From IMG/VR virus record IMGVR_UViG_3300030673_000034, positions 1-30,642 of that record: 30,642 nucleotides of DNA; one strand, written 5' to 3'. A model generated the notes under the pieces. It worked only from the letters and a program-made list of their open reading frames with translations. It was not told where the DNA came from and did no database searches. This DNA is from a virus. Within the stretch, counting starts at the first letter, position 1. Each line of letters opens with the position of its first letter. Shown here piece by piece: positions 1 through 30,642 of this stretch. The position numbers and the translations under genes are program-made.

Positions 1-126
1 AGCTTATATAAAAAATACCTAAGGGCAGTTAGTAAGGCAAGCAACTTTATTTCAATATGCAGGGCCTATGAGGGTAGGGAAAAGATATTACAAACAGTAT
101 CAGCTAATCTACGTAGAGAACACTAA
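1..126 (+). CDS. C-terminal end of an upstream unknown protein (partial)
   Basis: The first reading frame is open from base 1 to a TAA at 124-126. It gives 41 residues, rich in Lys and Arg, ending LRREH. The start lies before the window. Too little is present to name a family. It is most likely the last part of a gene in the same direction as everything else here. It is followed by a 39-base A-rich leader before the co-chaperonin gene. Confidence 0.6.
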   Translation, partial: SLYKKYLRAVSKASNFISICRAYEGREKILQTVSANLRREH

Positions 127-165
127 AGAATTTCTATAAACTATTAATATATAAACAAAAACATT

Positions 166-576
166 ATGAATTTAGCAACAATGCTTGGCCAGTCTCTTAT
201 TTCAAAAGATACTGCAATGTTAATCAACAGTGAGTTATACAAAAGGGGTCAGGTAACTGAGAACCGGGTTATAATCATTACACCTAAAGAAATTGAGGGT
301 AGGACTGCATCTGGTATAATCATACCCGGAGAAGTAACAGAAGGGGTACCAAGAAAGGGTATCTGTGTTCAAATGGGAGAGTTCACTGAAGAGAATCGGA
401 CCTATACCTCTGTAGTTGGGATTGGTAATGTACTTACCTATGGCTTATATGCTGGTAAGGAAATTGATCTACTAGAACCCCTATTAGTAAAAGGTTTTAA
501 CCCTGACAAACATGAACTAAGGTGTATATCAGTTAATGAGATTATGTATTCTGAGTATCCAATTAAACTAACATAA
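166..576 (+). CDS. GroES-like co-chaperonin (gp31-type)
   Basis: This 136-residue protein resembles the GroES/Cpn10 fold. Residues 34-40 (RVIIITP) match the first core strand. Residues 42-62 form a Gly-rich mobile loop whose hydrophobic G-I-I-I-P (50-54) corresponds to the GroEL-contacting tripeptide. Residues 63-71 (RKGICVQMG) and 86-100 match the later barrel strands. The family caps GroEL so that substrates can fold. Phage versions such as T4 gp31 replace host GroES to fold the major capsid protein, with the host supplying GroEL, and no GroEL is seen here. The N-terminal extension of about 30 residues is longer than bacterial GroES (about 97 residues). The start at 166 follows an A-rich leader (acaaaaacatt). 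It is separated by 12 bases from the SSB gene, so the two probably share a transcript. The family call is by motif only. Confidence 0.72.
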   Translation: MNLATMLGQSLISKDTAMLINSELYKRGQVTENRVIIITPKEIEGRTASGIIIPGEVTEGVPRKGICVQMGEFTEENRTYTSVVGIGNVLTYGLYAGKEIDLLEPLLVKGFNPDKHELRCISVNEIMYSEYPIKLT

Positions 577-588
577 TAAAGTAAAGTC

Positions 589-1389
589 ATGAGAGCAGAG
601 AAGGAAGACAAAACTAAAAAGAAGAAGTTATCTACAGGTGGTAAAACTGCCCGTGAGAAAATGATGGACCGGAAAAAAGACCTTGAAAAACGTAGTGCAG
701 GTGGTGGATTCATATTCCCAAAAGTTGGTACAACAAGGCTACGCCTAAAGTCACCAGGTGATGATGAAGAATTAGCCATTGAGGTAATTCAGTTCTACCT
801 GGGTAAAGAATTGGGTGGTGTGGTATCCCCAGCAACATTTGATGAACCCTGTCCATTTATGGATAAGTACAAAGAACTAAAGGATTCAGATGATGATGAT
901 GACAAAGCATTAGCAAAACGTCTGGTACCTAAAAGGAAGTATGCAATTGGGTGTGACTCTTACAAGGACGAAAAGGGTAAAGAAGTTGATCAAACTGACA
1001 AAGCAGTACTTGTTGCAAGAGGTGCTTACCAGGACATTACTGAACTCTACCTTGATGAGGATGAGTGGGGGGATATGACTGATAAAAAAGAAGGGTATGA
1101 TATTAAAATTATCAGAACTGGGGTTGGCCAACTAGATACATCTTATTCTGTATCACCTTGCCAAAAGAAAGCATTACCCAAAGACCGTTCAAATACTTGC
1201 GACCTTGAAAAAATTGTAAGGTCACAAATTCCTTCATTTGAGGAACTTGAGGATACACTTGCTAAGTTCTTAAACTCAGGTGAGGATGGGGATGCTCCAG
1301 CAAAAAAACCCAAGGATAGTAAATCCAGGGACAAGTTCAAAGAAGGTCTAAAGGACAAAAAGAAAAAGAAAAGAGTAAGAGATATTTAA
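589..1389 (+). CDS. gp32-like single-stranded DNA-binding protein
   Basis: This protein has 266 residues. A Lys/Arg-rich N-terminus (1-35) is followed by GGGFIFPKVGTTRLRL (38-53), a FDEPCPF segment (84-90) and RLVPKRKYAI (111-120). That arrangement is typical of large-phage relatives of T4 gp32, which coat single-stranded DNA during replication and recombination. A run of Asp at 99-105 interrupts the core. The C-terminus (about 237-266) is a mixed but strongly basic tail, unlike the acidic tail of T4 gp32 that recruits partners. Its position directly upstream of the RecA/UvsX gene supports the role, since T4 UvsX loads on gp32-coated DNA. The zinc-binding Cys/His set of T4 gp32 is not obvious. 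A strong terminator follows the gene. Confidence 0.68.
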   Translation: MRAEKEDKTKKKKLSTGGKTAREKMMDRKKDLEKRSAGGGFIFPKVGTTRLRLKSPGDDEELAIEVIQFYLGKELGGVVSPATFDEPCPFMDKYKELKDSDDDDDKALAKRLVPKRKYAIGCDSYKDEKGKEVDQTDKAVLVARGAYQDITELYLDEDEWGDMTDKKEGYDIKIIRTGVGQLDTSYSVSPCQKKALPKDRSNTCDLEKIVRSQIPSFEELEDTLAKFLNSGEDGDAPAKKPKDSKSRDKFKEGLKDKKKKKRVRDI

Positions 1390-1415
1390 TCCTACCCTAA
1401 TAAAACAACAACTAG

Positions 1416-1449
1416 TAAGGGGCGGTATATTATATGTCGCCCCTTATTT
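1416..1449 (+). terminator. Rho-independent-type terminator after the SSB gene
   Basis: TAAGGGGCG (1416-1424) pairs perfectly with CGCCCCTTA (1438-1446) across a 13-base AT-rich loop, and TTT follows. It lies 27 bases after the SSB stop. It would limit read-through into the recombinase gene and allow SSB to be made in excess. Confidence 0.8.
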
Positions 1450-1471
1450 CATGTACTAAACAAAAAGATTC

Positions 1472-2620
1472 ATGGCAAAGAAAACTAAGATAGGTATAAC
1501 CATACCTACAAAAAATGAGTTAATGAAAAGGTACCCTGGGATGTCAGTAGCTTCTGAAAATGATGATGATAGATACCCAAGAATACCATCAAGGCATTTA
1601 GCCTTCAATTACCAAACAGGGGGAGGTCTTCCATATGGTAAAATCATGGAGATATATGGAGAAGAGTCTTCAGGTAAATCTCTAATGGCCTATGATTTCG
1701 CTTATGTAACCCAAGCATTAGGTGGAGTAGTTCTAATAGCAGATGCAGAACAAGCATTCACTAATGCCTGGGCAATAGCAAATGGATTAGATTTAACAAG
1801 GATAATAAGGTTACCTTCAACAGTAGTTGAAGAGATATCTGATTGGCTTGCAGATATGGCAATATATTGGAGATCACAATTAACCCACAATGAACCCATA
1901 TTATTCATATTAGACTCAACTGCTGCGTTGGATTGTATGGTAAATATCAATTCAAAAATGGTAGACTCTAAAGCCGATATGGGTAATAGAGCAAAAGCTA
2001 TTTACAAGATGCTAAGGGTACGTTCTGAGTTAATGTTTAAACTAGGTGTATCACAGATATACATTAACCAATTAAGAAAGAATCTAAAAGCTGGTATGTT
2101 TGAGAATCCTGATACTACACCAGGAGGCGGTGCAATGAAGTTTTATGCTTCTATACGTATTGCTTTTTATGGTGGTAAACAAATCCTTGAAAAGATAAAA
2201 GGTAAAGATAGGAAAGTAGGCAGGGTAACTTCAATAAGGGTTATGAAAAATAAAGTTGGGCCCCCAAGGGGAACTATAAAGGGTGCACCCATGTATTTCA
2301 ACCAGGATGGTAAAAAAGATATTGGCTTTGATAAGTATTATTTTTTATCCGACTCATTACTAGAAGCCGGTGCTATAAGCAAAAACAATGGTGGTACTTA
2401 CTCTATAAAGGGTGTAACTTTATGTAGGGGGGATGAGAAATTCCTTGCATTAATTGAAAAAGATGATGATCTTCGTAGGAAGTTATTACGTAAAGCTAAT
2501 ATCAATACTATCAGCACTACAAGAAAGAAAATTGAAGGCTTAGGAGTTAACCTATTTCCAGTAGGTAATGTAAAGTATACGTCACAGGTAAAGGAGGCTG
2601 ATGAGAATGAAGATGAATAG
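1472..2620 (+). CDS. UvsX/RecA-type strand-exchange recombinase
   Basis: This 382-residue protein has the RecA core in order. The Walker A motif is GEESSGKS (63-70). The catalytic-glutamate segment IADAEQAF (89-96, Glu93) matches RecA DAEHA. The Walker B motif is ILFILD (143-148). SQIYINQLR (194-202) contains the conserved Gln200 that senses ATP next to DNA loop L2, and the Gly-rich PGGGAMKFYAS (217-227) follows L2. The protein forms ATP-dependent filaments on single-stranded DNA and drives strand exchange for recombination-dependent replication and repair. Its length lies between RecA (about 350) and T4 UvsX (391). The gene starts 22 bases after the SSB terminator without a recognisable promoter of its own, and its end overlaps the exonuclease gene. 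The RecA family call is secure. Whether it is closer to RecA or UvsX cannot be told by eye. Confidence 0.95.
   Translation: MAKKTKIGITIPTKNELMKRYPGMSVASENDDDRYPRIPSRHLAFNYQTGGGLPYGKIMEIYGEESSGKSLMAYDFAYVTQALGGVVLIADAEQAFTNAWAIANGLDLTRIIRLPSTVVEEISDWLADMAIYWRSQLTHNEPILFILDSTAALDCMVNINSKMVDSKADMGNRAKAIYKMLRVRSELMFKLGVSQIYINQLRKNLKAGMFENPDTTPGGGAMKFYASIRIAFYGGKQILEKIKGKDRKVGRVTSIRVMKNKVGPPRGTIKGAPMYFNQDGKKDIGFDKYYFLSDSLLEAGAISKNNGGTYSIKGVTLCRGDEKFLALIEKDDDLRRKLLRKANINTISTTRKKIEGLGVNLFPVGNVKYTSQVKEADENEDE
2590..2597 (+). promoter_or_regulatory. Shine-Dalgarno sequence for the flap exonuclease
   Basis: AAAGGAGG lies inside the 3' end of the recombinase gene. It is one of very few good Shine-Dalgarno sequences in the window. 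Three in-frame ATGs follow at 2601, 2607 and 2613. Only 2607 sits at a normal distance (9 bases), so 2607 is the preferred start. The motif implies that translation of the exonuclease starts independently of recombinase termination. Confidence 0.6.
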
Positions 2621-3509
2621 TTTATTAATAATTGATGGAGAAAATCTATTACACAGGGCATACCATAAGTTCTTAGGCTTCAAGTCTACTGAAGGAGTTC
2701 CAACTGGTGCAATATATGGTTTTCTAAAGATCCTACACTCTAATATATTTAGGTTCAAGCCTGAATATGTTATTGTTACATTTGATAATGGCAGATCAAA
2801 ACATAGGACTAACATACTTCCAGGTTATAAGACACGACCTAAAAAACTGGGTATGGATTATGAGTCATTACAAAAACAAAAAAAGTTGATAATGAAGATC
2901 CTTAGAAGGTTGGGAGTACCTTATGTATTTGATAAATCATTCAGTAATGAATGGGAGGCTGATGATTACATTGCTTACTTAGCTAAAACCTTTGAGGGTG
3001 AAGTAACTATACTATCCTCTGACAAAGATTTTCACCAACTGATATCTAAAAGGGTAAAGGTAATGAGCCCATCTAAAGACCAATTAATCACTGAAGTTAA
3101 TTGCATAAAGTTAACTGGGTATAATCCTGACCAATGTGTTGATTGGTTATCAATGGTGGGGGATGAATCCGATAGCATACCCGGCTATAGAGGCATTGGA
3201 GAAGTAAAAGCTACTGCATTACTTAAGAAATATAACTGTATAGAGAAATTTATAATGGGCGATTACAAAGAAAGTAGGGTAAATAAGCAAACACTTAATG
3301 AAGTAATGACTAAGAATAGGCACCTTATTGATCTTAACTTCTTTATAAGAAAATACCCAATGGTAAAAAACATACCCATAAAATATGGGAAGGATGAATT
3401 TATAAACAGGAAGCTAGTAACCATGTTTAATGGGTACTCTCTATCCTCATTCCAGTCTACTGAATTTATAAACACCTTTAAAGAATTAAGCAAATGGAAA
3501 GTAAAGTAA
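2607..3509 (+). CDS. 5'-3' exonuclease / flap endonuclease (T4 RNase H, T5 D15 type)
   Basis: The product of about 300 residues carries the acidic metal-binding set of the FEN/5'-nuclease family: Asp10 in LLIIDGEN, Asp60 in VTFDNG, Glu117-x-Asp119-Asp120 in EWEADD, Asp139 and Asp141 in SSDKDF, and Asp186 and Asp189 in GDESDSIPG. A helix-3-turn-helix segment (GYRGIGEVKATALLKKY) binds duplex DNA. Basic residues in the arch (GYKTRPKK) fit flap threading. It would remove RNA primers and 5' flaps on the lagging strand. Its length matches T4 RNase H (305 residues) and lacks a polymerase domain. The 2607 start is chosen from the Shine-Dalgarno spacing, and the gene overlaps the recombinase end by 14 bases. 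Confidence 0.93.
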   Translation: MKMNSLLIIDGENLLHRAYHKFLGFKSTEGVPTGAIYGFLKILHSNIFRFKPEYVIVTFDNGRSKHRTNILPGYKTRPKKLGMDYESLQKQKKLIMKILRRLGVPYVFDKSFSNEWEADDYIAYLAKTFEGEVTILSSDKDFHQLISKRVKVMSPSKDQLITEVNCIKLTGYNPDQCVDWLSMVGDESDSIPGYRGIGEVKATALLKKYNCIEKFIMGDYKESRVNKQTLNEVMTKNRHLIDLNFFIRKYPMVKNIPIKYGKDEFINRKLVTMFNGYSLSSFQSTEFINTFKELSKWKVK

Positions 3510-4144
3510 AACGTATTATGTTTGTGGGTCCCAGTGGGATAGGCAAGACCCACCTATCCAAGTTTATTGCAGATAAATATGGTATACCATTCATAAGTGG
3601 TTCATACTCTGATATGGTACCATCAACTAAAGATCAAAGCCATGCTGATATGGTAAGCAAGGATTCAAAGGTAATTTATAATGAAGATTATAAGTTGCTA
3701 TGGGCAAGGGCAAAGGTATACTTAGGCTATACTACTAAAGGTTTAAGTTTTGTAACCGACAGGTCATATATTGATAGCATTGCATATTTCATATACAAAC
3801 TTTCAAAAGTAATACCCAAGTGTGAAATTGAAGGTTTTGAACATGCAGCAAAAATGCTATTATTCAGGGACTGTACCCACCTAATTGTAATGCAATGTAC
3901 TGAATCAATGGTTGATACCTGGAGAGTTGAAAATAATGAAAAGAGGATATTAAATACATATTTCCAGTGGATGGTATCTATGGTAATGATAGGAGTACTT
4001 AAAAGATTGGGCTTAAGAACTGGTAAATACTTTGGCCATACATACAGTTACATGCCAATGGGTATAAAAGTACTTGTTTTAAATAACAGGAACATGGAGA
4101 ATAACAAAGTACTAATCAGTAAATTCTTGGGCAATGTCAAATAA
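3494..4144 (+). CDS. P-loop nucleotide kinase-like protein
   Basis: This 216-residue protein begins with a strand and a Walker A motif, GPSGIGKT (12-19), followed by a helix, as in nucleoside monophosphate kinases and phage deoxynucleotide kinases. SFVTDRSYIDSIAY (about 75-88) resembles the DR(S/Y) segment that contacts the phosphoryl acceptor in thymidylate-kinase-like folds. HLIVMQ is a later core strand. The likely role is phosphorylation of a nucleotide or another small substrate to supply dNTPs, but an AAA-type ATPase or a repair kinase is possible. It overlaps the exonuclease by 16 bases and the next nuclease by 11, so it is cotranslated with repair genes. The substrate cannot be read from the sequence. 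Confidence 0.7.
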   Translation: MESKVKRIMFVGPSGIGKTHLSKFIADKYGIPFISGSYSDMVPSTKDQSHADMVSKDSKVIYNEDYKLLWARAKVYLGYTTKGLSFVTDRSYIDSIAYFIYKLSKVIPKCEIEGFEHAAKMLLFRDCTHLIVMQCTESMVDTWRVENNEKRILNTYFQWMVSMVMIGVLKRLGLRTGKYFGHTYSYMPMGIKVLVLNNRNMENNKVLISKFLGNVK

Positions 4145-5153
4145 AAGACCCATAGCAATTGCTTTCTCAGACTTACACCTGAATATCTGGACTAAGTTTA
4201 ACAAAGACAACAGCAGAACAATGAACCAGTTCGAGGTTCTTCACTACATAAGAAAGCAATGTATAAAAAAGAAGGTTCCGGCCTTCTTTCTTGGTGATAT
4301 GCTACACAAACCCGAGAGCATCGATAGTGACCTATTCAGGCTTATAATTGAAGAGTTTATTAGGCTAAACACAGAACCCCTTTGGAACTGCTTCTTCATT
4401 GAAGGCAACCATGAGATAAAGAATAAGAACCAATTGGTAACACTTGGCCAAGGCACTGCCCATACTGATAAGCCATCAGTCTATACCTCACCTGGTATAG
4501 TGTCATCGCTATCAAAAATATTCAACTTTCTAAATCCCATAAATGGGTACGTAGGTTTATATGGTGGATATAAGGTTTGGGGTATATCCTACCTTGACCA
4601 TAACCAAGGTTTGAATAAACACTTAACTGAAATAATACTAAGGTTTAATCAGCATGATAAGAACATCCTATTACTACATACAGATTACCCAGGTGCAAAA
4701 GATACTGATGGTTCTGAAGTTGGTTCAAGTGAAAATATCAATGTAAACCTTATCAATAAATTTGATCTAGTATTATGTGGCCACATACATAAACCACAAA
4801 GGCTTTCAAAAAAGGTATACATGATTGGTGCACCCATCCAACAAAGGAGGACAGATAGGAATTGTGAAATGGGTTATTGGGTAATATACAATGACCTATC
4901 TGTTAAGTTTAAATCCCTTGCAAAGAAGTTCCCCAAATTTATAGATGTTGAAAAGGAAGAAGGTATTAAAGATGATTATAACTATTACACAGTAATTCCT
5001 AAGCATATTCTAGTAAACACAGATACTAAGAGTAATAGAATTACTGCTAATCTTTCTAAAACTAAACTAGCAAAGAAGTATATGCGTGAAAAAGGCATCA
5101 AAGATAAAGACAAATCAAGGTTACTAACTAAACTACTGAAAGACAATGATTAA
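4134..5153 (+). CDS. SbcD/Mre11-type nuclease (T4 gp47-like)
   Basis: This 339-residue protein shows the calcineurin-like phosphoesterase motifs in order: FSDLHL (11-16), FLGDMLH (52-58), EGNHE (90-94), LLHTD (180-184) and CGHIHKPQ (215-222). These Asp, His and Asn residues bind the two manganese ions. The length matches T4 gp47 (339 residues). With the SbcC/gp46 ATPase encoded immediately downstream it should form the complex that opens and resects double-strand ends to make single-stranded DNA for the recombinase. It overlaps both neighbours by 8-11 bases, which suggests stoichiometric coupled translation. Confidence 0.93.
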   Translation: MSNKRPIAIAFSDLHLNIWTKFNKDNSRTMNQFEVLHYIRKQCIKKKVPAFFLGDMLHKPESIDSDLFRLIIEEFIRLNTEPLWNCFFIEGNHEIKNKNQLVTLGQGTAHTDKPSVYTSPGIVSSLSKIFNFLNPINGYVGLYGGYKVWGISYLDHNQGLNKHLTEIILRFNQHDKNILLLHTDYPGAKDTDGSEVGSSENINVNLINKFDLVLCGHIHKPQRLSKKVYMIGAPIQQRRTDRNCEMGYWVIYNDLSVKFKSLAKKFPKFIDVEKEEGIKDDYNYYTVIPKHILVNTDTKSNRITANLSKTKLAKKYMREKGIKDKDKSRLLTKLLKDND

Positions 5154-6861
5154 GTTTGGGAAACTAATAATAAAAGGCTTCTGCTCTATCCAGGATTATG
5201 AAATTGATCTTGATGGGGGGCATATAACTATTATACGAGGAGAAAATGGAGTAGGTAAAACTACGCTCCTATCAGCAATAACATGGGTACTCTATAATAA
5301 GACAGCTAAGGAAGATGCTAAAGACGTAAACACATGGAAAGAAAGAAGGCCAAAAGATTACAGGGGTACTAGTGTAGAGATATACTGGAATAATGGTACA
5401 ACACTACACCAAGTAATTAGGTGTTCTAACTATGGTGAAAAAGTACATGGCTCAAAGGGTGCTAATAGGCTGATATATCTAATAGAAGGCGTAGAGGTTA
5501 AGAATAAAAGGAAGGATGAGATACAGGCCCTAATTGAAGCTAACCTTACACTATCCTACTCTCTATTCAAGAACTCTATCATGTTTGGCCAGGGCCTAAA
5601 GAGATTAATACAAGAATCTGGTACAGAGAAAAGGAAACTATTCGAAGAAGTATTCGATGTAAGCTACCTATCAGTAGTAAGAACAGTTGCACAAAAGGAA
5701 AGGGACAAGATAAAAGAAGAACTTAGTTTAATAACAAATCCTTTAAATACAATGAGGGCTAGTTATGAAACTAATAAAGAAACCTACCTAGAACTAAAAG
5801 CAAGAGAATCAAATCAAGCAACTGCTATAGGTGAAGAACTTGAGGAATATATAACTCAACTAAAGGAAATAAAAAGAACTTTAAGAAGGTACGACCCAGA
5901 GATTGAAAAGTCACTAGCTAAGGCTACTGAAAAAAAGGTCCGGCTTAAAGAACAACTAGAAGAGTTACGAGAAAATTATAACTCTAACAAAAAAAAGGTA
6001 TCAGATGTAACTTCAGTTAAAGGCTTAGGTAGTTTAGTAAAAGAGATTATTGGGTTAATCATAATAAACCCTCACTTGGCAATATCAAAGTTAAAAGAAC
6101 TTGAATCGGCAATAGTTGAAATGAATAACTACCATGATGAGTATGAAAGGCTTAATAATAAGCTTATTAGCATAAGAGATGAAGAAAATGAGTGGCATAA
6201 CATAGTTGAGAAGAATAAGAAGAACCTGGAAATAGCTAATACTATAGAAAAGAAAATTGACATAATCAAGAATGCCAAGTTAGAAGTACTTTCTCCTAAG
6301 TATAAAGAGAAGTATTTGAAATACAAAGAGGAGATAAGAGTTCTGGAAAAGAAGTTATTACCTATTGAAAAGCAACTCAATGATTATAATTGGGTAATAG
6401 ATGATCCACTTGGTAGCAACGGGATCAAGTCATATATATTTGAATCATCAATGGATGGTATAAATGATATACTAATGCAATATGCTGATACCCTGGGATT
6501 AAGAATAGAATTTGGGGTAGACCTATCAAATACAAGGAAGGACTTTTATACACTAGTAGAGATAGGTGGTATAGTAGTTGATTATGCTGATTTATCCGGT
6601 GGCCAAAAGCAATTAGTTAATCTTGCTATGGCTTTTGCAATGTGGGAATCCACTTCTAGTACAAAAGATATTAATATACTATTTCTAGATGAAGTATTTG
6701 AAAGCTTATCTAGAAGTAATATCGAAATAGTGGTAGACCTTATAAAGCAATTGTCTAAGGGCAAGAGCATATACATCATCACACACCAGGAAAACCTACC
6801 CCTTAGCAATGCTAAGATCTTAAACCTAGACTCTAAGAATGGTCTAACTACCTTTAACTAA
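5146..6861 (+). CDS. SbcC/Rad50-type ATPase (T4 gp46-like)
   Basis: This 571-residue SMC-like protein, close to T4 gp46 in length, has Walker A GENGVGKT (32-39), an FGQG/Q-loop segment (147-150), the ABC signature LSGGQKQ (483-489), Walker B ILFLDE (511-516) and a switch His in ITHQ (His547). Between the ATPase halves, residues about 205-290 and 315-415 are charged and heptad-like, as expected for an antiparallel coiled coil. Only two cysteines occur (12 and 93), both outside the coiled coil, so the CxxC zinc hook typical of Rad50/SbcC is absent. The apex instead has a hydrophobic stretch, IIGLIIINP (301-309). The start overlaps the SbcD gene by 8 bases. Its role is to tether and process DNA ends with SbcD. 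Confidence 0.93.
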   Translation: MIKFGKLIIKGFCSIQDYEIDLDGGHITIIRGENGVGKTTLLSAITWVLYNKTAKEDAKDVNTWKERRPKDYRGTSVEIYWNNGTTLHQVIRCSNYGEKVHGSKGANRLIYLIEGVEVKNKRKDEIQALIEANLTLSYSLFKNSIMFGQGLKRLIQESGTEKRKLFEEVFDVSYLSVVRTVAQKERDKIKEELSLITNPLNTMRASYETNKETYLELKARESNQATAIGEELEEYITQLKEIKRTLRRYDPEIEKSLAKATEKKVRLKEQLEELRENYNSNKKKVSDVTSVKGLGSLVKEIIGLIIINPHLAISKLKELESAIVEMNNYHDEYERLNNKLISIRDEENEWHNIVEKNKKNLEIANTIEKKIDIIKNAKLEVLSPKYKEKYLKYKEEIRVLEKKLLPIEKQLNDYNWVIDDPLGSNGIKSYIFESSMDGINDILMQYADTLGLRIEFGVDLSNTRKDFYTLVEIGGIVVDYADLSGGQKQLVNLAMAFAMWESTSSTKDINILFLDEVFESLSRSNIEIVVDLIKQLSKGKSIYIITHQENLPLSNAKILNLDSKNGLTTFN

Positions 6862-6897
6862 TTAAACTATTAATAACTAAACAAACACAAACATGGG

Positions 6898-7443
6898 ATG
6901 GCACGAATTAACTCAAAAGCTAAGGGATCAAAAAATGAAAGAGATACCTGTAAGTGGTGGAAAGATTGGACAGGATATGAATTTAGTAGAGTGCCCTCTA
7001 GTGGTGGGCTTAGGTGGTCCCGTACAACGGATACTACGGGAGATATCATCTGTTCAGATAACAAACACTATCTCAGGTTCCCCTTTAGTATTGAGTGCAA
7101 AAACTATAAGGAAATTAATTTTGAGCATATCCTATTGGGAACAAAGGGAGCAAAAGTCCTCCAATTCTGGAATCAAGCTCTTGAAGATGCGGAGAGGGGG
7201 AACAAGCTTCCTATCCTAATGATGAGGTATAATGGGATGAAAAAGGGAGATTACTTCTTTGTAGTTGATGAACAATTTGGGGGAATACTAATTGATACCA
7301 TGCCACATGAGGATGTAAATGTAATGCTTATAAATGCTAAACATATAAAGCTGATGATTGTAATGGCATCTGATATCATTAAGTATGCTGATTACGCTAA
7401 AGTATATAAAGAGTCAAGGAAACGATTAAAAGCTAAGAAATGA
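6898..7443 (+). CDS. PD-(D/E)XK nuclease, Holliday-junction-resolvase-like
   Basis: This 181-residue protein starts with KAKGSKNERDTCKWW (8-22), where Glu14 lies in a helix. It then has SRVPSSGGLRWS (30-41), TGDII (47-51, Asp49) and FSIECKNY (63-70, with Glu66-x-Lys68). This Glu...Asp...Glu-x-Lys pattern with a Ser-Gly-Gly loop is the archaeal Hjc-type resolvase or restriction-like nuclease core. It may cut recombination intermediates made by the recombinase encoded upstream, or branched DNA before packaging. An alternative ATG at 6893 is in another frame. 6898 is the first in-frame ATG. It sits 36 bases after SbcC and overlaps the NusG-like gene by ATGA. The precise substrate is inferred. 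Confidence 0.75.
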   Translation: MARINSKAKGSKNERDTCKWWKDWTGYEFSRVPSSGGLRWSRTTDTTGDIICSDNKHYLRFPFSIECKNYKEINFEHILLGTKGAKVLQFWNQALEDAERGNKLPILMMRYNGMKKGDYFFVVDEQFGGILIDTMPHEDVNVMLINAKHIKLMIVMASDIIKYADYAKVYKESRKRLKAKK

Positions 7444-8153
7444 AAAAATCATCTAAGTGGTGTATTTTTAACATCAACAACAAACATTGCTTAACCATAG
7501 CTAAAGAACTTAAGGAAAAAGGGTATGATAAACTAGGGGTAAAGGTAAGCCTACCCACAGTATCAATCCTAAGGAAGAGGCAAAAGGGTAAGGATATTTA
7601 TGAAGATGTCCCACTGCTATTCAACTATGGCTTTGTAAAGATGCCCACTGAGATGGCTTACTCTAGACCACTTTTAAGGAAACTAACTCGTGACATAACT
7701 GGGATAGGCTCATGGGTTAAATCAAATGATACAATGCATGAAAAGAAACTAAGAAGAAGAATTGATGGTGAAGACTTCGATGATTTCTCTAAGGTTGCTA
7801 TTGCAAGTAACAATGAAGTAAGGAGATTTAAAAGGATGTCTAGAGAAAATAAGGTATACCAAGCAGATGAAATAATAAACCTAAGTATTGACTCTTACGT
7901 AGTACTAAGGGGCTACCCATTTAATGGTGTTAATGCTACTATAAAAGAAGTCAACCTTGTTACTAAGGAAATAACTGTAATGCTATACCCAGGCAATACT
8001 AATATGATAGTTAAACTCCCCATGGATAACGTAGTATACTCAATCTATCAAAACTATGATGAGAATAAACTATTCTGCAACAGCACAGAATTAGATACTA
8101 CAAATATCCAGTCTGAAGATATTGAAGATAAACTAACTAAAAGGCAATTCTGA
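7440..8153 (+). CDS. NusG-like transcription elongation/antitermination factor
   Basis: This 237-residue protein has the two-domain layout of NusG. The NGN-like domain (about 6-95) begins KWCIFNI and includes a LPTVSILRKR turn, LLFNYGFVKM (matching the F-x-G-Y-V-x-M strand of NusG) and ITGIGSWVKS (matching the GVxGFVG region). A linker of about 50 charged residues leads to a KOW-like domain (about 150-200) with VVLRGYPFNGVNATIKEVN. NusG family members bind RNA polymerase and alter pausing or termination. A phage copy could redirect host polymerase to phage operons, which here contain many internal hairpins. It overlaps neighbours by ATGA and TGATG. The NGN domain is divergent, so whether it activates or terminates is unknown. 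Confidence 0.72.
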   Translation: MKKSSKWCIFNINNKHCLTIAKELKEKGYDKLGVKVSLPTVSILRKRQKGKDIYEDVPLLFNYGFVKMPTEMAYSRPLLRKLTRDITGIGSWVKSNDTMHEKKLRRRIDGEDFDDFSKVAIASNNEVRRFKRMSRENKVYQADEIINLSIDSYVVLRGYPFNGVNATIKEVNLVTKEITVMLYPGNTNMIVKLPMDNVVYSIYQNYDENKLFCNSTELDTTNIQSEDIEDKLTKRQF

Positions 8154-9124
8154 TGAAAAAACATGAAGAGATAGCATGGGCAATGCTGACTGACGTAGAG
8201 AAGAACAGTCTATATTTAACGTTAAACAATGGGATGTCTTCATGGGAAGCTGGAGAAGTATTAAAGCTATCACACTATAAGTATTTAGAACTAAAAGAGA
8301 GGGCAGAGAAATTCTTTAGGCTATTTGTGGAATACTTCGAAATAGGCATAGAAAGTTTATTCAGCCCTCAAACAGTTGCTGATTCAAGGTTTAGGGATTA
8401 CATAGAAGCATGCTTAGAAAAACGTATAGTAAGAAGTGAAGCAATAACTTATTGTGGAGATTCCTCTTTAGTTGTACCAAGCATCAGTCAAACCTTCATA
8501 ATAAAAAACATGGATAGGCTAAGCAAATCTGAATGTCAGATAGACATAAGGTTATACAAACTAATCATGGAATTTGATCGATGGAATAACTGGAGAATAC
8601 TACCCAGGAAAATACAACAACCTTCAGCATATAAACGAAGGAATAACAAAAGGGATAAGGTATACATTACTTATATGAATAAACTTGCAGAATACAAAGT
8701 AAAAGCTATTATGAATATCTTCTGGTATGTTCCTCGAAAACCTAATAAAAAAATATACTATATTCCCTTAGTTTCTAGCACTTTATTTAGCGATGGCTAC
8801 AAGGTAATACCCATAAAAACTGATGACACCACCTTAAAAAAACTATCCAAACTATGTATATACATATTTAAAGAAGAAGAACAAGCAGATGTATTTGGTT
8901 ATATGCTAACAAGGTATTTCAAGGAAGATTTAAAAGCATCACAAGGTCAAAAGTATTGGCCAGAATACCGGGACTGTTTAACTAGAACAGTAAACTATAA
9001 CCAAGTAAACAATATAAACTTTTACATTGATAGACTTGATATGGCATATAACGACTTCACTCATAAACCAGCAAAAAATAAATCCCTACATAATGAAAGG
9101 AGAGCTCCTGATGAAATTTTTTAA
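8153..9124 (+). CDS. Unknown protein with possible sigma-region-4-like HTH
   Basis: This 323-residue protein has no family I can name with confidence. Residues about 12-56 follow the spacing of a sigma-70 region 4 or LuxR-type helix-turn-helix: LTDVEKNSLYL, NNGMSSWEAGEVLKLS, then YLELKERAEKFF. The rest is rich in Lys, Arg and aromatic residues, and shows no membrane segment. It shares one base with the NusG-like gene stop (TGATG), so the two are translationally coupled. That makes a transcriptional role plausible but not shown. It is the last gene of the replication block, and a promoter follows. It could equally be a DNA-binding replication accessory protein. Confidence 0.75.
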   Translation: MKKHEEIAWAMLTDVEKNSLYLTLNNGMSSWEAGEVLKLSHYKYLELKERAEKFFRLFVEYFEIGIESLFSPQTVADSRFRDYIEACLEKRIVRSEAITYCGDSSLVVPSISQTFIIKNMDRLSKSECQIDIRLYKLIMEFDRWNNWRILPRKIQQPSAYKRRNNKRDKVYITYMNKLAEYKVKAIMNIFWYVPRKPNKKIYYIPLVSSTLFSDGYKVIPIKTDDTTLKKLSKLCIYIFKEEEQADVFGYMLTRYFKEDLKASQGQKYWPEYRDCLTRTVNYNQVNNINFYIDRLDMAYNDFTHKPAKNKSLHNERRAPDEIF

Positions 9125-9130
9125 AAATTA

Positions 9131-9160
9131 GTGTATATAATATAAATGTCGTATATTTGC
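9131..9160 (+). promoter_or_regulatory. Bacteroidota-type promoter for the 9188 operon
   Basis: The -7 element TATATTTG is at 9152-9159, followed by C. The -33 position is a degenerate match (GTG at 9131-9133, spacing 18). The upstream AT tract resembles the other promoters here. It lies between the end of the 8153 gene and the next start, with a 28-base AT-rich leader. Confidence 0.65.
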
Positions 9161-9187
9161 AAATAATTAATAATTCAACAATTCAAC

Positions 9188-9751
9188 ATGAAAACCAGAG
9201 TCAAGAAACAAAAGGGAAACGACAAGAAGGCTAATATCAAGGGCATTGCTGGAACCCATGATAGAAAGTCTTACAAGGACCTAAAACGGGAAGCCGTTAT
9301 AAGGGGCATGGCTTTCCAAGATGTGGTAGAAGCAAACATCTACAGCCTAATTTCCTTTATCGAATCCAGCTTATCAAAACCTGACCTTTCATTAATTGAT
9401 CAATTCGATGACTGGGTGGATAATCAATTAGAACTTATTGGTTACTCAGCAGACAATGCAATGAGACATCCTCAACTACGGTTGGGGTTTATTGGTGAAA
9501 AAGACGAAGATGGAAACATCACTAAACACAAAAGAATTAAAGGCTTAACTAAACCTAAGAAAGTAAAAAGGGAACGAGATGAAGCTGGTTTATACAAAGG
9601 AACTAAAAAATCTTACACCTTCGAACTTGCAAGAAGGGGCAAGTCACTTGAGAAGGTTAATGCTAGGGTCCTAAAGAAATTCCCAGATGCCTCACTAAAA
9701 TCAGTTAGCATATGGTTCCGAACTGCAAACAGGGAAGCTAAGAAAGCATGA
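9188..9751 (+). CDS. Unknown basic protein, possible DNA-binding C-terminus
   Basis: This 187-residue protein is first in a promoter-driven operon. The N-terminus (1-37) is strongly basic. The middle (45-90) looks helical. Residues about 140-187 (SYTFELARRGKSLEKVN, then a helix with SVSIWFRTANREAKK) resemble two helices of a helix-turn-helix with a Trp in the second. I do not recognise the family. Being first in the operon and basic, it may bind nucleic acid. The start 28 bases after the -7 element follows an A-rich leader. It overlaps the next gene by ATGA. Confidence 0.8.
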   Translation: MKTRVKKQKGNDKKANIKGIAGTHDRKSYKDLKREAVIRGMAFQDVVEANIYSLISFIESSLSKPDLSLIDQFDDWVDNQLELIGYSADNAMRHPQLRLGFIGEKDEDGNITKHKRIKGLTKPKKVKRERDEAGLYKGTKKSYTFELARRGKSLEKVNARVLKKFPDASLKSVSIWFRTANREAKKA

Positions 9752-10119
9752 TAAATCAGGATATGGAAAAAGTATTTAATAGCCCCTCACTATTAACCAT
9801 ACTATATGAAAGGGCATTATTTGAAAATAGTGATAAAGCCATATACAATGAATACTTTACCTTTTACTTTACTATAGAAGATTTTAGAAGGCTAATACTC
9901 ATTGAAAAGCTTTTAAAACCTCACACGGGTAAATATGACACTATAAGATATGGGTTATTAGAAAATACTAAAGCTGATAAGCCTCTATCTGGGTGCACGG
10001 TATTTATACATGATGAACTAGATTGGGGTGACTCTTACCACCTAAAAACAAATACTGATAACTTTGAGTATGCTGGAGCACAATATGTTATCAATAATAA
10101 AGGGCTTTATAAATCATGA
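9748..10119 (+). CDS. Hypothetical protein
   Basis: This 123-residue protein is of unknown function, mixed alpha/beta by composition. It has an aromatic-rich stretch (YNEYFTFYFTIEDFRRL) near residue 40 and a Gly/Tyr-rich C-terminus. There is no signal peptide, membrane segment or recognisable motif. Both ends overlap neighbours by four bases (ATGA), so translation is coupled within the 9188-11336 operon. Confidence 0.8.
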   Translation: MINQDMEKVFNSPSLLTILYERALFENSDKAIYNEYFTFYFTIEDFRRLILIEKLLKPHTGKYDTIRYGLLENTKADKPLSGCTVFIHDELDWGDSYHLKTNTDNFEYAGAQYVINNKGLYKS

Positions 10120-10517
10120 GAAAAGTAAACGACCAAAAGATATATAAGAATAAGTACTACCCCTGGTACTACAAGGAGAGCCTAAAAGTAAATCTTGTAC
10201 CAATATCCTATTATACTAGAGAGGAAGCTTTATTTACTCTAGAAAAGCAATTTGGGAATAAGGGCATGCTAGAGCTAAAGGTAATCAAGGGGTCAGTTGC
10301 AATAAAGGAAGGCCTGGAACTTGGTAAGAACTCTTTTAGGTTAGATGGGAAAAGCCACCAAGTAAAAAAATACTATGTCCCACCAGAATACCAATTCAAC
10401 AGGTCAAGGAGAAGGACTTACTTCAAGCTTCTAAAAAGAAGGAATAAAGACAACCAGCCATCAGGAGTGGTAAGGTTACATAAAACATATAAACTAAAAA
10501 CTTATGGTACTAGGTGA
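10116..10517 (+). CDS. Hypothetical basic protein
   Basis: This 133-residue protein is very rich in Lys, Arg and Tyr, with a basic C-terminal third (FNRSRRRTYFKLLKRRNKD and beyond). That suggests nucleic-acid binding or ribosome contact, but no family is recognised. It sits in the middle of the five-gene operon, overlapping the previous gene by ATGA and the next by 14 bases. Confidence 0.78.
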   Translation: MRKVNDQKIYKNKYYPWYYKESLKVNLVPISYYTREEALFTLEKQFGNKGMLELKVIKGSVAIKEGLELGKNSFRLDGKSHQVKKYYVPPEYQFNRSRRRTYFKLLKRRNKDNQPSGVVRLHKTYKLKTYGTR

Positions 10518-11043
10518 TACTACAATAGATTGGGTAAAGGTATATAAGAAAAGGGACCTATCCTACAGGTTATGGAAAAGGCTTTTAAATGGGGGAGATT
10601 GGCTTACCCTATATAAGGATGAAGAAATCCAGCCCAATGACCTACTACTTATTATGAAGATACATAAAATGTATGTCATACCCCTAAAGAAGTTAATAAG
10701 AAAGTTACCCAAAATAATAGAAGCCTATGAGGCATGGCTACCCACAAGGAATATACCATTCCAAAAAACCAGTAAAGACAAGTACTTAGCTAAAGAATTA
10801 GCATTCAGAGGGTTTGTTCCTATTGCCCAATTTGATTACTCTAATACCAAGTTTTGCTATATAATGAGCAACCGTTCAATAGAAAATACTATATGGGTAT
10901 ACCCTATGAAATTCACATTGAACTATGATCAATTACAAAAGGATATTAAAAAAGGCAAGGATATAAACATAAGGTATATATATCCCAATTTTGCAGCCAT
11001 TGCCTTACAAGGTTGCACTAAAATTCAATACTGTAATTTATGA
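10504..11043 (+). CDS. Hypothetical protein
   Basis: This 179-residue protein has alternating basic and aromatic segments, and a Lys-rich helix (IPLKKLIRKLPKIIEAY) around residues 60-76. Three cysteines lie scattered in the C-terminal half. No domain is recognised and no membrane segment seen. The first ATG (10504) overlaps the previous gene by 14 bases, and the end overlaps the next start by ATGA, so it belongs to the 9188 operon. Confidence 0.78.
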   Translation: MVLGDTTIDWVKVYKKRDLSYRLWKRLLNGGDWLTLYKDEEIQPNDLLLIMKIHKMYVIPLKKLIRKLPKIIEAYEAWLPTRNIPFQKTSKDKYLAKELAFRGFVPIAQFDYSNTKFCYIMSNRSIENTIWVYPMKFTLNYDQLQKDIKKGKDINIRYIYPNFAAIALQGCTKIQYCNL

Positions 11044-11336
11044 TAAACGTAATAAAACAAGAAGAGCCTAAGTTGCCTAAGCTCAAATACTACTTGGCAA
11101 CATATAAGAAGTATATGCCAGTTGAAACTGAGATTATAAAACATGTTAAGTACAACATTATACCCACAGATGAAATAACTAGTAAAGAACCATTAGATAT
11201 CAGTGAGGATAATACCATTGATGATATTAAAAATGCTATTGCCCAATTGGTGCTATTCAATCAAGAAAACAAGAGCAATATACTTCAAGGAAGTTTGGGA
11301 AACTATATAATACAGCAAAAGCTCATTAATGAGTAA
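11040..11336 (+). CDS. Hypothetical protein
   Basis: This 98-residue protein is last in the 9188 operon. The N-terminal half is basic (PKLPKLKYYLATYKKYMP), and the C-terminal half is acidic then helical (DDIKNAIAQLVLFNQE). There is no recognised domain. Translation is coupled to the previous gene by ATGA. A 42-base AT-rich leader follows before the Asp-repeat protein. Confidence 0.75.
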   Translation: MINVIKQEEPKLPKLKYYLATYKKYMPVETEIIKHVKYNIIPTDEITSKEPLDISEDNTIDDIKNAIAQLVLFNQENKSNILQGSLGNYIIQQKLINE

Positions 11337-11378
11337 AACAACAATAACAATTATTAATTTTTAAAAAACAATTACATC

Positions 11379-11819
11379 ATGGCTAAGAAAGCAAAAGTAA
11401 AAGAAGTAACAGTAGAGTCTACAGAATTTTTAGGCGGTGGCCTTATCAAAATCACCATGTCGGATGGTTCAATCATCTTTGCATTAACAATCACCCAGGA
11501 AGTTATCGACCTAATTGCACCGGAAGCTGATGATGATGATGACGATGATTCGGACGATGATGATGATGATGATGACGATGATTCGGACGATGATGATGAT
11601 GATGATGACGATGATTCGGACGATGATGATGATGACGAAGTCACTGCAGAATCACTTGCCGAAATGGATTATGAAGAACTGGAAGATGTCTGCGATGACA
11701 AAGACCTTGACACTGATCCTGATGACTTCGATGAGGAAGAAGTTGAAAAACTCCGGTCTGCCATCGCAAAAGAACTGGGCATCAAACTTCCCAAGGCTGC
11801 CAAAAAAGGCAAAAAATAA
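11379..11819 (+). CDS. Asp-repeat protein with LEM/HeH-like C-terminus
   Basis: The 146-residue protein has three parts. The N-terminal domain (about 8-48) is beta-rich. An acidic block (51-86) is almost entirely Asp, with Ser at 58, 69 and 80 every 11 residues. The C-terminal segment (89-135) contains ESLAEMDYEELEDVCDD, EEEVEKLRSAIAKELGI and a basic tail. This recalls small helix-extended-helix (HeH/LEM) folds found in phage nucleic-acid-associated proteins. The acidic block could bind divalent cations, mimic DNA or bind the Lys-rich proteins encoded downstream. Codon use is unlike the preceding operon (CTG, CGG, GAC, ATC, TTC), consistent with high expression. A structured hairpin follows. 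Function is unknown. Confidence 0.85.
   Translation: MAKKAKVKEVTVESTEFLGGGLIKITMSDGSIIFALTITQEVIDLIAPEADDDDDDDSDDDDDDDDDDSDDDDDDDDDDSDDDDDDEVTAESLAEMDYEELEDVCDDKDLDTDPDDFDEEEVEKLRSAIAKELGIKLPKAAKKGKK
11530..11637 (+). repeat. Tandem 33-bp Asp-codon repeat
   Basis: The unit TCG GAC, six GAT, GAC, two GAT begins at 11550, 11583 and 11616 (33-base period, the last unit partial), preceded by a partial unit. The GAC codons sit at the same place in each unit, so the repeat grew by DNA duplication rather than by chance choice of Asp codons. Copy number is likely to vary between relatives. Confidence 0.9.
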
Positions 11820-11824
11820 ACCAC

Positions 11825-11888
11825 TAAGGGGGGCTCACAGTACTGGTTATGAACCTTAAGCATAACACTTACTTGACTACCCCCCTTA
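11825..11888 (+). terminator. Structured intergenic hairpin, probable terminator
   Basis: TAAGGGGGG (11825-11833) pairs perfectly with CCCCCCTTA (11880-11888), and TGTTTT follows. The 46-base loop holds further short inverted repeats: GGTT-ATG-AACC near 11844 and TAAG...CTTA near 11858-11872. The whole could fold as a branched RNA. The strong G-C stem after a highly expressed gene fits a terminator or 3' stabiliser. Confidence 0.6.
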
Positions 11889-11942
11889 TGTTTTACAACA
11901 TTTCTTAAACACAAATATTTAATTTTTACAACAACACTCATT

Positions 11943-12332
11943 ATGGCTAAAGACAAATCAGCTTCAAAAAAAGACGAAGCTAAAGGAAAAGTAAAAGGTG
12001 CAGATGCTACAGCAGAAGCTGCAAAACTGGCAAAACGCGAAGCTCGCAAAGAGGCCCTTAAAGCCCGTCCAGATGGACAACGTCAAAACTCGAAACAGAT
12101 TGATACCCTTACGGTAGGTAAAACTACAGTTGAAACATTTGGTTGCTCGGTTCGTAAAACGGGTACCCTGGTAACAACAGTTATCAAAAACGAAAAAGGG
12201 GATGCTATTGCAGTTGCTGTCACATTCGTTCCGGGTGTTAAGGTGAAAGCCAAAAAAGGTCACGGAATGCTTCAACCGGGAGTTGCTGGTGAAGGCAAGA
12301 AAAAGAAAGGCGCTGAAGAAGACGAAGATTAA
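11943..12332 (+). CDS. Lys/Ala-rich protein with acidic tail, probable abundant protein
   Basis: In this 129-residue protein, residues 1-50 are Lys, Ala and Arg-rich and helical-looking. Residues 53-102 form a beta-rich core (DTLTVGKTTVETFGCSV, then TLVTTVIKNEKGDAIAVAVTF). The C-terminus is a poly-Lys stretch followed by EEDED. I recognise no family. Codons are biased to CGT/CGC/CCG/CTG, unlike most genes here (AGG, CTA), suggesting a highly expressed product such as a nucleoid-type or virion-associated protein. It has its own strong terminator and a leader (TTTAATTTTTAC) resembling that of the Asp-repeat gene. Confidence 0.82.
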   Translation: MAKDKSASKKDEAKGKVKGADATAEAAKLAKREARKEALKARPDGQRQNSKQIDTLTVGKTTVETFGCSVRKTGTLVTTVIKNEKGDAIAVAVTFVPGVKVKAKKGHGMLQPGVAGEGKKKKGAEEDED

Positions 12333-12367
12333 TCTTCACAACAAAAACATTAGGTAAATTTGGGTTT

Positions 12368-12399
12368 AAAGGTAGGGGGGCAACTTCCTACCTTTATTC
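12368..12399 (+). terminator. Terminator after the Lys/Ala-rich protein gene
   Basis: AAAGGTAGG (12368-12376) pairs with CCTACCTTT (12387-12395) with a ten-base loop, then ATTCATTT. The perfect 9-bp stem lies 36 bases after the stop codon. Confidence 0.8.
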
Positions 12400-12418
12400 A
12401 TTTATAAACATTCACAAT

Positions 12419-12622
12419 ATGGATGACGAGAAAGAAATTATTTATATTGCACTAAGCAATTCAATAAGTTATTATAGAACTTTACTAGAATCAAGCAAGG
12501 AATTGCCCAAAGAAGATGAAATAATGGCTAAACATATTTTATTAAGAACTGAGCAATTATTAGATATGTATGCTTTGCTAATTGATGGTAATGAGAAACT
12601 AATGGATAGACCAAGATGGTAG
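12419..12622 (+). CDS. Small hypothetical protein
   Basis: This 67-residue acidic helical protein (MDDEKEIIYIALSNSISYY at the start) has no recognised domain. It lies 20 bases past a terminator. The next gene starts within its last codons (7-base overlap), so they form a pair. No promoter resembling the others is visible upstream, so it may depend on read-through. Confidence 0.7.
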   Translation: MDDEKEIIYIALSNSISYYRTLLESSKELPKEDEIMAKHILLRTEQLLDMYALLIDGNEKLMDRPRW

Positions 12623-13005
12623 GATTAAAAGAATTGTTATCACTAATACAAGAGTCACTAATTGACTTACAGGTAGTGGAGGCTAATCTATATGCTGCAA
12701 AAGCTAAAGGTAAACATGGTCTACAGGACATCATGTCTAAAAGGGCTGCAATGGTTAAGTCAAAGATAAGAAGTTACCAAACAAAACTTCTCAACTATGG
12801 ACATGGGAACATCCTACATATTAACTTTAGGGTGATTGAAGAAAATGATTTTAAGGTGCCTCAGGAATTTATTCATTACTATATTAATATAACAAGGGAA
12901 GAGGGGGAAGCTCTTTTAAACTATTGGGCAGATACCAAGGGCTTTAAAATACAAATCCTAGAGATTAAGGATATAGATACCCATAAATCCTATAAAAAGC
13001 TATAA
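12616..13005 (+). CDS. Hypothetical protein
   Basis: In this 129-residue protein, residues 1-60 look like helical hairpins (LLSLIQESLIDLQVVEANLY, then Lys/Arg-rich helices). Residues 70-125 alternate strands and helices (NILHINFRVIEEND). No family is recognised. It overlaps the previous small gene by 7 bases. A 40-base A-rich leader separates it from the Lys-rich gene. Confidence 0.75.
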   Translation: MVGLKELLSLIQESLIDLQVVEANLYAAKAKGKHGLQDIMSKRAAMVKSKIRSYQTKLLNYGHGNILHINFRVIEENDFKVPQEFIHYYINITREEGEALLNYWADTKGFKIQILEIKDIDTHKSYKKL

Positions 13006-13045
13006 TCATATACTATAATACAAACCAATAAAAAACAACAACAAA

Positions 13046-13594
13046 ATGGCAAAATCTGAAGTTAAGGTAGCTACTCCAAAGGTAGACGAAGAATTATTAT
13101 TAAAGAACAAAAAGGCAACCAAAAAACTTGCTAAGTATTTTGAAGAAAACAAACTGGATCCTACAGTGGATTACACCAAAAGCAAAAAGCATGGTGAAGC
13201 AGTTCGGGCTTTAGTAGCAGTCATTAATTCCACCAGGGATAAAATCAATGCCACCGCACCTGCTGAAAAAGGTAAGGGTGAAAGAACCAAAGAAAAGGTT
13301 GCAAAAGAAGGTGAAAAACCAAAGGAAAAGAAAGCATCAGTTCTTGCCAAATACGACTACCCATTGGTAAATGGCAAAGAAATGACCTCGGGTGAAAAAA
13401 AGAAATACAGGGTTAAAATGCGTGCCGGTAACAAACCAGAAAAGGTAGAAAAGGTTACTGACAAAAAAGCTAAGACTTTGGTTGAAGCTAAGCCAGAAAA
13501 GAAATCGGTTAAAGTAGAAGCTCCTGCCGCTGAAGCTAAAAAAACGGATAAGAAATCTGACAAGAAAAAAAAGAAACATACCAAGGAAGATTAA
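13046..13594 (+). CDS. Lys-rich, histone-like charged protein
   Basis: This 182-residue protein has a helical N-terminal half (about 12-70: LLLKNKKATKKLAKYF, then HGEAVRALVAVINSTRDKI), a Lys/Glu linker, a short core (KYDYPLVNGKEMTSGEKKKY, about 106-125) and a long Lys/Ala/Pro tail like that of histone H1 (145-182). I infer nucleic-acid binding or genome compaction. No family is recognised. It uses the same codon style as the other charged proteins. It has its own terminator and no clear promoter. Confidence 0.8.
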   Translation: MAKSEVKVATPKVDEELLLKNKKATKKLAKYFEENKLDPTVDYTKSKKHGEAVRALVAVINSTRDKINATAPAEKGKGERTKEKVAKEGEKPKEKKASVLAKYDYPLVNGKEMTSGEKKKYRVKMRAGNKPEKVEKVTDKKAKTLVEAKPEKKSVKVEAPAAEAKKTDKKSDKKKKKHTKED

Positions 13595-13653
13595 ATCAAC
13601 ACGGTAATAAATAGCCCGGTTCTTATCAAAGTATGAATCTCATTCTAACCCCC

Positions 13654-13687
13654 GACCGGAAATTGCACATGCTTTTTCCGGTCTTAG
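13654..13687 (+). terminator. Terminator after the Lys-rich protein gene
   Basis: GACCGGAAA (13654-13662) pairs with TTTCCGGTC (13675-13683), 12-base loop, then TTAG. The perfect stem has a weak downstream T tract. It ends 20 bases before the next gene. Confidence 0.72.
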
Positions 13688-13702
13688 TATTTAACTAACA
13701 TT

Positions 13703-14572
13703 ATGGACATAGCAAAAAAACTCCAGGAAACAGAAAACATATATAAGCCTAAACTCAGGGTGCAATACCTAAATGAGGATGGAACTATTCAATCAGACCG
13801 ATTGGTAGACCAGGCAATAGAATTTACTAATGGTCCAAAACAAGGCCACACAGGACCTCTAAGAATTGAGGCCAGCCTAATGTGTCAACAGGATGTTGAG
13901 TCATTAAAAGGTTACTTGGATAGAGTATCTTCTGGCTTAACAAGTAAACAGGTAAACCCAAGAGGTAGAACTCCTAATGCAATAACTGAGTTCAATTCTC
14001 CAAGGGAAGAGATCCTAAGCCACATTGAAAACATAGTAAAAAATGATGGTAGGGATCAGGATGAGATTATAACCCAATTAAGGGGTTTAGGATTTGTATT
14101 CATGCTAACAGAAGACTTCCTTACTTACTTCCCAGACTTCCCATTCAGAGACAGGGATATTGGAGAAGCTAGTACTACTGGTCAATACCCAGCATCACTA
14201 CAATGGATGGTAAGGTGCATCAAAAGGGCAAAGGATCCTAAAACAGATAAGTATGATCCTCAGATTATATTCGGCTTTCAAATAGTAGGAGAAAGGGAAG
14301 AGAAATTTGTTCCTTACTTATATAAAGAACGCAAAAAACCAATCAAGGCAAAAATACCAACTAAATATGCCCTATCATTTAACAACACTGAATTAACCAA
14401 GTTCCCTAAGTACATGATTGAGGAAGAGAGATTAAAATTCTCTACCGAAATGAGACAACTAATTGCCAGTCCAGAAAGAAAACCAACTAAGTTCTTCATA
14501 CGCTGGTATCAGGATGTTATATTCTCAAGTACTTTAAAAGACCAAATGGCAGAAGCCTACGAACGACGTTAA
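13703..14572 (+). CDS. Hypothetical protein, 289 residues
   Basis: I do not recognise a family. Residues 1-65 look beta-rich with a Gly/Pro loop (TNGPKQGHTGPLRIE). Residues 105-140 have a helical region (REEILSHIENIVKN, then EIITQLRGLGFVFML). The C-terminal third is basic and ends in helices (WYQDVIFSSTLKDQMAEAY). There is no signal or membrane segment. The length suggests a folded enzyme or structural protein. It follows a terminator with no clear promoter. A 11-base gap separates it from the next gene. Confidence 0.8.
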   Translation: MDIAKKLQETENIYKPKLRVQYLNEDGTIQSDRLVDQAIEFTNGPKQGHTGPLRIEASLMCQQDVESLKGYLDRVSSGLTSKQVNPRGRTPNAITEFNSPREEILSHIENIVKNDGRDQDEIITQLRGLGFVFMLTEDFLTYFPDFPFRDRDIGEASTTGQYPASLQWMVRCIKRAKDPKTDKYDPQIIFGFQIVGEREEKFVPYLYKERKKPIKAKIPTKYALSFNNTELTKFPKYMIEEERLKFSTEMRQLIASPERKPTKFFIRWYQDVIFSSTLKDQMAEAYERR

Positions 14573-14583
14573 TCACACATAAA

Positions 14584-15039
14584 ATGGAACTACACTTTTC
14601 AGACCAAGAAATTAAAATACTAAAAGACATCTGCGATATTCAAATTATATCATTCTCAAATATTCTAAGAGGGAACCTATTAGCAGAGGATGAAGAACTA
14701 CTATTGCAGTACCAAGCTTCACTAGATATTGCCAAAAGGGAGGCAAAATGGAAGATAAGCCAATACACAGAACTAAGTAAGCAACCAATGTACTTGGGTA
14801 TAATGGTTGAAAAAGATATTTCAATCATGAGGCATATCCTTTTCCACATGGAAGAAGTTTACATAGTAAAATACCCACAAGGGGTAAAAGACCTTTGGAA
14901 TAAGTTCTTCTTAATTGAGGAAACAAGGAACCCCGAGATCAAATTATTAACTACTAATATTAAACATGATGAAAAAAGCAAAAAAGCAAAAAAAGCAAAG
15001 TATATCAGTAACAATCGAAAAGTTCTCTATGTCAGTTGA
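14584..15039 (+). CDS. Hypothetical helical protein
   Basis: This 151-residue protein is mostly charged helices (EEELLLQYQASLDIAKREAKW-like region near 38-57), with an aromatic middle and a Lys-rich C-terminus coded by a run of A-rich codons (14970-15000). No domain is recognised. Its 3' end overlaps the KTSC gene in a different frame across that A-rich run, so either a frameshift or a later start of the KTSC gene is possible. Confidence 0.75.
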   Translation: MELHFSDQEIKILKDICDIQIISFSNILRGNLLAEDEELLLQYQASLDIAKREAKWKISQYTELSKQPMYLGIMVEKDISIMRHILFHMEEVYIVKYPQGVKDLWNKFFLIEETRNPEIKLLTTNIKHDEKSKKAKKAKYISNNRKVLYVS

Positions 15040-15301
15040 TTTGCCAAAACAAAAAAGGCAAGTAGTTGGGGGTTTCCCATTAAGTGAATTTACAAAAACA
15101 GAATCATCTAATATAACATCGGTATTCCATGATGGTAAATCCTGCCTATATATCCAATTCCACAATGGCAAGGTATATAAATATAGTGTATCCTCCACGG
15201 GTTATAAACAACTCCTTGAAGCCCAATCAATAGGCAAGTTTTTCTTCCAATACATAAAAGATAAATGCTCCTTTGAAGAAGTTGATATTAAACTAGAATA
15301 G
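14966..15301 (+). CDS. KTSC-domain protein
   Basis: This protein has 111 residues from this start. Residues about 46-100 match the KTSC domain pattern: a Ser-Ser-x-Ile segment, a strand with an aromatic/Gly turn (SVFHDG), L-x-I-x-F-x-N-G-x-x-Y-x-Y (61-73), then a Tyr-containing helix, an A-x-S-x-G-like AQSIG (86-90) and FFxxxIK (92-98). KTSC domains are small, found alone or fused to other domains in bacteria and phages, and their function is not settled. The start at 14966 overlaps the previous gene by 74 bases. ATG 15029 (overlap 11 bases, 90 residues) retains the whole domain and is the more usual spacing. The stop is TAG. Confidence 0.78.
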   Translation: MMKKAKKQKKQSISVTIEKFSMSVDLPKQKRQVVGGFPLSEFTKTESSNITSVFHDGKSCLYIQFHNGKVYKYSVSSTGYKQLLEAQSIGKFFFQYIKDKCSFEEVDIKLE

Positions 15302-15337
15302 ATGCTAGGCATACCCTTATAAACCTTTTTTAATTTA

Positions 15338-15367
15338 TTGTATATTCAATATATTGTATTATATTTG
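15338..15367 (+). promoter_or_regulatory. Bacteroidota-type promoter for the 15390 gene
   Basis: -33 TTG is at 15338-15340, with a 19-base spacer and -7 TATATTTG at 15360-15367. The spacer is nearly identical to that of the promoter at 25536. A 22-base AT-rich leader precedes the ATG. Confidence 0.85.
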
Positions 15368-15389
15368 CAAATAATTAATAATTTAATTT

Positions 15390-15689
15390 ATGCAAAACAG
15401 TAACCACATCAAGGATCACAAAGGGAAGATTGCTATGTTAGTAATAGTGGCTGTATTTTCAATCATCAGCTCAAAGAAAGCAGACTATACTCAGGGTTAT
15501 AATTTCCCCAAGCCAGACCCTTCTAGGGGTGCAGCTTGGGGCTACGACCCTAAAACTAAAGACTATCGCTATGAAAGCCATTGGCATGGACCTTTACCTA
15601 AGCAGGTAAAACCATCAGCCAAAGACACAACAGATTATGACAGTAGTGATATTGACAATATAATAGATGACATTGAAAGTAGCCGATAG
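15390..15689 (+). CDS. Small membrane-anchored protein
   Basis: This 99-residue protein has a short N-terminal segment with Lys and His, then one hydrophobic helix (AMLVIVAVFSIISS, about 15-28), followed by a hydrophilic region rich in Tyr, Trp, Pro and Asp (AAWGYDPKTKDYRY at 48-61). The layout fits a signal anchor or uncleaved signal, with the C-terminus outside the inner membrane. There is no lipobox Cys. The family is unknown. It has its own promoter and ends in TAG. Confidence 0.78.
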   Translation: MQNSNHIKDHKGKIAMLVIVAVFSIISSKKADYTQGYNFPKPDPSRGAAWGYDPKTKDYRYESHWHGPLPKQVKPSAKDTTDYDSSDIDNIIDDIESSR

Positions 15690-15732
15690 GCTAATCCACC
15701 CTAATACCATAGTAAATTTGTATTTTATAGTA

Positions 15733-15759
15733 TATATTGAAAAAATAGTATTATCTTTG
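15733..15759 (+). promoter_or_regulatory. Variant promoter (TATATTG-N12-TATCTTTG) for the 15788 gene
   Basis: -7-like TATCTTTG is at 15752-15759, with TATATTG at 15733-15739 twelve bases upstream. No TTG occurs at the usual 19-base distance. The same arrangement recurs only at 24807-24833, before a related gene. Confidence 0.6.
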
Positions 15760-15787
15760 TTTATTCAAATAATTAAAAAATCAATTT

Positions 15788-16162
15788 ATGAAAACAACAA
15801 CTGAAGTACCTACTACCACAAAGGTAAAGGCTTCCAAAAAGGCTTTAGTACTTGAAGCACAAAAGGCAATTGAAAAGAAGGCTGACAAAAAAGCCACAGT
15901 GATTAAAGAAGTAACACCAACTAACAAAGCAACATTGGTGGAGTCAGTAATCTCAAACCGGGAGGTTAAATACATCTATCCTGAAGATGTGGTTGATACC
16001 TTATCACGTAAATCCTGGAGACAAAAAATCCGTAACCAACTGGACAAGCTGGAAAGGGATATGCTACGTATCAAGGACCAAGAATCAAAAGAATATCGCC
16101 GGGCAAAGAAAGCTTATCTTTCATACCAGTCAACAGTAATGAAAATTGGTAATGCATCCTAA
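15788..16162 (+). CDS. Lys/Ala-rich basic protein, related to the 24876 product
   Basis: In this 124-residue protein, residues 1-55 are Thr, Lys and Ala-rich and probably disordered. Residues about 64-120 form charged helices (VVDTLSRKSWRQKIRNQLDK, then RRAKKAYLSYQ). This C-terminal region aligns by eye with residues 76-136 of the 24876 product: Tyr, acidic residues, L-S/T-x-K, paired Arg, then Lys-rich helix with Tyr. Codons include CGT, CGC, CGG and CTG, the abundant-protein style. I infer a nucleic-acid-binding or structural role. No named family is recognised. It has its own variant promoter. Confidence 0.78.
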   Translation: MKTTTEVPTTTKVKASKKALVLEAQKAIEKKADKKATVIKEVTPTNKATLVESVISNREVKYIYPEDVVDTLSRKSWRQKIRNQLDKLERDMLRIKDQESKEYRRAKKAYLSYQSTVMKIGNAS

Positions 16163-16179
16163 TCTGCTTTTACCTTAAT

Positions 16180-16212
16180 GCTCGGGTTTAGGGTAATTCC
16201 TAATGCCTGAGC
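16180..16212 (+). terminator. Hairpin after the 15788 gene (weak terminator or RNA element)
   Basis: GCTCGGG (16180-16186) pairs with CCTGAGC (16206-16212, one G-U), with a nested TAGG/CCTA inside. No T tract follows, so it may stabilise the 3' end rather than terminate. Confidence 0.4.
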
Positions 16213-16266
16213 AATTACTATTCTCAGACTTATTTCTCTATATCTATAATTATTGACCACTATATC

Positions 16267-16539
16267 ATGCTTGACAAAAAGGAAATACTAAAGACGCGAA
16301 AGGACCTGATTGAGCTCCATAAAAGGTGCTTACTCACTCACTTCACTCAAAGATCACTAAAAGCTAAACACAGGAAAAGATTCTTTAAACTTTATGACTT
16401 ATATGTCACACCCACTAATATCCAATACTACTTCTTCAGGGACTTAGAGTTATTTGTATATGCCCTAGTAACCGATAGGCTGGACGAGATATCAGATTAC
16501 TTCCCTAAACGTAAGGTTAAACGAAAAAAGAATAAGTAA
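16267..16539 (+). CDS. Small basic hypothetical protein
   Basis: This 90-residue, strongly basic protein has a helical N-terminus (KEILKTRKDLIELHKRCLLT), an aromatic middle (NIQYYFFRDLELF) and a Lys/Arg tail (KRKVKRKKNK). No domain is recognised. It is followed after one base by the next gene, starting a tight run up to 18477. No promoter is visible in the 104 bases upstream, which hold only a hairpin and AT-rich DNA. Confidence 0.72.
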   Translation: MLDKKEILKTRKDLIELHKRCLLTHFTQRSLKAKHRKRFFKLYDLYVTPTNIQYYFFRDLELFVYALVTDRLDEISDYFPKRKVKRKKNK

Positions 16540-16540
16540 T

Positions 16541-16942
16541 ATGTACCCAGAAGTAATCAAACACACTTACTTAAATAAATCACAGCTTAACATAAGGGAT
16601 CAGTATGGTAACACCCTACCTTATGAATCAGAGATTGGTGATTATGCTGATACTAATGGAAACCAATCAGACATGCCAGATTCTGACTTTGTCCCAGACT
16701 ACCACATAGAAGGGTTCTTTAGACAAATGCCAGAAGGTAAACAAAGTGAATTTATCATTGCATACCCAGGAAATTGTACAATGTATATAACTGGAGTACC
16801 AAGAAATGCACTAACTATAGAGCCATTCAGAATGGGCTCAGTCAAAAGTAAAATCTACAGCTCATATTGGGAAGACCCAAACAGAGGCTACTTATTCCAA
16901 ATCATTATAAAACCCCAAACTAAACAAGTATTTATACCATGA
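16541..16942 (+). CDS. Hypothetical protein
   Basis: This 133-residue, acidic N-terminal protein (GDYADTNGNQSDMPDSDFVP at about 32-51) has a beta-rich C-terminal half (FIIAYPGNCTMYITGV, later YLFQIIIKP). It has the composition of a small beta-sandwich, but no family is recognised. The ATG sits one base after the preceding stop, and the end overlaps the next gene by ATGA. Confidence 0.75.
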   Translation: MYPEVIKHTYLNKSQLNIRDQYGNTLPYESEIGDYADTNGNQSDMPDSDFVPDYHIEGFFRQMPEGKQSEFIIAYPGNCTMYITGVPRNALTIEPFRMGSVKSKIYSSYWEDPNRGYLFQIIIKPQTKQVFIP

Positions 16943-17295
16943 AGACAACTAAGCAATATGTAGGGCAATTTAGACTTGATCAAGAGAACTTCCAGTTTAA
17001 CCGAGAAGAATTTCTTGCAATGTTAAACCAAGAATTTCTAGGAAAAATAGGTGTACTCCAATTGGGGGTCATAACCTACCCCAAGTTCAGGAACTGCGTT
17101 AAAGAAATTGAAACAAAGTTCTGGGCAATATCAAATAAAAAGGTAGGTCAACCATTCTCAGATAAGCTATGGTCTGCTTTCTTTGCAGTATATGTTATAA
17201 AAGTAAGGGCAGAACTATTCCCTGATATTGAGAAAAGCATCACGGAGAAAAGAGAACAACACATTGCTAGAAGAGAGGCAACAATGACAACATGA
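16939..17295 (+). CDS. Hypothetical protein
   Basis: This 118-residue protein is helical with aromatic residues (ENFQFNREEFLAMLNQEFLG, 16-35). The C-terminal charged helix (DIEKSITEKREQHIARREA) may be a coiled coil. No family is recognised. It is coupled by ATGA at both ends to its neighbours. Confidence 0.72.
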   Translation: MKTTKQYVGQFRLDQENFQFNREEFLAMLNQEFLGKIGVLQLGVITYPKFRNCVKEIETKFWAISNKKVGQPFSDKLWSAFFAVYVIKVRAELFPDIEKSITEKREQHIARREATMTT

Positions 17296-17585
17296 AAAAA
17301 CGTATAATAGAAGACCTACATGGTCATATCTTTGAAATGGGGGCTTATAGCATCATGGATGTTATACCCCCACCCAATACCTTTGGGGTAAACGAGAATA
17401 GGGTCTTTGACAGGGATATAACATCACAGACATCCTTCATATTAATAAATTATGGAGAGAATAAGGAGAGCTTTGCTTATACCTTTTATGAGAACAGGGT
17501 TTATGTATATGGGCTATTAACCATTATAGGTTATAATCAGAAAAACGATATAAGACATGTCAAAGAAAAAAGTTACAGAGGTTAA
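17292..17585 (+). CDS. Hypothetical protein
   Basis: This 97-residue protein is probably beta-rich (TSFILINYGENKESFAYTFY, then RVYVYGLLTIIGY). No motif is recognised. The ATG overlaps the previous stop (ATGA). The last 29 bases overlap the start of the acidic-tailed gene in another frame. Confidence 0.7.
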   Translation: MKKRIIEDLHGHIFEMGAYSIMDVIPPPNTFGVNENRVFDRDITSQTSFILINYGENKESFAYTFYENRVYVYGLLTIIGYNQKNDIRHVKEKSYRG

Positions 17586-18477
17586 GGAGGTAAAGTACCA
17601 CTCAGATGGTAAAGTAAGGTTACCAAGGGCATTCGGTATAACACAGTTGATGGCCCCCTATTCTAAACTACCAGAACCCCAACAGTTAGAACTCTTAACA
17701 AAGGTCCAGGATTATGTAATACAACAATGGTTCTTGGGTAATGGTAACCTATGTGGGTTAAGCTTAAGTACTTATGCCTTAGCTAATTTCCTACATTGTG
17801 AACCAGATAGAGTACAACTATTTATGAGGGACAGGGTACTATCAGCAAAGATATGGGACTCTAGTAAACAAAAAGAACTACTGGAAGGTATACTTGGTCA
17901 ACAACTATCTTGGGTACTAGAAGATAGGATGGAAGCCCAGAGCCAACTAGATTTACTTAAAAGGGCACAGGGTGATACTTACAAAGCTTTTATATCTGGA
18001 GAGGTTAACAAAGCAATTAAACTTAAATTAGAATCCAGTACTGCACTGCAATCAGTATTTAGAAGTATAGCCGGTGGAAGTACAGTTAATGTATTTAATC
18101 AATTAAACGTACAGAACAATGGGAACCCAGCAGCATCAGGTGTAACCCAGGCAGAAGCTCTAGCAATTATTGATGAAAATTATTCATTATTAGCACTTGA
18201 AAAAGGGGCAAAGCTTTACTTGGAAGAACACTATGAACTAGATGAATTGCCAGTAGTAGTTGCGGGAGAGCAATCAGGTATAAATACTGACAAAGAAGGT
18301 TTAAAAATAATGAGAAAAGATATTGCCAAGGTAGTTGATAATTATAAGGCTAATTTGGATGGAGGCGGGAATGATGAAGACTTCCATGATCTTAGAAGGG
18401 AGGTTGAATTAAGTATTGATGAAGATGAAGAAGACCCAGAATTTATTGACTATGAAGATGAATCTGATGAAGATTGA
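17557..18477 (+). CDS. HTH protein with acidic tail; possible small terminase subunit
   Basis: In this 306-residue protein, residues 1-20 are basic. Residues about 62-98 contain a helix-turn-helix-like stretch (LCGLSLSTYALANFLHCEPD, then RVQLFMRDRV). A helical core with an oligomerisation-like segment follows (about 120-170), then STVNVFNQLNVQNN (175-188) and a long acidic tail (DEDEEDPEFIDYEDESDED). A DNA-binding N-terminus, oligomerising centre and a segment like the one often seen before the C-terminus of small terminases make a packaging role possible. A transcription regulator is the main alternative. No large terminase is in the window to support packaging. A strong terminator follows. 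Confidence 0.8.
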   Translation: MSKKKVTEVKEVKYHSDGKVRLPRAFGITQLMAPYSKLPEPQQLELLTKVQDYVIQQWFLGNGNLCGLSLSTYALANFLHCEPDRVQLFMRDRVLSAKIWDSSKQKELLEGILGQQLSWVLEDRMEAQSQLDLLKRAQGDTYKAFISGEVNKAIKLKLESSTALQSVFRSIAGGSTVNVFNQLNVQNNGNPAASGVTQAEALAIIDENYSLLALEKGAKLYLEEHYELDELPVVVAGEQSGINTDKEGLKIMRKDIAKVVDNYKANLDGGGNDEDFHDLRREVELSIDEDEEDPEFIDYEDESDED

Positions 18478-18492
18478 TTATCATTGACAACC

Positions 18493-18527
18493 AAGCCCCA
18501 TCTCTTAACCTAGATGGGGCTTCTTTA
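18493..18527 (+). terminator. Strong terminator after the acidic-tailed HTH gene
   Basis: AAGCCCCATCT (18493-18503) pairs perfectly with AGATGGGGCTT (18512-18522) around an 8-base loop, then CTTTAT. This 11-bp stem is the strongest terminator in the window and closes the 16267-18477 run. Confidence 0.88.
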
Positions 18528-18542
18528 TGTTATATAGGGTAA

Positions 18543-18572
18543 TTGCATATTGAAATAAAATGATTATATTTG
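18543..18572 (+). promoter_or_regulatory. Bacteroidota-type promoter for the 18604 operon
   Basis: -33 TTG is at 18543-18545, with a 19-base spacer and -7 TATATTTG at 18565-18572, then CA. It lies directly behind the terminator. Confidence 0.87.
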
Positions 18573-18603
18573 CATATTAATAATTAAATAAAAAATAAAG
18601 CCC

Positions 18604-19245
18604 ATGAACGCAGACCAATTAAGCTTAATCAAACATTACCTAAAAGCTGGTATGAATCTTCACCTAAGATTCTATACTGGACCCATGCATGGTACAAGGG
18701 AAGTTACCCCAGTAAAAATACTCAAATTAGTATTTGAAAACAAAGGGTACTGGTTTAAAACAGATGGAGGTGACTTCCTTACGTACAGTACACCCCTTAC
18801 CAGTATAGCAATTGAAGTTGCAGGGAGTTATCAACCTCTATTTGATACTAATGGTAATACCCTAATAAGGCAAAGCCCAATGGATAAATTCACAGCAACC
18901 TACTACCACTATATTGTATCACAATTTGATTTGGTAAGACCTGGTAGTATGGTAATCATTGACAACATTAATTACAAAGCATTAGGCAGGGTAATTAACA
19001 AAGGTAACTATGGTGATCTAATGCCCATATTCCAGGACATCCATAAAAAGAAACTAAAGAACTTATCCCATGTAGATATGAAAGATACTGGGATAACACC
19101 AGATGATATTATCTTCGATGTAGTGGTAATAAAAATGAAACTGGAAGAAAGGCTATCTGGGATGCCAAAGGTAACTGACATAACCTTTATAGTACCCTTC
19201 AATATGGTATCAGAACTAGGTTTTACAATAACAGAATTAATTTAA
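18604..19245 (+). CDS. Hypothetical protein
   Basis: This 213-residue protein looks mixed alpha/beta. The N-terminal beta-rich part (YWFKTDGGDFLTYSTPLTSI, 54-73) is followed by strands and Lys-rich helices. The ending TFIVPFNMVSELGFTITELI is hydrophobic but not a clear membrane helix. No family is recognised. It is first in a two-gene operon driven by the promoter at 18543. The next gene starts 5 bases after its stop. Confidence 0.8.
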   Translation: MNADQLSLIKHYLKAGMNLHLRFYTGPMHGTREVTPVKILKLVFENKGYWFKTDGGDFLTYSTPLTSIAIEVAGSYQPLFDTNGNTLIRQSPMDKFTATYYHYIVSQFDLVRPGSMVIIDNINYKALGRVINKGNYGDLMPIFQDIHKKKLKNLSHVDMKDTGITPDDIIFDVVVIKMKLEERLSGMPKVTDITFIVPFNMVSELGFTITELI

Positions 19246-19250
19246 AGACA

Positions 19251-19946
19251 ATGAGTAAAAGAGACAGAGACTGGACTATGCCAGTATTAATTGCATTTAA
19301 CAAAGGGGAATGGACAGGTTATGAATTACTTATGAGAGCTATTGAAAGGATGACCTCAGTATGCAGCATACCCAAGTATGAACTATTTAAAAAAGTATTA
19401 AAGGAGTACCACAAGTACAGGTCAATATATGATATGGACCATAATTCACCTTCACTATTAATATGCAGGATGCTTAGCCTTGCTAAAACATGTACTATGT
19501 TAACAGTGCCACAAACTGAACTAGATATCAGGAATATTATGTCGGATATAACCCTGCCATACCATGCAAATTCAAGGTACCCAATTTTACCTAATCTTAT
19601 GCTAGAACACCTGGGTAAACTATTTGATGATTCTACCATGTATATAAATAAAAATATACTTGGCCCTGATCAATCCTTTTCTGATATAAAGGAGATATTT
19701 ATAAGGAACTTCTCTATCAGCTATTTTTCCAACTGGCAGAATAACATAGTAGAGCCAAGGCCCTGGATATTATTATGCATAGAACAAATACTGCTAGTAG
19801 TCCCAGATAATAGTAAATTAGCCTGCTCAAATTTGATCAATCGATCAGCAGAAGAAATAGCAAAAGACCCAAGAACTTTTGCTAATACTACTTCTATGCA
19901 ACCCAGTATAGTATCAAGATTCTGGTATGCTTTAGGCTTTAGATAA
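19251..19946 (+). CDS. Hypothetical helical protein
   Basis: This 231-residue protein is predominantly helical, with many Leu, Ile and Tyr (LLMRAIERMTSVCSIPKYEL, 26-45) and cysteines at several helix positions. No membrane segment or known motif is seen. It is second of the 18604 operon. A hairpin that overlaps the next promoter follows. Confidence 0.78.
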   Translation: MSKRDRDWTMPVLIAFNKGEWTGYELLMRAIERMTSVCSIPKYELFKKVLKEYHKYRSIYDMDHNSPSLLICRMLSLAKTCTMLTVPQTELDIRNIMSDITLPYHANSRYPILPNLMLEHLGKLFDDSTMYINKNILGPDQSFSDIKEIFIRNFSISYFSNWQNNIVEPRPWILLCIEQILLVVPDNSKLACSNLINRSAEEIAKDPRTFANTTSMQPSIVSRFWYALGFR

Positions 19947-19953
19947 TACACCT

Positions 19954-19991
19954 TGCAATGGGCTCTAATTTAGTTATTAGAGTTCATTGCA
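19954..19991 (+). terminator. Bipartite hairpin overlapping a promoter
   Basis: TGCAATG (19954-19960) and CTCTAAT (19963-19969) pair with ATTAGAG (19976-19982) and CATTGCA (19985-19991), with a GG/TT internal pair (wobble). AT-rich DNA follows. The 3' arm includes the TTG of the next promoter. Confidence 0.7.
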
Positions 19992-20016
19992 TATTAATAT
20001 AAATGTATTATATTTG
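19987..20016 (+). promoter_or_regulatory. Bacteroidota-type promoter for the 20045 operon
   Basis: -33 TTG is at 19987-19989, with a 19-base spacer and -7 TATATTTG at 20009-20016, then CA. It overlaps the terminator hairpin. It rules out the in-frame ATG at 20003, which lies inside the promoter. Confidence 0.87.
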
Positions 20017-20044
20017 CATTCAATCAATTTTAAATATAAACACA

Positions 20045-20248
20045 ATGGCCGCATTTAAAGTCAAATTTCATGGTATATCTAAATCATTAAGCCAGCCTTA
20101 TATAAGCATGGCAGTTCCTGGTAAGCTTAGGCAACGTAAACTATCTCCAGTAGAGATAAAAACACACATAGAATGTAATTCCTTAGAAGACGTTCTACCT
20201 ACACTAGAAAAGTATTATACAAACATCACAGGACTAAAAATTAAATAA
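20045..20248 (+). CDS. Small basic hypothetical protein
   Basis: This 67-residue protein (MAAFKVKFHGISKSLSQPY at the start) is basic, probably beta then helix. The frame is open upstream to an ATG at 20003, but that codon lies between the -33 and -7 elements, before any transcript start. The true start is 20045, after an A-rich leader (taaatataaacaca). No family is recognised. The next gene begins one base after the stop. Confidence 0.78.
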   Translation: MAAFKVKFHGISKSLSQPYISMAVPGKLRQRKLSPVEIKTHIECNSLEDVLPTLEKYYTNITGLKIK

Positions 20249-20249
20249 C

Positions 20250-20876
20250 ATGGCACAATGTAAATATTGCTACCAAGATCTTGAAACACCCAATGTAGAA
20301 ACATGCCCTAATTGTTCAGATGCTATTTACCAACTTACTGAGGTTGGAATATCCTCTGAAATTGCTGGTATAGCATTTAGAACCTTACTCAGAATTGGTT
20401 ATGGAAAACCTACAGAAAAAGAAATTGAACACAAACACAGAGGTATAATAATAGTAGGCCATAAATCAGGCTCCTGGGGTATCTCTGGGGGTATGGTTAG
20501 AAGTTTAGCTCAACCCCATCAACCCCATCAACCAGACTCAATGGACCCTGGTATCCATGGTATGCCCCTAGAGCACACCATATTGATAGGTGGATTTGGT
20601 ACTGACCTATTGGGAATAATGGAGAGAGCAGAACTATTCCACCCAGACTTTAGAGACTATGAATTAGAAGCGCCCACATTACACATATCACCCCAGACTA
20701 CGGAAACTTTAAAGGCAGCCAGTAACAAGTTAATAGAAATAGGTCAGAAATTTGAAGAACTTCACTTCTCAAAAATTGATTTTGAAGTACCACAACCAAA
20801 AGAAATTTACCCACACAAATTACAGGAAAGAAAATACATGCCAAACAAAACCTATAAAAACAAAAAACGCAAATGA
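20250..20876 (+). CDS. Zinc-ribbon-containing unknown protein
   Basis: This 208-residue protein has four cysteines in two CxxC knuckles, CKYC (4-7) and CPNC (19-22), which form a short zinc ribbon at the N-terminus. The rest includes Gly-rich strands (GIIIVGHKSGSWGISGG, 65-81), a Gln-Pro-His repeat (QPHQPHQP, near 88-95, encoded by a 9-base repeat) and a basic C-terminus. It likely binds nucleic acid or a protein through the ribbon. The function of the larger part is unknown. It overlaps the next gene by four bases and lies second in the 20045 operon. Confidence 0.8.
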   Translation: MAQCKYCYQDLETPNVETCPNCSDAIYQLTEVGISSEIAGIAFRTLLRIGYGKPTEKEIEHKHRGIIIVGHKSGSWGISGGMVRSLAQPHQPHQPDSMDPGIHGMPLEHTILIGGFGTDLLGIMERAELFHPDFRDYELEAPTLHISPQTTETLKAASNKLIEIGQKFEELHFSKIDFEVPQPKEIYPHKLQERKYMPNKTYKNKKRK

Positions 20877-21547
20877 ATGACTCCAATGAAAATTTAAAAG
20901 TAAAAGAGATCACTGTAATGTCCAAGACATTTCTTGATCTACCATCAGTAGTTGCTGACATCAATTTCCAGATAAACCTTAGTAAAGAACTATCAAGGCT
21001 ATCAGCAAACAGTACTAATGCCCAGGTGCAAATTAACGAAAAGAGGAGTAAGCTTATTAATGAAGGTAAGATCTCCAATGCTCATACCTTAAGACTAAAG
21101 AGAACTACCTATGATACCTTTGAAGAACTGGGCTATCTAGGTAATGATAAATTCTCTGAAGAGTACATCTTAATCTCTGAAAAGAAATCCAAACTACCTT
21201 CTGTCCAAAGAGAACTAATTATTGATACCTGCAACAATGCTATCAGGAAAATGGTTGCAGGCTACTCAATAAGGTTATACGTTGGGATGAACTTTGGAAC
21301 TAAGAACTCTTCAGCTAGGGGTTATATCCAGGATATAAATCAGGAAGGTAATACCATCCATATTGAACGTACAACTAGGACACTTAACCCAGATGGTAAT
21401 ATGTATAGTACCAAACTTGAGAAATGGGACCTAAAGAAAACTATCGAAAGCTTTCAATCAGGCAGGTACTATGCTAAAGATGGGAGTAAATTTATTGAAG
21501 CTGGTTTTCCACCTAAAGACATTGATCCAAATGACCAACCTAAGTAA
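20873..21547 (+). CDS. Hypothetical protein
   Basis: In this 224-residue protein, the N-terminal half is helical and charged (VADINFQINLSKELSRL, then KRSKLINEGKI). The C-terminal half (about 130-185) has beta-hairpin character (SIRLYVGMNFGT, SARGYIQDINQEGNTIHIER), a possible small OB- or SH3-like barrel. No family is recognised. It is coupled to the zinc-ribbon gene by ATGA. Confidence 0.77.
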   Translation: MNDSNENLKVKEITVMSKTFLDLPSVVADINFQINLSKELSRLSANSTNAQVQINEKRSKLINEGKISNAHTLRLKRTTYDTFEELGYLGNDKFSEEYILISEKKSKLPSVQRELIIDTCNNAIRKMVAGYSIRLYVGMNFGTKNSSARGYIQDINQEGNTIHIERTTRTLNPDGNMYSTKLEKWDLKKTIESFQSGRYYAKDGSKFIEAGFPPKDIDPNDQPK

Positions 21548-22052
21548 AAAATACAGCAACCTTGCTAAGACAGTAAGGATAAATAACCATAATGATATGA
21601 AAAGGTATCCCACCACTGGTACACCAGAAGATGAGGCAGTAAGACTAATCAATAAATTCATATGCTTTGCTCCTGACCTACAAAGGGCTAAACAATGTGC
21701 TATTGCTTGCATACAGGAAAAAGAGAGATCCTTAACTGAGTATGGCCAGAATAGCATGGAATTACAAAACATGGACTTCGAATGGAGGTTCCTAGATAAA
21801 TGTAAAGAAGCTATAGCTAAATGGGAACCTGGTGAAAAGAGCCCTACATTAAGAGCTTCATACAGGGATATGGAACACCAGTTACAGCAGAACCACATAG
21901 TAAAACATCAACTTGATATGGTATATGCAGCAGGGCAGGAATCCATTGAGGTAGTATTAAATCCAAGGCAGTACTCACTAGAACCTAAAGATGCCATCTT
22001 AGATAAAGCCCTAAAAGCAATGTCTGCATGGTTACTATATCAACTTCACTAA
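21531..22052 (+). CDS. Hypothetical helical protein
   Basis: This protein has 173 residues from the chosen start. An in-frame ATG occurs earlier at 21471, but that would overlap the previous gene by 77 bases and add hydrophobic residues translated from the other gene's frame. 21531 overlaps only 17 bases. The sequence is helical, with Cys and Lys in the middle (RAKQCAIACIQEKERSL) and a C-terminal AMSAWLLYQLH. No family is recognised. It is last in the 20045 operon. Confidence 0.77.
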   Translation: MTNLSKKYSNLAKTVRINNHNDMKRYPTTGTPEDEAVRLINKFICFAPDLQRAKQCAIACIQEKERSLTEYGQNSMELQNMDFEWRFLDKCKEAIAKWEPGEKSPTLRASYRDMEHQLQQNHIVKHQLDMVYAAGQESIEVVLNPRQYSLEPKDAILDKALKAMSAWLLYQLH

Positions 22053-22066
22053 GCCTTTTTATAATT

Positions 22067-22096
22067 TTGATTATTGAATAAAATGTATTATATTTG
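22067..22096 (+). promoter_or_regulatory. Bacteroidota-type promoter for the 22120 operon
   Basis: -33 TTG is at 22067-22069, with a 19-base spacer and -7 TATATTTG at 22089-22096. An in-frame GTG at 22096 overlaps the last base of -7, so it cannot be the start. ATG 22120 is the start. Confidence 0.86.
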
Positions 22097-22119
22097 TGAA
22101 TCATTTAAAATATAAAAAT

Positions 22120-22464
22120 ATGAATAGCGAATCACGGAACATCTACCTAATCACTACTTACCATCTAGCTTTTCATAAAGTAAAGCTAGAAGCTATAGTC
22201 CTACCAGAGGAATTGAGGAACAACATAAACCTATTAGTTGCTACCTGGGCCCATGCTAATATGAAATTACCAAAAATAAAAAGGCTATATGAACATTACC
22301 AAGTAGTGAACTTGGTTAATTCTATATGTACCATACATGTAATGGAACAAGGAGAAACACAGGATGACTTCTCTGGCCTAATAGAACTCAACACAACAAG
22401 GCATAGCAAACTCAATGGTAATGCAGTATTCAACTATATAAAAGAACTCAACAATCAAAAATAA
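22120..22464 (+). CDS. Hypothetical protein
   Basis: This 114-residue protein is helical with central hydrophobic stretches (NLLVATWAHANMKLPKIKRL). No motif is recognised. Start 22120 is chosen because the earlier in-frame GTG is part of the promoter. It is first of a run of five small genes to 23562 with gaps of 1-13 bases. Confidence 0.75.
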   Translation: MNSESRNIYLITTYHLAFHKVKLEAIVLPEELRNNINLLVATWAHANMKLPKIKRLYEHYQVVNLVNSICTIHVMEQGETQDDFSGLIELNTTRHSKLNGNAVFNYIKELNNQK

Positions 22465-22467
22465 ATC

Positions 22468-22722
22468 ATGAAAGAAGCTATTATTCAAGAACTAATATGG
22501 GTTAAGGCCAATATAGTTAAACCAGAGGTATTATACTCAGATGAGCATACCATATCTACATTAATTGCTACTAGCGAAATTGGTGATATAATTGCCTCTC
22601 ATATATATGAAAATGATACCTATGAGTTAAGGGCAGAACTAGAATCAGGTGTACAGGACCCAGACAACATCACCTATCAAGTAATCACAAAAGAGACATA
22701 TAATTTACTAACCACTGATTAA
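22468..22722 (+). CDS. Small acidic hypothetical protein
   Basis: This 84-residue, acidic protein is helical then beta (SEIGDIIASHIYENDTYELR). No motif is recognised. It starts 3 bases after the previous stop. Confidence 0.72.
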   Translation: MKEAIIQELIWVKANIVKPEVLYSDEHTISTLIATSEIGDIIASHIYENDTYELRAELESGVQDPDNITYQVITKETYNLLTTD

Positions 22723-22735
22723 AAGCGACAACATT

Positions 22736-22924
22736 ATGGCAAAGAGATCACCAAAAACAGGAAAAGGCTTCAGCTTAGACTGCAGCTATTATGATAAGGA
22801 ATTTGACACAGTAGAAGAATTGGTAGAATCCTGCATGGACTCAGGAATGGACCCCAATTACACTATTACAAGAGATGGCAAACTAACACCAGATACTTTA
22901 ATCGACCAATACCCAGCAGAATAA
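22736..22924 (+). CDS. Small hypothetical protein
   Basis: This 62-residue protein has a basic N-terminus (MAKRSPKTGKGFS) and an acidic remainder with two cysteines (16 and 33). Its size and compactness suggest a small binding protein. No family is recognised. One base separates it from the exported protein. Confidence 0.7.
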   Translation: MAKRSPKTGKGFSLDCSYYDKEFDTVEELVESCMDSGMDPNYTITRDGKLTPDTLIDQYPAE

Positions 22925-22925
22925 C

Positions 22926-23165
22926 ATGAAAAAAATATTTATCCTAATAGGGCTAATAGCCTTAACTGCTAGTTCACCAATCCACGTAGCACAAGGTGGA
23001 TTCTTTGCTGTAGAAATGACAACATTTAAAGTTAATGATATGACATATGGAGTATTCTATTCAAACTCCACTAGAAGTCGTACTTCTGCTTCACCTTGCG
23101 TAGTAAACATTACCAAGGACCAACTCGAATGCAACTACCTTCGTAAACAACTTAACAAAAAATAA
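22926..23165 (+). CDS. Small exported protein (signal peptide)
   Basis: This 79-residue protein starts with MKKIFILIGLIALTASS: two Lys, a hydrophobic core and small residues, which together form a classic Sec signal. Cleavage is likely before about residue 23 (IHVAQ). The mature part of about 57 residues has two cysteines (58 and 69), which could form a disulfide in the periplasm, and a beta-rich segment (FAVEMTTFKVNDMTYGVFY). There is no lipobox. A role at the envelope, such as lysis control or superinfection exclusion, is only a guess from location. Confidence 0.75.
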   Translation: MKKIFILIGLIALTASSPIHVAQGGFFAVEMTTFKVNDMTYGVFYSNSTRSRTSASPCVVNITKDQLECNYLRKQLNKK

Positions 23166-23166
23166 C

Positions 23167-23562
23167 ATGAACAATACAGAACTATTAAAACTAGAAGAAG
23201 CTCATAACCGGGCAAAGAATTACGTAGAGTCATTCCTTAATGGTAGACTTACTATAGAGCAATTCAGGTATCGTATGGTACAGCTAGTAAGGCAATCCAC
23301 TATTGATGCCTTCACTTTAAACGATGGTATACTATTAGTAAACCAATTACTAGATGAGTATATCTCAGACCCAGTAATGTACCGCTACAATATCTGGGAT
23401 GCATCCCTTCAAGAACTAAGCATCATAAGCTTATTCAACCCGAATGGTATGATAGAACCAGGGGAAGAAAAAGAGACTCCCAAGAAGGAATCAGTATCTC
23501 AACAAAAACAAAGGTACCTGGATGAAAAGGAAGGTACAATGACTGGGCCACGTTCTCATTAA
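23167..23562 (+). CDS. Hypothetical helical protein
   Basis: This 131-residue protein is helical (LEEAHNRAKNYVESFLNGRL at the start) with a charged, flexible C-terminus (EEKETPKKESVSQQKQRYL). No family is recognised. It is last of the 22120 operon, and a strong terminator follows. Confidence 0.75.
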   Translation: MNNTELLKLEEAHNRAKNYVESFLNGRLTIEQFRYRMVQLVRQSTIDAFTLNDGILLVNQLLDEYISDPVMYRYNIWDASLQELSIISLFNPNGMIEPGEEKETPKKESVSQQKQRYLDEKEGTMTGPRSH

Positions 23563-23580
23563 GTAATAAACCCACCAGCT

Positions 23581-23613
23581 AAGGCCTATTCCATTAAGGG
23601 GTAGGCCTTTTTT
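23581..23613 (+). terminator. Strong terminator after the 22120 operon
   Basis: AAGGCCTATTCC (23581-23592) pairs with GGGGTAGGCCTT (23598-23609, two G-U pairs) over a 5-base loop, then six T. This is a canonical intrinsic terminator. The rest of the 268-base gap to 23831 holds only AT-rich DNA and a promoter. Confidence 0.9.
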
Positions 23614-23784
23614 GTGGATTGAAAAAGTGGATGCAACACCCAATGGCCTCACTTACTAGTATTTCCATATTTACAATGCATATATAATCTTAGCTTGTAA
23701 GCATAGTTTTTACTAGGAAGATTGCCTAACCCTTATTAAATTGATAATATTTTGTATTAATATATATATGTCAGAAAATATTAT

Positions 23785-23792
23785 TATATTTG
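23785..23792 (+). promoter_or_regulatory. Promoter -7 element before the 23831 gene
   Basis: TATATTTG is followed by CA, as in the other promoters. No TTG lies 19 bases upstream (TAT there). The nearest TTG is 30 bases upstream, at 23752-23754. It is probably a weaker or differently regulated promoter. Confidence 0.6.
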
Positions 23793-23830
23793 CATATTAT
23801 TATTTTAATCAATTTAAAACTCAACCCAAA

Positions 23831-24163
23831 ATGGCTACAACACAGAAACTTATCAAAACAACATTTGACCTACTTACAGAGCATATGCAGGATCCCCTAA
23901 TCAACCTTTATAATAGGTGGCAGGATGAAAAACAATATGAAGACTTTAAGGATTACCAAAAGGTCTTACAGGAGATCTTCAATACTAAAATCAAAGGCAA
24001 GGACACCCAGTGTACTTTAACTTTCACTAAAGCAACAAGAAGACCTTTTGGCATTCAGTTCTGGCTCAGGAATAACAATGTAAAGGAGTTACAAAAACTA
24101 TCTTATGAAATGAACGTAACACCCACTACATTTAATACAGTATTAAAAAACATACCCGCATAA
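23831..24163 (+). CDS. Hypothetical protein
   Basis: This protein has 110 residues. The frame is open to an ATG at 23741, but that lies upstream of the -7 element, so 23831 is used. The N-terminus is helical (LLTEHMQDPLINLYNRW, 14-30), and the C-terminal half is beta-rich with basic residues (CTLTFTKATRRPFGIQFWL). No family is recognised. It begins a three-gene operon. Confidence 0.76.
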   Translation: MATTQKLIKTTFDLLTEHMQDPLINLYNRWQDEKQYEDFKDYQKVLQEIFNTKIKGKDTQCTLTFTKATRRPFGIQFWLRNNNVKELQKLSYEMNVTPTTFNTVLKNIPA

Positions 24164-24167
24164 CATT

Positions 24168-24440
24168 ATGGCTACAAAAACTCAATCACTCAACACTCTC
24201 AAGAAAGGTGATTACTTCAAAATGGTAACACCTTTCAAATGTATCATCAAAATCAGTGATGATAAAAAGACCATCAGCCACGTAAATGTACCAGAGAAAA
24301 TATCTAAAACAGTATATGTATACGATGGCTGGAACAAATATGGCAGATGCTGGAACTATCACCCCTTTAATAATGCATCCTCTGGTGACATACATACTAA
24401 GAACAAAAACAAACTTGTAACAACAGACTTCGAATTTTAA
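24168..24440 (+). CDS. Small beta-rich hypothetical protein
   Basis: This 90-residue protein begins with Leu-Lys-Lys-Gly-Asp-Tyr-Phe (11-17). It ends in a Trp/Tyr-rich region (VYVYDGWNKYGRCWNYHPF) and a terminal acidic-aromatic DFEF. The layout recalls small single-domain proteins common in Bacteroidota mobile elements and phages, with a conserved K-G-D-F-F start and a V-x-V-x-x-x-Y core, but I do not know their function. It is second of the 23831 operon. Confidence 0.72.
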   Translation: MATKTQSLNTLKKGDYFKMVTPFKCIIKISDDKKTISHVNVPEKISKTVYVYDGWNKYGRCWNYHPFNNASSGDIHTKNKNKLVTTDFEF

Positions 24441-24453
24441 ATACAGAAACATT

Positions 24454-24741
24454 ATGACAGGAAAACAAATTGAAGGCATCATTAAACCTCTACTTGGGCC
24501 ATACATTACAGATGACCGATTTGAAAAAGCTATTAATAAAATCATGACACTACATAACACTGCCATCAACAAAGTTAGGGATAAGGCTAAACCCCATGAA
24601 GAAGTAAAGGAGGAAAGAACATATGAAGATATCATGGGAAAACCACTTTGCCCATTCAGGGGAAATGCTTGCTCCAACACTAACGATGGTAAGAAAGGTA
24701 ACTGTGCACGATGTAGAGTATCTGAAATGTATGACGATTAA
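24454..24741 (+). CDS. Small protein with a C-terminal Cys cluster
   Basis: This 95-residue protein has a helical N-terminus (about 1-48). The C-terminus has four cysteines in LCPFRGNACSN and NCARCRV (Cys66, Cys73, Cys84 and Cys87), a possible zinc site with unusual CX6C...CXXC spacing. It could be a nucleic-acid or protein-binding zinc finger. No family is recognised. It is last of the 23831 operon. No hairpin terminator is visible before the next promoter. Confidence 0.74.
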   Translation: MTGKQIEGIIKPLLGPYITDDRFEKAINKIMTLHNTAINKVRDKAKPHEEVKEERTYEDIMGKPLCPFRGNACSNTNDGKKGNCARCRVSEMYDD

Positions 24742-24806
24742 GGCTCAATTTCTAGTACCACTTACCCATCCATAGAAAATTATATTTATTTGAACAATTA
24801 TAGTAT

Positions 24807-24833
24807 TATATTGTTTTACTTATATTATCTTTG
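24807..24833 (+). promoter_or_regulatory. Variant promoter (TATATTG-N12-TATCTTTG) for the 24876 gene
   Basis: TATATTG is at 24807-24813, followed twelve bases later by TATCTTTG at 24826-24833. The same variant precedes the related gene at 15788. No TTG lies at the 19-base position. Confidence 0.6.
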
Positions 24834-24875
24834 TAATGTCAATTTTATTAATCAATTATTTAAAAACTTTACACA

Positions 24876-25382
24876 ATGACAACAACCACAATCGCAAAGA
24901 ATGCACAAGGTGCAGCTCCTGCAACAGATTCCAAAACATCTGCCCCTAAGGCAGAAGTAACCAAAACAGTTAAAGGTTCTAAGGAAACCAAGGAAAAGCT
25001 ATCAAAGCCAGTTGAAACAATCAATCTGAAATCAGTTCTGCCGGCACTTGACAAATCCTTATTCATTGAAAAATCACGTGGAGGTAACCGGGAAAATGTT
25101 TACCACAAAGAACTCTTCGAAAACCTTACTGAAAAGGAAAGAAAAACACTCCGGAGAAACATGCGTACAAACCTGGAAAGCTTTGCTTCATCATTCATCG
25201 AATTCAATACCAAGAAGGAAATTGCGAAACTGAAAAAACTGAAGGACTCCTTCGATGCCTATTACAAAAAGGTATACCGGATCAATGATTTAACCGTTGC
25301 CTCCATCCTGCCGGGAAATGCTGGACCAGAAAAACAAAAGGAAGTTGCTAAGATGCTTGAAATCCTCAAAAGCATAAAGTAA
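24876..25382 (+). CDS. Lys/Ala-rich basic protein, related to the 15788 product
   Basis: In this 168-residue protein, residues 1-50 are low complexity (Thr, Lys, Ala, Pro). Residues about 76-136 hold charged helices (FENLTEKERKTLRRNMRTNL, then KLKDSFDAYYKK) that align by eye with the C-terminal region of the 15788 product. A C-terminal helix (PEKQKEVAKMLEILKSIK) is extra. Codon use is of the abundant-protein type (CTG, CGG, CGT, CCG). I infer a nucleic-acid-binding or structural role. No named family is recognised. It has a variant promoter and its own strong terminator. Confidence 0.8.
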   Translation: MTTTTIAKNAQGAAPATDSKTSAPKAEVTKTVKGSKETKEKLSKPVETINLKSVLPALDKSLFIEKSRGGNRENVYHKELFENLTEKERKTLRRNMRTNLESFASSFIEFNTKKEIAKLKKLKDSFDAYYKKVYRINDLTVASILPGNAGPEKQKEVAKMLEILKSIK

Positions 25383-25413
25383 CCCACCAGTCAGGGGTCT
25401 TATAAGTAAAAGG

Positions 25414-25438
25414 TGGTCCTACTTTGGGACCATTTTTT
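25414..25438 (+). terminator. Terminator after the 24876 gene
   Basis: TGGTCC (25414-25419) pairs with GGACCA (25427-25432), loop of seven bases, then six T. It lies 32 bases after the stop. The remaining 170 bases before 25609 hold AT-rich DNA and a promoter. Confidence 0.86.
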
Positions 25439-25535
25439 GTGTGTGAATAGGAACTAGTGATGGCCTATAAAATGTTATCCCATCCCAGGATCCCAACCCC
25501 ATCCATTAATGAATGAAAAAAATAAGATAATAATT

Positions 25536-25565
25536 TTGTATATTCAATATATTATATTAATTTTG
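25536..25565 (+). promoter_or_regulatory. Bacteroidota-type promoter for the 25609 operon
   Basis: -33 TTG is at 25536-25538, with a 19-base spacer and TAATTTTG at 25558-25565. The spacer is nearly the same as at 15341-15359. Confidence 0.75.
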
Positions 25566-25608
25566 AAGAGTAATAAATATACAAACAATTTAAAACCCAA
25601 CTAATACC

Positions 25609-25995
25609 ATGACAGAAACAACATTCAGGTTAAGGATCATCCCTAATCAAGGAGCAAAACCTATATTTGCAGACTTACATAGACTAGACTACGATGCACT
25701 GCTAGTTCAATCCAAGGTAGAGGGGACCTTTAAGGTATACCTGGTTAGATCCATCTTCAACAATGAAAAGGTAAGGATAACACCCATGAAGAAGATACAG
25801 AAACATATCCACCCTAATCAACCTTTCTTAACTCAGCGGGAGGAGGATATGGCTTGGGGAGCATTAAGAAGGAAACTAGCAGATGATGATAGGAGTATAT
25901 CCGAAGATGATATTAATGGGGCAACAGATAAACTTTTCTATGATGCCCATGGTTTTGAACACAACACATTTGAATACTACCCTATAAAACTATAA
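25609..25995 (+). CDS. Hypothetical protein upstream of the PvcA/Dit1-like gene
   Basis: In this 128-residue protein, the N-terminal half is beta-rich (TTFRLRIIPNQGAKPIFADL, then VYLVRSIFNNEKVRI). The C-terminal half is acidic and helical (REEDMAWGALRRKLADDD). No family is recognised. It is first in a promoter-driven operon with the 376-residue gene 4 bases downstream, so the two products are likely to act together. Confidence 0.77.
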   Translation: MTETTFRLRIIPNQGAKPIFADLHRLDYDALLVQSKVEGTFKVYLVRSIFNNEKVRITPMKKIQKHIHPNQPFLTQREEDMAWGALRRKLADDDRSISEDDINGATDKLFYDAHGFEHNTFEYYPIKL

Positions 25996-25999
25996 TAAA

Positions 26000-27130
26000 A
26001 TGAAAACAAGAATCCTAACAGAAGAAGAACCATTTGCAGACTTAATCTGTTTTCACCTAAGGAAAGAATTCCCAGGTATTACTACATTAAGTACTTGCGA
26101 ATTAGTTGAGGCCTTATCCAATGAGATAATAGGCACCAAGGAAGTAAGGTATGGTTCATTGCCAATACCAGAATCCCTGGTAATTATCAGGGAAGCAATC
26201 AGGGATGCAATCAAAGCTGACCTCCCAATCCCTATATTAGTTCCCTGGGGTAGCATCAAAGCAAACTTTTCAAAGAGCTTAGATATTGCCGAGGTATCTG
26301 CAATTCAAAGGCTAGTACAACTTCAAAACAACATCAAGTCATATTACAAACCTGGAGCAGAAATAGTAATCAGGGTGGAAGATACCTCTGCCTATACCTT
26401 ATTCTCTCTGGAAAATGATGGAGAAACTAATAAGAACATTGATTCCTACTCCGGGGATATGCAAACCCTGGTTAATATCCTAAGCCCAGCTGATGGGAGT
26501 ACTGGAAGCATAAGAGTACTACTCGAAAGCAGTATGCCCCAAGCTCTTAACTTTAACAGCACAGCCTTCTACAAGAACCAAACGAGGATATACAACTACC
26601 TGAGGGCAACTAGAGATATGGAAGATCCCCAAGAGATGATGGCAACAAAACAGTATGATGTACTTAGAGATAATGGCTGGAAAGGTTACATTTCTAAAGT
26701 ACAAAGGGAACACTACCTTTCAAATTACAGAAGGATATATGATTGGGATGAGGATACAAACCTCCATAGGCTATCCTTATACTTTGCAGGTGCCTGGAGA
26801 AGGTTCCAACTTAATATGACCGGGAAACAGGAATATTGGGATAAGTTTATCCAACTGAACTACACTGCCCCCATTAAAGGTTTACCTGAAGGTTACGGAT
26901 ATAATACCATATATTATCGAACATTGCCTTTATCAGAAGCAAGGACACATATGAGTCCATGGAGGTCAAAGGGTTACCTTAAGATCAATGGCAACACATT
27001 AACCCATAAACTTACTACCTGGACGGATACTGAATTAATCAGCAGGCTAACCAAAGTAGATATGGTACTAAGCAATGAAGACAATTCACTATCAGTAATA
27101 ATTGAGGCTGACTACTTATTAGAAGCCTAA
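26000..27130 (+). CDS. Possible PvcA/Dit1-like (isocyanide synthase family) protein
   Basis: This is the largest protein in the second half of the window (376 residues). Residues about 76-160 follow the order of the DIT1/PvcA family: a Pro-rich strand then a Lys/Ser turn (PIPILVPWGSIKANF, 76-90), an acidic helix (LDIAEVSAIQRLVQL, 94-108), a helix ending YKPGAEIVIRVED (116-128), then a strand-turn and IDSYSGDMQTLVNIL (147-161). In that family these parts correspond to the segments around PDxxE, YxPGAxxxIxSDG and the V-x-x-Y helix. The canonical SDG is VED here. An RLSLYF segment (254-259) could correspond to the family's RLSIH motif. Known members make isonitriles from amino acids and ribulose 5-phosphate. 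The similarity is distant and needs testing. Confidence 0.55.
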   Translation: MKTRILTEEEPFADLICFHLRKEFPGITTLSTCELVEALSNEIIGTKEVRYGSLPIPESLVIIREAIRDAIKADLPIPILVPWGSIKANFSKSLDIAEVSAIQRLVQLQNNIKSYYKPGAEIVIRVEDTSAYTLFSLENDGETNKNIDSYSGDMQTLVNILSPADGSTGSIRVLLESSMPQALNFNSTAFYKNQTRIYNYLRATRDMEDPQEMMATKQYDVLRDNGWKGYISKVQREHYLSNYRRIYDWDEDTNLHRLSLYFAGAWRRFQLNMTGKQEYWDKFIQLNYTAPIKGLPEGYGYNTIYYRTLPLSEARTHMSPWRSKGYLKINGNTLTHKLTTWTDTELISRLTKVDMVLSNEDNSLSVIIEADYLLEA

Positions 27131-27150
27131 AACAAAGGGGGAGGATTACC

Positions 27151-27450
27151 ATGGGTAAGGCAATATATAAGGTGCATCTAGTAAGCACAACACCAATAGC
27201 AAAAGAAATAGTAGTCCAAGTAAATGAAAGACGTTTGGAAGACCTCAGGGCTATGGCAAAAGACTATGGTCTCTTCACTGTAAACATTAGATCAGGGCCA
27301 ATTTCAGTAGGATCCCACCAGCTAAGGCAATCACCACAAAGGCTCATCCTGAGATTCTTTGCAGAACTAAGTGGCATTACCTTTGATTCTAACAATAAGG
27401 TAAAACATTACCCAGGACAAGGCATAATACCATTTGAGAATCCTCCCTAA
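27151..27450 (+). CDS. Small hypothetical protein
   Basis: This 99-residue protein has a beta-alpha start (AIYKVHLVSTTPIAKEIVVQ), a charged helix (NERRLEDLRAMAKDYGL, 25-41) and a basic middle. No family is recognised. A Shine-Dalgarno-like purine run (aaagggggagg, 27133-27143) lies upstream of ATG 27151, unusual here, so it may be strongly translated. It is the third gene of the 25609 operon. Confidence 0.75.
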   Translation: MGKAIYKVHLVSTTPIAKEIVVQVNERRLEDLRAMAKDYGLFTVNIRSGPISVGSHQLRQSPQRLILRFFAELSGITFDSNNKVKHYPGQGIIPFENPP

Positions 27451-27464
27451 ACTATAAATAAATT

Positions 27465-27494
27465 TTGATAATTCAGTATTTATATGTATATTTG
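27465..27494 (+). promoter_or_regulatory. Bacteroidota-type promoter for the 27518 operon
   Basis: -33 TTG is at 27465-27467, with a 19-base spacer and -7 TATATTTG at 27487-27494. The leader to the next ATG is 23 bases of A-rich DNA. Confidence 0.86.
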
Positions 27495-27517
27495 TAGATA
27501 ATTAAAAATAAATAAAA

Positions 27518-27859
27518 ATGACAATTCCAACTTTAACTCAACCCGCTTTCCTCGAATGGCAACGGAACCATTTTACTGAGGAAGAACAAGTACCAGTTCT
27601 TGAATTTCTATCTGGCCTAGAAGGTGACTCTAAGTTCCTAGAACTACTGCACTATTTCAACCTGGAGTCCTACACTTATTCAATCAACGATGATGAAACC
27701 ATTTGCTGGCACAACTTCTCATTTGAAATCATGGCAACAGAATTAACTCATGCCCAGGTATATAAAATCATCCAAGAATTACAGGATGACAATCAACCAG
27801 TTCCTGCATACTCTTACTATATTGGCTCACTTTACTTAACAATCATAGGACTTGCATAA
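27518..27859 (+). CDS. Acidic hypothetical protein
   Basis: This 113-residue, acidic, aromatic-rich protein (LLHYFNLESYTYSINDDETI) is helical at the start and beta in the middle. No membrane segment or motif is recognised. It is first in a run of small genes up to 29768. It shares one base with the next start. Confidence 0.75.
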   Translation: MTIPTLTQPAFLEWQRNHFTEEEQVPVLEFLSGLEGDSKFLELLHYFNLESYTYSINDDETICWHNFSFEIMATELTHAQVYKIIQELQDDNQPVPAYSYYIGSLYLTIIGLA

Positions 27860-28044
27860 TGAAAACAACAGAAGTAAGGCCTCAGAAACCAGTAGTACCC
27901 TACCTTAGATGGTGGGATAGCTTATCCTACAGTGAACACACTGCTATAATCATAGTAGAGAACATGAGCTATGAACAAACATTAGAACAGTTCAAACAAA
28001 ACATGTCATTCCTATACAACAAATATAAACACTTAATAAAATAA
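27859..28044 (+). CDS. Small hypothetical protein
   Basis: This 61-residue protein is Trp/Tyr-containing (PYLRWWDSLSYSE) with a helical C-terminus. The start overlaps the previous stop (TAATG). No family is recognised. Confidence 0.68.
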   Translation: MKTTEVRPQKPVVPYLRWWDSLSYSEHTAIIIVENMSYEQTLEQFKQNMSFLYNKYKHLIK

Positions 28045-28047
28045 ACC

Positions 28048-28254
28048 ATGAGCAAAGATCTATCAAACCTCCTAACAGAGATGGTATCATTCGTATCTGG
28101 CATTACACCAGAAGAAATAGCTAAGGCTAAAGCTAAAGTACTTAAGCCAACTGAATTAAAAAACCTCCATCAACTCCAAAGAGAATGGGCAGAAGGTGCC
28201 TATGATGAAGACCCAGAGACTGTAGTATCTGAACTAAGGCATTACATAAACTAA
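28048..28254 (+). CDS. Small hypothetical helical protein
   Basis: This 68-residue protein is helical throughout (ITPEEIAKAKAKVLKPTELK, then HQLQREWAEGAYDEDPE). No family is recognised. It starts 3 bases after the previous stop. The lipoprotein gene begins 8 bases later. Confidence 0.68.
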   Translation: MSKDLSNLLTEMVSFVSGITPEEIAKAKAKVLKPTELKNLHQLQREWAEGAYDEDPETVVSELRHYIN

Positions 28255-28262
28255 ACATCCCC

Positions 28263-28421
28263 ATGAAAACAATCAAAGTAATCCTCATCCTCTTTACCCT
28301 GGTATTAACCAGTTGTGCAACCCCAAAAATCAACAACAGGGGCTTATATAATAAACAAACTACTCATTACCCAAAGCCCATAAATACAGGCAGTATTAAC
28401 TCTAGCGGACTACACCAATGA
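28263..28421 (+). CDS. Small lipoprotein
   Basis: This 52-residue product starts MKTIKVILILFTLVLTSCAT: a basic start, hydrophobic core and the lipobox LTSC (Cys18). Signal peptidase II would cleave before Cys18 and the Cys would be lipidated, leaving about 35 residues rich in Asn, Pro and Tyr. The gene is very short, but the signal and lipobox are clear. Its stop overlaps the next ATG by four bases (ATGA), which supports it. The location would be the inner or outer membrane of the host. The function is unknown. Confidence 0.75.
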   Translation: MKTIKVILILFTLVLTSCATPKINNRGLYNKQTTHYPKPINTGSINSSGLHQ

Positions 28422-28819
28422 AAACAATTACCACCACAGCAGAAGCTATTGCTATAGTACTAAAGAAAGCTTGCAACTTTCAGAAATATGCAACAGAAAA
28501 AGAACTCACAGCACTAACAATTGATAAGGCACAGGATGCACTAATAGAAAGACTTATCAAAGAGTTAGGGCCATTCAAATACACCTACAGTAGGCTTCAA
28601 ATGTATAATGCACTTAAATCTCTAAAGGGTCATCAGTATCAGGGTGTTACACTTGTATTAGAGGAGGAAGAATACAACTACCTAATGGTAACTATACTAG
28701 AAGGAGATGAATTCTCTACCCCATTCAAAGATCCCATTGAATTACTAATGGAATGGCTAGACGATGGAGAAGATGATTACCAAGTACCAAACCTAGATAA
28801 TTACAAACCAGTCAACTAA
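28418..28819 (+). CDS. Hypothetical acidic protein
   Basis: In this 133-residue protein, the first 60 residues are helical with Lys (IAIVLKKACNFQKYATEKEL), and the C-terminus is strongly acidic (EEEEYNYLMVTILEGDE, then WLDDGEDDY). No family is recognised. It is coupled to the lipoprotein gene by ATGA. Confidence 0.75.
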   Translation: MKTITTTAEAIAIVLKKACNFQKYATEKELTALTIDKAQDALIERLIKELGPFKYTYSRLQMYNALKSLKGHQYQGVTLVLEEEEYNYLMVTILEGDEFSTPFKDPIELLMEWLDDGEDDYQVPNLDNYKPVN

Positions 28820-28833
28820 TAACAAAGACTAAT

Positions 28834-29057
28834 ATGAAACTAAGGCTAAAACAATTATTGAGCCATTCAACAGTAACCAGATTAAAGAAGGGCAAACCTT
28901 CAAAGTAGTAAGGGTATACAAATCCTATACTGATCAATATGTAATGGCACTAAAAGGGAATGAGAACTCAGCAATAGTGGCTGTCTCTCTATTACCCTTC
29001 TTTGAAGAGATAATAGAATCACAGGAATCTAATTTCCCACCTACAGATAACATGTAA
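28834..29057 (+). pseudogene. Small gene split by an apparent one-base deletion
   Basis: ATG at 28834 reads MKLRLKQ and stops at TAG after 24 residues. The next frame, starting at 28839, is open for 72 codons to TAA at 29055-29057 and gives a protein-like sequence (TIIEPFNSNQIKEGQTFKVV, later AIVAVSLLPFFEEIIESQE), with no usable ATG near its beginning. Adding one A to the AAA at 28837-28839 would give ATG AAA ACT AAG, a start like its neighbours (MKTKAK, about 74 residues). It may be a true mutation, a sequencing error in a homopolymer or a programmed shift. It lies between tightly packed genes. The function is unknown. Confidence 0.6.
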
Positions 29058-29061
29058 CAAT

Positions 29062-29328
29062 ATGAACATCAAACAATGGGAACTCATCCAACATAGAGAA
29101 GGAACCTGGCATAGCCTATGTAACAATGCAACACCTCTACCTAAAACAAACAAAGATATGAATAATGAATCAATAGCTTCAATAAATCGATGGTACATTA
29201 GCCTGGGCCGGGAAACCATAACTACATTACACACATGGGTCCTCCACAACCCTAATTCTCCTGAACCCTTCACATGCTATTCATATAGGGAATACTTATA
29301 TACCACATTCCACCAATCCCTCCTATAA
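29062..29328 (+). CDS. Small hypothetical protein
   Basis: This 88-residue protein is rich in Trp, His, Tyr and Thr (TTLHTWVLHNPNSPEPFTCY). No motif is recognised. It starts 4 bases after the frameshifted gene. Both ends fit the tight gene run. Confidence 0.7.
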   Translation: MNIKQWELIQHREGTWHSLCNNATPLPKTNKDMNNESIASINRWYISLGRETITTLHTWVLHNPNSPEPFTCYSYREYLYTTFHQSLL

Positions 29329-29342
29329 AACAAGGAAACATT

Positions 29343-29576
29343 ATGAACATAGGATATAAATACTTAATCTGGGTAACCATCAACATACTAATGATGGTAC
29401 CCGCCTCATACACCATATATAAGTTGATGAATGAAACAAAACAACCTACCTACAAAAGGTACATCGAATGGATTATGGACGATTCTAATAATGGCCTACA
29501 TGAGACATTATACATTGTAGCTGTACTAATCATCCTATGCTTTATCATTGATACCACTATTCTTCTCCCACTCTAA
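29343..29576 (+). CDS. Small two-helix membrane protein
   Basis: In this 77-residue protein, hydrophobic helices at about 8-27 (LIWVTINILMMVPASY) and 56-76 (LYIVAVLIILCFIID) flank a hydrophilic, charged loop of 28 residues. This fits a small inner-membrane protein with two crossings. Phage holins can look like this, but there is no endolysin nearby and the call as a holin is not justified. It lies in a cluster with an exported lipoprotein. Confidence 0.72.
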   Translation: MNIGYKYLIWVTINILMMVPASYTIYKLMNETKQPTYKRYIEWIMDDSNNGLHETLYIVAVLIILCFIIDTTILLPL

Positions 29577-29597
29577 AACAAAGAAATAATCTAAATT

Positions 29598-29768
29598 ATG
29601 ATACAACCAATAAGCCCATACCAATGGTATAATAACTTAACCAAGGCTGATTCTTATTTCATTTCTAATTACTTATCTAAGTATTACAGTACACTATATG
29701 GGGTACATCTAACTATGGCTAATGTCATGTACATAGGTTACAGTATGTATCATAAATCTATACATTAA
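29598..29768 (+). CDS. Very small Tyr-rich hypothetical protein
   Basis: This 56-residue frame, ATG 29598 to TAA 29766-29768, is rich in Tyr, Ser, Asn and Met (ISNYLSKYYSTLYG). It keeps the spacing (21 bases) and direction of the run and ends immediately before the non-coding region. There is no homology signal, so it could be chance. It is included because its A-rich upstream sequence (ctaaatt) matches neighbouring starts. Confidence 0.5.
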   Translation: MIQPISPYQWYNNLTKADSYFISNYLSKYYSTLYGVHLTMANVMYIGYSMYHKSIH

Positions 29769-30047
29769 AGGTACATCAAACCAAGGTACATTATACAACA
29801 TTCTTATACATTAATCTAATAAGCTAATCAAAGGTCTTCATGGATATCTGTCCGTGGGGATTTTTTGTGATCGAAATCTGAGGACTCTGTCACAGCCTTC
29901 CAGCCATAGTCTACTATAGCTCTACAGCGATAAAGCCAATCCTCTTAAGGTACCTTAAATGAGGCCTCAAAAAGGCCTTTTCAGAGCTTTTTACTAGGGT
30001 AAAGCTAAGGGTAAAAAGGCAGAGGATTGGTGAGGATTAAGGTACAT
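29768..30047 (+). repeat. AAGGTAC(A/C)T direct repeats
   Basis: AAGGTACAT occurs at 29768-29776, 29783-29791 and 30039-30047, and AAGGTACCT at 29947-29955 inside a palindrome. These nonamers in a non-coding stretch are possible protein-binding sites. Confidence 0.5.
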
Positions 30048-30338
30048 TTAAGGCCCATAGGATTCGATGTTTTAAGGCCCAAATGTCACCAGCTATGGCC
30101 CCTTAGGATGTAGGCTTAGGCCATAAATTAATAAGGGAATAAGGCCTTTATTAGCCCCATTAGGAAGTAAATTTATTCACCATGGATGGCCCCAAAGGTA
30201 AAAGGTATTAAGGAAATATGGCCTATATACCTACCCATTCCAAGTAAAAGCTTTAATTGCAAAGGTATATTATCTTAGCCAGTTAACTTACATTTTACTA
30301 GGAATCATACCTAATCCTTAAATAATGATATAAAAAGA
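29769..30338 (+). other. Non-coding region rich in GGCC palindromes
   Basis: There is no open frame longer than about 15 codons from likely starts. GGCC occurs nine times between 29963 and 30223, centred in palindromes. The perfect ones are TTAAGGTACCTTAA (29945-29958), TGAGGCCTCA (29960-29969) and AAAAGGCCTTTT (29970-29981). Imperfect ones include AATAAGGCCTTTATT (30139-30153). A 10-bp stem, CCAATCCTCT (29936-29945) with AGAGGATTGG (30021-30030), encloses the first three, and CTTTTTAC/GTAAAAAG lies within it. The region is bounded by a terminator on the left and a promoter on the right. It may be an origin, packaging site, recombination site or structured RNA. It contains no recognisable tRNA. 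Confidence 0.7.
29836..29866 (+). terminator. Terminator at the left of the non-coding region
   Basis: CTTCATGGA (29836-29844) pairs with TCCGTGGGG (29851-29859, several G-U pairs) over a six-base loop, then A and six T. The T tract is strong and the stem is moderate. Confidence 0.72.
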
Positions 30339-30368
30339 TTGTATATACAATATATTATATTATCTTTG
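30339..30368 (+). promoter_or_regulatory. Bacteroidota-type promoter for the 30402 gene
   Basis: -33 TTG is at 30339-30341, with a 19-base spacer and TATCTTTG at 30361-30368. The leader to the next ATG is 33 bases. The -7 has C at position 4, like the 15752 and 24826 sites, but the spacing is canonical. Confidence 0.82.
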
Positions 30369-30401
30369 TGTATTCAATTATTATATACAACAATTTTAAA
30401 A

Positions 30402-30642
30402 ATGACTAAACTTATGGCCACAACCAAATTTGCTTTAATCGTATTAACCTCAAAGGTTGATCCTTCCATTACCCAGTATAATGATAACAGTGATGATCAC
30501 CATTGCCTATGCAATTGCCTATCCCGTTCTACTGATAAACCTTTTCTAGAGGAGGAAGCTAGAAGACTAAGTACCCTTAATGATAATACTTATAAGGTAA
30601 TTAAAACTACTGATCTCACTATTTTAAAGGGATTTACAGAAG
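30402..30642 (+). CDS. N-terminal part of an unknown protein (partial)
   Basis: An open frame from ATG 30402 to the end of the window gives 80 residues, cut by the window edge. There is a second ATG at 30414 (MATTKF). Features are a hydrophobic strand (ALIVLTS, 11-17), a Cys cluster (CLCNCLS) preceded by Asp and His, which might bind metal, then a charged helix (LEEEARRLS). The promoter and A-rich leader support the start. The family is unknown. Confidence 0.72.
   Translation, partial: MTKLMATTKFALIVLTSKVDPSITQYNDNSDDHHCLCNCLSRSTDKPFLEEEARRLSTLNDNTYKVIKTTDLTILKGFTE

What the first reader, a model, noticed from the sequence alone, without database searches (positions are those of the whole stretch)
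26000..27130. Possible PvcA/Dit1-like (isocyanide synthase family) gene in a phage operon
The 376-residue product keeps the order of motifs seen in the DIT1/PvcA family: Pro-rich strand, acidic helix, Y-x-P-G-A followed by a strand and an acidic turn, then a Tyr helix. The canonical SDG is replaced by VED. Such enzymes make isonitriles from amino acids and are not usual in phage genomes as far as I know. If correct, this would be a phage metabolic or modification enzyme, with the coupled 25609 product as a partner. The similarity is by eye and distant.
Basis: partly seen in the sequence, partly recalled or inferred. Interest (0 to 1): 0.68.

Follow-up and report, generated by a model that had tools for sequence, protein, structure and literature searches.

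The report
Phage relatives of isocyanide synthases
A phage gene encodes a distant, previously unclassified relative of the enzymes that make isocyanides (reactive carbon-nitrogen compounds), and the same gene occurs in at least 14 different phage sequences from environmental DNA, which suggests that phages carry an unexplored enzyme of this kind.

Summary
ORF 26000-27130 (376 aa) belongs to a conserved phage family: 16 IMG/VR contigs with the window, 14 distinct sequences, 27-57% identical to it. No relative was found in 50,697 phage records, and there is no PHROG. The family is a distant branch of the DIT1/PvcA isocyanide-synthase superfamily (PF05141).

Evidence: PF05141 is the top Pfam hit of all eight members scanned. 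The family profile's first PDB hits are isonitrile synthases (PIsnA 1e-4, PvcA 0.002). hhalign against bacterial synthases gives 95%, E 2e-8. A 14-sequence AlphaFold model (pLDDT 91) matches PIsnA and PvcA over residues 27-373 (Z 20); tyrosyl-tRNA synthetases follow at Z 10. Full-length PF05141 proteins of Patescibacteria are hit at E 4e-10.

K87, D95, E98, G119, Y150 and W321 are invariant in all 27 superfamily sequences aligned, so a working enzyme is likely. The synthase motifs KSPN, SDG, RLSIHPQ and TPWH are rewritten, so substrate and product may differ; it is not filed as an isocyanide synthase proper. No neighbour is conserved, no PvcB-type oxygenase was found, and the 'partner' at 25609 is unsupported. 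Chemistry and biological role are inferred, untested.

The parts
26000..27130 (+). CDS, 376 aa, phage branch of the DIT1/PvcA (isocyanide synthase) superfamily
   Evidence: Pfam, PDB profile, hhalign, AlphaFold plus Foldseek/VIA
26243..26260 (+). PWGSIK motif (residues 82-87) with the superfamily-invariant K87, equivalent to FPxKSPN of PvcA/IsnA
   Evidence: alignments
26282..26293 (+). DIAE motif (residues 95-98), D95 and E98 superfamily-invariant, equivalent to PDxxE of PvcA/IsnA
   Evidence: alignments
26345..26383 (+). YKPGAEIVIRVED (residues 116-128): YxPG shared with isocyanide synthases; VED replaces SDG
   Evidence: alignments
26447..26449 (+). Y150, superfamily-invariant Tyr of the following helix
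26948..26965 (+). HMSPWR (residues 317-322), equivalent to the TPWH motif; W321 superfamily-invariant, H replaced by R322
   Evidence: the register in this half is lower confidence
25609..25995 (+). 128-aa ORF ending 4 bases upstream, probably co-transcribed; no family and no conserved association, so not counted as a functional partner

Best explanation
The gene encodes a phage-specific branch of the isocyanide-synthase (DIT1/PvcA) superfamily. Shown by computation: homology, the full-length isonitrile-synthase fold, and an invariant K87-D95-E98-G119-Y150-W321 core. Inferred: it is a stand-alone enzyme that uses the superfamily's class of chemistry. It would bind an amino acid or another amine in the tyrosyl-tRNA-synthetase-like pocket, condense the amine with a ketose phosphate such as ribulose-5-phosphate, and release an isonitrile or its hydrated N-formyl form. 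The rewritten SDG, RLSIHPQ and TPWH motifs would give it another substrate or product than PvcA. Its most likely use is an accessory small-molecule or modification function during infection, for example inhibiting host or competitor enzymes, because the gene stands alone in unrelated phages without fixed partners. Confidence by step: homology and fold 0.97; active enzyme 0.8; amine plus sugar-phosphate condensation 0.45; isonitrile as the actual product 0.3; inhibitor role 0.2.
For: Top Pfam hit PF05141 for eight of eight members. Family profile hits isonitrile synthases first in the PDB. hhalign 95.3%, E 2e-8, against seven bacterial synthases, far above shuffles. Model pLDDT 91; Foldseek E 1e-9 and VIA Z 20 to PIsnA and PvcA, next class Z 10. 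Phage profile hits full-length PF05141 proteins of Patescibacteria at E 4e-10. Six core residues invariant in 27 sequences. Present in unrelated phages without shared neighbours.
Against: Single-sequence Pfam score is below the curated cut-off. KSPN, SDG, RLSIHPQ and TPWH are not kept. No PvcB-type oxygenase in any of 13 records, although these are incomplete. Two relatives are fused to a MerR-type HTH, so some superfamily members may be sensors. No biochemical data.
Confidence: 0.45

Rival explanations
1. Same fold, other chemistry on amino acids: a class-I-synthetase-like enzyme that activates an amino acid or acts on aminoacyl-tRNA, like cyclodipeptide synthases, to alter translation or make small peptides.
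For: The fold is shared with tyrosyl-tRNA synthetases (Z about 10) and a cyclodipeptide synthase (Z 9); the phage profile weakly hits one Patescibacteria tyrosyl-tRNA synthetase (E 8e-4).
Against: Structural score is half that of isonitrile synthases; no HIGH or KMSKS motif in the sequence; the conserved K, D, E and W match isocyanide synthases.
Confidence: 0.2
2. It modifies a nucleotide, DNA base or tRNA of phage or host, using the same amine plus sugar-phosphate chemistry on an amine other than a free amino acid.
For: One family phage carries QueC near the gene (L032); the Taylorbacteria copy lies near a C-5 cytosine methylase and an EVE-domain protein; the signature motifs for the classical substrate are altered.
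Against: These neighbours occur once each; no modification genes are shared among the phages.
Confidence: 0.12
3. A non-catalytic binding or sensor protein that keeps the fold but not the reaction.
For: Two Patescibacteria members of PF05141 are fused to a MerR-type HTH domain; several synthase motifs are lost in the phage branch.
Against: The polar core residues K87, D95 and E98 remain invariant across the whole superfamily, including all phage-type members.
Confidence: 0.15
4. Chance resemblance; the protein is unrelated to isocyanide synthases.
For: Only the sub-threshold Pfam score of the single sequence.
Against: Profile, fold and intermediate-sequence evidence agree.
Confidence: 0.02

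Closest known systems
PvcA / IsnA isocyanide (isonitrile) synthases (PDB 3e59, 9dh4, 9dhm; Pfam PF05141)
   Same: Full-length fold (Z 20); invariant Lys, Asp, Glu, Gly, Tyr and Trp at equivalent positions; same motif order.
   Different: About 15% identity; KSPN, SDG, RLSIHPQ and TPWH replaced; 4-residue insertion after ED; own invariants (R50xG52, E176, H317, R322); carried by phages, outside biosynthetic clusters.
Yeast Dit1 (N-formyl tyrosine for the spore wall)
   Same: Same Pfam family; shows that the family is not limited to isonitrile products (PMC7345447).
   Different: Eukaryotic, works with the P450 Dit2; not compared residue by residue here.
HTH-fused PF05141 proteins of Patescibacteria (L061, L062)
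   Same: Hit by the phage profile at E 4e-10 and 6e-10; shares the RxGS, PxxxxK, DxAE, YxPG and THxxPW motifs.
   Different: 593 aa with an N-terminal MerR-type HTH; keeps HDG and RLTVHPK; passes the PF05141 cut-off, as the window protein does not.
GGYK proteins of Patescibacteria (L057-L060)
   Same: Group next to the phage family in the tree; share GGxK-like, DW[AS]E and YxPG motifs.
   Different: About 320-340 aa, SDD/SDE/SNE in place of VED; function unknown.
Tyrosyl-tRNA synthetases and cyclodipeptide synthases
   Same: Same overall fold class (Z about 9-10).
   Different: Half the structural score; the phage protein lacks HIGH and KMSKS.

Membership tests
Isocyanide synthase proper (PvcA/IsnA, PF05141) | Full-length isonitrile-synthase fold | tested here: met
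   Z 20.4 to PIsnA over 277 residues, 19.9 to PvcA; next fold class Z 10
Isocyanide synthase proper (PvcA/IsnA, PF05141) | Score above the PF05141 curated cut-off | tested here: not met
   Window protein 22.5 bits against 26.4; of 12 relatives' records only L034's passes, at 26.6
Isocyanide synthase proper (PvcA/IsnA, PF05141) | Core Lys, Asp, Glu, Gly, Tyr and Trp | tested here: met
   Invariant in all 27 superfamily sequences aligned
Isocyanide synthase proper (PvcA/IsnA, PF05141) | KSPN, [SA]DG, RLSIHPQ and TPWH motifs | tested here: not met
   Replaced by KP/KA/KS, ED plus a 4-residue insertion, LSFxxP-like, and [PA]WR
Isocyanide synthase proper (PvcA/IsnA, PF05141) | Biosynthetic partner such as a PvcB-type Fe/2-oxoglutarate oxygenase (PF02668) | tested here: inconclusive
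   0 of 13 virus records, but the records are incomplete
Isocyanide synthase proper (PvcA/IsnA, PF05141) | Forms an isonitrile from an amino acid and ribulose-5-phosphate | not testable with these tools
   Needs an enzyme assay
DIT1/PvcA superfamily in the wide sense | Sequence-profile homology | tested here: met
   hhalign 95.3%, E 2e-8 (controls in 92); phage profile against full-length PF05141 proteins E 4e-10
Class I tyrosyl/tryptophanyl-tRNA synthetase | HIGH and KMSKS motifs | tested here: not met
   Neither motif occurs in the sequence or the family alignment
Cyclodipeptide synthase | Use of aminoacyl-tRNA through a conserved catalytic Ser | not tested
   Only fold similarity was measured: Z 9 to 2x9q

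The most novel reading that the evidence does not exclude
Phages carry their own isocyanide- or formamide-forming enzyme with a new substrate, used to poison host or rival-phage enzymes or to modify a host molecule during infection: a chemistry not known from viruses.
Probability: 0.25. Interest if true: 0.85.

Novelty: new variant of a known kind. Interest (0 to 1): 0.62.

Why it matters
In the sources I could search, isocyanide-synthase-like proteins are described from bacteria, fungi and a few other eukaryotes, and a tree-of-life survey of PF05141 names no virus (PMC5974471). A conserved branch in phages, with the reactive core intact and the substrate motifs rewritten, points to an unexplored phage enzyme. 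It gives 14 sequences and a short list of residues with which to test it, and it connects unstudied Patescibacteria branches with the classical synthases.

Tried and rejected
Single-sequence AlphaFold failed (pLDDT 32), so relatives were gathered first. Single-sequence searches for relatives in IMG/VR and GenBank phages found nothing; a degenerate DNA pattern for PWGxxK...DxAE solved this (all 10 hits true). The 25609 product as a partner was rejected: no relatives, and absent from the other records with the gene. A conserved neighbourhood was sought and not found. A PvcB-like partner was sought and not found. A mention of pvcA in an Aeromonas jumbo-phage paper is only a list of gene names in a table. 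No paper on a phage-encoded relative was found; no paper on the 2025 PIsnA structures was found and the 2008 PvcA structure paper is not held, so ligand-contact residues could not be taken from the literature. Of seven bacterial genome hits to the DNA pattern, six were chance. Near-identical contigs of the window phage (L002-L005, L008) do not reach the gene's position, so they neither confirm nor deny its presence. Chance similarity was rejected on profile, fold and bridge evidence.

Full report
Observation. The window is a 30,642-base IMG/VR virus record, coding mainly on the + strand, with replication and repair genes at the left end: single-strand binding protein, UvsX-like recombinase, SbcD- and SbcC-like nuclease subunits, RusA-like resolvase. 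ORF 26000-27130 encodes 376 aa. Its best Pfam match is DIT1_PvcA (PF05141), E 9.2e-5, 22.5 bits against a cut-off of 26.4, residues 91-179. It has no PHROG match better than E 0.33, no tblastn match in 50,697 phage records, and no significant single-sequence PDB match.

Relatives. A DNA pattern for PWGxxK-x7-DxAE scanned over IMG/VR gave ten stretches, and all ten encode relatives. A profile scan raised this to 15 contigs besides the window; a repeat scan and a looser pattern found no further ones. There are 14 distinct sequences, 27-57% identical to the window protein. The contigs are 17-223 kb long, and those tested carry phage genes: terminase, portal, primase, Dda-like helicase, DNA ligase, Sak4-like annealing protein. 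Of the 14 gene-bearing virus records searched for the window's UvsX, only three have a match, at 30-39% identity, so the gene occurs in unrelated phages. No neighbouring gene is shared consistently within 10 kb, apart from duplicate contigs. Three other members also have no match in the GenBank phage collection, and one has none in plasmids.

Homology to isocyanide synthases. All seven relatives scanned have PF05141 as top Pfam hit in the same register. A profile search of the PDB returns isonitrile synthases as its first three distinct sequences: 9dhm 1.1e-4, 9dh4 1.3e-4, 3e59 (PvcA) 0.0021. With the larger alignment they are the only three hits up to E 10. Bacterial synthases fetched from plasmid records compare with the phage profile at 95.3% probability, E 2e-8, over residues 51-171. 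Column shuffles reach at most 1.3%, and shuffles of intact 10-column blocks at most 80.9% with E 1.3e-5. A search of 380 genomes of the phylum of a Taylorbacteria MAG found two proteins that are full-length PF05141 members (E 5e-32 and 4e-31) and are hit by the phage profile at 4e-10 and 6.4e-10. This is a direct sequence bridge.

Structure. AlphaFold2 on the 14-sequence alignment gives pLDDT 91.2 and pTM 0.89. Foldseek against the PDB ranks PIsnA (1.2e-9) and PvcA (1e-8) first. VIA-align gives Z 20.4 over 277 residues to PIsnA and 19.9 to PvcA, then tyrosyl-tRNA synthetases at about 10 and a cyclodipeptide synthase at 9. The match spans residues 27-373, so the C-terminal half is synthase-like too, although its sequence is hardly alignable. 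Among predicted viral structures the best matches are giant-virus tyrosyl-tRNA synthetases at E 8.5e-4 and weaker, so no closer viral relative is in that library.

What is kept and what is not. Across 14 phage-type sequences (one from a MAG), 7 classical synthases and 6 further Patescibacteria sequences, K87, D95, E98, G119, Y150 and W321 are invariant, and Y116 has one exception. The Lys corresponds to FPxKSPN, the Asp and Glu to PDxxE, the Trp to TPWH. The phage family rewrites KSPN to KP in most members, SDG to [VIL]ED with a 4-residue insertion, RLSIHPQ to an LSFxxP-like strand, and TPWH to [PA]WR. It adds its own invariant or nearly invariant residues such as R50-x-G52, E176 and H317. I read this as a working enzyme with the superfamily's reactive core and a changed substrate or product site. 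That is inference: no coordinates or assays were available, and the alignment of the C-terminal half is of low confidence.

Mechanism. Classical members join the amino nitrogen of L-Tyr or L-Trp with a carbon of ribulose-5-phosphate to form an isonitrile (PMC7949033). Yeast Dit1 most likely yields N-formyl tyrosine instead (PMC7345447). My best guess for the phage enzyme is the same class of condensation on an amino acid or another amine. Isocyanides can inhibit essential bacterial enzymes covalently (PMC11290450), which makes a host- or competitor-directed small molecule plausible, but nothing here shows it. The lack of fixed partners argues for a stand-alone accessory function.

The cellular copy. 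One phage-type homologue lies on a 20-kb contig of a Candidatus Taylorbacteria MAG that also carries DNA polymerase III alpha, an ABC-F-like ATPase, a C-5 cytosine methylase, an EVE-domain protein and a PIF1 helicase. It looks chromosomal, perhaps a variable segment; a binning error cannot be excluded. In the tree the phage-type sequences, this one included, group together with 72% support, next to the GGYK Patescibacteria group (100% for the pair of groups).

Partner claim. The 128-aa ORF at 25609-25995 ends four bases upstream and is probably co-transcribed, but it has no family, no IMG/VR relatives and no counterpart in 14 virus records and one MAG that carry the gene (an empty search without a positive control is weak evidence).

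Host. Start codons in the window are preceded by A-rich leaders mostly without a Shine-Dalgarno sequence, G+C is 35.6%, and among UvsX relatives with a named host the better-scoring ones include Chryseobacterium, Cellulophaga and Tenacibaculum phages. A Bacteroidota host is therefore likely (inference).

Verdict. The finding is real and was correctly guessed. It should be filed as a distant, phage-specific branch of the DIT1/PvcA superfamily, not as an isocyanide synthase proper.

Noticed in passing
L061 and L062 (Patescibacteria genomes G360:C9 and G345:C42): 593-aa proteins in which a full-length PF05141 domain is fused to an N-terminal MerR-type HTH; in L068 the gene lies near recombinase genes and genes that look by eye like an RloAB-type pair. 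A possible sensor or regulator use of the isocyanide-synthase fold.
   Followed up: partly
L057-L060 (Patescibacteria genomes G184, G334, G117, G208): A separate group of 320-340 aa PF05141-like proteins with FPFGGYK, DW[AS]E, YxPG and SDD/SDE/SNE motifs, next to the phage family in the tree; function unknown.
   Followed up: partly
L049 15527-16708 (Taylorbacteria MAG contig): Phage-type homologue on a chromosome-like contig with a C-5 cytosine methylase, an EVE-domain protein and a PIF1 helicase close by.
   Followed up: partly
window 9188-30642: About 21 kb of mostly small ORFs; none of the products scanned has a PHROG of known function, several of them 200-300 aa long.
   Followed up: no
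window 166-576: 136-aa product with a weak match to a phage GroES-like co-chaperonin (phrog_3188, E 9e-4).
   Followed up: no
window, upstream of most start codons: A-rich leaders largely without Shine-Dalgarno sequences, suggesting a Bacteroidota host.
   Followed up: partly
L063: The phage family profile weakly hits a Patescibacteria tyrosyl-tRNA synthetase (E 8e-4), a sequence echo of the shared fold.
   Followed up: no
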